64,000 nt of DNA from Tolypothrix sp. PCC 7712 (GTDB lineage: Bacteria; Cyanobacteriota; Cyanobacteriia; Cyanobacteriales; Nostocaceae), in the NCBI RefSeq assembly GCF_025860405.1, contig NZ_CP063785.1, positions 1,178,001 through 1,242,000 of the forward strand, read 5' to 3'. Shown piece after piece: positions 1 to 64,000 of this stretch. The notes below the pieces were generated by a model that did no database searches, was not told the origin of the DNA, and was given only the letters and a program-made list of their open reading frames with translations. Positions within the stretch are counted from its first letter, which is position 1. Every line of letters begins with the position of its first letter. A program made the position numbers and the translations under genes.

Positions 1-121
1 CGCCTCTGATTTCGCCTGTATCCTCACCGTCACCCATATGCCCCACTTGAAGGAGGCTTTCCAAGCGCGGATTGAGGTTGATAAAAATCAGGAAGGCTCG
101 CACGTGCGGATTTTGACTTGA
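1..121 (+). CDS. C-terminal end of a probable SbcC/Rad50-type ATPase (partial)
   Basis: An open frame entering from outside the window (codons in phase from base 2) ends at TGA 119-121. Its last 39 residues read like the C-terminus of an SbcC/SMC-type DNA repair ATPase: a TVTHMPHLKEAF stretch in the place of the post-Walker B switch histidine, then ARIEV and a strand ending VRIL. In that family this segment follows the D-loop of the nucleotide-binding domain. Only the tail is visible, so the assignment is inference from a short match. The STRR repeat starts immediately after the stop codon. Confidence 0.45.
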   Translation, partial: ASDFACILTVTHMPHLKEAFQARIEVDKNQEGSHVRILT

Positions 122-265
122 GGACTGGGGACTGGGGACTGGGGACTGGGGATAAGGGAGATGAGGGAGATGAGGGGGATGAGGGAGAAAAAACAATTAC
201 CAATTACCAATTACCCATTACCAATTACCAATGCCCCATGCCCCATGCCCAATGCCCTATGCCCA
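121..265. repeat. STRR block of several short tandem repeats
   Basis: Successive short arrays: GGGGACT heptamers, GATGAGGGA-type units, ATTACCA heptamers and CCCCATGC-type units. This is the STRR class typical of heterocystous cyanobacteria. It fills the whole space between two convergent genes and generates false open frames. Confidence 0.85.
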
Positions 266-266
266 T

Positions 267-707
267 TCACATCCTTTCCGCCACCTGTTTGAGCCGAATT
301 AGTTGCGCTTGCATATCTTGTTTTGTCCAAGCGGCGGCGAAGGTATTGAAACCCCAACTGACTAAGGGGTTGGGGATGTCGAACTCAAAACGATTGATTA
401 GCTGCGTTCCCTTTTCTAGGGGTTGACATTCCCAGCGATCGCGTCCTTGGAAAAATCCTTTAAATTCCCAAACCACTAAACCTGGTTGTCGTTCTGCGAC
501 AACCGTTTTTAATGTGGGTTGAATTACTGGAATTTGAATAGTGAAACGGCTTTGGCTCCCAACATCCGTACTCCAGACTTCACCCACAGGTTCGCAACGT
601 AAAACCGGATTTAGCCAGCGATGCATAAGAGTTAAATCGGTAATACAATGCTCCACTACCGTAGCTGGGGCATTAATTTGAATCGATTGTTCCAGAACTT
701 GGGGCAT
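267..707 (-). CDS. SRPBCC-family (polyketide cyclase/START-like) protein
   Basis: A 146-residue protein starting MPQVLEQSIQINAP. The beginning (strand, APATVVEHCITDL, then W of HRWLNPVLR) is typical of SRPBCC hydrophobic-ligand-binding domains. Later strands include VVWEFKGFFQGRDRWECQP, and a C-terminal amphipathic helix follows (FAAAWTKQDMQAQLIRLKQVAERM). The frame stays open upstream to 902, but that extension only translates tandem repeats into a proline-rich stretch, so ATG 705-707 was chosen. The ligand is unknown. Family confidence is good, specific function is not assigned. Confidence 0.75.
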   Translation of the reverse strand: MPQVLEQSIQINAPATVVEHCITDLTLMHRWLNPVLRCEPVGEVWSTDVGSQSRFTIQIPVIQPTLKTVVAERQPGLVVWEFKGFFQGRDRWECQPLEKGTQLINRFEFDIPNPLVSWGFNTFAAAWTKQDMQAQLIRLKQVAERM

Positions 708-744
708 ATGGTTGATGCAGCTTTTGCAATTAGAGTAACTCAAA

Positions 745-910
745 ATGGGGACTGGGGGTTGGGGACTGGGGACTGGGGAACTCGGGGCCCCCTCTGGGGA
801 TAAGGGGTAATGGGGACTGGGGACAAGGGGAAATAACAAACACCCAACTACCAATGACAAATGACCAATGACCAATGACAAATGACCAATGACCAATAAC
901 AAATGACAAA
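745..910. repeat. STRR block upstream of the SRPBCC gene
   Basis: GGGGACT-type heptamers (about 745-830) are followed by alternating ACCAATG and ACAAATG heptamers to about 910. They lie just 5' of the SRPBCC gene, so its promoter must lie inside or beyond the repeats. Confidence 0.8.
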
Positions 911-1079
911 CCCTGAAGATTAAAAATTACTCAGGATACCAATGTCAAAGATACTTTTACTGGTACATTGTTAGGCTAAATACTCGTGAACTTACGGGGA
1001 TAAAGGATTGAGTAAGACAATCCATGTCAGAACACTGAAGTGTTTTGGCGTAACAATCAACTTTTAATTCCGAAAAACC

Positions 1080-2738
1080 ATGAATACAACTTGGCTAGGA
1101 ATAACCCAGGTATTAGATATTGGTTGGTCAATCAGGGTGCAGCAGCTTTTGGCACAATCACCAAGCCTACCACCGGAACAATCGGTGGTTAATCAAGGGA
1201 TTGGTGAGGTGCGAGGAATTGTAGACCAGATAATTCTGTTTACACCTCGCTTGCTAGGAGCAGCAGCCATTCTGTTAATTGGTTGGCTAATTGCTGCAAT
1301 TATTGCCGCAGTCACTAGGGGAATCCTCAATCGCACTGATATAGATAACCGCATCGCTTCAGGAGTAACAGGCCGGGACAATGTTCCCAATGTGGAACAA
1401 TTAATCTCCGGCTTAGTTTTTTGGAGTATTATTCTTCTGACTGCGGTAGCTGTTCTACAGACTTTAGGGCTAGAGGTAGCTTCTCGACCATTAAATAATT
1501 TTGTCGATCAGCTTGCAGGGTTTTTGCCAAAGTTGTTTGGTGCAGCAATTCTTTTGGGCGTTGCTTGGTTATTAGCTACCGTTGTGAAGCTGGTAACGAT
1601 TCGGGGACTACAAGTGTTGAGGTTTGATGAGCGTTTGAATCAACAAGCGCAAGATGCTGACTCTACACCAGGACTGAATCAGTTATCTGTTACAGAAACA
1701 ATTGGTAATGCTCTGTACTGGTTCATCTTTTTACTATTTATTGTCCCGGTGTTAGATACTCTGGGGCTAAGGGAAGCATTACAACCAGTCAAAGCTCTGA
1801 TTACAGAGATTTTGTCAATTCTGCCCAATATTTTAGCTGCAACATTAATTGCGGCTGTGGGTTGGTTTGTGGCTAATCTCATTCGTCGGGTTGTTACCAA
1901 TTTATTGATTACAACTGGAATCGACCATTTGGGTAGTCGTTTTGGACTTTCGCCCAATGTCGGAGCGCAACCACTGTCGAATATTCTCGGCACTGTGGTT
2001 TATATTTTGATTTTGATTCCTGTTGCGATCGCAGCACTGAATGCTTTGAAAATTGAGGCGATTTCAGTCCCTGCGATCGCCATGTTACAACAGGTGCTTA
2101 ATGCCTTACCTGCAATTTTTACAGCCATCGGCATTCTGATTATTGGCTATTTCTTGGGAAGGTTTGTCTCGGAAGTCGTCACGAGTATCCTTACCAGTTT
2201 AGGCTTCAACAACATTTTTTCAGTGCTGGGTTTGCCATCTCCAAGACGAACAGCAGTCTACACGGAAGCCGGCGCACCAGTAACTACACCCACCCGTACC
2301 CCATCAGAAATTGTCGGTATTATTGTCTTCGTCGGCATTTTACTCTTTGCGACGGTAGCAGCTGTCAATATCCTCAATATTCCTGCACTCACAGCGCTAG
2401 TATCGGGAATCTTGATTATATTCGGCAGAATTTTATCGGGATTAGTGGTATTTGGTATTGGGCTATTCTTAGCAAACCTAGCTTTTAGCATCATTGTCAG
2501 CTCCGAAAGTGCCCAAGCCAGGATTTTAGGACAAGTAGCACGGATTGCCATCCTGACTTTAGTCTCAGCAATGGCACTGCGACAGATTGGCGTAGCCAGC
2601 GATATTGTAAATTTAGCATTTGGGCTTTTACTCGGTGCGATCGCAGTGGCTATTGCCCTAGCTTTTGGTCTTGGCGGTCGAGATGTAGCCCGCGAACAAG
2701 TTAAAGAGTGGTTAGACTCTTTTAAGAGTAAGGGCTAA
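1080..2738 (+). CDS. Multi-repeat TM-helix membrane protein related to mechanosensitive channels
   Basis: A 552-residue integral membrane protein built from about five repeats of one helix, recognisable by a conserved core such as GAAAILLIGWLIA, GAAILLGVAWLLA, AATLIAAVGWFVANLI, TAIGILIIGYFLGRFV and SGLVVFGIGLFLANL. This matches the 'conserved TM helix' repeat (Pfam PF05552) found in cyanobacterial proteins related to small-conductance mechanosensitive channels. The C-terminus carries a GLLLGAIAVAIALAFGLGGRD helix resembling the pore helix of MscS relatives. No MscS beta domain follows, so whether it gates a pore is unknown. It is monocistronic, with a repeat-rich region on each side. ATG 1080 is the first in-frame start. 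Confidence 0.75.
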   Translation: MNTTWLGITQVLDIGWSIRVQQLLAQSPSLPPEQSVVNQGIGEVRGIVDQIILFTPRLLGAAAILLIGWLIAAIIAAVTRGILNRTDIDNRIASGVTGRDNVPNVEQLISGLVFWSIILLTAVAVLQTLGLEVASRPLNNFVDQLAGFLPKLFGAAILLGVAWLLATVVKLVTIRGLQVLRFDERLNQQAQDADSTPGLNQLSVTETIGNALYWFIFLLFIVPVLDTLGLREALQPVKALITEILSILPNILAATLIAAVGWFVANLIRRVVTNLLITTGIDHLGSRFGLSPNVGAQPLSNILGTVVYILILIPVAIAALNALKIEAISVPAIAMLQQVLNALPAIFTAIGILIIGYFLGRFVSEVVTSILTSLGFNNIFSVLGLPSPRRTAVYTEAGAPVTTPTRTPSEIVGIIVFVGILLFATVAAVNILNIPALTALVSGILIIFGRILSGLVVFGIGLFLANLAFSIIVSSESAQARILGQVARIAILTLVSAMALRQIGVASDIVNLAFGLLLGAIAVAIALAFGLGGRDVAREQVKEWLDSFKSKG

Positions 2739-3045
2739 CCAACATAATTACTAATTCGTAATTCGTAATTCGTAATTAAACTAAGGGTTAGAGGAAGCGA
2801 ACTCTATAGGTTGCGCTGTTATAGGCGGGGTTTCAATCCAAACCGATAACGTAATTACAAATTAGTAACTCCGAATTACGAATTGTTAATGTTTTTCTCG
2901 GCAGTTTGTCTGCAAATCTCGGCACTTGCTACTAAAAGCATGACAATCTAAGAAAATATCTCGGCAAATCACCTTGAGATATTAAAAGTTAAAGCTTTGA
3001 ACTTGGTTGTTCAACCATAGAAGTTGACATTCCGAGTTCAAAGCT
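2739..3045. repeat. Repeat-rich gap: GTAATTC heptamers and inverted copies
   Basis: About three tandem TAATTCG heptamers occur at 2750-2776. Partly inverted copies (CCGAATTACGAATTG) occur at 2870-2886, so the stretch can fold into a long imperfect hairpin of about 135 nt. It may act as the end of the upstream transcript. No gene is visible. Confidence 0.5.
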
Positions 3046-3205
3046 TCAATTTTGCAGTTCCAAGCTCGACATTTCTATTTTTAAACTAGAAGTTTCTAGT
3101 TTCAAGCTCGACATTCCGAGTTCCAAGCTCGAAGTTTCTAGTTTCAAACTGAAAGGTTCTAGTTCCAAACTCGAAGTTTCTAGTTTCAAGCTCAAATGAA
3201 TGGGT
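3046..3205. repeat. 21-bp-period degenerate tandem repeat
   Basis: Units alternate between TTCTAGTTTCAAGCTCGA-like and TTCCGAGTTCCAAGCTCGA-like versions. On the minus strand the 21-bp period keeps a frame open that reads as a heptad repeat (SSLKLET / SSLELEP). The frame has no convincing ribosome-binding site and starts inside the array, so I treat it as a repeat and not a gene. Confidence 0.7.
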
Positions 3206-3216
3206 AATAAGTGAGA

Positions 3217-3296
3217 ATTCCCACCCATTACCCATTACCCATTACCCATTACCCATTACCCATTACCCATTACCCATTACCCATTACCCATTCCAC
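3217..3296. repeat. ACCCATT heptamer tandem array
   Basis: About ten perfect consecutive copies of the 7-bp unit ACCCATT, an STRR typical of Nostocales. It ends within a few bases of the stop codon of the downstream minus-strand gene. Confidence 0.9.
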
Positions 3297-3692
3297 TTAT
3301 CGTCCAACAGAGTTAGAGATATCTCTACCTGCTCTAGCTGCGCTATCTTTTACACCGCCAGCAGTTTCCTTAGCACCTTCTACATAGCCGGAGCCGAATT
3401 CTTTCAAAGCTTCACCTGATTGTTGACCAATCCGTTGCAATCGTTCGCCAGGATTACCTTTTGTTTCGCGAGCTTCGCGGTTCCATTGTCCTATAGTTTT
3501 TGGTCTTTGAGCATCATTTTGTTCTACACTTTCTCGAACTTGCTGGCGTAACTGTGAGTTACTGCGTCCAGAATCAACATTTGTGGTGAGTACAATCAAA
3601 CCAACTACAGCCACAGCCAAAAACCGCTTGACCTGAAGTCCTTGAAACAGAGAAGTGATTTTTGCGATCGCGTTAGAAATCAAATTTGTCAT
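3297..3692 (-). CDS. Small membrane-anchored protein of unknown function
   Basis: A 131-residue protein read from MTNLISNAIAKI; an ATG seven codons upstream (3713) is possible. One hydrophobic segment (RFLAVAVVGLIVLTT, about residues 22-36) should anchor or export it. The rest is hydrophilic and low in complexity, with a glycine/alanine-rich tail (GYVEGAKETAGGVKDSAARAGRD) predicted helical, similar in flavour to CsbD/LEA-like stress proteins. I do not recognise a named family. Codon use looks like its neighbours. Confidence 0.6.
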   Translation of the reverse strand: MTNLISNAIAKITSLFQGLQVKRFLAVAVVGLIVLTTNVDSGRSNSQLRQQVRESVEQNDAQRPKTIGQWNREARETKGNPGERLQRIGQQSGEALKEFGSGYVEGAKETAGGVKDSAARAGRDISNSVGR

Positions 3693-3713
3693 CCCAATAC
3701 TCCGTTGGTGCAT

Positions 3714-4524
3714 TCTTAATTTTTTTCAGACCTTCGCAATATCATTGGCTCACTCTAAATTCAGTTAATGACATGATAAATAAGCTGATTTTCTAGATGT
3801 CATCAACTTAAAGTTTAATTATTTTAGAGATTAAGTAATGCAATCTGGTGCAATACTGCCTATTTTGAAGCAAATTGTCTGTTTTGATTACAAATTCCAG
3901 ACTAACTGTAAAAAAATAATAATTCCTCTAACAAAAGTCAGAGGTTGCTTCTAAATAAGCAATACTTATTTAAGTCTGTGGTATGGCAAATATCTGATTT
4001 TGCAACTGAATCAAGCAAAATAAATTTCAATTTTCATACACATGATTAATTCTTATTGAGCCTCTGTTGATTAAATAAGAGAAAAACCACAAAGGTATAT
4101 CTTGGTAGTAAAATGCAGATTATTGTAGCTGCTGCGATTTGTCTATTAAACCAAAATCTCAAAAAATATATCTCTAGGCTTATTCCTGAAGAAATATGGA
4201 ATATATAGTGGGCAATGGTGCGTTACGGCTAAATTTAATTGTCTCTGTGTCCGAAATCATTTCGTAGCCGTAACACACCCTACATTTTATAAATGGTCTT
4301 TAAATAAATCTGTTTTAGGGTTGATGATAATTTGAATTTTAAATTTTGAATGTTTAATTCCCTCTTCAGGGGTACAGTATTGCTTTCCCTTGGGCGGAAG
4401 ATTTTGGTCTTTATAAATACTAATATCTTTGCTTAATTATGCTGCTTTCTGTATGCGGTGTTCCGCTATAGGAATCTGCATTTTCTCACTGCTGCCAGGT
4501 TAAGTAATTTGGAGACTTGAAGTT
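3714..4524. other. 811-bp intergenic region, no gene recognised
   Basis: AT-rich. The only structure seen is an inverted repeat (4217-4230 against 4266-4279, GGTGCGTTACGGCT with its near-perfect complement) that would form a 14-bp stem. The same TGCGTTAC/AACACACCCTAC vocabulary recurs near 14.4 kb. No open frame with a ribosome-binding site was found. Confidence 0.5.
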
Positions 4525-5376
4525 ATGCGCTGGGAATTTGGGCGAAGAAGTACCAATGTTGAAGACAGGCGAGGAGCTAGGATTTCGGCTCCTGTGGTGG
4601 GAGGTGGTATCGGAGCAGTTATTTTATCTGTGATAGTTGCTTTATTAGGTGGCGATCCTAGCGTCATTTGGGAGCAACAACCAAGCGATCGCCCTGACTC
4701 GCAATCTTCCCAAACCCAACGTTCCGCAAATAGCGATCGCATGGCTGATTTTGTTTCCGTTGTCCTCGCAGATACAGAAGATACCTGGAGCAGCTTGTTT
4801 CAGCAACAAGGAAAAACTTATCGGGAACCGACTTTAGTTTTATATTCGGATGCGGTGGAATCGGCTTGCGGCTTTACGCGATCGGCTGTTGGGCCTTTTT
4901 ATTGTCCTAGCGATCAAAAGCTCTACATAGATTTAAGCTTTTATGGGGATCTAAAAAATCGCTACCAAGCACCAGGAGATTTTGCCCAAGCTTATGTAGT
5001 TGCTCATGAAGTTGGACACCATGTCCAAAATCTCATGGGAATTTCTCAACAGGTACGAACCTTGCAGCGTCAAGCTGATGAAGTAGAAGCCAATCAACTT
5101 TCAGTGCGCCAAGAATTACAAGCTGATTGTTTTGCTGGAGTTTGGGCATATCATGCCGATCGCTCACGTCAAATTCTAGAATCAGGTGATATTGAAGAAG
5201 CGCTCAATGCTGCAAGCAGTATTGGAGACGATCGCTTACAAAATCAAGCTAGAGGATACGTGATTCCTGAATCCTTCACTCACGGTAGTTCGGCTCAAAG
5301 AGTCCGTTGGTTTAAACGCGGTATTCAAACAGGTAATCCTGAACAATGTAATACTTTTAAAACCACAAATCTTTAA
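4525..5376 (+). CDS. Neutral zinc metallopeptidase (YpfJ/zinc_peptidase family)
   Basis: A 283-residue protein of the putative neutral zinc metallopeptidase family (PF04228). Near the start MRWEFGRRSTNVEDRRG precedes a single transmembrane segment (APVVGGGIGAVILSVIVALLGG, about residues 21-42). The catalytic motif HEVGHH follows VVA at about residues 163-168. The downstream RQELQADCFAGVWA supplies the third zinc ligand glutamate typical of the family, and the tail SFTHGSSAQRVRWFKRG matches family members. It is probably a membrane-tethered periplasmic peptidase of unknown substrate. An SD-like GGAG lies 13-16 bases before ATG 4525. Confidence 0.85.
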   Translation: MRWEFGRRSTNVEDRRGARISAPVVGGGIGAVILSVIVALLGGDPSVIWEQQPSDRPDSQSSQTQRSANSDRMADFVSVVLADTEDTWSSLFQQQGKTYREPTLVLYSDAVESACGFTRSAVGPFYCPSDQKLYIDLSFYGDLKNRYQAPGDFAQAYVVAHEVGHHVQNLMGISQQVRTLQRQADEVEANQLSVRQELQADCFAGVWAYHADRSRQILESGDIEEALNAASSIGDDRLQNQARGYVIPESFTHGSSAQRVRWFKRGIQTGNPEQCNTFKTTNL

Positions 5377-5521
5377 AATTTAGGGAATAATCAGCTAATT
5401 GAGGCGGTTATCATAACTAATCCAAAATCCAAAATCTAAAATCCAAAATTGTATAAGGATGCTCAAATACTCGCTAAAGCTTTGCTCCAGCGAGTTGATC
5501 TGAGCTGATCAAATCGCCAAA

Positions 5522-5860
5522 TTAGCTGTCAATTAACTTGAAGCCCCAAGGTTTGAGGGCTGCTTTGGCTATTTCTTTATCTATACCTTCGTAAGCTTCC
5601 CATTCAAATGGGTGATCTTTAGGATGTCCTTCGCCAACATTACCCGCAACTTTAATTATGGGACAGTTAGCCAAGCGATCGCGCTCCAGTCGTTTTGGCA
5701 ATGCTAATTGGACTTTGCGCCCAATAAATTTCGATACACTTTCTTTAGCTACAGATTCACGGATTAAACAGATATCACCAGCCATACCCCAAGTAGTTTG
5801 GTAGATATAAAAGAAAGATATGTAGGTTTGTGGCTTTAGGGATCTTTTGATAACTTGCAT
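5522..5860 (-). CDS. Conserved small protein of unknown function
   Basis: A 112-residue basic protein. An AAGGA sequence lies about nine bases before ATG 5860, which supports this start over an internal Met at residue 26. No transmembrane segment or known motif is recognised. The C-terminal half (PFEWEAYEGIDKEIAKAALKPWGFKLID) looks like a folded domain. It lies just downstream of the 844-aa fusion gene on the same strand with a 34-bp gap, so the two may be cotranscribed. Confidence 0.55.
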   Translation of the reverse strand: MQVIKRSLKPQTYISFFYIYQTTWGMAGDICLIRESVAKESVSKFIGRKVQLALPKRLERDRLANCPIIKVAGNVGEGHPKDHPFEWEAYEGIDKEIAKAALKPWGFKLIDS

Positions 5861-5894
5861 TACTTGTAATCCTTACACAAGACGGAAAAATTCG

Positions 5895-8429
5895 TTAAAA
5901 AACGATAATCATCCACATACTAACAGCCAGCCCAATCGTTGCTAAATGTTGCCAGAGTAGGGCTTTCAGCGGTTGACGTGCGATGTTTTGCGTTAATACT
6001 ACGGTTAGCAACACGGATATAATCAGGGTGCTGCCTTGCAGAAAGTCAATTACTGCGGGGTGTGCTATCAATACGGGTAACTGTTCTCCATTTAAACCAA
6101 AGGTAGCAAAAGTTACAGGAAGAATTCGCCCACCTTCTCCTAAACCTAAACGCAGATAATGGGCAAAGTTACCTCCTAATACTAATGGTAGGTAACCATA
6201 AGCAAGCTCAATAAATTTTTTAGGTTTTCGTCCAGAATTAAACAGTTGCGTGAAGCCGTAAGCTAGTAAGCAAATCGCTGCCGGAATAATCAACACTACC
6301 ACAGACAATCCTAAATGCTGCCAAAAAATTGTTAAATCTAGGTTTAAACCTAACCAAGCTTGTAATTCTGGCAAGCGATGCAGATATATACCACCCAAGA
6401 GCAAAAATAACAGCGCTACTTCATAGTTATGGGCAACATGAGTTGTCCAGAGTTCAATTCCTGGGGGACGTAAGTTAAACTCGACGGAACGATGGGGACA
6501 GGCTTTCAGGCAGGTCATGCACAGGACACAATCTTTGTTATCTTCTAATTGTGCAGGATGGGAGTACAAAGGACAGCCGTTGGTTTCCATGCCCTCACCT
6601 TTTTGCGGCCCGCCTTTGTAGCATTGGTAAGTCGTACAACTGGCGGAACAAATTCCTTGCTGGGCGCGGAGTTCTGTCATTGAGAGTTTAGCAAATAATC
6701 CATTCATGCCGCCGATGGGACAAAGATAGCGGCACCAAAACCTGCGCTCAAACAGGGCGGAAAATATCATTGCCCCAGCGGTGATTAATAGCAGCAAGCA
6801 ACCCGAAAGGTAAGCTGTATCTTCTAACTTCCAGAGTTCTTCCCATAAGAAAATCAGGGTAAATAGCCCAAATAAAAACCAGCCACCCCATTTCTCAGCT
6901 TCTTCTCGTGGCCAGCGCTGGAGTTTTCGCGGAAACAACTTCAGCGATAATTTTTGCGTAATTTCACCGTAAATCATAAACGGGCATACAGAACACCAGA
7001 TGCGCCCCAGAAAAGGGAAGAGGAAAAGAAAGAACGGCCACCACCAAGCCCAAAACAGATTTAAAGCAAAATTGCGATCGCGTGTTTGAGGGCCAATAAA
7101 TAATACACCAAGCAAAAAAGCGAAGGCTGCAAAGGTAAAACCATAATTAATGCGATCGGGCCACCAGTCACTACGTAAGAACCTCCGCAAACCAGGATAA
7201 GCATTTAATAAATTAACGCGAAATTGCTTTTTCTGGGGTTCGGCTGACCAAAAGATTTCTTCTGTGAGTTCTTTCCCTTCTCCTACTTGGACGATCGCCC
7301 GTTCCACTAAATTTTTCAATTCTTTAAGATTACCCGGGAAGTCGTAAGTCTGTAGGCGGCGTAAGGCTTCGGGGGTAATATGCGGTTTGGATAAACCGCG
7401 CGCACGGCTGTAGAGACTGATGTAATATTCCACCTGTGCTTTAATATCAGCTTTGCGTACCCGCAGAGGCGGTACTTTCATTACATGACCGATACAGCGC
7501 TCAATCTGAGAATCAGCTTTTTCAGAAACAATAAGAATTCTGGCTTGACTGCTACGTGGTTCCGCTTTGGGTTCTCCCGGACGACTAATAGGAGTATATG
7601 TATTTGTAGTGAGTAAATTGGCGACTTCCGGTAATAATTCTGTTGGCAATTCTTGGAGATTATTGAGAATTAAACTACCTTCCCCTAACCATTCCAATAA
7701 TCCTGGTTTTCCGCCAGCGCGTCCGAATAACTCTGCGCCACTGGTTTGCAGAATACCACAATTGATTTTAATAATTGGCTCTCGCCGCTGCGGAGAACTA
7801 AAGTGAATTAAAGTCGCAATATTATCTTTTTCTAACCCAGGTTCGCCAAAGATTTCTACAGATTTGCGATCGCTGCTAGCTTCTCGGATTTGCTCCCGCA
7901 AACGTATAGCATACCGACTTGTACCCACAATTCCCCGTTGAGCCTTGGTGACTAAATATGGTCGCAAAGCTACAGCACGTTCTTGTTCATAGCTTAAAGC
8001 CGATGTTACCTCAGCCAATTCTTGCGCCAATAGCCGGAAAAAAGCTTGATTAATTTCTGGGTATTGAGTGACTAAAGCGCGAAATTTATCCGCAGGTACA
8101 ACCCATAATTGACATTCTGAGAGGGTAGTAATTGCAAATGGTGTTGATTCATCTAACAGTAATTCTTTGAGGTGAATCACTTCTCCCGGGAGAAATCCCC
8201 GAGGTAAGGCTGAGTTAGTTTCACTAGGTTCGCTTTCTAACTGACCACTTTGGACAACATAAAGTGCTTGCGGAGGAGAACCTTCGCTTACTAGAGTAGT
8301 GTTAGCTGGCACAACTTGTAACTCCATCACCTGAGCGATCGCTTCTAAAACCGTAGGTGAGAGAATTTCTAAAGCTGTACGTTCTTGTAGCCACACTGTA
8401 TCTGGAGATGTCATCATCAGTTTCTCCAT
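5895..8429 (-). CDS. Fusion protein: cyclic-nucleotide-binding domain, degenerate sigma-54-type AAA domain, NosR/NapH-like polyferredoxin
   Basis: An 844-residue fusion. Residues ~20-140 form a cNMP-binding domain. Residues ~165-395 align with the AAA domain of sigma-54 activators (INCG, ELFG, PPLRVRKADI, FPGNLKELKNLVERA), but Walker A reads GEPGLEKD, the GAFTGA loop is missing after ELFG, and Walker B is LILNNLQ without its acidic pair. ATP hydrolysis and sigma-54 contact are therefore unlikely. From ~430 it is an integral membrane protein with CSVCP (479-483) and CRYLCP (566-571), as in NapH/NosR, then two 4Fe-4S sites: C594/C598/C603/C619 and C634/C637/C640/C644. It probably passes electrons at a membrane under control of a soluble sensor. 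Start ATG 8429 follows a divergent intergenic region. Confidence 0.85.
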   Translation of the reverse strand: MEKLMMTSPDTVWLQERTALEILSPTVLEAIAQVMELQVVPANTTLVSEGSPPQALYVVQSGQLESEPSETNSALPRGFLPGEVIHLKELLLDESTPFAITTLSECQLWVVPADKFRALVTQYPEINQAFFRLLAQELAEVTSALSYEQERAVALRPYLVTKAQRGIVGTSRYAIRLREQIREASSDRKSVEIFGEPGLEKDNIATLIHFSSPQRREPIIKINCGILQTSGAELFGRAGGKPGLLEWLGEGSLILNNLQELPTELLPEVANLLTTNTYTPISRPGEPKAEPRSSQARILIVSEKADSQIERCIGHVMKVPPLRVRKADIKAQVEYYISLYSRARGLSKPHITPEALRRLQTYDFPGNLKELKNLVERAIVQVGEGKELTEEIFWSAEPQKKQFRVNLLNAYPGLRRFLRSDWWPDRINYGFTFAAFAFLLGVLFIGPQTRDRNFALNLFWAWWWPFFLFLFPFLGRIWCSVCPFMIYGEITQKLSLKLFPRKLQRWPREEAEKWGGWFLFGLFTLIFLWEELWKLEDTAYLSGCLLLLITAGAMIFSALFERRFWCRYLCPIGGMNGLFAKLSMTELRAQQGICSASCTTYQCYKGGPQKGEGMETNGCPLYSHPAQLEDNKDCVLCMTCLKACPHRSVEFNLRPPGIELWTTHVAHNYEVALLFLLLGGIYLHRLPELQAWLGLNLDLTIFWQHLGLSVVVLIIPAAICLLAYGFTQLFNSGRKPKKFIELAYGYLPLVLGGNFAHYLRLGLGEGGRILPVTFATFGLNGEQLPVLIAHPAVIDFLQGSTLIISVLLTVVLTQNIARQPLKALLWQHLATIGLAVSMWMIIVF

Positions 8430-8483
8430 GCAGGCTGCTTACGGTATAAAAGGAATTATCCCTGATAATGGAATAGCTGCGTG

Positions 8484-8576
8484 ATGAGTTGGTCAGATCT
8501 CCCAAATCTCTGGGTTCCCTTGGCAATGTTAGGTTTAATTGTGATCGCGGCGGTGTTTTTTAGCCGTAGCGGTTAA
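8484..8576 (+). CDS. Possible 30-aa single-pass membrane microprotein
   Basis: A short frame encodes MSWSDLPNLW followed by one hydrophobic helix (VPLAMLGLIVIAAVFF) and a short SRSG tail, a layout typical of small photosynthetic or regulatory membrane subunits. It sits in the 174-bp space between the divergent fusion gene and xisI. The ribosome-binding site is weak and I cannot match it to a known small subunit, so it could be chance. Confidence 0.35.
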   Translation: MSWSDLPNLWVPLAMLGLIVIAAVFFSRSG

Positions 8577-8603
8577 TTTTGTAATCTCAGAAGATGAGAG
8601 GCT

Positions 8604-8939
8604 ATGGAGAAAATAGAACAGTATCGCCAAAGTATCGAAGAACTGTTAATTTCTCATGCTGATTCTGACTCTAGTGATTTAGATATAGAATCTCAGTTAA
8701 TTCTTGATACAAAAAACGCTCATTACCAGTTATTAGAACTTGGGTGGGAGGGAATGAAGCGAATTTATAACTGTGTAATGCACTTAGACATCAAGGATGG
8801 CAAAATTTGGATTCAGCGCAACATGATAGATGTTGATATTGCCCAAGAATTATTAGAGATAGGTATAAAAAAAGAAGATATTGTGTTGGGATTACATCCA
8901 CCTTATAAGCGTCCCTATACAGGATATGGTGTGGCTTAG
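8604..8939 (+). CDS. xisI: XisI-family protein (fdxN element excision controlling factor-like)
   Basis: A 111-residue protein of the XisI family: MEKIEQYRQSIEELL at the start, the NAHYQLLELGWEG core, VMHLDIKDGKIWIQRNM, then the family's C-terminal LGLHPPYKRPYTGYGVA. In Anabaena, XisH and XisI are accessory factors for excision of the fdxN element during heterocyst differentiation. Homologues are numerous in Nostocales and usually follow xisH. No xisH lies upstream here, so this is an orphan copy whose role is unclear. A GAGAGG ribosome-binding site precedes ATG 8604. Confidence 0.85.
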   Translation: MEKIEQYRQSIEELLISHADSDSSDLDIESQLILDTKNAHYQLLELGWEGMKRIYNCVMHLDIKDGKIWIQRNMIDVDIAQELLEIGIKKEDIVLGLHPPYKRPYTGYGVA

Positions 8940-9179
8940 GAAGTGCGATCGCGTAATTTAATCTACGCAGTTTATCTTATATTATTGGTAACAAAACCCT
9001 ATTGTATATGAGGACAAATACAAAATAGAAGCTCTTAACTAGTGCTGTAAAGCACTAGCAACAAGTAGCATAAACGCTCCCTACCTCGGGCTATAAGATA
9101 TAATTTGAACTCAGGAAACTAGATAGCAACTGTAACGTCAAAGAAACTATCTGAATACTCATTCGCTATCAGGATGCAC

Positions 9180-10576
9180 TTAACCCTCTTTTGTCACTCT
9201 AGGCAGAGGAAAAGTAGAAATCAGGGTGAATCAGGGATATAAAAATTGAACTGGTGAGGCTATAAATAATAGATTGAAGTTTAAAAAAACCCAAAGCTAA
9301 TTGAGGAATAGGAAAAACCGTTAACCAGGGATATATCAGATTAAATAAAGTAAAAGGTTGAATAATCAAACGAAGATTGTTAAGAATGTTCTTCCAGCCA
9401 TTTCCATTATCCCACCAAGGATGTGAAACAAATTTTGACTCTCGTTGTGATGGAGACTGAAACAGTTGCTCCGAATGCAGACTAACCATTAAATAAGCAC
9501 TGCAAATAATTTCCCACCATCGCTCAATATCTGGGTAGTGAGTCAGGCGAAAATCTGACCAACCTAATTCATTCTTACTTTGTTTTAACCCGTACTCGAC
9601 CCAAGTTCTTAAACCGTAAAAATTTCCAACTTCTCTTGGCGTAATGTCTGGATATTTACTCATCACATACCAAGTAGTGTTATCAGGCAAATTTTCTGGA
9701 TCTGTAGTAATTTGCCAATATCTAAGTTCTCCACGTTTTCCCGGAATAATTTCTCTAATAAATCGATTTTCCCGACTCAAGTCAGAGAATACCCTTTGAA
9801 ACTTCTGCCACTTTAAATATTGAATATGTTGTCGTGGAAGTATTTCTACATAATGATTTGACCGAATCGCTACTATATAGTTCAAGTTTAGTTCATCTAA
9901 TACAGATATGAAATTCTTACCACTCTCTCCATATAAGCTATCTGCAAGTACTAAGTTGAATTTAAAACCCATTGATTGTAGCTTTTTTATCAGTATTGCT
10001 GCTATTTCTGGTTTAGTGCGGTACTTATCTCCTGCCTGTAATCTTTCCCTGGGTTTATACACTTCAAACAGTAATGGAAATGTCATCCCACAGAAAACAC
10101 CATATACTGTCACTGCCACAATTCCATTATCTGTTTTTCCCAAATTTCCTATATACTGCCGTTTCACATAATCTGTCTTGCTCCCTTTCTTTTTATCCCC
10201 TGTCTCATCAATAATTAAAATGATTGGTCTACCTTTTAGCACTTGTAAAATTAACTCTAACCTTAAGGTTCTTAACTTTTCTATATCCCAAGGTGATGTA
10301 GTTAGAAAATGATGCAACCCTTGCTGGTTATCTAATCCTACGATTTTTGCTATTTCTGGCAATGTTTTACGTTTTAGATCAGAAATGCAGCCTACATGGA
10401 GATATTTAAAAGCCTCGAAACTCCTAACATCTGGAAACAGACTTTTATACCACTGGCAATATTCGTCCACAAATTTGACTGTTGGTGCGGCTGGACGGGG
10501 CTGTACCATGCTCTGTGTCTTGGTTCTAGCATTTTTACCTTATTATACTACTGCCAGAGTGACAAAACAGGGTTAA
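9180..10576. mobile_element. Intact IS701-family insertion sequence with TTAA target duplication
   Basis: The element proper spans 9184-10572 (1389 bp). Left end CCCTCTTTTGTCACTCTAGG and right end (complement) CCCTGTTTTGTCACTCTGG are imperfect terminal inverted repeats of about 22 bp. Both ends are flanked by TTAA (9180-9183 and 10573-10576), which fits the 4-bp YTAR duplication of the IS701 family. It contains one complete transposase gene whose stop codon lies inside the left repeat. Confidence 0.9.
9199..10509 (-). CDS. IS701-family DDE transposase
   Basis: A 436-residue transposase, full length for the family. The DDE residues are visible in order: D of IILIIDETGDKKKG, D of NLVLADSLYG and E of RTWVEYGLKQSKNELGW, the last also bearing the Y-x2-K spacing of IS4-related enzymes. 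It catalyses cut-and-paste movement of the surrounding element. The frame is uninterrupted and the terminal repeats match, so the copy may still be active. It lies between xisI and an exported repeat protein and does not interrupt an obvious gene. Confidence 0.92.
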   Translation of the reverse strand: MVQPRPAAPTVKFVDEYCQWYKSLFPDVRSFEAFKYLHVGCISDLKRKTLPEIAKIVGLDNQQGLHHFLTTSPWDIEKLRTLRLELILQVLKGRPIILIIDETGDKKKGSKTDYVKRQYIGNLGKTDNGIVAVTVYGVFCGMTFPLLFEVYKPRERLQAGDKYRTKPEIAAILIKKLQSMGFKFNLVLADSLYGESGKNFISVLDELNLNYIVAIRSNHYVEILPRQHIQYLKWQKFQRVFSDLSRENRFIREIIPGKRGELRYWQITTDPENLPDNTTWYVMSKYPDITPREVGNFYGLRTWVEYGLKQSKNELGWSDFRLTHYPDIERWWEIICSAYLMVSLHSEQLFQSPSQRESKFVSHPWWDNGNGWKNILNNLRLIIQPFTLFNLIYPWLTVFPIPQLALGFFKLQSIIYSLTSSIFISLIHPDFYFSSA

Positions 10577-10722
10577 TATTTAGTAACCTCAGCGTCACCG
10601 CTACTAGCAAAGTAGTACGCAAATTTAAATAATTCCCGAAAAATTATCACTATTAAGTGCTTATTCCGGAGAATTGGGATGAGTAGCTAGTTTAACTATG
10701 CAATTCTCAAGGTAATAAAAGC

Positions 10723-11721
10723 ATGACAAATATTCCTAAACAATCCCATGTGAGCAACGTTACCAGTCATATACCGCAAGGCGTGATTTTAACTTTAGCG
10801 CTAACCAGTCTCCTATCCTACGGAATTGGACTTAGCAGTAATAATACTGCTACTGCGGCTCCGCGCACAGCACAGATACAATTATCCCAAAATGTCCAAA
10901 ATACTGGAAACAGACTACCCAAAGTTGTGGCTCAAGCTGTACTTAATGATGTATCAAAGCGTTCTGGAGTAGCGATCGCTAATTTAAAAATAACTCAAGC
11001 TACAGCCAAAACCTTTGCTAATCCTTGTATTTTCCAGTTTGGGGAAGTTTGCACAAGGGAATATCGGCCAATTCAGGGTTGGGAAGTAATTGTGCAAGTT
11101 AATGAGCAATCTTGGACTTATCACGCCAATAGAAATGGCTCACAAATTCTCTTAGATCCCAAAATTAATGTATCGGGAAATGTTACTTTACCAAGAGCGA
11201 TCGCTAATAAAGTTTTAGCAGATGCGGCTAAACGTTCTGGAGTAGCAGTTACAAATTTACAAATTACCCAAGCGACAGCCAAAACTTTTGGTAACGAATG
11301 TCATTTTAATTTTGGCGAAGTTTGTGCAGAGATTTACAAACCTGTTGAAGGCTGGGAAGTAATAGTTAAGGTAAAAGAGCAATCTTGGACTTACCATGTG
11401 AATAAATCCGGTTCACAAATTGTTTTAGATCCCAAAATTAAGACATCGCCAAATGCTAGTTTACCAAGAGCGATCGCCAATAGAGTTTTGGCAGATGCGG
11501 CTAAACGTTCCGGGGTAGCAGTTGCAAATTTACAAATAACTCAAGCGACAGCCAAAACTTTTGGTAATCCTTGCGAATTTAACTTTGGTGACATCTGTAC
11601 TAGAGAATTTAATCCTGTTGAAGGCTGGGAAGTAATAGTTAAGGTAAAAGAGCAAGCTTGGACTTACCATGTCAATAAATCTGGTTCGCAAATCGTTTTA
11701 GATCCAAAAATTAAGGTATAG
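10723..11721 (+). CDS. Probable exported protein with three 91-residue tandem repeats
   Basis: A 332-residue protein. A hydrophobic segment near residues 19-37 ending before TATAAP suggests a signal peptide. Three copies of one domain follow with a 91-residue period (about 65-149, 156-240, 247-331). Each runs from LP(K/R)-VLADAAKRSGVA through ITQATAKTF to GWEVIVKVKEQSWTYH and ends with GSQIVLDPKI. Each repeat has one cysteine pair eight residues apart (102/110, 193/201, 284/292) that could form a disulfide in the periplasm. Repeats 2 and 3 are nearly identical, which indicates recent duplication. I recognise no named function. AAGG precedes ATG 10723. Confidence 0.75.
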   Translation: MTNIPKQSHVSNVTSHIPQGVILTLALTSLLSYGIGLSSNNTATAAPRTAQIQLSQNVQNTGNRLPKVVAQAVLNDVSKRSGVAIANLKITQATAKTFANPCIFQFGEVCTREYRPIQGWEVIVQVNEQSWTYHANRNGSQILLDPKINVSGNVTLPRAIANKVLADAAKRSGVAVTNLQITQATAKTFGNECHFNFGEVCAEIYKPVEGWEVIVKVKEQSWTYHVNKSGSQIVLDPKIKTSPNASLPRAIANRVLADAAKRSGVAVANLQITQATAKTFGNPCEFNFGDICTREFNPVEGWEVIVKVKEQAWTYHVNKSGSQIVLDPKIKV

Positions 11722-12650
11722 GCAAATGTTGCTTTATATTCTAGAGAGCACAGTTATGCTTGCCCTCTAGAATATATTGATATGCCGCAAAGATTATTTG
11801 AATTGGTATAAGCTGCAAAATTCTTGTGTAGCCAATTTGCAATAGCAACAGGCGATCGCAGATGTAAATTTCTCAAATGGACATACTCTGGTTGAGTAAA
11901 TAGCTGGGGGTATTCCCTGCGCTTTTTATAGTAAGTCTTTAGCGCCCACAAAATTAGGAATCGTGGCTAAAAGTAGTTTGTCATGTTTCGCAGTTGCCAT
12001 TGCAGACTTCTTGTTGTATCACTACCCGCGACATTGTGCGCCGCAATATTCGACTCATCACCCTGACCAAAAATAATCTAACCACATAATTGATGGATGA
12101 TCAGTACAGTAGCGCAGTTTTTTGGGATGCGATCGCCCTTGCACCATAGTATAAAAATTATCCCTTATGTGTTATCTAACATTGATTTGTCACCTTTCTC
12201 ACTGCAATATTCATTCACTATTGAGAAAAACTATTATTTGTATTGAAGAACACAATAGTTATGATCAGGAGCAAACTCAACTATTAATTATGCTATTAGT
12301 CTTGATTTATCTAGGATTGATGAGTCTGTAAATTGCAGCGAAATCCATAAAAGTTATCAAATACTTGCATTTATTCTTGACTTCAGTTACATTCAAAGTA
12401 GGTATAAAATCAAAGCCCAATGAAAATTTCAGTAGATGAAACGAGTAAAAGGGATGGCAATTTCTTTAAAAACTGAATATAACTGCAAAATTAACAATAT
12501 TTGCTGGAAAATAGTTCCCTACCTCCAAAAATCAGCAACTTATTTATTCACAGTTAATTTTGCTTTTTTTAACCTTACACAATGTCAGTAAAGGTGATAA
12601 AACAAAATACCTAATTTTTAGTTATAAAATTCTATTTTTTTCTAGCTTAA
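11722..12650. other. 929-bp intergenic region without a convincing gene
   Basis: It begins with a short hairpin formed by TATTCTAGAGAGC and its inverted partner GCCCTCTAGAATATA (11737-11776), a possible terminator-like stem after the repeat protein. A minus-strand frame at 11754-11951 overlaps this hairpin and lacks support. The rest is AT-rich with scattered HIP1 sites and no recognised motif. Confidence 0.45.
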
Positions 12651-12668
12651 TTGAGAATCTTTATCAAT

Positions 12669-13235
12669 ATGTTTTTAAAGCCCAATAGAGATAAATACTT
12701 AAAAGACCATGAATCAATCCAGACAATTTCTCTATCTGATGGCGGATTACATCCAGCAGTAGGAGTATATAAGCGAAATGCGATTCAATCTATTAGATGG
12801 TGGCGAAAACAGCTAAGTTCCTTAGTAAAACAGTACAAATGTAAATTTATACCTACAGATGTAGAGACACGGACTACAAATGATTATATATATCATTTAA
12901 TTAAAAAAAATTTAAATAACTCCCGTAATTTTAGCCAGATTTATGACTGTGTTATCAGTTACTTGAATCGCTTAAGTAGGCTAAAGCTACAATACTTTGA
13001 CTGTGGCTCTTTCATCAAGAGTACACAAGGCTGTCATCAGCAATTGAGAATTTTTCAACTGTCAAATGGCAAAGGATACAAAAATAACTTTGTCGGTACG
13101 GAAGAAATTTTTCTCAGCTTTTCTACCCCTATTGTGGAGAATTTATTAACCGGAAATAGGTTTAGTAGAAATGAATGTTATAAAGTGGCTACCTGGTTTT
13201 ATCCAGTTAATTCAGTTAATTGTAGGCTATGGTAG
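12669..13235 (+). CDS. Protein of unknown function
   Basis: A 188-residue frame starting at ATG 12669; a TTG six codons upstream is possible. It is basic, cysteine-containing and AT-rich, with no transmembrane segment or motif I recognise. Readable parts are IRWWRKQLSSLVKQYKCKF, DYIYHLIKKNL and a C-terminal CYKVATWFYPVNSVNCRLW. No good ribosome-binding site is seen. It lies 63 bp before the sucrase/ferredoxin-like gene on the same strand. It may be a fast-evolving lineage-specific gene. Confidence 0.45.
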   Translation: MFLKPNRDKYLKDHESIQTISLSDGGLHPAVGVYKRNAIQSIRWWRKQLSSLVKQYKCKFIPTDVETRTTNDYIYHLIKKNLNNSRNFSQIYDCVISYLNRLSRLKLQYFDCGSFIKSTQGCHQQLRIFQLSNGKGYKNNFVGTEEIFLSFSTPIVENLLTGNRFSRNECYKVATWFYPVNSVNCRLW

Positions 13236-13298
13236 CCAGGCTCACAATTTTATTTTGTCCTCACATTGTCCATAAAATATCAGCATGAGATCAGGTAG

Positions 13299-14276
13299 AT
13301 GAATACTTTTTTCTGTTCAGACAATTCTAAACAAATAGGAGAAGATTTAATTGGTAGCGCTACCAATTCCGAAACTTATATTTTAGTTGAATGTCCACCA
13401 CCTTGGACTTCAGAAGCTTTTAATTCTAAATGGGTACCTAGTAATTTAAAGGCTTTGGTAGATGATGTAAAACGTGCTAAATTACCAATTCGCTTTCTAT
13501 TAATTGCAAATGATTTATCGCATAAAGTCGAACAAACAACTCTGTTAATTTACCAAAAACAAAAGGGCTTAAGTCAAGGATACCGTAAGCATGAATTTCA
13601 GCTAGCGAATATTGAGCAAGTAGCAACGCTACTAAAGAAATTCTTATGGGGTAATGTTTCTGATTATGAAAGAGAAACTAAAGTTACTAGAGATATTTTA
13701 GTATGTACTCACGGCAGCCATGATAAATGCTGTGCAAGATATGGTAATCCTTTTTATTTCTACGCTGAAGAAACTATTGCTCATTCAGGCTTAGAAAATG
13801 TGCGGATTTGGAAATCAAGTCATTTTGGTGGACATCGATTTGCGCCGACAATGATTGATTTACCAGAAGGACGCTATTATGGTAATTTAGACCAAGATAC
13901 TTTTAAATCAATTTTGACTCGAACCGGAGATATTCAGTTATTTAATCAAGTTTATCGCGGCTGGGGAATTTTGCCAGCATCCTTGCAAATTTTAGAAAAG
14001 GAATTAATTCTGCGTCATGGATGGGATTGGTTCAATTACGCAGTAACAGGTAAAATTCTGGAACAAAGTTTAGATAATCAGACTTTATTAGCTGAACTGA
14101 GTTTTGAAGATAATTCAGGTTCGCTATATACTTACAAAGCTAAGTTAGTGAAGGATGAAAAGAGAACTGTGGAAGTGAAGAGTTCTTGTAATGCTAAAGA
14201 ATCCTCAGTAGTTCTTAAGTATTCTATAGCTGCACTTTGCCTAGATTCTAGAAAAGTTGTGAGTTTAAGCGCTTAA
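13299..14276 (+). CDS. Sucrase/ferredoxin-like (Aim32/Apd1-type) protein
   Basis: A 325-residue protein of the sucrase/ferredoxin-like family (PF06999), a thioredoxin-fold [2Fe-2S] family. The cluster-binding region shows cysteines in VCTHGSHDKCCARYGNP (C136, C144, C145) and the HxxxH motif HFGGHRFAPT (H175, H179), which provide the mixed Cys/His ligands known for Apd1/Aim32. The N-terminal half (ILVECPPPWTSEAF) is also family-typical. The redox partner is unknown. It is probably soluble and cytoplasmic. The short sequence AGGTAG precedes ATG 13299. Confidence 0.85.
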   Translation: MNTFFCSDNSKQIGEDLIGSATNSETYILVECPPPWTSEAFNSKWVPSNLKALVDDVKRAKLPIRFLLIANDLSHKVEQTTLLIYQKQKGLSQGYRKHEFQLANIEQVATLLKKFLWGNVSDYERETKVTRDILVCTHGSHDKCCARYGNPFYFYAEETIAHSGLENVRIWKSSHFGGHRFAPTMIDLPEGRYYGNLDQDTFKSILTRTGDIQLFNQVYRGWGILPASLQILEKELILRHGWDWFNYAVTGKILEQSLDNQTLLAELSFEDNSGSLYTYKAKLVKDEKRTVEVKSSCNAKESSVVLKYSIAALCLDSRKVVSLSA

Positions 14277-14398
14277 AAAATCAGTATTCTTTCAATTAGC
14301 AAAGGAGTGAACATCTACCAAGAATCGGATTGAGGATTGAGACATTTCACATCATCAATTTGTAGCAAAATTTTTTAAATCCATAATTAATTGCAAAT

Positions 14399-14782
14399 GT
14401 AGGGTGTGTTGTCGCGCAGTGCAACGCACCAATGTAAAATCAAAAATGAGGTACGAAATTTGATTGAATAAACCGCAGATAAACGCAGATAAACGCCGAT
14501 GAAATTGAATTTTATGTAAATACAGTTCAGTTAAGAAAATTAATTGATCACAAAACCAAAAAACTAGTTACTCAACAAAAAAACAGAACAATAATTTTGG
14601 AGGGGGTTTGGGGGACGCAACCGTCACCCAATCGGGGGTTTGGGGGAGAATCCCCCAATTCTTCTGGCTTTTTTAATAAGTGACAAATCAATCACTAATG
14701 AGCTTAAACCAACCGTATTGAATTTTAAGTTCTTCAAAGAGCTATTAAAAATTAAGGTGCGCTGCGCGACAACACACCCTAC
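14399..14782. repeat. 384-bp segment bounded by a perfect 21-bp inverted repeat
   Basis: Left arm 14399-14419 begins GTAGGGTGTGTTGTCGCGCA; right arm 14762-14782 is its exact complement. The interior has no open frame but holds G-rich direct repeats (GGGGGTTTGGGGGA, 14599-14650) and ATAAACGC units. It could be a non-autonomous element or a pair of dispersed palindromic units. It fills most of the 533-bp gap between two convergent genes. Confidence 0.6.
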
Positions 14783-14809
14783 GAAATCTTAAATTTATTT
14801 TGAGTTTGT

Positions 14810-16690
14810 TTACGTTCCTAACATTTGTAAGTTATGCAAGGTGGCGTACATTCCGCCTTTTCGCAGTAATTCTTCATGGCTTCCTTGCTCAATCAGTTCA
14901 CCGCGCTTTAACACAAAAATGCGGTTGACATTGCGAATTGTCGATAGGCGGTGAGCAATAATAATTGCAGTCCGCCCTATCAAAAGCTGATTTAAGGCTT
15001 CTTGTACTAAAGCTTCTGTTCCTACATCTAAGCTAGCTGTAGCTTCATCTAATACTAATACTTGGGGATTGCGAATTGCCGCACGAGCAAAAGCTAAAAG
15101 TTGTTTTTGTCCGCTAGAAATATTTGTACCCCGTTCTCTGAGTTGGGTATCATAGCCTTGAGGTAATTGTTGAATAAACTGATCGATATTAGTTCGGTGT
15201 GCAGCTTGTTGGATTTGATCAAAGCTGTAATTATCTCCCAGGGTGATATTACTTTTCACATCCCCAGCAAATAAAAACCCTTCTTGTAAAATCACCGCCA
15301 GATAACGCCGCAATTCTGCTTGTGGTAAGTCACGAATATCGATTCCATCTACAAGAATGCGTCCTTGAGTGGGTTCGTAAAGACGACATAGCAGCCGAAT
15401 GATGGAACTTTTACCTGCACCAGTAGGCCCAACTAATGCTATTTTTTCCCCAGGATGAATAGTGAAATCTAAATCTTTGATTACATAATCATTGTCTTTA
15501 TAGGCAAACCATACATGTTCAAAGCGGATTTCTCCTAACTCTGCTTGGGGTTTTGCTACTTCTGATTCGAGATTAGCAACTACCTCATCTATATAGCCGA
15601 ATTTGGCATCATAAATTGAAACTCGCGAATTATAGCGATCGCGGATTTCGATTGGTTCATCTAAAATGTTAATAACTCGCTCAATCGCCGTAAAACCTGC
15701 TTGAATGACAGTAAATTTTTCGGCAAAATTCCGCAAAGGCTCAAATAATTGTTGAGCATACAAAACAAATGCCGATAAAACCCCAAAAGTCATGCTTTTT
15801 CCTAGTAGCAACCAAGCACCTACTACTAGCACAGCTGCAACCGCCACTAAGCCAATCCATTCTAAAATGGCGGAAACTGCCGAATCATAAAAAATGGTTC
15901 TATCTATTTGCTGTTTATAACGTTGATTAGTAGTGCGAAATAATTCAGCATTGAATTTTTCGCGACGGAACAGCTGCACTACATTAATCCCAACTATATT
16001 TTCTTGCAGTTGGGAATTCAGCATCGAAAGTTCTTCTCGTGCTTTGTAATTTGATTGGCGATACTGTTGTTGAAAGTAGATGATGATCAAGCTCACTGGT
16101 AACAGCATCACCAGCAATAAACAAGCCAATTCCCATTGCAGAGAAAACATCAAGCTGATAACTACCAGCATAGAAAATAAATCAGAGACAATTCCTACTG
16201 CTCCCGTAGAGAACACATCCCCTAAAGCTTCCACATCGCTGGTGAGTCTGGTAATTAATTTACCAATCGGTGTGCGGTCAAAAAAGCGTACAGATAAAGA
16301 TGTCACATGATGAAATAAATCATCACGAATTTCTGCTGTAATTTGTTGCCCTAACTTTTGTACGAAATAACCCTGAAAACCTGTAAGTGAGAGCCTGATA
16401 ACAATTGCAACCAGCAACAACCCTTCCAGGATATTTAACCCTTGCAGCAACGGACGATTTTTGAGAAACTCATAAACGCTGGGTTCCTGGCGAATCAAGG
16501 AAATCGCCTGTCCAATCAATAATGGTTGTACAGCATTAGCTAAGGCGATAGGTACGAGCAATAACATTGACAGCGCTAGCAATCGACTGCTACGACGAGC
16601 ATAAGGTACTAAGCGCAAAAATAACCGCCAGTCATTTTCACGCCGACGGTGTTGTCTGTAGGATTTTTTAAGGGGTAAGTAGGTGCTCAT
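14810..16690 (-). CDS. ABC exporter, fused permease and ATPase (MsbA/LmrA type)
   Basis: A 626-residue half-transporter: about six membrane helices in residues 30-330, then an ATPase domain. Motifs: Walker A GPTGAGKSS (421-429), signature SSGQK (525-529), Walker B VLVLDEA (544-550), H-loop histidine 580 (IIAHRLST). The signature reads SSGQ in place of the usual LSGGQ. Such proteins dimerise and export lipids, peptides or drugs; the substrate cannot be read here. There is a moderately long insertion between domains (about 345-388). It is monocistronic, with a repeat region upstream. Confidence 0.88.
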   Translation of the reverse strand: MSTYLPLKKSYRQHRRRENDWRLFLRLVPYARRSSRLLALSMLLLVPIALANAVQPLLIGQAISLIRQEPSVYEFLKNRPLLQGLNILEGLLLVAIVIRLSLTGFQGYFVQKLGQQITAEIRDDLFHHVTSLSVRFFDRTPIGKLITRLTSDVEALGDVFSTGAVGIVSDLFSMLVVISLMFSLQWELACLLLVMLLPVSLIIIYFQQQYRQSNYKAREELSMLNSQLQENIVGINVVQLFRREKFNAELFRTTNQRYKQQIDRTIFYDSAVSAILEWIGLVAVAAVLVVGAWLLLGKSMTFGVLSAFVLYAQQLFEPLRNFAEKFTVIQAGFTAIERVINILDEPIEIRDRYNSRVSIYDAKFGYIDEVVANLESEVAKPQAELGEIRFEHVWFAYKDNDYVIKDLDFTIHPGEKIALVGPTGAGKSSIIRLLCRLYEPTQGRILVDGIDIRDLPQAELRRYLAVILQEGFLFAGDVKSNITLGDNYSFDQIQQAAHRTNIDQFIQQLPQGYDTQLRERGTNISSGQKQLLAFARAAIRNPQVLVLDEATASLDVGTEALVQEALNQLLIGRTAIIIAHRLSTIRNVNRIFVLKRGELIEQGSHEELLRKGGMYATLHNLQMLGT

Positions 16691-16731
16691 AGTAAGAGCA
16701 TTATAGTTAACTACCTACGCATTACGCTATG

Positions 16732-16880
16732 TCTGGGGGGGGATTGGGGATTGGGGACTGGGGATTGGGGATGAGGGGGAAAGGGGAAAGGAGAAAGGGG
16801 AAAGGGGAAAAAAGGGAAATTATTATTACCCATTACCCATTACCCATTACCTATTACCCATTACTCATTACCAATCACCA
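16732..16880. repeat. STRR block between ABC exporter and methyltransferase genes
   Basis: GGGGACT/GGGGATT heptamers, then GAAAGGGGAAAGG-type purine units and ACCCATT heptamers. It resembles the blocks near 19.2, 26.8 and 27.2 kb. The methyltransferase stop codon lies at its edge. Confidence 0.8.
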
Positions 16881-16882
16881 CT

Positions 16883-17602
16883 TCAAAATCTCACTTTGTA
16901 TAAATCAAACAATTCCCCAGATTTGCGGGTGACGATTTTAGCGCCAGCGGCTTTAATTGTTTTTTCCCAGTCTGCTATCGACTCGAGAAATACTTCTGCA
17001 CCTAAATAAGTTTCTAACACTGCCCAATCTTCTGCTAAAGGCTGTTCGGGATTGAGGATGTCAAATACAAATTGTCCGCCAGGTTTGAGGACTCGTTTGA
17101 CTTCTGACAATACAGCAGTCCAATAATCTAAAGGAAAATAGCAGCTGAATCCTGTTGCGATCGCCATATCAAAAACAGCTTGAGAATACTTTAATTGATG
17201 AGCTGGGCCTAACTCTACACCTTTAAATAACTTTGAGTTTAATTGCGAACCCCGGGAATTGAGGGTATCTCGTGCTATGACACTAACTTCTTGCCCATAA
17301 AAGTATGCTTGCCAATCTCGCCAAGGATAAATGAGAAAGCTGACACCGCAACCAATGTCTAAACAATGCTGATTCTTTTGCGGTTGCCCGATTTCCCAAA
17401 AATGAGAAGCGATTTTCCCTGGTAATGTACCACTAATCCAGTCCCTATATATGGGCATCGCTTCAACTTCTGCAGGTAATTCAAAAGGTTGATTCTCGTA
17501 CTGGCGATTGAAACGATATGTAACTTGTGTTACCATCTGCTGCCATTTATCTGAAGAAGTTTGTAAGCTAAAAAAATCGCTTTGAGAAGGCTTTTTAGAC
17601 AT
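16883..17602 (-). CDS. Class I SAM-dependent methyltransferase
   Basis: A 239-residue protein from MSKKPSQSDFF; a start 11 codons upstream is possible. SAM-binding motif I is HCLDIGCGVSFL, followed by an acidic residue region, motif post-I, and DMAIATGFSCYFPLDYW with VLKPGGQFVFDILNP, which matches motifs II/III of the Methyltransf_11 group. The substrate is unknown. The C-terminal part (WEKTIKAAGAKIVTRKSGELFDLYKVRF) is a typical end of the fold. It is encoded alone. Confidence 0.82.
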   Translation of the reverse strand: MSKKPSQSDFFSLQTSSDKWQQMVTQVTYRFNRQYENQPFELPAEVEAMPIYRDWISGTLPGKIASHFWEIGQPQKNQHCLDIGCGVSFLIYPWRDWQAYFYGQEVSVIARDTLNSRGSQLNSKLFKGVELGPAHQLKYSQAVFDMAIATGFSCYFPLDYWTAVLSEVKRVLKPGGQFVFDILNPEQPLAEDWAVLETYLGAEVFLESIADWEKTIKAAGAKIVTRKSGELFDLYKVRF

Positions 17603-17813
17603 TATGCCTGTACTGCTCCTTAAGAAATTCGTCAAATTCTCAGTATAGTTATGGTAAAAAAGCTATATTGCAGTTTTGGTTTCTTTTACTATGGGTATTG
17701 ATCAAGTCTGGTGATGAGTTCACTAAAAAATTCCCATAGCATGACACCGTTAAGCGCGTAGCCAATTTACAAGCTTAACAAATTCAAGGAAATTCGGTAG
17801 ACGCAGACAAACT

Positions 17814-18053
17814 ATGGAATTCAAGCGATTTAACTATCAGCCTTTATCACCTGACGAACTCGAAGATATCAACCACCTAAAAATTATTGTTGAGCGTGCT
17901 GTGGCAGATGGCAAGCTCTCGAAGCAGGAAATGGATTGTATTAAAATCGCAATGCGGAGAAATATTCAAATTACATTTGAGAAGCTAGTTATTTGTAGAG
18001 AACATATCTGGGACAAAATTCAAACAGGAGAATTGGAACATAGCTGGTGGTAA
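17814..18053 (+). CDS. Small conserved protein of unknown function
   Basis: A 79-residue soluble protein, mostly helical and charged: MEFKRFNYQPLSPDELEDI, an AVADGKLSKQEMDCIKIAM stretch that resembles small cyanobacterial TerB-like or EF-hand-like helical segments, and the tail TGELEHSWW. No catalytic motif is seen. The tandem repeat starts inside or right after the stop codon. Coding quality looks good. Confidence 0.6.
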   Translation: MEFKRFNYQPLSPDELEDINHLKIIVERAVADGKLSKQEMDCIKIAMRRNIQITFEKLVICREHIWDKIQTGELEHSWW

Positions 18054-18106
18054 TTGGTAATTGGTAATTGGTAATTGGTAATTGGTAATTGGTAATTGGT
18101 AATTGG
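18050..18106. repeat. TAATTGG heptamer array
   Basis: Eight consecutive copies of the unit TAATTGG directly after the small gene, whose stop codon TAA is the start of the first unit. Confidence 0.9.
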
Positions 18107-18148
18107 TCATTAATAATTCGATGCGGTAGGATAATCGCCATTTAAATG

Positions 18149-18265
18149 CAATACTACTCAGTTAAGCATTTTGAACTCCAAATTGGTTTTGGGGAAAAGG
18201 TTAAAGGTTAAAGGTTTTTATTTCCCTTTTCCCATTCCCCTTTTTCCCCTTAACCAACAAGTATT
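18149..18265. mobile_element. MITE-like element, older copy
   Basis: Ends CAATACTACTCAGTTAAG and (complement of the right end) AATACTTGTTGGTTAAGG match the 126-bp element at 41636-41761. The inside is an imperfect palindrome of GGGGAAAAGG/CCTTTTTCCCC tracts. No target duplication is visible here, which fits an older insertion. It lies in the gap before the GNAT gene. Confidence 0.6.
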
Positions 18266-18623
18266 TCATTGAATTAGGCTTCTTGGACTGGCAAGAAGCC
18301 TGCATCACAGGAAACTGAAGAAATTTAATGTGCTTAGATGTGTTTGAGCTTGAGTAGTTCACTGATGGTAAACAGCAATTACTTTGAAATTATCTTATGT
18401 GTGATTCAAGGCAATAAAATTTAGCTGAAAAGATATAAAATATGGTGAGCAAAGAAGATTTTACTTGCTCATCTACCTCATTTTTGCCAATAAATAACTG
18501 TTCTTAACCGAACATTATCATCAGGGAAGGAACTCCAAGCCCTAGATATTGCGTCGTTTCATTCGCAATGACACATCTATAAGTATTTTGCCAGCCATCA
18601 AATTCCTTTTGCCTTGTAAAACT
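18266..18623. other. Intergenic region before the GNAT gene, nothing recognised
   Basis: There is no open frame with a start signal and no clear repeat. A weak hairpin around GCTTCTTGGACTGGCAAGAAGC (18283-18301) follows the mobile element and could act as a terminator-like stem without a T-tract. Confidence 0.4.
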
Positions 18624-19154
18624 ATGCCTGAAATAGAAACTTTGCGTCTGCGATTAAGACACTTAACGTTGGCTGATTTTGATGACTTGTTTCGTATCTA
18701 CAGCGATGCGGAAATTATGAAATATCTGGTACCCAGAACAGCAGAGCAAACACAGACTAGTTTATACAGACATATTAAACAATGGGAAGAAAACAACTTT
18801 GGTATGTGGGCAGTAATACACAAAGAAACTGGCAAAATAATTGGGCGTTGTGGATTGGGTTATTTGGCAGATACGCCGGAAGTGGAACTAGGCTACGTTT
18901 TTGACAAGTCTTTTTGGAACATGGGTATAGCAACAGAAGCATCGCAAGCCACTTTAAAATATGGTTTTTGGGAAGTAAAGTTAGATCGGATAGTTGCGAT
19001 CGCACATCCAGAAAACATCGCTTCTGTGCGTGTAATTGAAAAGCTAGGGATGAATTATCAAAAGCATACCAGCTACTACGGTCATGATGTAGTTTACTAC
19101 ACCCTCCCCCGCGACCAATGGCAACCGGATGACTCTCTGTATATTTTGCGGTGA
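18624..19154 (+). CDS. GNAT N-acetyltransferase (RimJ/RimL type)
   Basis: A 176-residue protein from MPEIETLRLRLRHLTLADF; the frame is open upstream to 18549, but family members start here. It has the RimJ/RimL layout: ETxRLxLR at the start, GKIIGRCGLGYL, VELGYVFDKSFWNMGIATEAS (the acetyl-CoA loop with the G-x-A-T-E-A signature), then HPENIASVRVIEKLGM. It transfers an acetyl group from acetyl-CoA to an unknown amine, perhaps a protein N-terminus. It is monocistronic. Confidence 0.88.
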   Translation: MPEIETLRLRLRHLTLADFDDLFRIYSDAEIMKYLVPRTAEQTQTSLYRHIKQWEENNFGMWAVIHKETGKIIGRCGLGYLADTPEVELGYVFDKSFWNMGIATEASQATLKYGFWEVKLDRIVAIAHPENIASVRVIEKLGMNYQKHTSYYGHDVVYYTLPRDQWQPDDSLYILR

Positions 19155-19303
19155 AAAGGGCATTGGGCATAGAGCATAGGGCATTGGGCATTGGGCATAG
19201 GGCATAGGGCATTGGGCATTGGTAATAATTTCCCTTTTTTCCTTTTCCCCTTTCCCCTTTTCCCCTCATCCCCAGTCCCCAGTCCCCAGTCCCCAATCCC
19301 CAA
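19155..19303. repeat. STRR block between convergent genes
   Basis: GGGCATT/GGGCATA heptamers (19155-19222), TTTTCCCC/TTTCCCC units and CCCCAGT heptamers up to the stop codon of the hybrid kinase. Confidence 0.85.
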
Positions 19304-21586
19304 TTACGCAATCACCCTCTGCAATGTCAGCAACAACTCATTAATGGTGTATGGTTTGGGTAAGAAGGTTGTCACGCCACTGTTGGCGACTGCTTCTAGT
19401 TTATTGCTAGACATCAAGCCACTGGTGGCGATAATTTTGACTTTGGGGTTGATTTTTTTCAAGGTGCGGATGGCAGTTAAACCGTCGAGGGAAGGTAGCA
19501 TCAAATCCATGAGTACGACACTGATTTGATCCATGTGTTTGGCGTAAACTGCGATCGCTTCTATGCCATCACTAGCGACAATGGTTTTATAGTTATGAGT
19601 TTCGAGAGATGTTTTGGTAATTTCCTGAATAGCAGGTTCATCTTCAACAATCATAATCGTTTCACCATTTGCGGTGGCAACTTTGGCATTGTCTGCTTTC
19701 AGTGTTTCTACACCCTCAACTGCTGGTAAATATACTTCAAAGCTTGTACCTACACCTTTTTCACTATGCACGTTAATAAAACCACCGTGGCTTTTAATAA
19801 TTCCCAAAACAGTAGACAAACCCAAGCCTGTACCTTGTCCTACTTCTTTAGTGGTAAAGAATGGCTCGAAGATTCTATCTAAATGTTCTTCTGGAATTCC
19901 TACGCCTGTATCAGTAACAGTAATTACTATATAGGGGCCAACTTTGGCTTCCAGGTTCATGCGCGCATAGTTTTCATCAATATACAAATTTTTGGCGCAG
20001 ATAGATAAACTACCGCCATTGGGCATCGCATCGCGTGCATTAACGCAGAGATTCATTAACACCTGATGAATTTGTGTTCCATCTCCAGAAACTACCCACA
20101 AGTCTTTTGACAAATCAGTTGAGACTTGAATTGATTTGGGAAATGTTTCTTTCAGGACTTTGGAAACTTCCACAATCAAATGTCTAATTTGCAGATTAAT
20201 GCGCTTACCTTCTACACCCCGTGCAAATGACAACACTTGCTTAACTAAATCTGCGCCGCGTTTGGCGTTGACTTCCAAAATTTCTAATAGGTGACGAGTT
20301 CTTTCATCTACATCGGGAAATTTCATGGGTAGGAGTTGCGCTCCTGCCAAAATTGGTGTGAGGATGTTGTTTAGGTCATGGGCAATGCCGCTAGCTAAGG
20401 TGCCTATGCTTTCTAGCCGTTGGGCACGAAATAATTGCGCTTCTAAGCGTTTCTTTTCGGTAATATCTGTATCAACGGTGAGAATGGATTTTGGTTTACC
20501 TTGGTCATCACATACCAAACTCCAACGGCTAGCAACTAAAATTTCTTTGCCAGTTTTGGTAAGTTTCGCTAACTCACCTTGCCATTTACCTTTATTGATG
20601 ACTTCCAAAAGTGCCGCTTCCATATCTGACGACGGTTCATCGTTATCTAACAGTTCGCTGGCATTTTTGCCTTTAGCTTCTGCCGCAGCCCAGCCATACA
20701 GGATTTCTGCACCTGTGTTCCAAAAGAGAATTTTGTTTTCTAAATCTCTAACTAAAATCCCATCTGTAGAAATATCTAATAATGCTGCTTGTTCACGAAT
20801 AGTAGCATCAGCGTGCTTACGTTCTTCTAAAGCTGCTTGACGTTCGCTAATATCTATGCAGGCACAAGTAATACCTATAATTTGTTGTGCTTCATTTCTT
20901 AATGGTTCTACCGTCAAGTCATAATATCGGATGCCTTGGGCCGTTGTAATTGATACCTCATCTCTAGTACCCACTCCCGTCACCAATACACCCAACTTCA
21001 TCGCCGTTAAATGGTGGGCGCTTTCTAGGGGAATTAATTCTGAGTCACGTTTCCCCAACATTTCTTCGGCTGTAAACCCAAAAGCGGGATTATAAACCCA
21101 GGTATAACGTAATTCTAGGTCTTGGTTAAACACAAAAATGGGTGAGTTTTTCAGCGCGACTCGAAAGCGCTCTTCACTTTGTCTCAAAGCATCTTCTATT
21201 CTTTGACGCTCAATAGCATAACGCATGGAGCGTACCAGCAAATCACCTGTAACTTGCCCTTTAACTAAATAATCCTGCGCGCCTTGTTGCATCGCTTTCA
21301 GTGCTAAAGTTTCATCGGCAATTCCTGTAAGGACAATAATTGGAGTTGATTTTGCTTGATTGTGCGCTTTAATAAAGGTTTCTAAGCCCTGGCTATCTGG
21401 TAGGGAGAGATCCAAAAGCATCACGTCAAAGCTGTCGCGAGCTAAATGGTTTAATGCCTCATCAAGTTGCTCAACCGGCATCAATTCCACTACAGTTGCG
21501 GTGACATCCTGTAAAAATTCTTGCAATAAGAGGACATCACCGGGGTTATCTTCAACTAACAGGACTTTAATCGTTTCACCTGTCAT
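19304..21586 (-). CDS. Hybrid histidine kinase: REC-PAS-PAS-HisKA-HATPase-REC
   Basis: A 760-residue soluble hybrid kinase. Receiver 1 (residues 5-125) has VEDNPGD and phosphoacceptor D59 (VMLLDLSLP). Two PAS domains follow (about 130-250 and 262-378). The dimerisation domain has H403 in SGIAHDLNNILTPIL, and the ATPase has NLCVNARDAMPNGG and DTGVGIP. A C-terminal receiver has VVLMDLMLP. ATG 21586 was chosen because GGAG lies eight bases upstream; the upstream ATG at 21592 overlaps the preceding stop as TAATG and leaves the SD too close. It is last in a three-gene operon and can receive phosphate at its N-terminal receiver from the kinase upstream. Confidence 0.92.
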   Translation of the reverse strand: MTGETIKVLLVEDNPGDVLLLQEFLQDVTATVVELMPVEQLDEALNHLARDSFDVMLLDLSLPDSQGLETFIKAHNQAKSTPIIVLTGIADETLALKAMQQGAQDYLVKGQVTGDLLVRSMRYAIERQRIEDALRQSEERFRVALKNSPIFVFNQDLELRYTWVYNPAFGFTAEEMLGKRDSELIPLESAHHLTAMKLGVLVTGVGTRDEVSITTAQGIRYYDLTVEPLRNEAQQIIGITCACIDISERQAALEERKHADATIREQAALLDISTDGILVRDLENKILFWNTGAEILYGWAAAEAKGKNASELLDNDEPSSDMEAALLEVINKGKWQGELAKLTKTGKEILVASRWSLVCDDQGKPKSILTVDTDITEKKRLEAQLFRAQRLESIGTLASGIAHDLNNILTPILAGAQLLPMKFPDVDERTRHLLEILEVNAKRGADLVKQVLSFARGVEGKRINLQIRHLIVEVSKVLKETFPKSIQVSTDLSKDLWVVSGDGTQIHQVLMNLCVNARDAMPNGGSLSICAKNLYIDENYARMNLEAKVGPYIVITVTDTGVGIPEEHLDRIFEPFFTTKEVGQGTGLGLSTVLGIIKSHGGFINVHSEKGVGTSFEVYLPAVEGVETLKADNAKVATANGETIMIVEDEPAIQEITKTSLETHNYKTIVASDGIEAIAVYAKHMDQISVVLMDLMLPSLDGLTAIRTLKKINPKVKIIATSGLMSSNKLEAVANSGVTTFLPKPYTINELLLTLQRVIA

Positions 21587-21591
21587 TAGCA

Positions 21592-22038
21592 TTACTCCGG
21601 TGGCAATTTGACAACCGCAAACCAAAAGTTCTCTATAGAACGAACAATTCTCACAAATTGATCGAAGTCCACTGGCTTAGTTATGTAACAGTTTGCAGCT
21701 AGGTTATAGGCTTTAAGAATATCTTCTTCGGCTTGGGAGGTTGTCAGCACAACTACAGGAATCCGTCTGAGATGTGCGTCACCTTTAATTTCTGCTAGTA
21801 CCTCCCGCCCGTCTTTTTTTGGCAGGTTTAAATCAAGTAAGACAATATCGGGATGGGGGACATCAGCATATTTATCTTGTTTTCGCAAGAATGCCATTGC
21901 TTCTACCCCATCCTCCACAACATTTAAGTTCACCGAGATTTTGCTATCCTCCAAAGCGATGCGTGTCAGTAACGCATCGCCAGGATTGTCTTCTACTAGC
22001 AAAACCTCAATAGGCATAACTGCTGATAAATTGTTCAC
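21592..22038 (-). CDS. Single-domain response regulator, Rcp1-like
   Basis: A 148-residue receiver-only protein. [17 protein letters not shown], phosphoacceptor D69 ([18 protein letters not shown]) and the long C-terminal [25 protein letters not shown] resemble Rcp1/RcpA, the partners of cyanobacterial phytochromes. Its GTG start (22036-22038) overlaps the TGA of the kinase gene as GTGA, with AGG about nine bases upstream; a second start is [10 protein letters not shown]. Lacking an output domain, it probably shuttles phosphate or binds a partner protein. Confidence 0.9.
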
Positions 22039-24971
22039 GATTGCTTACCTGCTTGATCTGGAATCGTAAAGTAAAAAATCGAGCCTTGACTCGGTTTTGA
22101 CTCCATCCAGATCTGACCGCCGTGGCGTTCTATAATTTTCTTACAAATAGCTAGCCCGATTCCAGTACCGGGGTACTTACTTCTGCTATGCAAACGCTGA
22201 AAGATGACAAAAATTCGTTCAGCATACTGGGATTCTACACCAATTCCATTATCACGTACTGAGAATAACCATTCGTTTCCTGTGGGGGTGAGATGGGGAT
22301 TTTCGGCTGTTTTGATGGTGTTTTGGATGGCTTGGATGTGAATTTGGGGTGGTTCCTCCCGATGAAATTTGATAGCGTTGGCAATCAGGTTTTGAAAGAC
22401 TTGTGCCAGTTGTGTAGTATCAGCCATAATTTCGGGCAGAGGATCGCAGGTAATTACAGCATTGCTTTCTTTGATTGCTACTTCCAAATTGGCGATCGCT
22501 TTTTCCACCACAGTCTGACAATCTATTAATTTAAAGGGTTGTCCCCTAGTGCTAACGCGGGAATAGTTCAACAAATCATTAATTAAGGTTTGCATCCGCT
22601 GCGCCCCATCAACAGCGTAGTTAATAAACTCATCTGCACGGCTATCTAGCTGACTTTTATACCTGCGCTCTAAGAGTTGTAAGTAACTAGTCACCATCCG
22701 CAATGGTTCTTGCAAGTCATGGGAAGCAATGTAAGCAAACTGTTCTAACTCGGTATTAGAACGAGTGAGTTCTTGCCGTTGGCGGGTTTCTTGTTCTAAC
22801 AGTTGGGCTTGCCACAAAGCAATACCAATTTGGTTAGCTAGTTGCTGTAATAAATCCAGTTCATGACTATGCCACTCGCGGGGGCTACTACATTGATGAG
22901 CAATCAACAAGCCCCAAATACCCTCGCCACTAAGAATTGGCACTACTAAGTTAGATTTAACACCATACTTTTGCAGCATTTCTCGATGGCAGTTTCGGAT
23001 ATTAGCATGATCAACATCTGTAATTGTGCTGACTCTACCTTGCCGATATCTTTCTAAGTAATTTTGCTGAAAGCAGTGGTCAATAATTTTTTGCCCCAAC
23101 ACTACAGGCCAACCAGGTAACACTGCTTCTTGCACTACCGTTCCCGAACCATCTGGCCACAGCCGGAAAATTAAAACTCGGTCGGATTGTAGGAGTTTTT
23201 GCACCTCTGTAACTGTGGTTTGCAGAATTTCTTCTATCTTGAGAGAGTCACGAATTTTGACAATGATTTGCGAAAATAATTGCGATCGCTGATTTTGCTG
23301 TTTGATTTGTTCTTCTGCTTGTTTGCGGTCATCAATATCGGTATGAGAACCGACCATTCGCACGACTTCTCCGTTGCTATCCCAAACTGCTTGCCCCCGA
23401 TCTAAAATCCACTTATAGTTGCCATCTTTGCACTGAATGCGATGCTCAGTTACATAATATGGCGTTTTTTTGTCAAAATGTTCGTGAACGGCGGCTAATA
23501 CCCAATCTAAATCTTCAGGATGAACTCGTTTTGACCATTCATCTAAATTATGAGGAATTTCTTGGTCGGTATAACCCAGCATTTCTTTCCAACGTGGGGA
23601 AAAGAATACTTCATTGGTTTTGACATTCCAATCCCAAATACCATCATTGTTGCCAGTTAAGGCCAATTGCCAGCGTAGTTCACTCGCCTGTAATGCTTCC
23701 TCAGCTTGCTTGCGCGCAGTCAAGTCAAGTGTAACCCCAATCATCCGCGTCGGTTGACCATCACCATCATAAATCCCCACACCTCGCGCTAGTATCCAGT
23801 GAACGCTGCCATCTGGCCAAATATTGCGATATTCTGCCTCATAATCGCTGTGATTTGCTAGAGCTTGTCTGACAGACTCTTGCATATAAGCGCGATCGTT
23901 GGGATGGATAGCTTGTAGTAAAGTGTCATAGGTAAACTCAGCTGACTCATCCAGACCCAAATTAGCCTTGCATTGCTTAGAGGCTGATAGCTCGCCTGTG
24001 AGCAAATTATGCTCCCAAGAGCCAAGTTTAGCAGCTTGCAATGCTATCTTCAGACGGCGATCGCTTTCGGTTAAAGCTGCTTCTACTTGTTTGCGATCAG
24101 TAATATCTCTGGTAAAACAGCGTGTATGGATAAATTCACCGTTTTCCCACAATACATTAGAGTGAATCAAAACATAGCGAATCGAACCATCCTGACAGCG
24201 CATCCGGGCTTCGTAATTTTGTAAATTTTCATTGTTACTCAGCCTTTGCATAATATCCGCGATCGCTTCTGGGTCAACATGAAACTCCGCGATCGAGTGT
24301 CCAATATACTCTGAGCGAGTGTAGCCTAAAAGGTCAAGTTCTGCCTGATTTGCCCAGAGAATCGTGCCATCAGCCTGTACCCAATGCATCCCGACATTAG
24401 CATTTTCTACAAAGTCTTTCAGTTCTTGCTGACTTCGTTCTAGTGCGGCTGTGACTCGCTGCTGTTCTAGGGAAACACGGGATAATTCTGCTAAATTCCG
24501 TCTTAATTCTAATTGGTCAATGACCTGGCGACCTAAAGCTTGCAGTGCTTCTATTTGTTGTTGGTTTAATTGTCGTGGTTCTTGATCGATAACGCAGAGA
24601 GTTCCTAGTACATCTCCCGTGGGAGTAATCAAAGGCACACCTGCATAAAATCTGACAAAGGGATAGGCAATGACTACCGGATTATTAGCTAACTTTTCAT
24701 CAGCTAATGTATCCGGCACAACTACAAAATCTCGTCGCTCTACGCAAAGATAGGATAAACCTACATTCCGAGGCATTTGTGGTACATCTAAGCCTAGTTT
24801 GGCCTTAAACCATTGGCGGTTTTCATCAATGAAATTGACTAAAGCGATCGAAGTACCACAAATAAAGGCTGCTAACTTAGCCAAGTTATCATAGGCTGCT
24901 TCTGGTTCGGTATCGAGAATTTGGTACTGGCGGAGGGCTGCAAGTCTTGCGGCTTCGCTATTAGGTAGCAC
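22035..24971 (-). CDS. Histidine kinase with a DXCF-type cyanobacteriochrome GAF domain (GAF-PAS-PAS-PAS-GAF-HisKA-HATPase)
   Basis: A 978-residue soluble sensor kinase. An N-terminal GAF (about 18-150), three PAS domains with PAC ends (~180-295, 303-422, 430-550), a second GAF (~563-725), HisKA with H751 ([11 protein letters not shown]), and ATPase boxes [15 protein letters not shown] and GTGIGL. The second GAF shows the bilin lyase-type Cys-His pair NCHREML (C661) and a DHCF motif (C633), the DXCF second cysteine, 28 residues apart as in TePixJ. It continues [10 protein letters not shown] and [17 protein letters not shown], which match cyanobacteriochromes closely. It should bind a bilin covalently and sense light; colour cannot be predicted. 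First gene of the operon. Confidence 0.9.
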
Positions 24972-25702
24972 AGGCTTTATAAATAATTATGAACATTTCT
25001 GATTTATCTAAATTTTAGAGAATTTTTTAATTTGAGCATCAAAGATGGTTGCTAACTGTTTAGGACTTACGCAAGTGTCACATTTTTTTCGTTGAGGCTG
25101 TCAAGGGGAGCCAGTTACGTGCGGTGAGACCAGCGCTGCAGGAGGGTTTCCCTCCGTAGGCGACTGGCGCTCGCGTAGCGTATCCGAAGGATTCACCCGA
25201 AGGGAGGTTCCCTCCGTTGAGTGAACTGGCGTTCAAAAGTCAAAAGTCCAAAAAACTGAATTTTTGACCCTTGACCCTTGACTCTTGACTCTTAAACCAG
25301 AAGATGGGTGTACCAGTTGCGTAAGTCCTGCTGTTATCTGACTTGATGCCTATCAAGAACTGTGGAAGAAGGAAACAGAGAAGAAAGAATCAATGTATAC
25401 ATAGCTTCGCACAAATCAAATATGATTCCTATAGTTAAGCTGGCAAGGAAATAAATTATCTGTTGTGGTTTCGCCTCAGAATTAATGAAAAGCCTACACC
25501 CTATGGATTTTGCATTTTGCCCCACAGTACTAGCGACTATGCAAGAGGCTACTCTAAACTGGAATAATGGAAGTATCGTTCAGCAAACAGCTAGCAAAAA
25601 CTGAAGATTGTAGTTTTTCCTTGGCGATTTTCGTGAACACTTATTTAAATAGTGTAGAAATCCTTAACTCAAATTCTGTCAGATGTGCTGGGAGTAATAA
25701 TA
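24972..25702. other. 731-bp region holding a repeat element and the kinase operon's 5' region
   Basis: It contains the inverted-repeat element at 25062-25329 and the upstream region of both flanking genes. A 63-residue minus-strand frame (25334-25525) has no start signal and is not accepted. Nothing else is recognised. Confidence 0.45.
25062..25329. repeat. 268-bp element bounded by AGGACTTACGCAA inverted repeats
   Basis: AGGACTTACGCAA at 25062-25074 and its exact complement TTGCGTAAGTCCT at 25317-25329 bound a non-coding interior. The interior holds smaller palindromes (GGAGGGTTTCCCTCC, AGTCGCC/GGCGACT-type stems) and GACCCTTGACTCTT heptamer-like tracts. The terminal 13-mer resembles the ends of small non-autonomous elements in cyanobacteria. 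Confidence 0.6.
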
Positions 25703-25900
25703 ATGGTTGTTAAGTTAATTATTTTTGGGCTAATTGCAGGTTATGTATATGGCGCTTGGAAGTTCTGGAAGGGATTTGAGCGCACTAACTTTAGACCTAG
25801 TTTGACCAATCGTATTGGTTTATCTTTGTTGTGGCCTGCTTTATTTGCTACGAATCCATCCTATCGCCGCAACTTTAGAAAAGCTTTAAAAGGCCAATAA
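25703..25900 (+). CDS. Small membrane protein of unknown function
   Basis: A 65-residue protein from MVVKLIIFGLIAGYVYGAW: one N-terminal membrane helix, then a basic part (FERTNFRPSLTNRIGLSLLWPALFATNPSYRRNFRKALKG) with a second weak hydrophobic segment. GGGAG lies about nine bases before ATG 25703, which selects it over the GTG at 25685. A strong terminator follows. It looks like a conserved cyanobacterial small protein, function unknown. Confidence 0.7.
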   Translation: MVVKLIIFGLIAGYVYGAWKFWKGFERTNFRPSLTNRIGLSLLWPALFATNPSYRRNFRKALKGQ

Positions 25901-25953
25901 TCAGCGAATTTCCAACTCGGAATAATTATTTATACCTTTTAATGTTTTTATGA

Positions 25954-25987
25954 ATATTCCCTAGCCAAGCTAGGGAATATTTTTTTC
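25954..25987 (+). terminator. Rho-independent terminator of the small membrane protein gene
   Basis: A perfect stem ATATTCCCTA / TAGGGAATAT with loop GCCAAGC, followed by six T residues. Confidence 0.85.
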
Positions 25988-26175
25988 AGGCATGATCAAA
26001 AGTTAAGTTATGCCTGCTAGAGAGCGAAATGGGCAAAATTTTATGGATTCTGGAATGTCAAAATCCTTATCCTACAAGAAAATCTGGGATATTTTTTATT
26101 GGCAATTTCCTGAATCCATCATCCATAATTCGTAATTGTTTAACTACAAATTATGGATTAATTATGGATTGTTGA

Positions 26176-26586
26176 TTATCTATTTCTACGACCATTGGTG
26201 AGAACGTTAATTGCTGCACCTGCTGCTGCACCATCGATCGCATCGCCACCAGGATTTTTGGTGCCATGCAGAATGATGCCTGTAACTGTACTAGCAGCTG
26301 CACCAACTCCCACATCTTGACCTAAGTTACCAACTCTGCGGTTACGTGCTTGCTTTCTTGTACCGTGGACAGCATTCACCGCAGCACCAGCCGCAGCGCC
26401 TTTGATGGCATTATTAATAACGGCACCATTTCCTCTAACAGCACCAGTGACTACACCTGCACCTGCCCCAATACCGATATCGCGTAACATATCAGCAGAA
26501 GCCGGTTTAGCAGGGACTAAGGTACCGCCGGCTAAACTTGCAGCCATCAAGCCGGGTAGAATTGCGCGTTTTAAGTTGAGATTCAT
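26176..26586 (-). CDS. Exported glycine-zipper protein
   Basis: A 136-residue protein with a clear signal peptide (LKRAILPGLMAASLAGGTLVPAKPASA, cleavage probable after ASA about residue 31). The mature part has two glycine/alanine-zipper segments (GIGAGAGVVTGAVRG with AIKGAAAGAAVNAV, and GVGAAASTVTGIILHG with AIDGAAAGAAINVL) separated by a basic linker KQARNRR. The internal symmetry suggests duplication of one unit. Glycine zippers pack membrane helices, so it is probably envelope-associated. Function unknown. Confidence 0.7.
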   Translation of the reverse strand: MNLNLKRAILPGLMAASLAGGTLVPAKPASADMLRDIGIGAGAGVVTGAVRGNGAVINNAIKGAAAGAAVNAVHGTRKQARNRRVGNLGQDVGVGAAASTVTGIILHGTKNPGGDAIDGAAAGAAINVLTNGRRNR

Positions 26587-26734
26587 AGTGGTATTTTCTC
26601 AAAAAGTCCAACAATGCTCATACAACCGAAGTTGTTGTATTTACTGACTTTATTTTTATTCTAGACAACAACCACGGTTCGTTATGGCGTGAATACCGAT
26701 CATCCCATATACAAGCAGGCGATCGCATCTGTAA

Positions 26735-26890
26735 AAAGCTAGAAATTGGGAATGGGGCATTGGGCATTGGGCATGGGGCATTGGGTGTTTGGTAATGGGT
26801 AATTGGTAATGGGTAATGGGTAATTGGTGTTTCTCCCTTATCCCCCTTATCCCCCTCATCTCCTAGTCCCCAGTCCCTAATCCCCAGTCC
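26735..26890. repeat. STRR block before the YCII-like gene
   Basis: GGGCATT, TAATGGG and TAATTGG heptamers, then CCCCTTAT and CCCCAGT units, ending at the stop codon of the next minus-strand gene. Confidence 0.8.
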
Positions 26891-26894
26891 CCAA

Positions 26895-27164
26895 TCAAAT
26901 CGCCTGTATCCACTCTTGAATAGAGTATTCTGTCCAAATACCGTTTTGCCAGTAGGGGTCATTTTCAATCAACTGGCGTACGGTGGCTTCGTCATCGGCT
27001 TCATAAATACCAAAAACTTTGGTGACATCTTTGGTAGGGCCGATTGTAATCAGCACACCAGATTCTTTTTGTTTGGCTAAACCATCTAAATGGGCTTGAC
27101 GATAAGGGGCGCGTTTTTCTAAAACATCTTCGCAGTAACTTCCCAATAATACATATTTGGGCAT
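26895..27164 (-). CDS. YCII-related protein
   Basis: An 89-residue single-domain protein of the YCII family (dimeric ferredoxin-like fold). MPKYVLLGSYCEDVLEKRAPYRQAHL carries the conserved histidine, then GVLITIGPTKDVTKVFGIYEADDEATVRQLIENDPYW carries the conserved aspartate before PYW, and it ends WTEYSIQEW. The frame is open upstream through tandem repeats, so ATG 27164 is chosen. Biochemical role unknown. It lies 111 bp downstream of pheT on the same strand with repeats between. Confidence 0.85.
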   Translation of the reverse strand: MPKYVLLGSYCEDVLEKRAPYRQAHLDGLAKQKESGVLITIGPTKDVTKVFGIYEADDEATVRQLIENDPYWQNGIWTEYSIQEWIQAI

Positions 27165-27270
27165 TTGGTATTTGTCCTTTGGTGTTGGGTGTTTGGTGTT
27201 TGGTAATTGGTGTTTCCCCTTGTCCCCTTGTCTCCCAGTCAACAGTCCCCAGTCAACAGTCAACAGTCAA
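27165..27270. repeat. STRR block between pheT and the YCII-like gene
   Basis: TTGGTGT-type heptamers and CAACAGT heptamers (four copies near 27237-27270), next to the pheT stop codon. Confidence 0.75.
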
Positions 27271-27275
27271 CAATC

Positions 27276-29711
27276 TTAACTTCTCAAATTCACACCAAAT
27301 TTCTCTACCAAAGCTTCGCGCACTTTGTTGTGTACTGGTTCGACTTCGGCATCGGTGAGGGTGCGATCGCTGGAGCGGTAAATTAGGCGGAAGGCTAAAC
27401 TACGTTGTCCTCTGGGGACGTTTTCACCGCGATATTCATCGAATAATTCCACGGATTCTAGTAATTCTTTACCTGCTTTGTTAATCGCTTTTTCGATTTC
27501 GGCGACTGTAACTTTCACAGGTGCGAAGAAGGCGATATCGCGATCGCTGGCGGGGTAGGTGGAATAGGATTTAAATACTGGGGTGAGAATTTCGTCTTGA
27601 TCCAGGGCATCCAATAGCACATCCGCATCTAGTTGAAATGCGTAGACGGAATCTGGTAACCCTTTTTCTCGCCGCAGTTGGGGATGGAGTTGACCAAAAA
27701 TGCCCAAGCTGTTACCTCTAATCCAGAGAGAAGCTGTGCGTCCTGGGTGTAAGCGTGGATCGCGGCAATCAGGTTGATATTCTACTTGTAAACCAAGTTG
27801 GCCAAATACGCTGTCGAGAATGCCCTTGGCTTCATACCAAGTCATGGGTTGTTCGCGTCCGCTGCTTGTCCATTGGCTGACAGTGCGATCGCCCCCTATA
27901 ATTCCCGCGATCGCTTCGGTTTCTTGTAATCCGTCTTCTTCGCGTGAGAAAATCCGCCCAATTTCAAAGCCGTTGAGGGAACCGTTTCCTTGTTCGAGGT
28001 TGTATTGGAAGGCATCAATTAACCCAGAGATTAAATCGCTTCGCAATGCGGAATATTCGACAAATAAGGGGTTTGACAGGACGATTTGTCTGTTTTCCCC
28101 TGGTTTGACTAGAGAGTATTGGATTAATTCTGTCAGTCCGGCGGCGCGGAATAAAGCGCGCAATTTGCGGATGAGTTCTTGATCTAAAGGCAAATAGCCG
28201 GCTTCTGCTTTGTGGGGTAAGGTATCACAAAAGTTGTCATAGCCGTAAAGCCGGGCAATTTCTTCAATTAAGTCAATTTCCCGTTCTAAGTCGCGGTAAC
28301 GGTAGGGTGGTACAGAAACTTTCCAAGAGCGATCGCCTGCTGGGGTGAGTTCACAACCAAGTGCAGTTAAAATCCGCTCAACGTCCTTTTCCTCGAGTTC
28401 TCCAGTCTCTTCGCCTAAGTCAATTGGCCCTAGTACTTGATTAACTCGGTCTAAGCGCAGTGCAATGGAACGCGTCCAGGTTGAGGGGTCGGGGCGAGTA
28501 TCAGCGATTTCTTGTTGGGTAATTACGCCACCAGCTAATTCAGTTAGCAGCGATAAAGCCCGACGACAGGCTACTTCTAATTCGGCCCGGTTCACACCTC
28601 GTTCGTATCTGCCAGAAGATTCACTTCTTAAACCAACACCACGAGAAGAACGGCGAATCGCTACGGAATCAAATAAGGCGGCTTCTAATACCAGGCTTTG
28701 CGTACCTTCATAAACTTCCGTTTCTTCTCCACCCATGACTCCTGCGATCGCCACTGGTTTGTTGTTGGCGGTGATTAATAAGTTTTGGGCTGAGAGGGTG
28801 CGGGTTTGTCCATCTAAGGTTTTGAATGATTCCCCTGCACTGGCGAAGCGCACACCAATTGTCACATTATCGCTTCCCGCTACACTTTTCAGGCGTTCTC
28901 TATCAAATGCATGTAACGGCTGTCCCCATTCCAACAACACATAGTTGGTAATATCCACAACATTATTGATTGGTCGCACGCCAGCAGCCTGTAGGCGTTG
29001 TTGCAACCACCCAGGAGAAGGCGCAATTTTTACCTGTTCAATAACTGTGCCAATATAAGCAGGACAAGCTTGAGTTTCCGAAACACTGACAGCTAAATTT
29101 CCCCCACTTTGGGTAATGGAAACTTCCCCTGGTTGCGGAATGCTGAGTTTACCACCTGTTAAAGCTGCGACTTCCCTAGCTATACCTACCATACTCAAGG
29201 CATCAGCGCGGTTAGCTGTGGCGGTGACATCTAAAATTACATCTTCTAAACCCAGCAAAGGACGCACATCGCTACCCAAGGTGAGATTTTCTTGGGAAAA
29301 AATATGAATACCATCAACATCGGTGGGTAAGCCTAGTTCTTTTAAAGAACAGATCATTCCCTGAGAAGGAACACCACGCAGTTTCGCAGGCTTAATTTTT
29401 AAATCGATATTTGGTAAATAAGTACCTATAGTAGCAACTGGCACATAAATATCTGCCCGGACATTTGCAGCACCACAGACAATATTTAAAGTCTCAGCTG
29501 CGCCAATATCTACTTGACAAACACTTAATTTATCAGCGTTGGGGTGGGGTTGACGCTCAAGCACTCTCCCCACAACAACGCCATTGGCCCAAGTGCGGCG
29601 GTCTTCAATATCTTCTACTTCAAACCCAGCCATTGTGAGGGTTTCGGCTAATTCTTCCGGGCTAAGTTTTATTTCTACTAGTTCCCGCAGCCAGCTTAAA
29701 GAGATACGCAT
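27276..29711 (-). CDS. pheT: Phenylalanyl-tRNA synthetase beta subunit
   Basis: An 811-residue protein, normal for bacterial PheT. It starts [33 protein letters not shown]. The EMAP-like tRNA-binding domain (about 40-155) follows, then B3/B4 (about 210-380) with the editing region, B5 (about 410-490), a catalytic-like core, and a C-terminal FDX-ACB anticodon-binding domain ([13 protein letters not shown] to EKFGVNLRS). It pairs with PheS as an alpha2-beta2 enzyme that charges tRNA-Phe and edits Tyr-tRNA. pheS is not in this window, as is usual in cyanobacteria. It is 65-bp-class distance from repeats on its 3' side. Confidence 0.97.
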
Positions 29712-30166
29712 GGAGTGTGCTTGTTTGAATAATCTTCTTTTGCTCTCATTTTAGGGTGCCTATTGGCGAGCGATCGCTTTTCGTCAGGCTTACCCTTCAC
29801 TTGAACAATCGTACTACGTTGATTTGAACTGTCAGCAGCCAAATTGCGGAATTAGTTTTGAAGATTTTGGATCTATGGAGAGTTGGAACGCTGAACTACA
29901 AAGGTATGAACGTTAAATATCAGCAAATTCAGAAATTGATTGTACGCCCAGCTGCGATCATGATTACATATCAATTCCTATTAGATTCATTTAGCTGCAG
30001 CTAGAATGATAGGAGTTCCTGGTGAGTAGAGGAATAAAAAATTAACCGCCGATGTCAGAGGATAAACGCAGATAAACGCAGATAAATTTGTACTTAGCAG
30101 ATTAGTTCACGTAATTCACGTAGGATGCGTTACGCTATCGCATCAGTAACAACAATAGGATATTTT
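29712..30166. other. 455-bp intergenic region with a possible gene remnant
   Basis: An open plus-strand frame without a start codon (29755-29916, 53 codons) reads AYWRAIAFRQAYPSLEQSYY then FEDFGSMESWNAELQRYER, which looks protein-like and may be the tail of a decayed gene. ATAAACGCAG repeats occur at 30061-30085, the same unit as near 14.48 kb. Confidence 0.35.
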
Positions 30167-31465
30167 CTATTTAGAATTTCCTGAGCTAAAAGCATTATTA
30201 ATTGCTTCCTCTGGCCCCACTAAAGACAAGTAAGGTTCCTGTAAATATCGACAAGCAGCAGCCATGCTATCTGCAATATTCACCGATGCAATTAACTCCT
30301 GAAATTCCCGGTCAAATTCAATTCCTAAACCTAAAACTTCATACCAGCCATATATCTGAGCAATTTGCCCATTAGTTTGTTTACCAAGGGCGTATTGTCC
30401 CAATATCTTGTTTTTAGCAGCTTGGAGTGCATCAGCAGCTACTTCAGTAGTACAAAGCAAATCTACTTCTTTCTTTAGCCCTTGCAGTGCAACAGTGGTA
30501 TTGTCTGGTGCTGTACCCATGTAAACTACAAAGGAAGCGGGAAACAGCCTGGTAGGATAAAATGCTGAGACTTCGTAAGCTAAACCCTGCTTTTCGCGCA
30601 ATTCCACAAATAAGCGGCTAGAAAGCCCATTTCCTAAATAGGTAGATAGTAACTTCAAGGCTGCATAGTCAGCAGAACTTACGGCTGGCCCTAAATAACC
30701 CAGCATGACAATTGATTGCTGGGTTTGCAGGGGATGAAGTTGGCGCTGGGGTTGCACCTGAATTTCTGGCAAATTTAATACTGGCTGAGTTTCTGCTGGA
30801 GGTTGCCAATCACTAAAAACTTCTTCTACTAGGTTGACAGCTTCCTCTGGTGTGATTCTACCAGCAATACTAATTACTACCCGATCTGGACGAAAATAAG
30901 TCTTGTGATAATTAGCTAAATCATCGCGAGTTAAGCGACTCATAGTTGTTTCATCGCCTAGTACTGACATGGCATAGGGATGATTTTGATACATTGTTTG
31001 ACGTAGTTGGTCAAAAGCAATCGTAAAAGGCTGCTCTTTTTGGGAGCGAATATCTTGCAATGCTAAACGCCGTTCGAGTTCCACTTGCGTTTCGGGAAAG
31101 GTAGGCGATCGCAAAATCAGCCCCGCCAATGTTAATATCTCCCTAAAATCTGATGTCACAGTTTTCAGAGACAACAAAAAATAATCAGTGGCGGTATCTG
31201 TACTTAAACTTGCACCCACTGATTCGACTTTTTCCGCAATTTGCAAGCTAGACAGTCCATCGCATCCTTTAGTCATCACTGCTGAGAGTAAATGTGCTAA
31301 ACCAGCTTGATCGCGGTCTTCAGCACAACTTCCCGCACGGACAAAAATTCGCGCCGCAATAATATCTGCTGCAGGATTTTCTGCCACTAATACGACAATG
31401 CCATTGCTTAATACTGTACGGTGGATCGGGGAATGAGATAAGGATGAGTTCACAGTTTGAGTCAT
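30167..31465 (-). CDS. M16-family peptidase-like subunit lacking the zinc motif
   Basis: A 432-residue M16B (PqqL/processing-peptidase-like) protein. The two M16 domains are readable, but where active members have HxxEH this one has HLLSA (residues 58-62 in GLAHLLSAVMTKG), so it cannot bind zinc. The C-terminal domain has the GNGLSSRLFVELREKQGLAYEVSAFY motif, which contributes the R/Y substrate pair in two-subunit enzymes. With the active M16 gene upstream it probably forms a heterodimeric peptidase, as for known bacterial pairs. The substrate is unknown. Confidence 0.88.
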   Translation of the reverse strand: MTQTVNSSLSHSPIHRTVLSNGIVVLVAENPAADIIAARIFVRAGSCAEDRDQAGLAHLLSAVMTKGCDGLSSLQIAEKVESVGASLSTDTATDYFLLSLKTVTSDFREILTLAGLILRSPTFPETQVELERRLALQDIRSQKEQPFTIAFDQLRQTMYQNHPYAMSVLGDETTMSRLTRDDLANYHKTYFRPDRVVISIAGRITPEEAVNLVEEVFSDWQPPAETQPVLNLPEIQVQPQRQLHPLQTQQSIVMLGYLGPAVSSADYAALKLLSTYLGNGLSSRLFVELREKQGLAYEVSAFYPTRLFPASFVVYMGTAPDNTTVALQGLKKEVDLLCTTEVAADALQAAKNKILGQYALGKQTNGQIAQIYGWYEVLGLGIEFDREFQELIASVNIADSMAAACRYLQEPYLSLVGPEEAINNAFSSGNSK

Positions 31466-32040
31466 TAGTCAGGGAAAGAAGCAATCAATCGATTTTGGAT
31501 TTTGGATTGGGGATTTAGAATTGGGGATTTCAAACTTGGGATTGACCCCAACCACAAGATTATGTAGCTCAAGGATTTTAAATATGAGATTTTGGATTTG
31601 TTCTATTGTCCTGCGGGGACTTCCAGAAATGAAATTATCCAGTTTTAAAAGTTAAAGTGACGATTCTATTCTTTTTATACTGACACAGCTATAGGATATT
31701 GTTTTGTTCGGAAGTTCCTCCCACAGTTGCACGAAATGCCTAGTACAAGTCGGCATAAATAAACAGACCATCTGTAATTGCTAAAAAACTTGTGGTATGG
31801 GTACTATTTCTTTTTACTTTTGACTCCTGCGGAGTTCGCCAGTTGCTTTATGCCGACGGCACTTCCTTCAAGTCGGCAAAGCCGCCCAACGGAGTGCCTT
31901 GGGAACCCGTCCACCGCACTGGCTCACTTTTTACTTTTGCCTTATTGTACTAGTGTTAACCGAAGTAATTTTAAATTTAAAATCTAAAATCCAAAATCTA
32001 AAATTGCCACGGTCAACAGTCTTTAGTTAATAACTAATGA
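31466..32040. other. 575-bp gap between the two M16 genes, with dispersed palindromes
   Basis: ATTTTGGATTTTGGATTGGGG-type repeats lie near 31490-31540. A dispersed palindromic unit (31836-31925) runs from CGCCAGTTGC to GCACTGGC with nested stems GCCGACGGCACT and AAGTCGGCAAAGCCG. Related units occur near 25.1, 47.3 and 51.4 kb. TCCAAAATCTAAAA tracts lie at its 3' end. No gene is seen. Confidence 0.5.
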
Positions 32041-33309
32041 CTAACAGGGTTTAAGAATAGTAACAGCGTAATTGTGCGGTGAAAGATACTGTTTAGCTAA
32101 TTGTTGCAGTTCTTGGGCATCAAAAGACAAAACTTGTTGAGGATAGGTAACTGCTAATTCAGCTCGGGCGATCGTATTGTAGTATCCGTAAAGGCCAGTC
32201 AGTTGATTGGGCGTTTCTGTGGAAAACGCATACTCATTACACAGCAGCCTGCGTGTGCGGTCTAATTCATGCTGGCTGATGGGCTGATTTTGCAAATCTT
32301 CCAAGTGGGCGCGAATCAAAAACTCAACTTTCTCCAAATGTTCTGGTTCTAACCAAGCAGTAATTGTAAATAAACTAGATTCCCGTTGCAGGGAAAAATT
32401 ACTACAGATCCCTTGTACTAATTGTAGTTCTTCTCGCAAATCACGGACTAATCGTGAAGTTCTTCCTTCTGCAAGCAAAACGGACAGCAAATCTAAACCA
32501 TAGGCTGTGCGGAGTTGTTCAACCCCAGGAGCCAGCCACGCCATCATCAACCGCGCCTGTTCTAACCTGGGTAAAGTCAATTCTTGACGCTTAATTCCCT
32601 CAATGATTGGGTTTTGGCTTTTTTCTACCAAGGGACAATCAGAACGTTGAGCAAAATTACCAAAAGAGCAATTTACCAAATCTAAAGCTGATTGTTGATT
32701 CATCCCGCCTACAATTACCACCGTCATATTTTCTGGTTGGTAATGAGCACGGTGAAAACAGCGCATTGCTGCTGGTGACTGCTGCATCAGTTGTTTTTCT
32801 GTACCCAGCACTGAACGTCCGTAAGGGTGCTTATGGTATACAGTCTGAATTAGCGCCTGAAATCCCAACCAATCTGGATCATCGTGATAAGAGCGAATTT
32901 CCTCTAAAACTACATCCCGTTCGCGGATAAATTCATGATCTGGAATTGCTGCATTCAGCAATAATTCACTCAAATGCGGTAGAGTTTCGTGCAAGTAAGG
33001 TGCAGCTGTTGTTAGGGAATAATGAGCATAATCGTAGCTTGTAGCTGCATTACTCACTCCACCTTTATTTTCGATGTTATAATCAAAGACCCCAGGTGGT
33101 AGACTTTCTGTACCTTTAAAAATCATGTGTTCCAAAAAGTGAGCCATGCCAAACCAGGGTTCTGGTTCTAAGGTTGCTCCAGCACGTACCCACACATCAG
33201 CCACAACTACAGGGGTAGTCGGAATTTGTTGATGAATAAACGTTAAACCATTGTCTAGATGGAAAACCGAGGCTGGGAACACGGTATTGATTAATTGTTG
33301 TTGTGACAA
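32041..33309 (-). CDS. M16-family zinc peptidase (active subunit)
   Basis: A 422-residue M16B peptidase. The inverted zinc motif HFLEH (residues 57-61, MAHFLEHMIFKG) is followed at the usual distance by the third ligand glutamate in VVLEEIRSYHDDP. The C-terminal domain has LLAEGRTSRLVRDLREELQLVQGI. Substrates of bacterial homologues are small or misfolded peptides. The inactive partner gene lies 575 bp downstream on the same strand. Probably cytoplasmic, since no signal peptide is visible. Confidence 0.92.
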   Translation of the reverse strand: MSQQQLINTVFPASVFHLDNGLTFIHQQIPTTPVVVADVWVRAGATLEPEPWFGMAHFLEHMIFKGTESLPPGVFDYNIENKGGVSNAATSYDYAHYSLTTAAPYLHETLPHLSELLLNAAIPDHEFIRERDVVLEEIRSYHDDPDWLGFQALIQTVYHKHPYGRSVLGTEKQLMQQSPAAMRCFHRAHYQPENMTVVIVGGMNQQSALDLVNCSFGNFAQRSDCPLVEKSQNPIIEGIKRQELTLPRLEQARLMMAWLAPGVEQLRTAYGLDLLSVLLAEGRTSRLVRDLREELQLVQGICSNFSLQRESSLFTITAWLEPEHLEKVEFLIRAHLEDLQNQPISQHELDRTRRLLCNEYAFSTETPNQLTGLYGYYNTIARAELAVTYPQQVLSFDAQELQQLAKQYLSPHNYAVTILKPC

Positions 33310-33414
33310 TTTTTTGTAGCTTTAACCACAATTTAACGCAATCAGGCCATATTAACTCTCAAGCTTACTTAATTCCGAATCAATTTATACAAAATTGGTT
33401 TAAATCAAAATAAA

Positions 33415-33520
33415 ATTTGGGCATTGGGCATGGGGCATTGGGCATTGGGAAACACCCAAAACCAATTACCCATTACCAATTACCTAATGACAAATGACAA
33501 ACGACAAATGACAAATATAA
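33415..33520. repeat. STRR block upstream of the M16 gene
   Basis: GGGCATT heptamers, AATTACC units and ACAAATG/ACGACAA heptamers. Confidence 0.75.
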
Positions 33521-33523
33521 TTA

Positions 33524-33555
33524 AAGCTCCCAAAGTTTGATCAACTTGGGAGCTT
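33524..33555 (-). terminator. Hairpin terminator downstream of the candidate 6S RNA
   Basis: A perfect 14-bp stem AAGCTCCCAAGTT / (AAAC)TTTGGGAGCTT with loop GATC, followed on the minus strand by TTTAATTATATTTG. It would end transcription coming from purK or the RNA gene. Confidence 0.65.
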
Positions 33556-33559
33556 AAAA

Positions 33560-33748
33560 TTTTGAGTTCACCGCGACGCCGTTTTACCTAAGTTTATGAC
33601 CTGGTTAAACCAGGTGGGCATCTAAATCGCTCGTTTAAAGTTTCCGGGTACTTGCCCGGTCTACTGCCACGAGAACTCTTTGATTCCCTTGTCTTTAAAG
33701 GCATAGATCAAAAAACTTGATGGCAGTCACCAACGTCGTAGTGCAACT
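33560..33748 (-). ncRNA. ssaA: Candidate 6S RNA (6Sa) downstream of purK
   Basis: A structured non-coding segment with its own promoter-like TATAAT (33759-33754) and a terminator behind it. The 5' part GCACTACGACG and the 3' part CGTCGCGGTG can pair as a closing stem. A GC-rich apical hairpin CCGGG-CAAGTA-CCCGG lies near the middle, and further stems ACTGCCA/TGGCAGT and CCTGGTT/AACCAGG are visible. Length near 190 nt, a rod-like shape with a central apex, and position next to purK match cyanobacterial 6S RNA as I recall it. 6S RNA binds RNA polymerase and modulates promoter use. The assignment is from structure and context, not from a covariance search. Confidence 0.55.
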
Positions 33749-33753
33749 AACTC

Positions 33754-33785
33754 ATTATAGCTTTCAAAAAGTTGTTGTGTGTTCA
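33754..33785 (-). promoter_or_regulatory. Promoter-like sequence of the candidate 6S RNA
   Basis: On the minus strand a consensus TATAAT lies at 33759-33754, preceded by a TTGAAC at about 21-bp spacing (long for a -35 box). The predicted start is near 33748. Confidence 0.45.
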
Positions 33786-33798
33786 ATAGAAAAATTTT

Positions 33799-34956
33799 CT
33801 AGAAAAATTCACTGGGATACCAGATGGATTCTATGGTGTGGGCGATCGCGATCGCATCGTCGCGGTTTTGACTATCTAGCAAAACGGTGACGTGTCCTAG
33901 CTTACGCCCAGGACGAGATTCTGTCTTGCCGTACCAATGAATGTAAGATTGGGGAATTTCTGCGATTTTCTGGCGTTTGCTTTGGTAGTCGCTTTGAGAA
34001 GTTTCGTAACCTAGCAGGTTTACCATTACAGCGCTAGGGGTTTTGATGGCGGTATTCCCTAAAGCCAAACCACAAACGGCTCTCAGATGTTGTTCAAATT
34101 GGGATGTTTCACAAGCATCTAGGGAAAAATGCCCAGAATTATGGGTACGCGGGGCAATTTCATTGACTAAGACTGTACCATCTGGGGTGAGAAATAGTTC
34201 TATCCCAAAAACTCCTACTGCTTGTAGGCTATTTAATAAAGTATGAGCGATCGCTTCTATTTCTGCTGCTTGATTGGACGTAATCTCTGCTGGCGCAATC
34301 ACTCGGCGACAAACCTGTTGTTCTTGTTGGGTTTCCACAACTGGATATGTCACAACTTCGCCATCTACAGAACGAGCTGCGATGATTGCTAACTCTCGCT
34401 CAAAGGGTACAAATTCTTCTATTAAAAAGAGTGATGGATTGGGAGTTAGCTTTTGCTGCAAACTAGCCCCATCCTTAATGATAAACGTGCCTTGACCGTC
34501 ATACCCGTGACGACGAGATTTGACAACTACAGGAAAACCCAAATGTTCAATTTTAGATTGGAGATTTTCTTGGACAGTATTGAAATCGTCGTCAAGAGCA
34601 AAAAACTTGGGAACAGGTAAGCCTAATTCTTGTAAATAGCAGCGCTGATGATATTTATCCAAAAGTGGAGCTAAAGCTGCTAATCGAGGACGGAAACAAA
34701 CACCTTGGTTTTCTAGGGTAGATAAAGCATCGAGGTTGACAAATTCGTTTTCAAAGGTGATGACATCGCTCTTTTGCGCTAACACTGCTGTACTAGCAGC
34801 ATCATCAACTGGGGCAAAAACTGCTTCCTGAGCAATACTCACAGCGGGATCATTTTTACTTGGAGTTTGCACCAGCAAATCTACACCTAACTTTTTTGCT
34901 GCATCTCCCATCATCCAGGCGAGTTGCCCGCCACCGATTATACCAACAAGCTTCAT
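33799..34956 (-). CDS. purK: N5-carboxyaminoimidazole ribonucleotide synthase
   Basis: A 385-residue ATP-grasp enzyme. It starts MKLVGIIGGGQLAWMMGDAAKKLG, then VVKSRRHGYDGQGTF (ATP-binding, central), LIEEFVPFERELAII, and GVFGIELFLTPDGTVLVNEIAPRTHNSGHFSLDACETSQFEQHLRA, all PurK hallmarks. It converts AIR, bicarbonate and ATP to N5-CAIR in purine synthesis. The ATG at 34956 overlaps the upstream TGA as ATGA and has TAGGA before it; an ATG two codons earlier (34962) is less well spaced. It is cotranscribed with the pentapeptide gene. Confidence 0.95.
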   Translation of the reverse strand: MKLVGIIGGGQLAWMMGDAAKKLGVDLLVQTPSKNDPAVSIAQEAVFAPVDDAASTAVLAQKSDVITFENEFVNLDALSTLENQGVCFRPRLAALAPLLDKYHQRCYLQELGLPVPKFFALDDDFNTVQENLQSKIEHLGFPVVVKSRRHGYDGQGTFIIKDGASLQQKLTPNPSLFLIEEFVPFERELAIIAARSVDGEVVTYPVVETQQEQQVCRRVIAPAEITSNQAAEIEAIAHTLLNSLQAVGVFGIELFLTPDGTVLVNEIAPRTHNSGHFSLDACETSQFEQHLRAVCGLALGNTAIKTPSAVMVNLLGYETSQSDYQSKRQKIAEIPQSYIHWYGKTESRPGRKLGHVTVLLDSQNRDDAIAIAHTIESIWYPSEFF

Positions 34957-35441
34957 TGACATCCTAGAGAATCTCGGGTTTGCACACCTGTTTTAGAATT
35001 AACACCACTGGCTGTGGCGCAAAGTTCTTTAATTTGGGCCTTATCTAAAACTGCATCCGTGAAATCTGCATTACTAATGTTCACATCAGTAAAAATTGCA
35101 CGTAACAAGAGGGCTTCTTTGAGAACTGTATCGCTTAAATCAGATCCAGTTAAGTTTACCTGATCCACCATTGCATTTGTTAAATCAGCCCCGTGCAGGT
35201 TTGCTTTTGTCATTACCGAAGCACTCAGAACTGCACCCCGCAAATCAGCACCCGTAAAGTTAGCCAATTCTAAATTGGCATTAGAAAACTCTGTGGCTTG
35301 CAAACTCTCTCCCGAAAAATCATGCCTTGTTAACTGTGCATTGCTAAATGACAGCGGATGAGTCCAGTCTGCCAGTGCAGGAGGAGCAATGAAGAATACC
35401 ATTATCCCCAAAATTAATGCCAAGCTTTGCCGCCAAAACAT
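34953..35441 (-). CDS. Exported pentapeptide-repeat protein
   Basis: A 162-residue protein with a signal peptide (SLALILGIMVFFIAPPALA, about residues 6-24) and a pentapeptide-repeat solenoid (A(N/D)LxX units: SNANLELANFTGADLRGAVL, KANLHGADLTNAMVDQVNL, about residues 38-135). It ends with a two-cysteine tail (LCATASGVN to SLGCQ). It should lie in the thylakoid lumen or periplasm, like other cyanobacterial lumenal pentapeptide proteins. It overlaps purK by four bases (ATGA). Role unknown. Confidence 0.88.
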   Translation of the reverse strand: MFWRQSLALILGIMVFFIAPPALADWTHPLSFSNAQLTRHDFSGESLQATEFSNANLELANFTGADLRGAVLSASVMTKANLHGADLTNAMVDQVNLTGSDLSDTVLKEALLLRAIFTDVNISNADFTDAVLDKAQIKELCATASGVNSKTGVQTRDSLGCQ

Positions 35442-35499
35442 ATTTACTAGCTCATCTAGTCGGTGTATTTTAGCTTATCGCATTTAGAGTTTGGGGAAT

Positions 35500-35548
35500 G
35501 GGGAATGGGTAATTGGTAATTGGTAATTGGTAATTGGTAATGGGAATT
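35500..35548. repeat. TAATTGG heptamer array
   Basis: About five copies of GGTAATT/GGTAATG between the Fur-family gene and the pentapeptide gene. Confidence 0.8.
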
Positions 35549-35574
35549 TCTCCTTTGCTTCCTCTGCTCTATAT

Positions 35575-35991
35575 TTATTGACAGCGATCGCAAATTCCCT
35601 GAACTATCACCTCTAGTTTTTCGGCTTTTAACCCTGGGCGCAGGTGGCTTAGATCAATGTTACCGAAAGTATCCCATTCAATATCTTCTATGGTGCGACA
35701 GTTGGTGCAGCGAAAATGATGATGCTTTGTCACATTGGCATCGTAGCGAGAAACACCCTCTTCTAATAGCACTTCTCGCACTAAACCTACCTCACGCAAT
35801 GCTTGCAACGCTGCATATACCGTGGCTTGTGATGAAGTGGGTACATCTTTATTTAAATCCGTCAAAATTTGCTCAACGGTGGGGTGGTCTTGTCTTTCCC
35901 GCAGGTTTGCATAGACTGCGAACCTCTGAGGCGTGACTCGCAATCCTTTACTCTTCAGTATCTTAATAATCTCATCAGCTAGTTGCTGCAT
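35575..35991 (-). CDS. perR: Fur-family regulator, PerR-like
   Basis: A 138-residue Fur-family repressor. An N-terminal winged helix has RVTPQRFAVYANL and the recognition region TSSQATVYAALQALREVGLV. The HHHF-R-C-x2-C motif (KHHHFRCTNCRTIED) and a C-terminal CDRC give the two CxxC pairs of a structural zinc site. It is divergent from a peroxiredoxin gene with a palindrome between them, which argues for a peroxide-sensing PerR role. In Anabaena the similar protein FurC acts as PerR. The Fur versus PerR distinction is inference from context. Confidence 0.85.
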   Translation of the reverse strand: MQQLADEIIKILKSKGLRVTPQRFAVYANLRERQDHPTVEQILTDLNKDVPTSSQATVYAALQALREVGLVREVLLEEGVSRYDANVTKHHHFRCTNCRTIEDIEWDTFGNIDLSHLRPGLKAEKLEVIVQGICDRCQ

Positions 35992-36114
35992 AGGATGTAC
36001 TTGAATAAAGTAAATTCGCCTATAACTATAATATAACTTTTCTACTCTAATAATTCGTTTTTAAAGAAAAAAACTCAAAAAAATAAGTATTTCTAACTAT
36101 TTACTAATTATTAA

Positions 36115-36136
36115 ATCAGAATTATTCTGATATACA
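36115..36136 (+). promoter_or_regulatory. Probable PerR/Fur operator and promoter of the peroxiredoxin gene
   Basis: A perfect palindrome ATCAGAAT-T-ATTCTGAT (36115-36131) overlaps an extended -10 box TGATATACA (36128-36136). A repressor bound here would block the prx promoter. It is AT-rich like Fur-family boxes. Inferred, not proven. Confidence 0.55.
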
Positions 36137-36210
36137 AGTGGTAAGCGACCACAGCAAAATATTCAAGCTCACACAAAAGTTTAATTATTCCATCTAACAA
36201 AGAGGTATTT

Positions 36211-36783
36211 ATGACTGCTATTACTCGCGTTCCCGATGTTGTATTCAAAACTCGTGTTCGGGATGAGTCCGTATCTGGCCCTAATCCTTACCGTTGGCAA
36301 GACCGGACAACTGAAGAAATTTTTGGCGGGAAAAAAGTAGTCTTATTTGCTTTACCTGGGGCGTTTACACCTACTTGTTCTTCTACCCACCTACCCCGTT
36401 ATGAAGAACTGTACGATCAATTCACAGCTTTAGGTGTCGATCAAATTATTTGTCTTTCCGTAAATGATGCGTTTGTAATGTTCCAATGGGGTAAACAACA
36501 AGGAGCGAAAAACGTGTTATTGTTACCCGATGGTAACGGAGAATTCACTCGCAAGATGGGAATGTTAATAGATAAGTCTAACATCGGCTTCGGGATGCGG
36601 TCTTGGCGGTATGCAATGGTTGTCAACAATGGACACATTGAAAAGATGTTCGTTGAACCAGGCTTTGAAGACAACTGCGCCACCGATCCTTTTGAAGTAT
36701 CTGATGCAGATACAGTTTTGGCTTACCTCAAAGGTGTAGAAAGAGTTAAAGAAGTTGCACCTCGGTTAGCATTTGTAGGCTAG
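36211..36783 (+). CDS. Type II peroxiredoxin
   Basis: A 190-residue peroxiredoxin of the PrxII/Prx5 type. The peroxidatic cysteine is C56 in [21 protein letters not shown] second cysteine C81 (IICLSVND), 25 residues on, is at the resolving position of atypical 2-Cys PrxII enzymes. The C-terminal part ([25 protein letters not shown]) matches PrxII. It reduces H2O2 and alkyl hydroperoxides using glutathione/glutaredoxin or thioredoxin. Divergent perR and a downstream glutathione reductase support a peroxide-defence unit. GAGG lies before ATG 36211. Confidence 0.93.
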
Positions 36784-37121
36784 GTAGAATTTTGGATTTT
36801 GCAGAAAGTTGTAAGGAGGGTTTCCCTCCTTAGCAAACTTTTCAAGACGGATTTTAGATTTTGAATTGAACCCAGAGTCCAAAACAAAAATTGAATAGCC
36901 AATTAATCAGTCATCAGTCAAAGGTTAAATCTTATATCGTTAATTGTTTCTGCAATTGTTGGTTTTTAGGCAAGGGAAGTTAAATCAAAATTACTTCCTT
37001 TGCCTGTTTCATTCATAACTGAAATTAAGTTATACGTAAATTTATTAAAACTCAAACAATAGTAATTTAAGTCAAATATTTATCAATGTAGTAATTAATT
37101 TTGAATTAGGAGCGAAGTGAT
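36784..37121. other. 338-bp gap between peroxiredoxin and glutathione reductase genes
   Basis: It contains AAGGAGGG-TTT-CCCTCCTT (36813-36831) and a second stem AGGCAAGGGAAG / CTTCCTTTGCCT (about 36968-37007). Either could terminate the prx transcript. The AT-rich remainder probably carries the gor promoter. Confidence 0.5.
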
Positions 37122-38474
37122 ATGACTTACGATTTTGATTTATTTGTGATTGGTGCGGGTTCAGGTGGGATTGCTACTGCGCGGCGTGCAGCGGAATATG
37201 GTGCAAGAGTTGGTATTGCAGAGTTTGATAGACTTGGTGGTACTTGCGTAACTCGTGGTTGCGTACCGAAAAAATTAATGGTTTATGCTGCTCGTTTTCC
37301 TAGCCTTTTTGAAGAATCACAAGGGTATGGTTGGAGTCCTGTACAAAGTTCCCTGAATTGGGAAGATATGATTAACCGTGTGAATAATGAAGTAACACGA
37401 CTGAATGGTATCTACCAACGGATGTTAGATAATTCCAAAGTGCAGGTATATCAGGGTCGGGCAAAATTTGTTGATAATCATACTGTGGAAATTGGTGATA
37501 CTAAAGTTACTGCCGATAAAATATTGATTGCTGTTGGAGCTATGCCAATTCGTCCTGATATTCCTGGGATTGAACATGCATTAATTTCTGATGATTTATT
37601 TACGATGAATCCCCAACCTCAACGAGTAGTATTACTTGGTGGTGGGTATATTGGCTCGGAATTTGCTTGTATATTGAATGGTTTAGGTGCAGAAGTTATT
37701 CAGGTGATTCGCCACGATAAGATTTTGCGTGGCTTCGATGAAGATTTACGGACAGAAATTCAAGAGGGGATGATTCGTCACGGCATTAAGATTATTAATA
37801 ATGCCGAGATTTTAGAAATCACAAAAACTGATACTGGTGTCAATATCAAACTGAAAACAGATAAAGAAGAAAATATCTTAGCAGACGCGATTAGTTTGGC
37901 AGCGTTGGGACGTAAACCTAATACTGATAACATTGGTTTAGAAAATACTGGTGTCACAGTCGATGAAACAGGAATGATTTTAGTTGATAGCTACAGTCGC
38001 ACAGCCGAAGAGAATATTTATGCTGTCGGTGATTGTACTAATAAATTGCAACTCACTCCTGTAGCAATTAATGAAGGACGAGCCTTTGCTGATACCGTCT
38101 TTGGTGGGAAATCTCGCGTGATGAGTTATGAAAATATTCCCACAGCGGTTTTTACAAATCCTGAAGCGGCGACAGTAGGGTTAACGGAAGCAGAAGCCAT
38201 TGAGAAATATGGTAGCGATCGCATTCAAGTTTATCGCAGTCGTTTCCGTCCTATGTACTACACCCTAGCAGGGAAAGAAGAAAAAACCTTGATGAAGCTG
38301 ATTGTCGATCAAGAAAGCGATCGCGTTTTAGGCGCACACATGGTAGGTGATTATGCGGCTGAGATTATCCAAGGCGTGGCGATCGCTGTGAAAATGGGTG
38401 CGAAAAAAGCCGATTTCGATGCAACAGTGGGAATTCACCCCAGTTCGGCGGAAGAATTCGTCACTATGAGATAA
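37122..38474 (+). CDS. gor: Glutathione-disulfide reductase
   Basis: A 450-residue class I flavoprotein disulfide reductase. FAD-binding GAGSGGIATARRAAEYGARV is followed by the redox-active pair C42/C47 in GGTCVTRGCVPKKL. The NADPH domain has LGGGYIGSEFACILNGLG with IRHDKILRGFD, and the second FAD motif is NIYAVGDCTN. The dimer-interface histidine is H439 (GIHPSSAEEFVTMR). It regenerates glutathione with NADPH and so serves the peroxiredoxin upstream. AGGAG lies 9-13 bases before ATG 37122. Confidence 0.95.
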   Translation: MTYDFDLFVIGAGSGGIATARRAAEYGARVGIAEFDRLGGTCVTRGCVPKKLMVYAARFPSLFEESQGYGWSPVQSSLNWEDMINRVNNEVTRLNGIYQRMLDNSKVQVYQGRAKFVDNHTVEIGDTKVTADKILIAVGAMPIRPDIPGIEHALISDDLFTMNPQPQRVVLLGGGYIGSEFACILNGLGAEVIQVIRHDKILRGFDEDLRTEIQEGMIRHGIKIINNAEILEITKTDTGVNIKLKTDKEENILADAISLAALGRKPNTDNIGLENTGVTVDETGMILVDSYSRTAEENIYAVGDCTNKLQLTPVAINEGRAFADTVFGGKSRVMSYENIPTAVFTNPEAATVGLTEAEAIEKYGSDRIQVYRSRFRPMYYTLAGKEEKTLMKLIVDQESDRVLGAHMVGDYAAEIIQGVAIAVKMGAKKADFDATVGIHPSSAEEFVTMR

Positions 38475-39233
38475 GAGTGTCAGGCAAAATCATTTCTTCA
38501 GCTTCTTCCAGCTTAATGAAGTACACAGTTAGGGCGTACAGATGTGCGCCCTAAAATTTATCAGTAGTTTACTAAATTGCAAGCTGCTGTATTTGTTCTT
38601 TTTTCATTACACATTAAACCTCTTGCAAAAAGCATTTTTGCAAGAGATGGAAAAAGGGGAAAGGGAAAACACAAAACTTTTCCCGACTTATACAAGAAGT
38701 CTGTTGCTCCTAAACCTGCCAATTATCCATTAGTTATATTTTTCTGAACCTTCCTGTAAGTCAGACTATGAGGGGATGGCAGAAGTAAATAACGCCAGCA
38801 TTATGGAATGTATAAACAGAAAATATAACCTACCAGCAAGGAGTAATAAAGTTATTCAACCCCGATATTTATCGTTTACAATTCTTGATTTTTAATATTT
38901 AGTTTTTATTTTGCTTTAGTATATATATTTGTTTTATGACTATTTTAGATTTGAGTAAATGCTCAGATTTTTGTTTACAATAGTTTACCTCTTGGTTTGT
39001 AAGTTAAGTTTATTGACTTTTGATTTAACCAGCCTCATTAGGCTGTTAGTCTTGTAATCAAGTTAAGCGTTGTTTGAGTTTATTTATATATAGTTCTCAA
39101 ATGCTTGATAAAGCTTTATTTTTAGTGGAGAAATACCTTAAGCTTATAACCTTCAAATAGCTGCTCTCAACTATAACTAAGAGTTTTTATTCACAAAACT
39201 ACACAGATTTCACAATTCCTACTAGCAAACCTG
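38475..39233. other. 759-bp intergenic region
   Basis: It holds a hairpin TTAGGGCG/CGCCCTAA followed by AATTTAT (38529-38560), a likely weak terminator of gor, and a palindromic repeat CCTCTTGCAAAAAGC/GCAAGAG (38619-38647) seen again at 59829-59857. The rest is AT-rich and empty. Confidence 0.5.
38619..38647. repeat. Palindromic dispersed repeat, copy 1
   Basis: CCTCTTGCAAAAA with its complement, centred on GCATTT. A near-identical copy is at 59829-59857. Confidence 0.6.
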
Positions 39234-39557
39234 ATGATGAATCATTACGCAATTGAATGGATTGAGGCATGGTGCCTAGAAAATGGCTGGACAGATTTAT
39301 TTGTTGAGCGCCGTGATAACTTTTGGGCTTTTCCTCCTGGCTGCGTAATGCCAGAACCAATACCCACTGACGTGCTGAGACTGATTAAAGCCGAAAAGGG
39401 ACAGACTAAGGAAGAAAAGCTGTGGTCAATATCAGCAATTCTTGGCACAGTTGTAGCGGTCTTGTCTACTGTTTTCTTAAAATGTCCTATGCCTTTGGTA
39501 TTAGCTTTTGCTTTTAACGCTGTTACTGTGGCGCAATTAGAACTTGAAGATGCCTAA
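39234..39557 (+). CDS. Conserved protein with C-terminal membrane segment, unknown function
   Basis: A 107-residue protein; ATG 39234 or the next ATG (39237) starts it. The soluble N-terminal part MNHYAIEWIEAWCLENGWTD and RRDNFWAFPPGCVMPEPIP look like a conserved domain with many tryptophans. Residues ~67-100 are hydrophobic (ISAILGTVVAVLSTVFL, MPLVLAFAFNAVTVA), probably a membrane hairpin. A strong terminator follows. No function recognised. Confidence 0.65.
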   Translation: MMNHYAIEWIEAWCLENGWTDLFVERRDNFWAFPPGCVMPEPIPTDVLRLIKAEKGQTKEEKLWSISAILGTVVAVLSTVFLKCPMPLVLAFAFNAVTVAQLELEDA

Positions 39558-39600
39558 ATTTAGAGTTTGGGTCTCACTAATTATTAGGCTTAATATTTTC

Positions 39601-39640
39601 AAACTGCTCTTGACTATCCCTTCAGCAAGAGCAGTTTTTT
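39601..39640 (+). terminator. Rho-independent terminator
   Basis: Stem AAACTGCTCTTG / CAAGAGCAGTTT followed by a T-rich tail, 43 bp after the stop of the membrane protein gene. Confidence 0.85.
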
Positions 39641-39654
39641 ATTTGTTCTTTAGC

Positions 39655-41519
39655 TAATTACTCCCAGTTCGCCCATTTTTTTGGAAGTTAGAAGAAAGAC
39701 TACTCAGGAGTAAAAGATTGACCATCAAGTTGAGTGTAAATACTGATGGAAAAGCCCAGTAAAGCAAGAATACGCTTCTGCAAAGGTGAAAGAGCGGTCA
39801 AGTGAGCATAAATTTCGTTTTTCACCTCAATCAACAGCAGTGTAATCTCTTTAAATGCAGCCAGAATTATTTCTGCGCTAGGTCTTGTAGTTTCGCGCTT
39901 CGGATTGCCAACATAAAGACCCGCAAGTTTTTCTTTCTCTTTTTCTAGATTGTGGCGAACCTGGAATTCTAAAAGGTTTAAAACTCGCAAACCAATAGAC
40001 AGTAGTCTTATTAAACCAGTAATATGGTCTTCACGTTGTAAATATATCGGAGTCAATGAAAGAGGAAAGTTTTTCAGCCTCGCAAATCCTCGTTCCATTA
40101 AGTACTCATCTCTATAGGCACGAACTGCTTGTTTTAAACCAAATTCATTTGGATTTTTATTTGTAACGTAAACCCGCCAGCCTAACATTTGAATTTGGTG
40201 TTGAACTGCGGAATCGTCAATCTTAAAACTCATGTCAAACCATAGTTCTTCTACTATTCTAGCTTTGCGGTCTCGGTATCTTTTTTGAACTTTTTTAACT
40301 CTTTTTGTTTGAATGTCAACTTGAAATAATCCACTTGTTTGATATCTGTTGAAAATAGCTTCACATGTTTCTAACCATTCAAAGTGTGAAGTGAGCTTTT
40401 TCTTGCCACGTCGAGGCACTTTAAGTTTTTCTAGAGCATCTACTGTTTTCTGTATTCGTTCACGTAGATGTTTTTCTGCTGTTTTTTGAATCGCAAATGA
40501 GCGCACAATTAATTGTCTTTCCGACCAAGAGATTTCTTGCCCATCAATCTCTATTTCATGGATAATCTCTATTTCAAAGCCATCCGCTATATTTTTGGTT
40601 TTGGCATCTGCATATTCGTAATCTATAATTGTTAGTTCTTGTTGACCATCCCAAACTGGTTGGAGATATTTGCTTAGTTCTTCGTTAGATACTTGCTTGG
40701 CTGTTAAAGGACATAAGTAAAAATCTCCGCCCAATACTATATGAGTTCTTGTCTTTATTGATGACATTTTACAGTCACCAATATATAACAATTCTGACTT
40801 TTTTATTGTTGAACGTACTTTATCTATTGCTGGAATATATAATGGGTCATCTGCTTTTTCTCCTGACAATATTTCCGTCGCTATTGGCATTCCTAATGGG
40901 TCTAATGTCGATAGCATTATTTTCACTTGCGCCAAATCCGGACGATTGTCTTTGCTATGACCCCATTGAAATAAGCCTTCTGGGTTAACTCCACAATGAC
41001 TTGAAGCCGTTGTACTATCTAAACGTACCTGTTCTGGGATAATATCGTACACCCGTAGCAAACTACTTCCTAGTTCCGACTCAAATGAAAACCAGTTTGC
41101 ATCTATAGATAGGTAACGTAATACTGCTTGCAAACGGTCATCTGCCAAATCGAGCGAGCGTAAAGATTCTTCCGTAAAGCTTTTTAACGTTTCTAACCGC
41201 TTACTCACCCAACCTTGAACGTGGTTCAAACGGTGATCTGCTTGCGATAATATGTGTGTTAACCATATTACCACCACACTACCTAGATTTAATCCTTGCC
41301 AGTTTCCGTGACATGGAAAATGTTTATCGATTAGTTGTTCTACTCCCATCTGCTCCAGTTGTGTTAGCAGTAGGGGTATATCATCAACTCGTTCGTTTGT
41401 AATTCTGGGTTCAAATTCCATAAACCCGAACTTATACCTACTTAGTTCTTTTTGGAATATATCTAGAGGTATACTTTTTTGGCTAACTCAGAAAAAAATG
41501 AGCGAACCGGGAGTAATTA
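39655..41519. mobile_element. Intact IS1634-family insertion sequence with TAATTA duplication
   Basis: The element proper is 39661-41513 (1853 bp). Left end CTCCCAGTTCGCCCATTTTT and right end (complement) CTCCCGGTTCGCTCATTTTT are about 22-bp imperfect inverted repeats. Both are flanked by TAATTA (39655-39660, 41514-41519), consistent with the 5-6 bp duplications of this family. One full transposase gene is present. Confidence 0.88.
39700..41421 (-). CDS. IS1634-family transposase
   Basis: A 573-residue transposase, full length. It starts with ITNERVDDIPLLLTQLEQMGVEQLIDKHF, then VRLDSTTASSHCG (first catalytic aspartate), LLYIGDCKMSSIKTR (second aspartate) and a C-terminal RDEYLMERGFARLKNFPLSL with the catalytic glutamate, the layout of IS1634/IS4-group DDE enzymes. 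The frame is uninterrupted and lies within well-matched terminal repeats. It sits downstream of a terminator and breaks no visible gene. Confidence 0.9.
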   Translation of the reverse strand: MEFEPRITNERVDDIPLLLTQLEQMGVEQLIDKHFPCHGNWQGLNLGSVVVIWLTHILSQADHRLNHVQGWVSKRLETLKSFTEESLRSLDLADDRLQAVLRYLSIDANWFSFESELGSSLLRVYDIIPEQVRLDSTTASSHCGVNPEGLFQWGHSKDNRPDLAQVKIMLSTLDPLGMPIATEILSGEKADDPLYIPAIDKVRSTIKKSELLYIGDCKMSSIKTRTHIVLGGDFYLCPLTAKQVSNEELSKYLQPVWDGQQELTIIDYEYADAKTKNIADGFEIEIIHEIEIDGQEISWSERQLIVRSFAIQKTAEKHLRERIQKTVDALEKLKVPRRGKKKLTSHFEWLETCEAIFNRYQTSGLFQVDIQTKRVKKVQKRYRDRKARIVEELWFDMSFKIDDSAVQHQIQMLGWRVYVTNKNPNEFGLKQAVRAYRDEYLMERGFARLKNFPLSLTPIYLQREDHITGLIRLLSIGLRVLNLLEFQVRHNLEKEKEKLAGLYVGNPKRETTRPSAEIILAAFKEITLLLIEVKNEIYAHLTALSPLQKRILALLGFSISIYTQLDGQSFTPE

Positions 41520-41625
41520 AATAGCTATATTTTCATTCACATATCCTCAGATGGATAGTTAATGCTGACAGTTGACGGTTGACTGGAAAGACAGCCCCCA
41601 AATTGATCCGTGGAGTTATTTAATA

Positions 41626-41771
41626 GGAGTTGACCCAATACTGCTCGGTTAAGGATTTTCAACTCGGAATTTGGTTTGGGGAAAAGGTGAAAGGGTAAGG
41701 GTTAAAGGTTTTTTCTTGCCCCTTTTACCCTTCCCCTTTTCCCCTTAACCGACAAGTATTGGGAGTTGACC
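41626..41771. mobile_element. 126-bp MITE-like element with 10-bp target duplication
   Basis: The element 41636-41761 has ends CAATACTGCTCGGTTAAGG and (complement) CAATACTTGTCGGTTAAGG, 17 of 19 bases identical. The inside is a palindromic G/A-rich then T/C-rich stretch able to fold as one long hairpin. It is flanked by the direct repeat GGAGTTGACC (41626-41635 and 41762-41771). It has no coding capacity. An older copy is at 18149-18265. Confidence 0.75.
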
Positions 41772-41988
41772 GTTTAAGTTAGAAATCCAAAAAAGTGCAA
41801 TAATGTGATATAAAACTGCGAAAATAGGCAAATTAAACGATTAAATAATTATAATATTGATTTATTGCGTTAATAATCTGTCCTAAGAGTTTTGACGTTG
41901 ATAAACGAGTCAAAAAGTTAGTTTGCTAGTCGCAAAAGTTAGTTTGCTACTTGCAAGAGTTAAAAAATGAGACCAAATCTAATAATGT
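41772..41988. other. AT-rich spacer, nothing recognised
   Basis: AGTTAGTTTGCTA-type short direct repeats occur near 41910-41955. No gene is visible. Confidence 0.4.
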
Positions 41989-42819
41989 TTAGGGTAAATA
42001 GCGATTCATCCTTACCCAATCTTGAGTTGAGCCAAAGTTAGGATTTTCGGTACTGTTATTAGTACCATATATTTGCCCTTGACGATTGATCCAATAGTAG
42101 TTGTAGTTGTTTGGTAACTCGACGGTTGGATAACCATAAGAGTTTGTCCAAGTTGTGACATTACCCAGGTTTTCACGAAACTGGAAGTTTTGACGATCTA
42201 TAGATTCATTTCTTTGACCTCTGACTTCGTCCCAAGTCCGTTGAGACCATTCGCGGTATTCCTGATATCTTTGCCCTTCAGTCTGCGAAATATCTAGATT
42301 TTGCGCCATGATTCCTTGCATTCCAAAAGCCGCCCCATTAGTTGCTGAAACCTGAAATGCTACCTGTGGCAACCATGAAGCATAATTAGCCCACTGTGAT
42401 TGGTGCGATGCGGCACAAGTCATTACCATAGTACAGATGTTGTAACTATATGCCACGCTGCATTTGGCTAGACCTTGGTAGGGAATACCATTAGAGAAGT
42501 ATGTGCAATCAAACTCATAAGCCACTGAACATCCAGCAATCGGTGGCGCTGGGCGGGGTTGACCAATCCGCAGGTCGTAAGGTTGCATTGCTAACAACTT
42601 CTCATAAACAAACTGCCAAGGGTTGTAGTTTACAGGTAGTCCCGAATTTCCCACCATAATCGTCAAAGCAGCATTGTCTGGAGAAACCAGAACAACAGCA
42701 AATTGACCATCCTCAACCACTCGCCAATTATTTGGTACTACATAGTTGAAATAATTTCCCCGCCAGATTGACAGCGAACCAGGGTGAGGAAAAGAAGACT
42801 GATTGTAGTTGTTGTACAT
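41989..42819 (-). CDS. Protein of unknown function, aromatic/asparagine-rich
   Basis: A 276-residue protein read from MYNNYNQSSFPHPGSLSIW; the frame extends 13 codons further. The N-terminal 150 residues resemble a PsbP/LpqN-like compact domain (NYVVPNNWRVVEDGQFAVVLVSPDNAALTIMV, with VAYEFDCTYF later). The C-terminal part is rich in Q, R, N and Y (REWSQRTWDEVRGQRNESID, ending TQDWVRMNRYLP). No signal peptide is visible. The domain resemblance is only my impression. It is probably cotranscribed with the zinc-ribbon gene 71 bp upstream. Confidence 0.6.
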   Translation of the reverse strand: MYNNYNQSSFPHPGSLSIWRGNYFNYVVPNNWRVVEDGQFAVVLVSPDNAALTIMVGNSGLPVNYNPWQFVYEKLLAMQPYDLRIGQPRPAPPIAGCSVAYEFDCTYFSNGIPYQGLAKCSVAYSYNICTMVMTCAASHQSQWANYASWLPQVAFQVSATNGAAFGMQGIMAQNLDISQTEGQRYQEYREWSQRTWDEVRGQRNESIDRQNFQFRENLGNVTTWTNSYGYPTVELPNNYNYYWINRQGQIYGTNNSTENPNFGSTQDWVRMNRYLP

Positions 42820-42890
42820 TGGCTTGGTGGCAGAGAAGAGAACTGATAATATATACATCCTAAAAATTGGCTTTTACGGACTTTCCCAGC

Positions 42891-43106
42891 TCAATCCTCA
42901 ACAAAAAGCTGCACATTATAGCAATTAAGGCATTTACGGGCGTGCAGTTTTTCGCCTTCTCCCCATGTAGCATTCGATGCCAGGAAATATACCCAAGTAC
43001 TTGGTGATTCGCCTACAGCGCGACCCCAAACAAAATTTTGTGAACCACAGATAAAACAGGGTCTTTCTTGTGGACTAAAATTTTGTGGATTGTCTTGGTT
43101 GTTCAT
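42891..43106 (-). CDS. Small zinc-ribbon protein of unknown function
   Basis: A 71-residue protein with two CxxC pairs (PCFICGS near residue 17, RKCLNCYN near residue 59) separated by about 40 residues containing several tryptophans. A zinc-ribbon or rubredoxin-like fold is likely. It is located between recR and the Q/N-rich gene on the same strand. No known function recognised. Confidence 0.65.
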   Translation of the reverse strand: MNNQDNPQNFSPQERPCFICGSQNFVWGRAVGESPSTWVYFLASNATWGEGEKLHARKCLNCYNVQLFVED

Positions 43107-43213
43107 GGGTTGTGTCTAAAAATTAGTGAGTGTGATCGCTTTTATTCAGAGCGATCGCACCTTTACACTTTCTATTTTTCTTCTGAGTAGATTTTGCTTG
43201 GCGAAAACTGCTG

Positions 43214-43810
43214 CTAATCTAATTCTCTGCGGCCTTCCAAGGCTCTCGCCAAAGTTACCTCGTCGGCGTACTCTAAATCACCGCCCACAGGCAAACCAAA
43301 GGCAATCCGCGTCACCTTCGTGAAAGGTTTCAATAACTGACCAATATATAATGTTGTGGTTTCCCCTTCCACACTGGGACTGATTGCCAAAATCACTTCC
43401 TGGGGTTTTTGTTGACTGACTCGCCGCACCAAAGCCTGGACGGTTAGCTGTTCTGGGCCAATTCCATCCATTGGCGAAATCACCCCACCTAGAACGTGAT
43501 ACTTACCTTTGTACTCGCGGGTTTTTTCCAGTGCAATCACATCACGGGAATCTGCTACCACACATATAGTATTTTGCTCGCGGTTAGGGTTGCGGCAGAT
43601 TTCACAAACTGGTTCAGCAGATAAATGAAAGCAGACAGAACATAAACCTACCTGTTTTTTCGCATCAATCAGGGCTTGTGCTAAAGCTTCTACTTCCGTT
43701 TCTGGCCGCTTCAGAATATGCAAAGCCAATCGCTGGGCTGACTTGGGCCCAACTCCCGGTAGGCGTTGCAGTTGCTCGATTAACCGTGCTAAAGGACGTG
43801 CGTAAACCGT
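43214..43810 (-). CDS. recR: Recombination mediator RecR, apparent ACG start codon
   Basis: RecR, 198 residues if read from ACG (43808-43810). The frame [20 protein letters not shown] includes the helix-hairpin-helix, then the zinc finger C-x2-C...C-x2-C ([19 protein letters not shown]), the Toprim part [20 protein letters not shown], and [20 protein letters not shown]. Family members start M-V-Y-T-R-P-L-A-R, so ACG sits exactly at the expected start, and a GGAGA ribosome-binding site lies eight bases upstream. No ATG, GTG or TTG precedes it in frame; the first TTG in frame (43729) would remove the HhH. RecR acts with RecF/RecO loading RecA at gaps. Confidence 0.9.
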
Positions 43811-43991
43811 GGCTTTATCTCCAGAATGTTTTTACCTTAACTATGATGACATTCTTACAACATTTTGGATGGATGATTCCCGAATCGCTAACTGTCTAAA
43901 AAATTAAGTAAGAAATTACCTGATGCATAAATGTAATTTATGATGCTTTAAAAAATTTACTGTTCATAGTTGGAGTGATTATAATCTCATT

Positions 43992-44285
43992 ATGAGAATC
44001 ATTGCCCGCAGCACTTTAAGAAAGTTCTGGGAAGCATATCCAGATGCAGAACAGCCATTAAAAGCTTGGTTTGATGAGGCATCTCGTGCTGAATGGGATA
44101 GCCCTGCTGCTATCAAAAGCATCTATCGTAATGCCAGTATTCTTGCCAATAACCGTGTTGTCTTTAACATCAAAGGCAATGATTACCGCTTGATTGTCCA
44201 TATTCGTTATGAGATTCAAATTATTTTTATTCGTTTTATTGGAACGCATAAAGAATACGATAACGTAGATGCGACAAGTATTTGA
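43992..44285 (+). CDS. higB: HigB-type toxin (type II toxin-antitoxin)
   Basis: A 97-residue RelE-superfamily mRNA interferase of the HigB group: MRIIARSTLRKFWEAYPDAEQPLKAWFDEASRAEW, then KSIYRNASILANNRVVFNIKGNDYRLIVHIRYEIQIIFIRFIGTHKEYDNVDA with the family's RLI-V-I and FIGTHKEYDK-like C-terminus. HigB cuts mRNA on translating ribosomes. The antitoxin gene follows 17 bp downstream, the reverse of most TA pairs and normal for higBA. It is expected to be autoregulated by the antitoxin. Confidence 0.92.
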   Translation: MRIIARSTLRKFWEAYPDAEQPLKAWFDEASRAEWDSPAAIKSIYRNASILANNRVVFNIKGNDYRLIVHIRYEIQIIFIRFIGTHKEYDNVDATSI

Positions 44286-44302
44286 GGCAATAATATTAAT
44301 AT

Positions 44303-44683
44303 ATGCTTGAACTCCATCCCATCCGAAATGAAGCTGATTATCGTGCGGCGCTGGCAGAAATTGAAAGATTGTTTGATGCAGACCTAAATACACCAGAGTA
44401 TGACCGCTTAGAAGTTTTAACTACACTTGTAGAAGCATACGAGCAACGGCATTACCCGATCGCAGCACCAGATCCTATTGAGGCGATTTTATATTATCTC
44501 GAATCCCGAGGATTGTCCGAGCATGATTTAGAACGAGTAATTGGTACTCAGGTACAAGTTGCAGAGATTCTGAACCGACAGCAGCCTCTGACTTTGGATA
44601 TGATTCGTCTTTTGCATCAGCAACTAGGCATTCCGGCGGAGGTGTTAATCCAACCTTATCCTCTGATGGAAAAATCGGCTTGA
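44303..44683 (+). CDS. higA: HigA-type antitoxin with HTH domain
   Basis: A 126-residue HigA antitoxin. The N-terminal helical part (IRNEADYRAALAEIERLFDADLNTPEYDRLEVLTTLVEAYE) binds the toxin. A C-terminal XRE-like helix-turn-helix follows (SEHDLERVIGTQVQVAEILNRQQPLTLDMIRLLHQQLGIPAEVLI). It neutralises HigB and probably represses the operon. The TAAATT-rich region before higB should hold its operator. Confidence 0.92.
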   Translation: MLELHPIRNEADYRAALAEIERLFDADLNTPEYDRLEVLTTLVEAYEQRHYPIAAPDPIEAILYYLESRGLSEHDLERVIGTQVQVAEILNRQQPLTLDMIRLLHQQLGIPAEVLIQPYPLMEKSA

Positions 44684-44710
44684 AAGCTGCAACTATTTCA
44701 GCCAATAAAA

Positions 44711-44745
44711 ATGGGTATGGTGTTGTTACCATACCCATCTATTTC
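44711..44745 (-). terminator. Terminator of ftsH (bidirectional stem)
   Basis: Stem ATGGGTATGGT / ACCATACCCAT (44711-44738). The T-tract TTTTTATT is on the minus strand toward 44702, so it mainly ends ftsH transcription; the higBA transcript also meets it. Confidence 0.8.
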
Positions 44746-44765
44746 AATAATTTTTAATTACTGAA

Positions 44766-46652
44766 TTATAGCTGAGGTGCATACTGAGGCTTTTCTGGAA
44801 CATGAGTGTACTCAGCCACAATTTGCCGAAATTCAGCGCCGTCAATTGTTTCTTTTTCGATCAACAGATCAACTAAACGGTCGGTGACGCTACGATTTTC
44901 ACGAATGATTTTCTTAGCTTGTGCGTAGCATTCTTCTACGATCGCTCTGACTTGAGCATCGATCCGAGAAGCGATCGCTTCGGAATATTCAGATCGAGTT
45001 GTCCAGTCACGACCTAAAAATACTTCACCTTGTTGGCTTTCCAAAGATAGGGGGCCTAAATCAGACATCCCGAATCTGGTTACCATTTGTCTAGCCATTC
45101 CGGACAACTGTTGTAAGTCGCCACCTGCACCAGTGGTAACTTCCGCAGCACCAAAAATGACTTCTTCAGCAGCACGTCCACCTAAAGCACCAGTAATCCG
45201 GGCTTTTAGTTGAGAACGAGTAATTAATCCTTGTTCTTCGTTGGGTGTAAACCAAGTTAAACCCTGTGCTTGTCCGCGAGGAATCAGGGTAACTTTCTGT
45301 ACTGGGTCATGGTCTTTTAAGACGGTTCCCACCAAGGCGTGTCCTACTTCGTGGTAAGCAATTAAGCGCTTGCTCTTGCTGTCAACCAAGGGAGTACCTT
45401 CCATCCCTGCAACTACCCGATCCACCGCGTCATCAATTTCGGTGATGGTAATGCCTTCTTTGCGTCTTCTGGCGGTGAGAATAGCCGCTTCGTTGAGTAA
45501 GTTGGCTAAATCTGCACCTGTAAATCCAGGTGTGCGGCGAGCGATCGCATCTAAGGATACACTAGGGTCAAGTTTTTTATTGCGGGCGTGGACTTGTAAG
45601 ATTTCCAAACGTCCTTTAATATCCGGTGCATCGACTGTTACTTGACGGTCAAAGCGTCCGGGACGTAATAATGCTGAGTCTAATACGTCAGGACGGTTGG
45701 TGGCAGCAATAATAATGATGCCTGTGTTACCTTCAAAACCATCCATTTCGGTGAGTAGCTGGTTGAGGGTTTGTTCGCGCTCATCGTTACCACCACCGAT
45801 ACCAGCACCCCGTTGTCTACCTACGGCATCAATTTCATCGATAAAGATGATACAAGGGGCATTGTCTTTGGCTTTTTTAAATAGGTCACGTACACGAGAC
45901 GCACCTACACCTACAAACATTTCTACGAATTCTGAACCAGAAATACTGAAGAAAGGTACACCAGCTTCACCAGCGATCGCTTTTGCGAGTAAAGTTTTAC
46001 CAGTTCCTGGAGGGCCAACTAACAGCACACCTTTGGGAATTCTTGCGCCTACAGCAGTAAATCTTTCTGGCTGTTTTAAGAAGGTAACAACTTCTTGCAA
46101 TTCTTCTTTGGCTTCTTCAATACCTGCTACGTCGTCAAACTTCACGCCAGTTTTGGCTTCCATTTGAAAACGCGCTCTTGATTTGCCGAAGTTCATTGCT
46201 TGACCTGGCCCGCCTGGGAGGTTGCTAGAGCGACGGAACAAAAAGAACAGACCCGCAATCAATATAATGGGAAAAACAAGATTGCCTAAAAGGCCCCAAA
46301 TAGCCCCATCATTCCGCATGGGGTGGGCATCAAAACTAATTCCTTTATCTTTCAGCTTGCTAATTAACTCAGGTGCGTTAACAGGCAGATCCACTCGCCA
46401 GCGTTGAATACGATTTTCAATATCTGGATCTACGGCTTCGATAATCGCTGTCCTACCACCTTCATAGAGATCTACACTACTGACGCGATTAGCATCCAAA
46501 TATTCTAGAAAGCGTCCATAGGTCATGCGCGTATTAGCTGCATTCTTCGTCATGTCAGCAGGAGCGCCAGCAAATGCCCCTTGCCAGAAGAAGAAGCCAA
46601 TTACCAAAGCAGGCAATGTCCACAGTAATAGGACTTTCCAAGAAAGTTTCAT
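44766..46652 (-). CDS. ftsH: ATP-dependent zinc metalloprotease FtsH
   Basis: A 628-residue FtsH. Two membrane segments (about residues 6-25 and 118-140) flank a lumenal/periplasmic domain. The AAA domain has Walker A GPPGTGKT (213-220), Walker B CIIFIDE (267-273) and the SRH region ([20 protein letters not shown]). The zinc site is HEVGH (434-438). Length and sequence resemble the cyanobacterial FtsH2 (slr0228) group that degrades damaged photosystem II D1, but cyanobacteria have several FtsH genes and the paralogue cannot be fixed by eye. Monocistronic with a long 5' region. Confidence 0.95.
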
Positions 46653-47361
46653 TTTAATCTGCCTCTAAATGCCAATACAACTAATCAGCTTTAGCAACCA
46701 AATAGATCAATCACCCTGCTAAATTTAGGATGATATGGAAGTAAAAAGTATAAAAATTTTCAAACTAACTGACCCTGCAGCACTAGCTAGAGGGCGCGTC
46801 ATCCTAGAATTCAAAACTTCTTTGTAATCATCCATCCTTTCTTGGTTGCTAGCTAGCTGTGAAACGGACTCTTAATAAATCCATTTTGATGAATTTGATG
46901 TTTTGTGTGCAGCGTCCTAGAACTATAAGGTCTTTACAGCAAATCTAGAGCGACGACACGAATCTTAATTAAAGTTAACTTAATTTTAATACATAATAGC
47001 TCCACAGCAAAACGAGATTTGAGGAACATCAGCGTGAGGAAGCGTTATCAAATCTATGCTCCCTGAGCTATTGCTGTGCCTCTACCCCTCTATCCTATTG
47101 TGGATGCTCGATTTTAGATTATGAAATTCTTTAGCTAAAGCTAATGTATTGTCGGCTGCAACTACCGAAGAGCACTGCGCGCAACCTACAGCACGAGATA
47201 CATGACTGGTTTTGAGGTAGGAACCAGTCCCAATGAAAAATTTCACAAACCATGCATGAAAGTTTCAATGAGAATTTTTACTCAGAACTCAGAACTTAGC
47301 AACGCCACTTGCTTTAAGCCGGGAAACCCGTCCAACGCAGTGGCTCCTCAGCACTGTTTCA
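46653..47361. other. 709-bp region: ftsH 5' region and a dispersed palindrome
   Basis: It probably contains the ftsH promoter and a long 5' leader. A palindromic unit at 47296-47345 (GCCACTTGCTTTAAGCCGGG to CAACGCAGTGGC) belongs to the family also seen near 25.1, 31.9 and 51.4 kb. No gene. Confidence 0.45.
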
Positions 47362-47865
47362 TTATTTCACTTCACTAATTTGGAGAGTATAAGGAAAATA
47401 TTTGCCTTTCACATAAGAACCCACCCAAATCTGATAAGTTCCTGGGAGCCATTCACCAACCATCCCAGGATTTTTACCATCAAACTCGTCATTGCACCAT
47501 GTACCACCAGGGCCTTTGACTATGAGTGTAGTATCTTCAGGACTTTGCACTAGTAGCTTCAAGTAATCCAATTTAGTAGTGATTTCTAATTTATGGTCTG
47601 GTGTTTCATCAACAAATCCAGTACATGGCCCAGTTGCAGTTTCAGTTCGCTTTGCTACTTGGTTACTTGGAACTGAACCGCCACTCATACCCCGAACGGT
47701 GAAGGGGTCAGGAGAAAAATTCTTACCGATGGAGATATCTCCAAATATTGGTGGTGTTTGTGGCACATCTGCTCCAGCATGAGTGACCGATGTGACTAAG
47801 AGTGTAACCACCATTAATGATAATCTTATTCCTTTGTTAAGAACTCTTTTCGGCATTTTAATCAC
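47362..47865 (-). CDS. Exported protein of unknown function
   Basis: A 167-residue protein with a signal peptide (IRLSLMVVTLLVTSVTHAGA, about residues 13-32). The mature part has DISIGKNFSPDPFTVRGMSGGS, then a beta-rich segment (CTGFVDETPDHKLEITTKLDYLKLLVQSPEDTTLIVKGPGG, TYQIWVGSYVKGKYFPYTLQISEV) that resembles secreted PPC-like beta domains of cyanobacteria. Two cysteines could pair. Probably periplasmic. No specific function. Confidence 0.65.
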   Translation of the reverse strand: MIKMPKRVLNKGIRLSLMVVTLLVTSVTHAGADVPQTPPIFGDISIGKNFSPDPFTVRGMSGGSVPSNQVAKRTETATGPCTGFVDETPDHKLEITTKLDYLKLLVQSPEDTTLIVKGPGGTWCNDEFDGKNPGMVGEWLPGTYQIWVGSYVKGKYFPYTLQISEVK

Positions 47866-48239
47866 ATGGTTGTCTAAGTGGAGTTAATGACATGAATTTT
47901 ACACGTAAAGTTCCCAAAAATAGAAGAATTAACTAGTAGTACGCGAAGGTAACTTGGCGGGGTAAAGGGGAAAGGTTTTTGTCCCTTACCCTTTTCCCTT
48001 TAAGCTTTACCCAACCTCCACCTAACATTTTTGGGTTGACAGACTACTAGTATGGTGTTGGGTATTTGTCCCATTCCCAATTACCCATTACCCAGTCCCC
48101 AATCCCTATTACCCCTAATCCCCACTCCCTGCGGTCGTGGGGGCCCCGAGTTCCCCAATACCTGCGACTGCTTATATTATGAATAGAGGCGCACTTGAGT
48201 ACGCCTCTAAAAATCTAAAATATTGTCAAAGACTCTGAG
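47866..48239. other. 374-bp intergenic region with inverted-repeat element and STRRs
   Basis: A 120-bp stretch 47932-48051 is bounded by ACTAGTAGT and its exact complement, with an imperfect palindrome (GGGGTAAAGGGGAAAGG / CCTTACCCTTTTCC) inside. ATTACCC and CCCCAAT-type units follow to about 48150. No gene. Confidence 0.5.
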
Positions 48240-49682
48240 CTAACTGCTTGCTGCGATCGCTTTACTCAAACGGGGGCGATCTGAACCAATTTTGTGGAGT
48301 AATAGCCAGGATTGAATCAAGTCTGGGCCATGAACATCTCCGGTTAAAGCAGCGCGGAGCGATCGCATTACTAAGCCTTTCTTGACATTTTGGGCTTTTA
48401 CCACTTGCTTAATAATCTCTTGGGCGGTAGCTTCTTGCAATTCTTGAGTTTCTAAAGCTGCAAGAATTCCTTGTAGAACAGCCGCAGAACCTTCTTGTTG
48501 CAACTGTTTACTGGCTTCTTCGCTAAATTCAACTGTCTCAGTAAAAAACAGTTGGCTCTGAGCGACAGCATCTTTGAGGCGAGTTAAACTTGGCCCAAGT
48601 AAAGCTACTAATTGCTCTAACCAAGCGCGATCGCGTCCCCCATCAAAGTTAAAGCCTGCTGCTTCCCAATAAGGGATGAGTAAATCTGTGAGCTGGCTGA
48701 CTGGCATATTATGGATGTACTGGCTGTTTAACCAATCCAATTTCGCCCAGTCAAACTTTGCACCTGCTTTATTAACACGCTCAAAGCTGAATTCTTTGGC
48801 TGCTGCTTCTAAAGTGAAGATTTCTTGAGTAGAGTCTGGTGGTGACCAACCCAATAAAGTCATGTAATTCACTAAGCCTTCGGAAGTGAAACCTAATTGC
48901 TGAAAGTCGGAAATTGAAGTTACACCATCTCGCTTGGAAAGCTTCCGCCCTTCCATATTTAAAATTAGCGGTGAGTGGGCGAATTGGGGAATTTTTGCCC
49001 CCATAGCTTCATAAAGGAGAATTTGCTTGGCGGTGTTGGCGATGTGGTCTTCTCCCCGAATTACATGGGTGATTTGCATATCAATGTCATCCACTACAAC
49101 CACAAAGTTATACAGTGGTTGACCAACACCATCTTCGGAAGCACGGGCGATCACCATATCACCACCCAAATCGCTACCCCGCCAAGACATTTTTCCTCGG
49201 ACTAAATCGTCCCAAACAATTTCTCGGTCGTCTTCGATTTTGAAGCGAATGACAAAGCTACGTCCTTCCGCTTTGAAAGCAGCTTCTTGTTCTGGGGTGA
49301 GATTGCGGTGACGGTTGTCATAACGTGGTGCTTCCCCTTTGGCTTTTTGGGCTTCCCGTAAAGCCTCTAGTTCTTCACTGGTGGTATAGCAGCGATAGGC
49401 TAAACCTTGTGCTAGCAGTTTTTCTACTGCTTGTTTATAGAGATCCAGGCGTTGAGATTGAAAAAATGGGCCTTCATCCCAGTTCAGCCCTAACCAGCGC
49501 AACCCTTCAAGAATATTCTCTGTGTATTCAGGACGCGATCGCTCTAGGTCTGTGTCTTCAATTCGCAGGATAAATTTCCCACCGTGGTGGCGAGCAAATA
49601 GCCAATTAAATACAGCCGTTCTAGCTGTACCAATATGTAGATTTCCAGTTGGACTTGGAGCAATACGGACTCTAACAGTCAC
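48240..49682 (-). CDS. gltX: Glutamyl-tRNA synthetase
   Basis: A 480-residue class I synthetase. From the GTG at 49680-49682 it reads [34 protein letters not shown] with the HIGH-like motif HIGT, and KMSKS-like KLSKRDG follows ([16 protein letters not shown]). Length matches bacterial GltX. It charges tRNA-Glu and, in cyanobacteria, feeds Glu-tRNA into tetrapyrrole synthesis as well as Gln-tRNA formation. The frame continues to a TTG at 49703, but GTG fits the family start. A TnpB element ends about 35-40 bp upstream, so its promoter is either within or replaced by that element. Confidence 0.95.
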
Positions 49683-49714
49683 AGTTCTTTCTCTCTTTAG
49701 CAAAGCATGATCAC

Positions 49715-51040
49715 TTTGACACTCCCCTCTGCCTAAAGGCGAGGGGATTCTACATTCAACGACTCGCCGTTAGACAGCAGGCTTGCGCCAACTGCCCAAG
49801 AGGGCAAATCTCCTGTAGCGTAAGTTCCGGTATGCCCTACCGTACTGAGTCCTAGTCTCAAAATGTTGATTGCTGCGTTGACATCCCTATCTTCTGCGTA
49901 TCCGCAATGAGGACAAACATGAGTCCTAGTAGACAGAGATTTTTTCACTTTCTTGCCACAGTTAGAGCAGTTTTGGCTTGTATTGTGGGGAGGGACTGCA
50001 ATAGTCACCTTTCCATATTTGTGTCCAAAATACTCTAACCAACTACGGAAAGTGTACCAGCCAGCATCAGAAATAGATTTAGCTAGATGTCGATTTTTAA
50101 CCAACCCTTTCACATTTAAATCTTCGTAGGCTACCAAATCGTGAGATTGGATAACGGAGTATGCCAACTTCTTGCAATACTCTTTTCGTTGCCTACTTAC
50201 CCTTAAATGCTTCCGGGCATATCGCTTTCTAGCTTTGTGGTAATTGTTTGATTGTCTTTGAAGAGATTTCTTTTTATCTCTACTGAACTTCTTCGACTTC
50301 TTGCGGTTGGCACGATTGAGTTGTTTTTCTGATTTCCGGTAACACTGGGGGGAAGGTTCTACATTGCCTTGATTATCAGCAATGAAGTACTTCAAACCCA
50401 AATCAATACCCACTATTTGATTTGTGGGTTGAGTTGCGATTTTGACGTTAACATCAATCGCAAATTGGGCATAATATCCATCAGCACGGCGTACTAAGCG
50501 CACCCGTTTAATTTGCTTGATGTCATAGTAATTAAGGTCATAGGTTCCCTTTAATTTCAGAGTTCCAATACCTTTGTTGTCTGAAAAGGTGATAGCCTTT
50601 CGAGTTTGAGAAAGCTTCCATCCAGTTGATTTATATTCCACTGAACGGCAGTTTTTCTTGAACTTTGGAAACCCCTTTTTACCTTTAACCTTTTTCTTGC
50701 AGTTATCGTAAAACCTAGCTATCGCACTCCAAGAACGTTCAGCCGCAGACTGCCTAGCCATTGAATTGAGTTCATCAGCAAAGGGGAATTCGGCAGCTAA
50801 TACAGCGCAGTATTTATTCAATGCGTACTTATCTACTTTTGAATCTTTGTTGTCCATCCAGTAGCGTAAGCACATATTTTGAATGAACTGGCTAGTACGA
50901 ATTGCTTCGTCTATCGCCTGATATTGTTGGTCTTTTGCCTTGACTTTGAACTCGTAAACAATCATGGGCATCGACCAATTTACCACATACTTATGCTAAC
51001 ATAAAAAGCATAAGTATACCAAGGCATAGAAAGAGTGAAT
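49715..51040. mobile_element. IS200/IS605-type element with tnpB only (IS1341-like)
   Basis: Contains tnpB without tnpA. The right end is a hairpin CCCCTC-TGCCTAAAGGC-GAGGGG (49724-49746) followed on the minus strand by GTGTCAAAG, as in IS605 right ends. A perfect 11-bp hairpin ATACTTATGCT / AGCATAAGTAT (50987-51017) lies 5' of tnpB and may be the left-end structure. Exact boundaries are estimated. Confidence 0.7.
49733..50971 (-). CDS. tnpB: TnpB-family RNA-guided endonuclease (RuvC-like)
   Basis: A TnpB protein of 412 residues (numbered below from the GTG at 50986; ATG 50971 or 50965 is more likely). The RuvC triad is visible: D195 ([10 protein letters not shown]), E288 (YEDLNVKGL), D368 ([11 protein letters not shown]). 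The zinc ribbon C340/C343/C358/C361 ([17 protein letters not shown]) lies between the last two. TnpB cuts DNA guided by an RNA made from the 3' end of its gene and the element's right end. The C-terminal stop codon lies inside the right-end hairpin. Not truncated; no tnpA nearby. Confidence 0.92.
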
Positions 51041-51059
51041 GAGGCGTAAACAGGGCTAA

Positions 51060-51180
51060 AGCCACAAGGTTTTCAATGAACGTCCTGATAACCAGCACTG
51101 AGGAGCCAGTGCTTTGCAGAGGTAAATGTTGATAATTAGTTGCCTTTACCTCAGTTTACCGAGTGTTCAGCATTTATGAA
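51060..51180. other. Spacer between the TnpB element and tRNA-Asp, nothing firm
   Basis: A weak palindrome AGCACTGAGGAGCCAGTGCTTT (51097-51118) lies here. No gene seen. Confidence 0.35.
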
Positions 51181-51193
51181 TCTTTCGTTAGAA

Positions 51194-51267
51194 CGGGACT
51201 GACGGGGCTCGAACCCGCAACTTCCGCCGTGACAGGGCGGTGCTCTAACCAATTGAACTACAGTCCC
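51194..51267 (-). tRNA. tRNA-Asp (GUC)
   Basis: A 74-nt cloverleaf on the minus strand. The acceptor stem GGGACTG pairs with CAGTCCC and is followed by discriminator G. D-loop region TTCAATTGGTTAGAG, anticodon loop CTGTCAC with anticodon GTC, T-arm GCGGGTTCGAGCCCCGT. The 3' CCA is not encoded. Confidence 0.95.
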
Positions 51268-51382
51268 TTGATTACCGACTTTGCTATTATGCAAATTTTT
51301 TTTTAAGTTGTCAAGCAATTTGGCGGAGGAAATTTCAAAGAGAAGACCAGAATTGTCTTCTTCCTCCTCTGCTCCCTCTGCT

Positions 51383-51478
51383 CACGCCAGTTGCTACAAT
51401 GGAGGGAAGCTCAACGGACAGTTTGCTCAAGTCGGGAAACCCGCCCACGCAACTGTCCTCCGCAACGCACTGGCTTCC
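51383..51478. repeat. Dispersed palindromic repeat (GCCAGT...ACTGGC family)
   Basis: From ACGCCAGTTGC to GCACTGGCTTC with nested stems (GTCGGGAAACCCGC core, GCAACTGTCCTCCGC). Related copies are at 31836-31925, 47296-47345 and in the 25.1-kb element. Confidence 0.6.
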
Positions 51479-51515
51479 TCTGTTTCCTCTGCTTATTTTT
51501 TCAGTTAGAAGTCCC

Positions 51516-53066
51516 TCAGCCGACAGATGGCATTGAAGCTAAATGCTCCTGAATCTGGGATTGCATTTGCTTGTACTGTTGCTTTAAGAGGTTTTTACTC
51601 AAATGCGCTTGAGATGAGGGTGGTAAGGTTTTGCTCTGTTCTAGCCAAGTTTTCAACGTTTGTCGCTGAGTGTCATTAATGTAACTGCTCATAACGCTAG
51701 TACAAAGATTAGGCGCTTCTAGGGTAAATAAAATTAACGGGTAGCGTTCATTGCTGGCTAAGGAATACACCATTTTTTGATTTTGCGGTTCTTGCATATC
51801 GAGGTAGCAGGGTAGCCACTTCGGCCCTAGTTGCTTGTTATACAGAACTGTTAGCCACAGCAGCATGGGATGAGGAAGTTTGATGAAGAGAAACTGGTTG
51901 TAACGGATAGAATGGGAACGCTTTTGAATATCTGCTTTGGGTAACATCAGCCATAGGGAGGCTATAGAGTCTTTTTCGGTATCTAAAAGTCGCGGAAACA
52001 CAATTTCCTGAATCGGTTTGTTTGGCGGCCAAATTGCTTGCCAAAAAATTTGTTCTACAGCCACAGGTAAATCAGATTTTGTAGCAATATGAGAATTATT
52101 GCCATTGACTGATTCAGATGGCATACGACTACCCACTTTCATGGAACTCTTATTTGCAGGCCAATTCAGATAGTAAGTGCGATTGATAGTTTCCAAAACT
52201 TGCAGCAGTTGGGTGCTACTTTGCGGGCGATCGCGTGGAGCTTTTGCCAAACAAGCCATAATTAAATCATTGAGTTCTTTGGGGAATTGCAGTTCTGGTT
52301 TAACTTCTGCGATCGCTCTTGGTGGCTCAAAGTGATGTGCTTTATACCAAGCACCAAAGTGATCGGTTTCTGGTTCCCAAGGTTTTTTACCTGTGAGCAT
52401 TTCAAACATCATCACACCTAGGCTATAAATATCAGAGCGGCTATCTAATTCGTCCCCTTCTAACTGCTCTGGTGAGCAATAGGGTAAAGTGCCATGAAAT
52501 CCTATATTTGTACTAAGCGTTGATACAGAATTGACAAATTTAGCAATGCCAAAATCTAAGATTTTTGCTAAATAATCTAATATAGGGTCGGGCATTACTA
52601 AAATATTTGCTGGCTTAATATCTCTATGCACAAGGGGATAAATCTTACCTTCTATATTCATCCCTTGATGGGCGCACTGTAAGCCTAAACAAATCTGACG
52701 AGTCAGATTCATAAACATTGGCAAGTTCATCGGTATGAATTTTTTTAAAGATTTTCCCGATAAATATTCCATGACGTAAAAGGGGTAACCTTGTTCACTT
52801 ACGCCATAATCATAAGCCTTGACGATATGTATACTTTTTTGGCTCAAAGCTGCGCTCACCATTGCTTCTCGTGCAAAATCTTTTTGCAACTTTGGGTTTA
52901 AAACAGTTTGAGCTAGAAACTTGATAGCGACTGGTGTTCCTCCTAATAAAACATCATTCGCTAAAAAAACTTTGCCCATACCTCCTGTGCCAATTAACTT
53001 GATCAGTTGATACCGATTGGCAAGTAACCCTTTACTATCGGGAGACGCTGATGAGCTTTGATTCAC
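51516..53066 (-). CDS. Serine/threonine protein kinase with a cyanobacterial C-terminal domain (paralogue 1)
   Basis: A 516-residue Hanks-type kinase. Glycine loop IGTGGMGKV (25-33), catalytic lysine K49, HRDIKPAN (147-154), DFG 171-173 and GTLPYCSPEQ in the activation segment are all intact. The C-terminal ~180 residues (WPPNKPIQEIVFPRLLDTEKD, LLWLTVLYNKQ, WLPCYLDMQE, TSVMSSYINDTQRQTLKTWL) match the tail of the next kinase upstream but no named domain I know. No transmembrane helix, so it is cytoplasmic. It lies 200 bp downstream of its paralogue on the same strand. Confidence 0.9.
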   Translation of the reverse strand: MNQSSSASPDSKGLLANRYQLIKLIGTGGMGKVFLANDVLLGGTPVAIKFLAQTVLNPKLQKDFAREAMVSAALSQKSIHIVKAYDYGVSEQGYPFYVMEYLSGKSLKKFIPMNLPMFMNLTRQICLGLQCAHQGMNIEGKIYPLVHRDIKPANILVMPDPILDYLAKILDFGIAKFVNSVSTLSTNIGFHGTLPYCSPEQLEGDELDSRSDIYSLGVMMFEMLTGKKPWEPETDHFGAWYKAHHFEPPRAIAEVKPELQFPKELNDLIMACLAKAPRDRPQSSTQLLQVLETINRTYYLNWPANKSSMKVGSRMPSESVNGNNSHIATKSDLPVAVEQIFWQAIWPPNKPIQEIVFPRLLDTEKDSIASLWLMLPKADIQKRSHSIRYNQFLFIKLPHPMLLWLTVLYNKQLGPKWLPCYLDMQEPQNQKMVYSLASNERYPLILFTLEAPNLCTSVMSSYINDTQRQTLKTWLEQSKTLPPSSQAHLSKNLLKQQYKQMQSQIQEHLASMPSVG

Positions 53067-53266
53067 TTTTATAACCTCTTAAATACTCACCAAAATTAAT
53101 AATGAGCATTTTAACTAACAATTTTCAATATATGTATATAATTCCGGCTATCTATCCTTTAAGGTTTTTATCTGACTTCTCACAAATAATGTCTATTTTC
53201 CAGCTATTCATTCACAAGATAAATGCTGTTCTCTAACTCTAGTCAATCAACCCTTTTTATCCAGAC

Positions 53267-54883
53267 TTAACGGCGCAATATCATCTGAAAAAAGGTATAA
53301 AATAATTTCATGATTTTAGATTTAAGATTATCATCGTTCTTTGGTAAATTAGCTACCATTTTCCGGAGAATGCTAGATTTTAAACGTTCGTAATCTGCCT
53401 TTAAAATAATTTTTGCTTGTTTAGCAGAAATAAATTCATTGGCGTTTTGACTGCTACCTAACCAATCTAGTAATTGCTGACGTTGGTTAGCATTAAGAGT
53501 TAAAGTCATTACCTTAGTGCATTTGTGCGGTTCTTCTAAAGGAAAGAATAATAAATGATAAAATCCTGTTTCTGCTAAACTACGCAGGATTTTTTGACCT
53601 TTATTATCTTTCATATCTAAAAAACATGATAGCCATTTAGCTTGAGAGTTTTGAGTATTGTATAGTAAAGTACTCCATAAAATCATGGGATAAACATTGA
53701 TTTTGGCAATAAATTCAGTGCCATGAGATTTCTTGAAAAATTTGTTAATTTCTTGTTGGGGTAACATTGCCCAAAAGGTGGGTACAGTTCCTTGTAATGT
53801 ATGTAATAAACTAGGAAAACCTATGGTCGCAATTGGCCGATTTTTCGGCCAGGTTTTCTGTAAACACTCTTTTTCTGTGAATGATGTCAGAGGTACTATC
53901 TGTAATATTGGATTACTTTCTACCCGCTCAGTACTACTATTAGAAGCCAGTGCAACTTCCGATTTGACTTGTTCTAAAATTTCTAATATTTCTTTAATAT
54001 TTTGTGGGCGATCGCTAACTGCTTTCGCTAAACAACGCATCACTAATTTTTGTAACTGCTCGGGTATGACGACTTGCGAATTTACCTCTGCAAATGCTGG
54101 TGGTGCTTGAAAGTGATGAGCTTGATACCAAATACCAAAGGAGTTACTTGTTGTGTGAAATGGATGTTTTCCTGTCAACATTTCAAACATCAAGATTCCT
54201 AAACTGTAAATATCAGAGCGCACATCCAGGAGTTTACGCCCTTCCATGTGTTCTGGGGAACAGTAAGGTAAACTACCAATAAATGAATCAGTGAGAGTCA
54301 TCCCACTGCGCTCTGTTAAAAATTTAGCAATGCCAAAATCTAAAATTTTGACCAGAGGCTCTTTTTTACCATCTTCAATAATGAAAATATTTTCTGGCTT
54401 AATATCACGATGTACAATCGGATAATTTTCTCCTTTGAGGATGATACCTTGATGAGCACACTGTAAACCTAGACAAATTTGATTGGAAATATCTAAAACT
54501 TTTGTGATTGAAAATGTCTGAGTTTTGAGAATGCGTTTCAGGTTTTTTCCTTGGAGATATTCCATGACATAATAAGGAATATTTTCCTCAGTTACGCCAT
54601 AGCTAAACATCCTCACAATATTTTTACTTTTCCGTCCTAATTGAGCGCCAATAAAAATTTCTCTAGCAAAGCGTTGAGTCATTTGCTGACTACCCAAGCT
54701 CAGGGATAGAATTTTTACGGCTACTGGCATTCCGCCTTTGGCAACATCTTCTGCTAGGTAAACCCTACCCATTCCGCCTTTGCCAATCAAATCTCTGATT
54801 AGATAGCGATTATTGAGGAGTTTACCAATATAAACATCTAATTCAGTTTTAACATTAGCGACATTAGGGATAGGATTTAACAT
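53267..54883 (-). CDS. Serine/threonine protein kinase with a cyanobacterial C-terminal domain (paralogue 2)
   Basis: A 538-residue Hanks-type kinase with all key residues: IGKGGMGRV (33-41), K57, HRDIKPEN (158-165), DFG 182-184, GSLPYCSPEH. The C-terminal domain (WPKNRPIATIGFPSLLHTLQG, ILWSTLLYNTQ, WLSCFLDMKD, TKVMTLTLNANQRQQLLDWL) aligns with that of paralogue 1 over about 180 residues, so the pair arose by tandem duplication of a whole two-domain gene. Targets are unknown. Confidence 0.9.
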   Translation of the reverse strand: MLNPIPNVANVKTELDVYIGKLLNNRYLIRDLIGKGGMGRVYLAEDVAKGGMPVAVKILSLSLGSQQMTQRFAREIFIGAQLGRKSKNIVRMFSYGVTEENIPYYVMEYLQGKNLKRILKTQTFSITKVLDISNQICLGLQCAHQGIILKGENYPIVHRDIKPENIFIIEDGKKEPLVKILDFGIAKFLTERSGMTLTDSFIGSLPYCSPEHMEGRKLLDVRSDIYSLGILMFEMLTGKHPFHTTSNSFGIWYQAHHFQAPPAFAEVNSQVVIPEQLQKLVMRCLAKAVSDRPQNIKEILEILEQVKSEVALASNSSTERVESNPILQIVPLTSFTEKECLQKTWPKNRPIATIGFPSLLHTLQGTVPTFWAMLPQQEINKFFKKSHGTEFIAKINVYPMILWSTLLYNTQNSQAKWLSCFLDMKDNKGQKILRSLAETGFYHLLFFPLEEPHKCTKVMTLTLNANQRQQLLDWLGSSQNANEFISAKQAKIILKADYERLKSSILRKMVANLPKNDDNLKSKIMKLFYTFFQMILRR

Positions 54884-55493
54884 AAAATTTTTTATTAATA
54901 AAAAGCCAGATACTTATTAATAAAGTGCCTTTTCAGCCTTTATTTTATCTAAAAAGATACTCACATTTTTATAGAGTTGATTATGCCAGCTAAAATTTAC
55001 AATAAAACCTGGTTAATTTTTAATAAAATTACGGAAAATCTGTGTGCAATTACTCTTAAACATGGTGTAACATATTTGTGAAGCTAAACGTATGGTAAAT
55101 TACACTGAATCCGCAAATAATGATAATTGCTTTGTATTGCTGCCTCAGTAATTACACGTAAGTACAAAGAATCTTCAGGAAGCAATGAAATTTTTGTAGT
55201 GTGCATATTACCAGTACAACACGTCGGAAATAAGCCACCCATTTAAAACAAGTGTAAAGCTTACAAAATCATCATTCTTTCTTTCTTTTTACTTTTGCCT
55301 TGTTACTTTTGCCTTGTTGTACTAGATGTTTCTGCAAACCCCAATCAAGAGTAAATTCGTAGCTACAACTTTAGTTTCGGTTTCTAAAGTGCTGACTACA
55401 AATTTTTGTCCCATAATGATATACAGGAATAGCGCTTAAGTGGAATTTTACTGCAGCTAGATCAAGCTGACAAAAGTATTTTCTAATTTAGCG
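54884..55493. other. 610-bp intergenic region, nothing recognised
   Basis: AT-rich. Short duplicated ACTTTTGCCTTGTT units near 55290-55320 are the only repeat. It presumably includes the promoter of the kinase pair. No frame with start signals. Confidence 0.45.
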
Positions 55494-56669
55494 CTAGAAA
55501 TTGGGTATAAAACGGCGCAAAAGCCTGATTAGGGGTGAATCGATTTTCACTTTAAAAGCTAATATTTGGGTACGTTGTAGCGCATTAAAATTGTTATCGC
55601 TGACCAAGATTAAAGCACGTTGCCCATCGGGTAATATGGGGCCAAGAGTTAAGCCTTCAATATTGTCTAGCAATACATTCAGACCTCGCAAATCTAACAG
55701 TAGCTTTTTCTGCACAGGTTTGATTTTTTGCTGAACATTCAACAGGCTATCGAGATGATGAATATCATCAGCACCTGCTAGAGAAATCTCAAACAGGAGA
55801 ATCGAAAATCCTAAGCCTGTGAAAGAGCGTTCTAAACTCAGGAATGTTCCTTGATTATCGAGAGCAACTAAATCAGGTAAGCCGCTAGCAAACTTGCCAG
55901 TAATATTTAAAAAGGGTGAGACTGCTTCCGTGAGGTATAAAAATTCCTTTTCTGGCTGTTTGGTGAGCAAGTTATATTGTAGAATCCGGCAGGGAGTGCT
56001 GATATTAGGTTGAGCAGCTGGCCCATCTTGCATTAGGGCATTTTCGGTAGCTGTAAACAGTTTATTTTTATCTGGTGTAATAGTGAGGCTTTCAAAAGCC
56101 AAATTGTTGCGGATACCATGCTGACTATTTTTATTGCGTAAAAATTTGTCTGGTATAGGTAGCGTTGCGATCGCCTTACCATTAGACAATGAGAATTCTT
56201 TAATGAAAAGATTGCTGGATTCTCCAGAATCCCCTTCAGATGAGATGAAAACAGTTTTTTTGTGAGTTAAAGCAATACCTTCTGTATCGCTAGTACCTGG
56301 AGAGAACTTTTCACCATTCTCATTTAACAGAGTTGTTACACCAATAGTAGCAACACCATTGTTTTTGAGTGAACCTTGACTGAGGTCAATTTTTAAAGTA
56401 TAAAATCGTGCTGAAGCTTTATTGCCTCTGTCATCAGATATAGCATAATAAACATCATTGTTGGCATCATAAGTAATTCCAGATAAGCCTCCCACTAGAG
56501 TATTTTGTACAAGCAATCCCTTTGGGATTGTTGCTTCTCCCATAAACTCAATACTACTAACTGTGACAGCCCCCCACGTAAAATTGCTGGCTAAGAAAAT
56601 GATTACAAGTATAGGAATAGTAAAATAAATAATTCTTCGCCAAGTTAAGATTTTTCTGATAAATTTCAT
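55494..56669 (-). CDS. Esterase-like-activity-of-phytase family protein, membrane-anchored
   Basis: A 391-residue protein. An N-terminal membrane anchor or uncleaved signal (IIYFTIPILVIIFLASNFTWGAV, about residues 13-35) precedes a beta-propeller-like domain of the phytase-like esterase family (PF13449): VGGLSGITYDANNDVYYAISDDRGN near the start, DTEGIALTH, NLAFESLTITPDKNKLFTATENALMQDG, and ENIEGLTLGP...ALILVSDNNFNALQRTQILAFKV at the end. It should act outside the cytoplasmic membrane. Substrate not known. Confidence 0.85.
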   Translation of the reverse strand: MKFIRKILTWRRIIYFTIPILVIIFLASNFTWGAVTVSSIEFMGEATIPKGLLVQNTLVGGLSGITYDANNDVYYAISDDRGNKASARFYTLKIDLSQGSLKNNGVATIGVTTLLNENGEKFSPGTSDTEGIALTHKKTVFISSEGDSGESSNLFIKEFSLSNGKAIATLPIPDKFLRNKNSQHGIRNNLAFESLTITPDKNKLFTATENALMQDGPAAQPNISTPCRILQYNLLTKQPEKEFLYLTEAVSPFLNITGKFASGLPDLVALDNQGTFLSLERSFTGLGFSILLFEISLAGADDIHHLDSLLNVQQKIKPVQKKLLLDLRGLNVLLDNIEGLTLGPILPDGQRALILVSDNNFNALQRTQILAFKVKIDSPLIRLLRRFIPNF

Positions 56670-57042
56670 GAATACTGCCAGGATTAAAGTAATTCGTCAT
56701 TAATAATAAACTGCTGCAATCTGTTGCGCTAGGCAATTGCTACATACAGCATATTTCATTTGCATGAAGTACAAATTGACTAGTTTTGAAGCAGTAGTGA
56801 GAATAGTAGTTATCCTATTTATGTACCTCATTTAGTTGTAAACTGCTGTATATGAAATACAGAGTTGCGTGCATTTTATCTGCAAAAGAAAACTTATATG
56901 ATGATTTTTTATATTTGATATTCCTGCAATCAACTATAAAATCAGAAATCACAGAAAAATGCGATCAATAATATCATTTCAATTAAAAAATTATCCCTAT
57001 AGGCAAGCAGAGGGAGCAGAGGAGCAGAGGAAGTAATTTGTA
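56670..57042. other. 373-bp intergenic region, nothing recognised
   Basis: AT-rich, with GCAGAGGGAGCAGAGGAGCAGAGG near the 3' end (57006-57030), a short purine repeat before the stop of the cca gene. No gene. Confidence 0.45.
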
Positions 57043-58326
57043 TCAGTAATTTCGTGAATTAGTAACTATCTGCTGGGCAAAGGCGATCGCCTCTTTTGGT
57101 GTAGAGACTTTTCCCTCAGCTTGGGCGATCGCAATTTCTGTAAGAATTTTCCCAATTAATGGCGAAGGTGAGAGATTTAGTGCTATAATAATCTCCTTCC
57201 CACTCACGATTGGAGAGGGATGAGCGACCAGGTCATCAGGGTTTAGGTAGCGGCTGATCAAAGGAGCGTAAACGCTAAGTGGTTTATCCCTAGACATCGC
57301 CCCTACCAGATTATCACAAGCTAGGGACAACGCTACAGCAGTACTAAATACATTGCCTGCTTCCTGAAAGAAAAAATATTGTTCTCTCAAAGACATATTT
57401 GTGGCTTTTAGCCTCTGGAGAAGTCTCAGGGCTGTAATGACAGAGTGAATTTCAGCACGGCTGTAGGTTAGTTGCAATAGCTCCATTTCCGCAGCTTCGG
57501 GATTGGGGTGGACGAGACAAGCAAGTTTGGCGATACCTAAGTATGTAGTTTTAATGGTGTCGCGGATGTACTCTTGTAATTCCACCCCTAAAGGCTGCCA
57601 ATTTTGTATTATGTAAGCGGCGGCTGTATCAACAGCAGCGATTTTTGCAAAGCTTTCATCTGTAGCGTTTTTAAAGAAAGGTGCTAGTACCCCATCTTCC
57701 CAAGCCATCGCGATCGCTTGCGTACCTTGAGGTATTGCCAACAAATAGCCAACTTCTACCCTGACTCGTTCTGCGGCTACTGTAGTGATGTGTGCAGCTA
57801 AAGTACGAATTGCTTGTTGTGTCGCGGGTTCGATATTAAAACCTAGTTGGGCGGCTTGGCGGTAGGCGCGCATTAATCTTAAGGGATCGTCTTGTAAATT
57901 AGCTGGTGAGATCATGCGTAAAACACGCTTCTGTAAATCAGCTACGCCTTGTAGAGGGTCGATGATTGCTTGGGTATGGGGATCGTAGGCGATCGCATTA
58001 ACTGTAAAATCTCTTCTGTGCAGATCGGTTTCTAAAGAGTCTCCTTCCTGTTGGGCAATATCAACGGTAGCGTTGGGAAATACGACACGAGCAATTTGGC
58101 GTTGGGGATCGAGTAAGACAAAACCAGCTTGATAATGTTGAGCGATCGCCCTTGCTACTTTCACCGCATCAGTAGGGATGACAAAATCTAAATCTAGGTA
58201 TTCACGACTTCTACCTAAAAGCGCATCCCTGACTGCACCACCTACCATATATGCTGGTTGTGGCAGTAATGATAGGCTAAAAGGCCAAGTGTCGGGAGCT
58301 AGGGTAGAAGAAACTGAATTATCCAT
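57043..58326 (-). CDS. cca: CCA tRNA nucleotidyltransferase
   Basis: A 427-residue class II nucleotidyltransferase. YMVGGAVRDALLGRSREYLDLDFVIP carries the GGxVRD motif and the DxD metal site (LDLDF). DLHRRDFTVNAIAYD and DDPLRLMRAYRQAAQLGFNIE follow as motifs C and D. A C-terminal helical domain of about 200 residues completes it. It adds or repairs the 3' CCA of tRNAs (or part of it, if a split pair of CC- and A-adding enzymes exists). The tRNA-Asp gene here lacks an encoded CCA, consistent with need for this enzyme. Divergent from the Ycf34 gene. Confidence 0.9.
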   Translation of the reverse strand: MDNSVSSTLAPDTWPFSLSLLPQPAYMVGGAVRDALLGRSREYLDLDFVIPTDAVKVARAIAQHYQAGFVLLDPQRQIARVVFPNATVDIAQQEGDSLETDLHRRDFTVNAIAYDPHTQAIIDPLQGVADLQKRVLRMISPANLQDDPLRLMRAYRQAAQLGFNIEPATQQAIRTLAAHITTVAAERVRVEVGYLLAIPQGTQAIAMAWEDGVLAPFFKNATDESFAKIAAVDTAAAYIIQNWQPLGVELQEYIRDTIKTTYLGIAKLACLVHPNPEAAEMELLQLTYSRAEIHSVITALRLLQRLKATNMSLREQYFFFQEAGNVFSTAVALSLACDNLVGAMSRDKPLSVYAPLISRYLNPDDLVAHPSPIVSGKEIIIALNLSPSPLIGKILTEIAIAQAEGKVSTPKEAIAFAQQIVTNSRNY

Positions 58327-58413
58327 GTTTAATAAAAATCAACCTAGCAACTAATGAATATAAGTTTGTCTTAAGCTAGATTAACAATAAAGGTTCCTGG
58401 AGTTGGTTCTATT

Positions 58414-58662
58414 ATGTGTATTTGCGTCAACTGCCACTATGTAGACCGATGTTTAACATATCATGCCGTCGAAGCGCAGCACCAACAGCCCCATTTGACC
58501 GAAACACCCACTTTTGATCCTAATGAGCCTTCAATCAATGTCAACATCCGCACAAAAGAGGATGTGATTGAAATGGAATGGGATGTAGTCGGTTGTCTCA
58601 GCTTTAAGCAAGAAACTGGTAAGTGGGCGAAGTTGCGTCCAGGCGAATTAGTACCAACGTAA
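58414..58662 (+). CDS. ycf34: Ycf34-family protein
   Basis: An 82-residue Ycf34 protein. MCICVNCHYVDRCLTYHAVEAQH has the cysteine cluster C2/C4/C7/C13 characteristic of the family, then INVNIRTKEDVIEMEWDVVGCLSF and PGELVPT. The Synechocystis homologue has been reported to bind an iron-sulfur cluster and to be needed for photosynthetic electron transport. Divergent from cca, 87 bp apart, an arrangement common in cyanobacteria. Confidence 0.93.
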   Translation: MCICVNCHYVDRCLTYHAVEAQHQQPHLTETPTFDPNEPSINVNIRTKEDVIEMEWDVVGCLSFKQETGKWAKLRPGELVPT

Positions 58663-59078
58663 TTGGTGCTATGCTCAAATTCAAAAGTTTTGAATCTATA
58701 ACTTTTAGAGTTTTCCATAGTAGCTAGAATCTGAGCAGTATTCAAAATTGAATGATGATAAAAAAGTGTTTTGATATTCTAGCCACCTGCTGCTGTTTAG
58801 TGAGAATTCAAAATTAAAATTTTGTTGACTTTGTCATACTCTTTTTTCTAAAGTTATAAAACATAGCGATTTCAAAAAGAGTCTAGGGTCAAATTTATGG
58901 TAGGGGCGCAAGTTATTGTACCCCTGCTTTTAAGTGTGAATTATCATCACATTTAAAATAATTAGTAAAATAATTGGTTCTATTATTTAAATCTTGACCC
59001 TAAACTCTTGTACAGACGCGATGAATCGCGTCTCTCTGATTCTCCAACTCTTGACCCTTAACCCCAATTAACTTAATT
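58663..59078. other. 416-bp intergenic region with palindromic repeats
   Basis: GACGCGATGAATCGCGTCTC (59014-59033) is a short hairpin of a common cyanobacterial repeat type. TCTTGACCCT repeats flank it. No gene. Confidence 0.45.
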
Positions 59079-59735
59079 TTGACTACTGAATTAGAAAACC
59101 TTGCAGTCACAAAATATGGTTTAGCACTGCACACCACAACCCCTGAATTAGGATTAGCAATTAATAATTTTGCTGGCGATAATCGCTCTCATGTATGGAA
59201 TTTAGGACGTGATTTGTCCAGCTTTGTCCATCAATACTTAGTAGAATTTATTCAGCCACAAACTTGGTCAGATATAGGCTTTTTGGCAGTGGCTAAAGGC
59301 CCTGGTGGTTTTACAGGCACAAGGATTGGTGTAGTTTTAGCACGGACATTAGGACAACAATTAGAGATTCCTGTATTTGCAGTATCTACTTTAGCTGCAG
59401 TTGCTTGGAGTGCAAAAGATAATATTGCTAAAACAGATGCGATCGCAATTCAAATGCCAGCCCAACGAGGTCAAGTTTTTGGCGCTATTTATCAACCTCA
59501 TGCCGATAGCTCAAATCTGACAACATTACTACCAGATAGCGTATTTACACCTGAAGCATGGCAAGAGACTTTAGCAAATTGGCAGACAACTTATCAATTA
59601 ATTGAAGCAAAATCTGCGTTAGCAGCAACAGTCACTAATATTTTGGAACTAGCTGATCTAGACTGGGAACAAGGAAAGCATCCGCATTGGTCTGAGGCTT
59701 TACCCTACTATGGACAGCATCCTGTAGATGTTTAA
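59079..59735 (+). CDS. tsaB: tRNA threonylcarbamoyladenosine biosynthesis protein TsaB
   Basis: A 218-residue ASKHA-fold protein. YGLALHTTTPELGLAINNF at the start and AVAKGPGGFTGTRIGVVLARTLGQQLEIPVFAVSTLAAVAW are hallmarks of TsaB. It partners TsaD and TsaE in making t6A37 in ANN-decoding tRNAs. The start is TTG 59079 (TTG-ACT-ACT-GAA), since no ATG is available upstream in frame. The C-terminus HWSEALPYYGQHPVDV is normal. Near ycf34 on the same strand. Confidence 0.92.
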   Translation: MTTELENLAVTKYGLALHTTTPELGLAINNFAGDNRSHVWNLGRDLSSFVHQYLVEFIQPQTWSDIGFLAVAKGPGGFTGTRIGVVLARTLGQQLEIPVFAVSTLAAVAWSAKDNIAKTDAIAIQMPAQRGQVFGAIYQPHADSSNLTTLLPDSVFTPEAWQETLANWQTTYQLIEAKSALAATVTNILELADLDWEQGKHPHWSEALPYYGQHPVDV

Positions 59736-59828
59736 TGAAAAGTTAGGGTAATACCAATTCAAACAATTTTTGCGACCAATAAATGTTTTGTATTTTCTCT
59801 TTCCCCTTTCCCCTTTAACCTTTTCCCA

Positions 59829-59857
59829 CCTCTTGCAAAAATGCTTTTTGCAAGAGG
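59829..59857. repeat. Palindromic dispersed repeat, copy 2
   Basis: CCTCTTGCAAAAATGC with complement TTTTTGCAAGAGG. Copy 1 is at 38619-38647. Confidence 0.6.
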
Positions 59858-59896
59858 TCTATTGTTTAAATTGGGATAACCGATATTTATCGCTAA

Positions 59897-60067
59897 CTAT
59901 CTCACACCTGATGAGTCAGTATAACTAATAGGAGCTTTTTGCGGTGGTAATGAGTAATATTCCGCTAGTGTAGCTATAGCGAAACATAATGTCAGACTCA
60001 AAACAAAAGTTGTGAAAAACTGCATGATAAAAAATCGGTGCAAAAGCCACTTCATATAATTCATCAT
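59897..60067 (-). CDS. Small membrane protein of unknown function
   Basis: A 56-residue protein from MMNYMKWLLHRFFIMQ. A canonical GGAGG lies seven bases before ATG 60067, strong evidence for translation. One transmembrane helix (FFTTFVLSLTLCFAIATLAEYY), then a short polar tail LPPQKAPISYTDSSGVR. Not recognised. Confidence 0.6.
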   Translation of the reverse strand: MMNYMKWLLHRFFIMQFFTTFVLSLTLCFAIATLAEYYSLPPQKAPISYTDSSGVR

Positions 60068-60103
60068 TGTTAAGCCTCCGGCATTGCACGGGGAAATTAT
60101 CAA

Positions 60104-60626
60104 AAAACTTTTGACAAATTATGTATGAATAAGTAGGTTAGCGATCGCACATGGCTATTTGTAGAAGAGTCAAGGGAAAAGTGTTCTCCTTTCTCCCTAT
60201 AAAATTTTAAATAGTTGGGTTAACTCTAGCCTACTTACTTAACAGTTCAGTGCTTAATTGCTAAACTTAATTTTTACCTTTAACTTCACGGCAATTAACC
60301 CCAACCATCATTGATAAATGAAAGCTAGGAATATTGCACTGAATCTGTATTTATTAGTAGTCTGCACCCAAAAGGTAATTTAAAAATTGGTAATTTATTA
60401 ATTCTATTTTCTGATAAAAAACTACCTAATTGTTATAAATGCACGGAATATCTTAATCTTATAATTCACTCCATATCTATTTATTTCAGCAAATGGCTTT
60501 GCCCTTATGTAGATAGAATTTGGCTTAAGCCAATTTAATTATACATATACAAGCAGATAAAAGCATCTATCTAACGATAGATGCTTTTTATGTAATAAAA
60601 TTTAGAGTAGTTCTAAATTATTTTAG
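60104..60626. other. 523-bp intergenic region with a possible sRNA
   Basis: TATAAT at 60460-60465 and a terminator at 60559-60592 bracket a non-coding stretch (about 60472-60592) containing the stem TTGGCTTAAGCCAA. No gene is otherwise visible. Confidence 0.4.
60559..60592 (+). terminator. Rho-independent terminator of unassigned transcript
   Basis: Stem AAAAGCATCTATC / GATAGATGCTTTT with loop TAAC, T-tract after it. No annotated gene ends just upstream on the plus strand. Confidence 0.7.
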
Positions 60627-60988
60627 GTGAGCGAGTATAAAAGCCATGATTTAACTAATTTATATTTAAGGATAGCAACCAAATTATCTCACATAAATTA
60701 TACCAGTTCCTCATTAATGTTACTTGCTCGGGACGGAGAAGCAAACTATATAATTACAAACATCCAATCATTAAATGCTTCACAGATGTGTAAACATAAA
60801 GGGCAACCGCTTTTACCATCGAGACTGTACACCCAAATTAATAAATAAGAAATATAAACTTTAACATCGGATAGTTCGTAACCAGAGTTTTGTATAATCT
60901 ATTTAAATGTAAAATTTAATACTGTTAATTATTTCTTTTGAGAAACTCCAGTTCTGAAACGGGATATGAGTCATATAAATTTAAATTA

Positions 60989-62872
60989 TTAATAGAACCA
61001 AAACTTGCTAACTGGCCAAGAAAGTTCACAAAGAGTACCCCTAGGAGATAGAGAAACCCGTCGAAATTTACCTTTAAGTTGTCGAGCTAAATTTCTAAAT
61101 TGTTGTGTGCCTCTGCCTTCTTTGTAAGAACTAATAGCTAATGCATCATCTATAATACTTAAAGTGTGCCAGCCTTCAGAGGCAGAACAATTAACTTCCA
61201 GACGGGTGACTCCGGCGGCGTGTTTGCCAACATTACATAATGCTTCTTCTAAAAATCGGCAGAGTCCTCTTTTTTGTTCAATACTCAATCCCTTTTCTTC
61301 GATAGGTTCAAATGTGCGGATTTTAACTTTGATGGTTTTAAAGCAGGGAAAGTCTCGCTCTAAGGTATAACTGTAAACTTGATAAAGAATCTGGTGGATA
61401 GGGTCATGTAAATTGATGACTAATCCTTGTCCTAAATATAAACTTTTATCCTGATTTACAGGTTCTCGCTGCAAGAATTCATAAATTCCCCGCAGATCGT
61501 AATTTAATTTTTCTAGTTCTTTTTCAATTTCAGGTAGTAATTTATCTGTAGGTAAGTTCTGCTCTTTCAAGAGTTTCAGAACTTTAGCCAGAGTTTGTAG
61601 AGGCCCATTATGAATTGTTTCAAATGTGCGTTCAATCATCGTATAATGAGCATTAATTTCTGCTTTTAAAGTTTGTTCGTATTGGTATAAAGCGGTAAGT
61701 CCTAGAGAATTCAATGTATAAATAATTATGGTTGGTGCTAATGGAATCCACCAACCCAAAATTAAAAATATATAAGCTACAAGAACGAGAATAAAGCTAG
61801 CAAAACCAATTGTCACAAGATTGAGCAAAGGTAATTTAGTTAACCTGGCGTGAGCAATTCCTAAAAAACCCCAAGCAATAATCCAAAGATATTCCCATTC
61901 ATCTTGCCAAGTCTTTAACAGGGGTCGAGAATTAAGAACCGCACTGATTAATTGGCTAACAGCATGAGCATGAATTTCTACGCCATAAACTTGGCCTGGG
62001 GGTGCAAATTTTGCCGACGGAATAGCAGAAGTTGTGGTCAAGTCTTTGGCGCTAGGGGCCGTCATGCCAATAATGATAATGCGATCGCGTATCCACTCAG
62101 GCTGGAATTTTCCTGCTTTGATATCACCAAGGGTCACCGTTCTAAATCGTTCTGGGCCACTACGAAAGTTGAGTAATACCTGAAATCCCCCCGCATCGGT
62201 TCGCACATATCCGCCAGAGTTGCTGTAGACGCGAGGTAGCTGGATATTACCAACCCAGATGAGATTGCGATCGCCAACTCTATGTTTTAACTGAATCCCT
62301 TCATTAGCTAAATAAATCTCTGCTAACTTGAGAGATAAGGCAAATTTATATCCTTTCGGTGTAATCGTTCCTAGTAGGCTGCGTCTTAATTTACCATCCG
62401 CATCTGGAATTTGATCTACAAAACCAATTTGTGCGTCAGGTAAATATGGTGGTGGATCGATTGTGACAGGTAATGCTTTTTCAATCCCAATTAAATTTTT
62501 ATGCTGTTTAAATGTGTTTACTAGTTCAGCAGAACCAGGCTCAACTGGTATATCCCTAACAATATCAACGCCAATGGCTCGAGGAGCGTAAGCCTGCAAT
62601 TTTTTTAACAAGCTTGCCATTTCTTGATCTGGGATAGGATATCCAAAATTATGGATATCATCTTCGTTAATACCAACAATTACAATTCGTTCATCTACAG
62701 ATTCCACAGGCCGTAAACGGAGGAAACTATCAAACACTAGCCACTCTAAAGATTGCATTGCACCAGTCAGACGAACAATAATCACCAGACAAAGTACTAC
62801 AATCCCGGGCAGCGTTCCTACACGCCAAATGGAGATTTCCTCTTTGATTCTTCTCCAAATTCCAGGCTGCAT
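60989..62872 (-). CDS. CHASE2-domain sensor histidine kinase
   Basis: A 627-residue membrane sensor. An N-terminal helix (GTLPGIVVLCLVIIVRLTG, ~19-37) leads to a periplasmic CHASE2 domain (~45-320: LEWLVFDSFLRLRP, IVIVGINEDDI, YAPRAIGVDIVRDIP, IRDRIIIIGMTAPSAKDL). Three further helices (~327-395) precede a NarX/HisKA_3-like dimerisation part with H421 (ETIHNGPLQTLAKVL), then a C-terminal ATPase with N-box LEEALCNVGKHA. The ATPase G1 box reads IIDDALAIS, weaker than the usual DxGxG. Next on the same strand is a LuxR-type regulator 477 bp upstream, a likely partner. Signal unknown. Confidence 0.85.
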   Translation of the reverse strand: MQPGIWRRIKEEISIWRVGTLPGIVVLCLVIIVRLTGAMQSLEWLVFDSFLRLRPVESVDERIVIVGINEDDIHNFGYPIPDQEMASLLKKLQAYAPRAIGVDIVRDIPVEPGSAELVNTFKQHKNLIGIEKALPVTIDPPPYLPDAQIGFVDQIPDADGKLRRSLLGTITPKGYKFALSLKLAEIYLANEGIQLKHRVGDRNLIWVGNIQLPRVYSNSGGYVRTDAGGFQVLLNFRSGPERFRTVTLGDIKAGKFQPEWIRDRIIIIGMTAPSAKDLTTTSAIPSAKFAPPGQVYGVEIHAHAVSQLISAVLNSRPLLKTWQDEWEYLWIIAWGFLGIAHARLTKLPLLNLVTIGFASFILVLVAYIFLILGWWIPLAPTIIIYTLNSLGLTALYQYEQTLKAEINAHYTMIERTFETIHNGPLQTLAKVLKLLKEQNLPTDKLLPEIEKELEKLNYDLRGIYEFLQREPVNQDKSLYLGQGLVINLHDPIHQILYQVYSYTLERDFPCFKTIKVKIRTFEPIEEKGLSIEQKRGLCRFLEEALCNVGKHAAGVTRLEVNCSASEGWHTLSIIDDALAISSYKEGRGTQQFRNLARQLKGKFRRVSLSPRGTLCELSWPVSKFWFY

Positions 62873-63349
62873 AAACCAGTTTCCTAGTCTTTAGTTATTA
62901 AATAAAAATCACCGATAATAATTCATCATTATGCAAAAATTAATGATTATTCACAAATACATATTACATTTTCCTGGCTTCAATTTGCTTGTGGTTACAA
63001 ATCAGACCTAAGCAATAGTCAACCTTAAATATCGGGATTTACTCAAATCCTGATTTAATTTTATATCTAAGTGTTGGCCCTGATAGCAATGGGTTTGAGC
63101 TATAGAAGTAAATAGAAAAAAATATTTACATTGAATGCGATCGCCTTTGGCCTTCCCAAAGAGTATTCCTTCAACAAAGGTGCTTACTCTGCGGGAACGC
63201 CAAAGGCTAATGGGAAAGTTTCGTTTTTTTGTATTCGTAATGACATTGTCTCATAAATTATGTGATGAATTTTGCCTTAATACTCGTATCATTACGAACT
63301 AAATATTTCATATTGCACAGAAACAGCACCTACTAAAGCTTGACTATGA
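62873..63349. other. 477-bp gap between the regulator and sensor genes
   Basis: It includes a palindromic unit (63139-63213: GCGATCGCCTTTGGCC to CGCCAAAGGC) of the dispersed HIP1-linked kind. No gene. Confidence 0.45.
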
Positions 63350-64000
63350 TCAATCAATTAACCCTTCATGTCGAGCTTTCATTTCAGTTTGAATGCGGAT
63401 ATTTTTACCTTCTTCTGGGTAAACATCTAAAGCATCTTGTAGCTTATTCCAGTAATGACGCACCATGCGTTCAGACATACACATTCTTTCTGCGATCGTC
63501 TTATCTTGTAACCCTTCTTCAAATGCGAGAGTTAATACCTTCAGCCACTCTGGTTTTACTTCTAAGCCAGAATTGATACCTTTGATATCTTTAGTATGAG
63601 TTAATCCTTGTAATGCCCAATCAACTCTAGTCAACATTTCTTGGGTGGAAAGGCTTTTATCTGCAACAGTAAAGCCACCTTTATGACTATCAATCTCCGG
63701 TCTAATTCTGACTAAAGTTCTAGCATGGGCACTTTGCACAACAATATCTAAATGCGGATAAGATTTCATCAGATTCCTTAGAAGTTGAATTCCTGTATCA
63801 GGACGTGCTGTTGCTCCGGGGTGTTCTGGCATTGATAGATCCATCACTACAAGGTCTGCCTGTGATATCATCATCTGCTCGAGAGCATTCTTAGCATCGA
63901 TAGCAGTAATAAATTTTGCACTAGCATATTTTTTTTTCAGTACATCGACTGTTCCCCCTAAAACTGATTCATGGTCGTCAATCACCAAAATTGTGAGCAA
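63350..64000 (-). CDS. NarL/LuxR-type response regulator (5' end at window edge)
   Basis: At least 216 residues. Receiver domain: ILVIDDHESVLGG, phosphoacceptor aspartate in ADLVVMDLSMPEHPG, then VVQSAHARTLVRI. C-terminal LuxR-like helix-turn-helix: KVLTLAFEEGLQDKTIAERMCMSERMVRHYWNKLQDAL. The receiver has an insertion (EHPGATARPDTGIQLL) between its third strand and helix. The frame reaches base 64000 with TTG, so the true start is at or beyond the edge. Probable partner of the CHASE2 kinase downstream. Confidence 0.88.
   Translation of the reverse strand: MLTILVIDDHESVLGGTVDVLKKKYASAKFITAIDAKNALEQMMISQADLVVMDLSMPEHPGATARPDTGIQLLRNLMKSYPHLDIVVQSAHARTLVRIRPEIDSHKGGFTVADKSLSTQEMLTRVDWALQGLTHTKDIKGINSGLEVKPEWLKVLTLAFEEGLQDKTIAERMCMSERMVRHYWNKLQDALDVYPEEGKNIRIQTEMKARHEGLID

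Follow-up and report, generated by a model that had tools for sequence, protein, structure and literature searches.

The host bacterium of the locus described here is famous for changing its colour with light. RcaE, the first cyanobacteriochrome to be discovered, is a green/red sensor kinase of chromatic acclimation; its GAF domain (8K9O, 7CKV) has a valine at the position of the DXCF cysteine and the pair CL at the canonical cysteine. The GAF domain of TePixJ (4GLQ, 4FOF, 3VV4) is of the blue/green DXCF type and, according to the names of the PDB entries, part of a chemotaxis-receptor protein. A cycle of second-cysteine bonding at C10 and a flip of the 15,16 double bond has reportedly been shown for TePixJ. 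In the phytochrome two-component pairs Cph1-Rcp1 and CphA-RcpA, the gene of a PAS-GAF-PHY kinase is followed by that of an Rcp-type single-domain receiver. PMC11284453 describes the DXCF chemistry as attachment of the canonical cysteine at C3-1 and of the second cysteine at C10 with conversion of PCB to PVB, typically yielding blue/green domains. DpxA of Fremyella diplosiphon is a cyanobacteriochrome kinase that senses teal and yellow according to PMC4937213.

We analysed a window of 64,000 nucleotides from Tolypothrix sp. PCC 7712 (contig NZ_CP063785.1, positions 1,178,001 to 1,242,000). PMC9679502 gives the genome as 10,115,897 bases in 16 contigs (CP063785-CP063800) and as 99.987% identical to that of PCC 7601, alias Fremyella diplosiphon. 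According to PMC4424289, PCC 7601 has 27 photoreceptors of the phytochrome class, and its two-component proteins number 305. The window contains a gene for a 978-aa protein that is, judged by its sequence, most likely a bilin-binding, light-switched kinase.

Results

The sensor histidine kinase is encoded on the minus strand (22035-24971) with a GTG start and an in-frame stop at 24989, 18 bases upstream of it. Pfam located two GAF and three PAS_3 stretches, and the order of domains is GAF, three PAS, cyanobacteriochrome GAF, HisKA and HATPase_c. The first GAF, whose boundary we set at residues 1-172 (24456-24971, minus strand), is without the motifs DHCF and NCH. The later GAF stretch, residues 563-725 (22797-23285, minus strand), is the cyanobacteriochrome domain. 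It is followed on the same strand by the dimerisation and phosphoacceptor domain HisKA (PF00512, residues 742-806, 22554-22748) and the catalytic domain HATPase_c (PF02518, residues 851-973, 22053-22421). The kinase motifs, including ASHDLQEPL with His751, were complete on reading the sequence, and the C-terminal 251 residues matched bacteriophytochrome kinases among others, with 8f71 as the best hit. Pfam returned no PHY match in the 978-aa protein. NCBIfam assigned no named cyanobacteriochrome family; among the best 25 of 81 rows the sole model past its cut-off was TIGR00229, a general PAS model.

The first-pass annotation had proposed a DXCF-type cyanobacteriochrome GAF in a soluble histidine kinase, with two chromophore-type cysteines spaced as in TePixJ. 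Translation of the minus-strand ORF placed all of its coordinates as claimed: C633 (codon 23073-23075) lies in DHCF, residues 631-634 (23070-23081), which reads as the Asp-Xaa-Cys-Phe motif of the second, C10-type cysteine, and C661 (codon 22989-22991) lies in NCHRE, which begins at residue 660, with H662 next to it (C661-H662, 22986-22991). The distance of 28 residues between the cysteines equals that in TePixJ. In the phmmer alignment C633 fell on the cysteine of the TePixJ motif DPCF and C661 on that of its CH motif, the canonical bilin cysteine, which suggests that both residues are placed in the chromophore pocket. The flanking motifs had been said to match as well. This holds for GLLIAHQC, which is identical in TePixJ, while LVVPIL is near to the corresponding LVVPMV and differs from it.

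Conservation of the two cysteines exceeds chance: among 80 relatives the first-position cysteine was present in 75, the second-position cysteine in 78 and both in 74, fractions that are inflated and partly circular because the relatives were fetched by six peptide patterns, two of which contain these cysteines. The aspartate of DXCF was kept in 76 of the 80. Free of this bias are the other GAF domains of the same genome, which were ranked by whole-domain similarity: 21 of the best 29 out of 68 further match rows had both cysteines. Thus a DXCF GAF is not unusual in this genome. Several of these paralogous matches sit in kinases; the three nearest within the lineage (L002, L003 and L004) are in hybrid kinases instead. 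In eight genomes of the genus, that of the window included, there was one orthologue-level match per genome at E ≤ 1e-70. Elsewhere in the genome of the window (L115:2528-5329) we noted a 933-aa protein with a PHY match and a two-cysteine GAF before HATPase_c.

These numbers bear on whether we are dealing with dpxA, the gene of the phycoerythrin-repressing sensor already described for this species, in which case the photocycle would be teal/yellow and there would be no C633 adduct in the dark. DpxA comes from the same species complex and, according to PMC4937213, is likewise a cyanobacteriochrome kinase. On the other hand, with 21 of the 29 best paralogous GAF matches carrying two cysteines, several of them in kinases, there are many other candidates, and we consider the identity with dpxA unlikely. 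The literature searched, which did not extend to the original description of DpxA, yielded no DpxA sequence, locus tag or domain order.

Membership of the GAF in the cyanobacteriochrome family was evident from phmmer, the tree and Foldseek. With the whole domain as a query against PDB sequences, phmmer ranked RcaE first (8k9o, 2.2e-45), followed by a dual sensor kinase (6oap, 9.6e-45) and TePixJ (3vv4, 1.9e-33); with the 94-residue core only, 6oap was first and TePixJ second (9.9e-23). Identity to the TePixJ GAF was 38-39%. A model built from 57 sequences reached a mean pLDDT of 86.8 and a pTM of 0.84. Foldseek matched it to 6oap (E-value 1.7e-20), RcaE (8k9o, 5.1e-17) and TePixJ (4fof, 1.3e-16; TMq 0.81), and miRFP670nano3 was also among the matches with an E-value of 1e-16 or better. 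The Z-scores of VIA were 25.0 for cyanobacteriochromes and up to 24.3 for bacteriophytochromes; because the two classes are not separated, these scores support the fold only. Since the closest solved GAF domains by whole-domain phmmer are RcaE and 6oap, and RcaE has no DXCF cysteine, a photocycle like that of TePixJ is not assured.

A tree of 117 rows, in which the bootstrap was incompletely settled and some rows were long according to a program warning, assigned the query GAF to a group of 84 rows that also contains RcaE (support 100/99). TePixJ was in another group together with five paralogs of the query from the genome of the window, L006, L009, L015, L016 and L030 (98/97), and AnPixJ and slr1393 formed a third (100/100). 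The TePixJ blue/green lineage as the nearest relative was ruled out by this grouping, despite the matching residues. A green/red RcaE type was rejected as well, as the query has a cysteine at the DXCF position and CH at the canonical site, while the RcaE type has no cysteine at the former and CL at the latter. By its sequence, the domain carries the two cysteines of TePixJ within the RcaE lineage. In a second tree, built from 79 of these 117 rows, an arrangement that keeps the other lineage members united apart from the four RcaE-type rows met with mild rejection (p-AU 0.034). For this test the group was chosen after the first tree, the relatives had been selected for their similarity to the query, and the inner forks are mostly unsettled. 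This is a mere hint, weakly favouring a position of RcaE nested among two-cysteine members of the lineage. We also observed a GAF from Thermosynechococcaceae (L076:613-1101) that groups with RcaE (97/92, and 96/92 in the second tree) and has kept a cysteine at the DXCF position (DDCL) together with CL, as in RcaE, at the canonical site.

The first-pass annotation had further considered violet/blue absorption through the second cysteine. The two cysteines alone do not set this colour: DXCF domains span from blue/green to green/teal by means of other residues of the pocket. Phenylalanines at β2 and α4 are named as tuning residues in PMC5240096, after which we ourselves assigned V612 to the β2 and Y669 to the α4 position. 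The corresponding residues are V and L in TePixJ, which thus shares only the former with the query, and F and F in AnPixJ. A teal-DXCF colour, for which phenylalanine is wanted at both positions, is disfavoured. Because of V612 and Y669, blue/green or blue/orange is expected rather than blue/teal, and we infer a blue dark state that would give way to a green or orange photoproduct.

Alternatively, the GAF may bind bilin and switch by a PVB green/teal or a PCB orange route, with C633 serving chromophore isomerisation rather than the formation of a blue-absorbing adduct. DXCF domains vary, and one that isomerises PCB to PVB without the second cysteine is described in PMC11284453; grouping of the query with the single-cysteine RcaE points in the same direction. 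However, the cysteine and the aspartate of DXCF are kept in the query and in most relatives, as in blue/green TePixJ, and we regard such a route as doubtful compared with the adduct-forming photocycle.

The gene immediately downstream of the kinase (21592-22038, minus strand), whose GTG start overlaps the kinase stop in GTGA, encodes a protein of 148 aa with a single receiver domain, which is of the phytochrome (Rcp) type. Its best PDB matches were 5te9 (6.4e-50), RcpA (1k68, 1.1e-42) and Rcp1 (1i3c, about 8.5e-41). The third gene (19304-21625, minus strand) codes for a hybrid kinase that, according to Pfam, begins and ends with receiver domains and has PAS, HisKA and HATPase_c in between; it probably starts at the ATG in TAATG, which overlaps the stop of the receiver. 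The succession of kinase and Rcp-type receiver resembles Cph1-Rcp1 and CphA-RcpA, from which the locus differs by the missing PHY match and by the additional hybrid kinase gene.

Gene order was surveyed in the first 30 of the 80 relative loci. In all ten loci of the tree group of the query (L031-L039 and L041) the first GAF, cyanobacteriochrome GAF, kinase, receiver and hybrid kinase follow in the same order. In nine of the other 20, a receiver followed by a hybrid kinase is encoded downstream, in many cases with reduced identity; in 11 this is not so, and at least one of these ends at a contig edge. The number of PAS domains in the ten loci was three in two, one in seven and zero in one.

The last result touches on a degenerate GAF with its cysteines kept and bilin binding lost, so that the kinase would be driven by PAS or the first GAF. 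It is true that the kinase has three PAS domains and another GAF, and that the number of PAS domains among relatives varies between three, one and zero with the cyanobacteriochrome GAF always present, the latter being the query. Yet both cysteines, the DXCF aspartate and the canonical histidine are intact in the copy of the window, and degeneration appears highly improbable.

Further along the window, the translations of ORFs at 18775-19311 and 26618-27263 consist of repeated phrases such as GDWGLG and CPMPNAL. Short repeats are common in filamentous cyanobacteria and would account for such ORFs. A 136-aa glycine-zipper-like protein at 26176-26586 scored 24.6 bits in Pfam, below the cut-off of 28.9, and has a relative at the corresponding place in L031. 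The YCII gene probably starts downstream of the listed TTG.

Discussion

Family, both cysteines, the aspartate of DXCF, fold and kinase motifs were all present as anticipated for a DXCF-type GAF in a histidine kinase. They support the prediction from sequence of a covalent bilin, a light-switched soluble kinase and second-cysteine chemistry. We therefore favour, with good confidence, a DXCF cyanobacteriochrome that would hold its bilin on C661, form a reversible adduct with C633 and regulate a kinase signalling to the receiver.

By analogy with the family, C661 would bind phycocyanobilin through a thioether to ring A. C633 would form a reversible bond with C10 of this chromophore, shorten its conjugation and produce a violet-blue dark state. 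Light would then flip the 15,16 double bond, upon which the bond to C633 would break and a photoproduct absorbing at longer wavelength would result. The switch may be relayed by the helix after the GAF to HisKA and HATPase_c. Judging from gene order and its conservation, the kinase would phosphorylate the Rcp-like receiver and perhaps the hybrid kinase. The bilin should be at hand: the RcaE GAF of the same genome is identical to 8k9o over 170 residues, so that availability of the chromophore in the cell follows from the established biology of the species.

A more far-reaching proposal is that RcaE is nested within two-cysteine DXCF kinases and has lost the second cysteine. The kinase would then be a dual-cysteine sister of RcaE and, joined by its Rcp-like receiver and the hybrid kinase, would provide the cell with a second, conserved channel for colour. 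We put this forward tentatively and think it rather unlikely. If the nesting were true, L076 with its DDCL and CL would be an intermediate.

The GAF kinase appears to be a sound but unremarkable representative of a family that is already well described. What it adds to the known picture is its placement in the RcaE lineage and the conserved order of three genes. Its importance is mild and derives from the occurrence of both cysteines within the RcaE group in a model organism for responses to the colour of light. Owing to the conserved receiver and hybrid kinase, the output of the kinase is directly testable.
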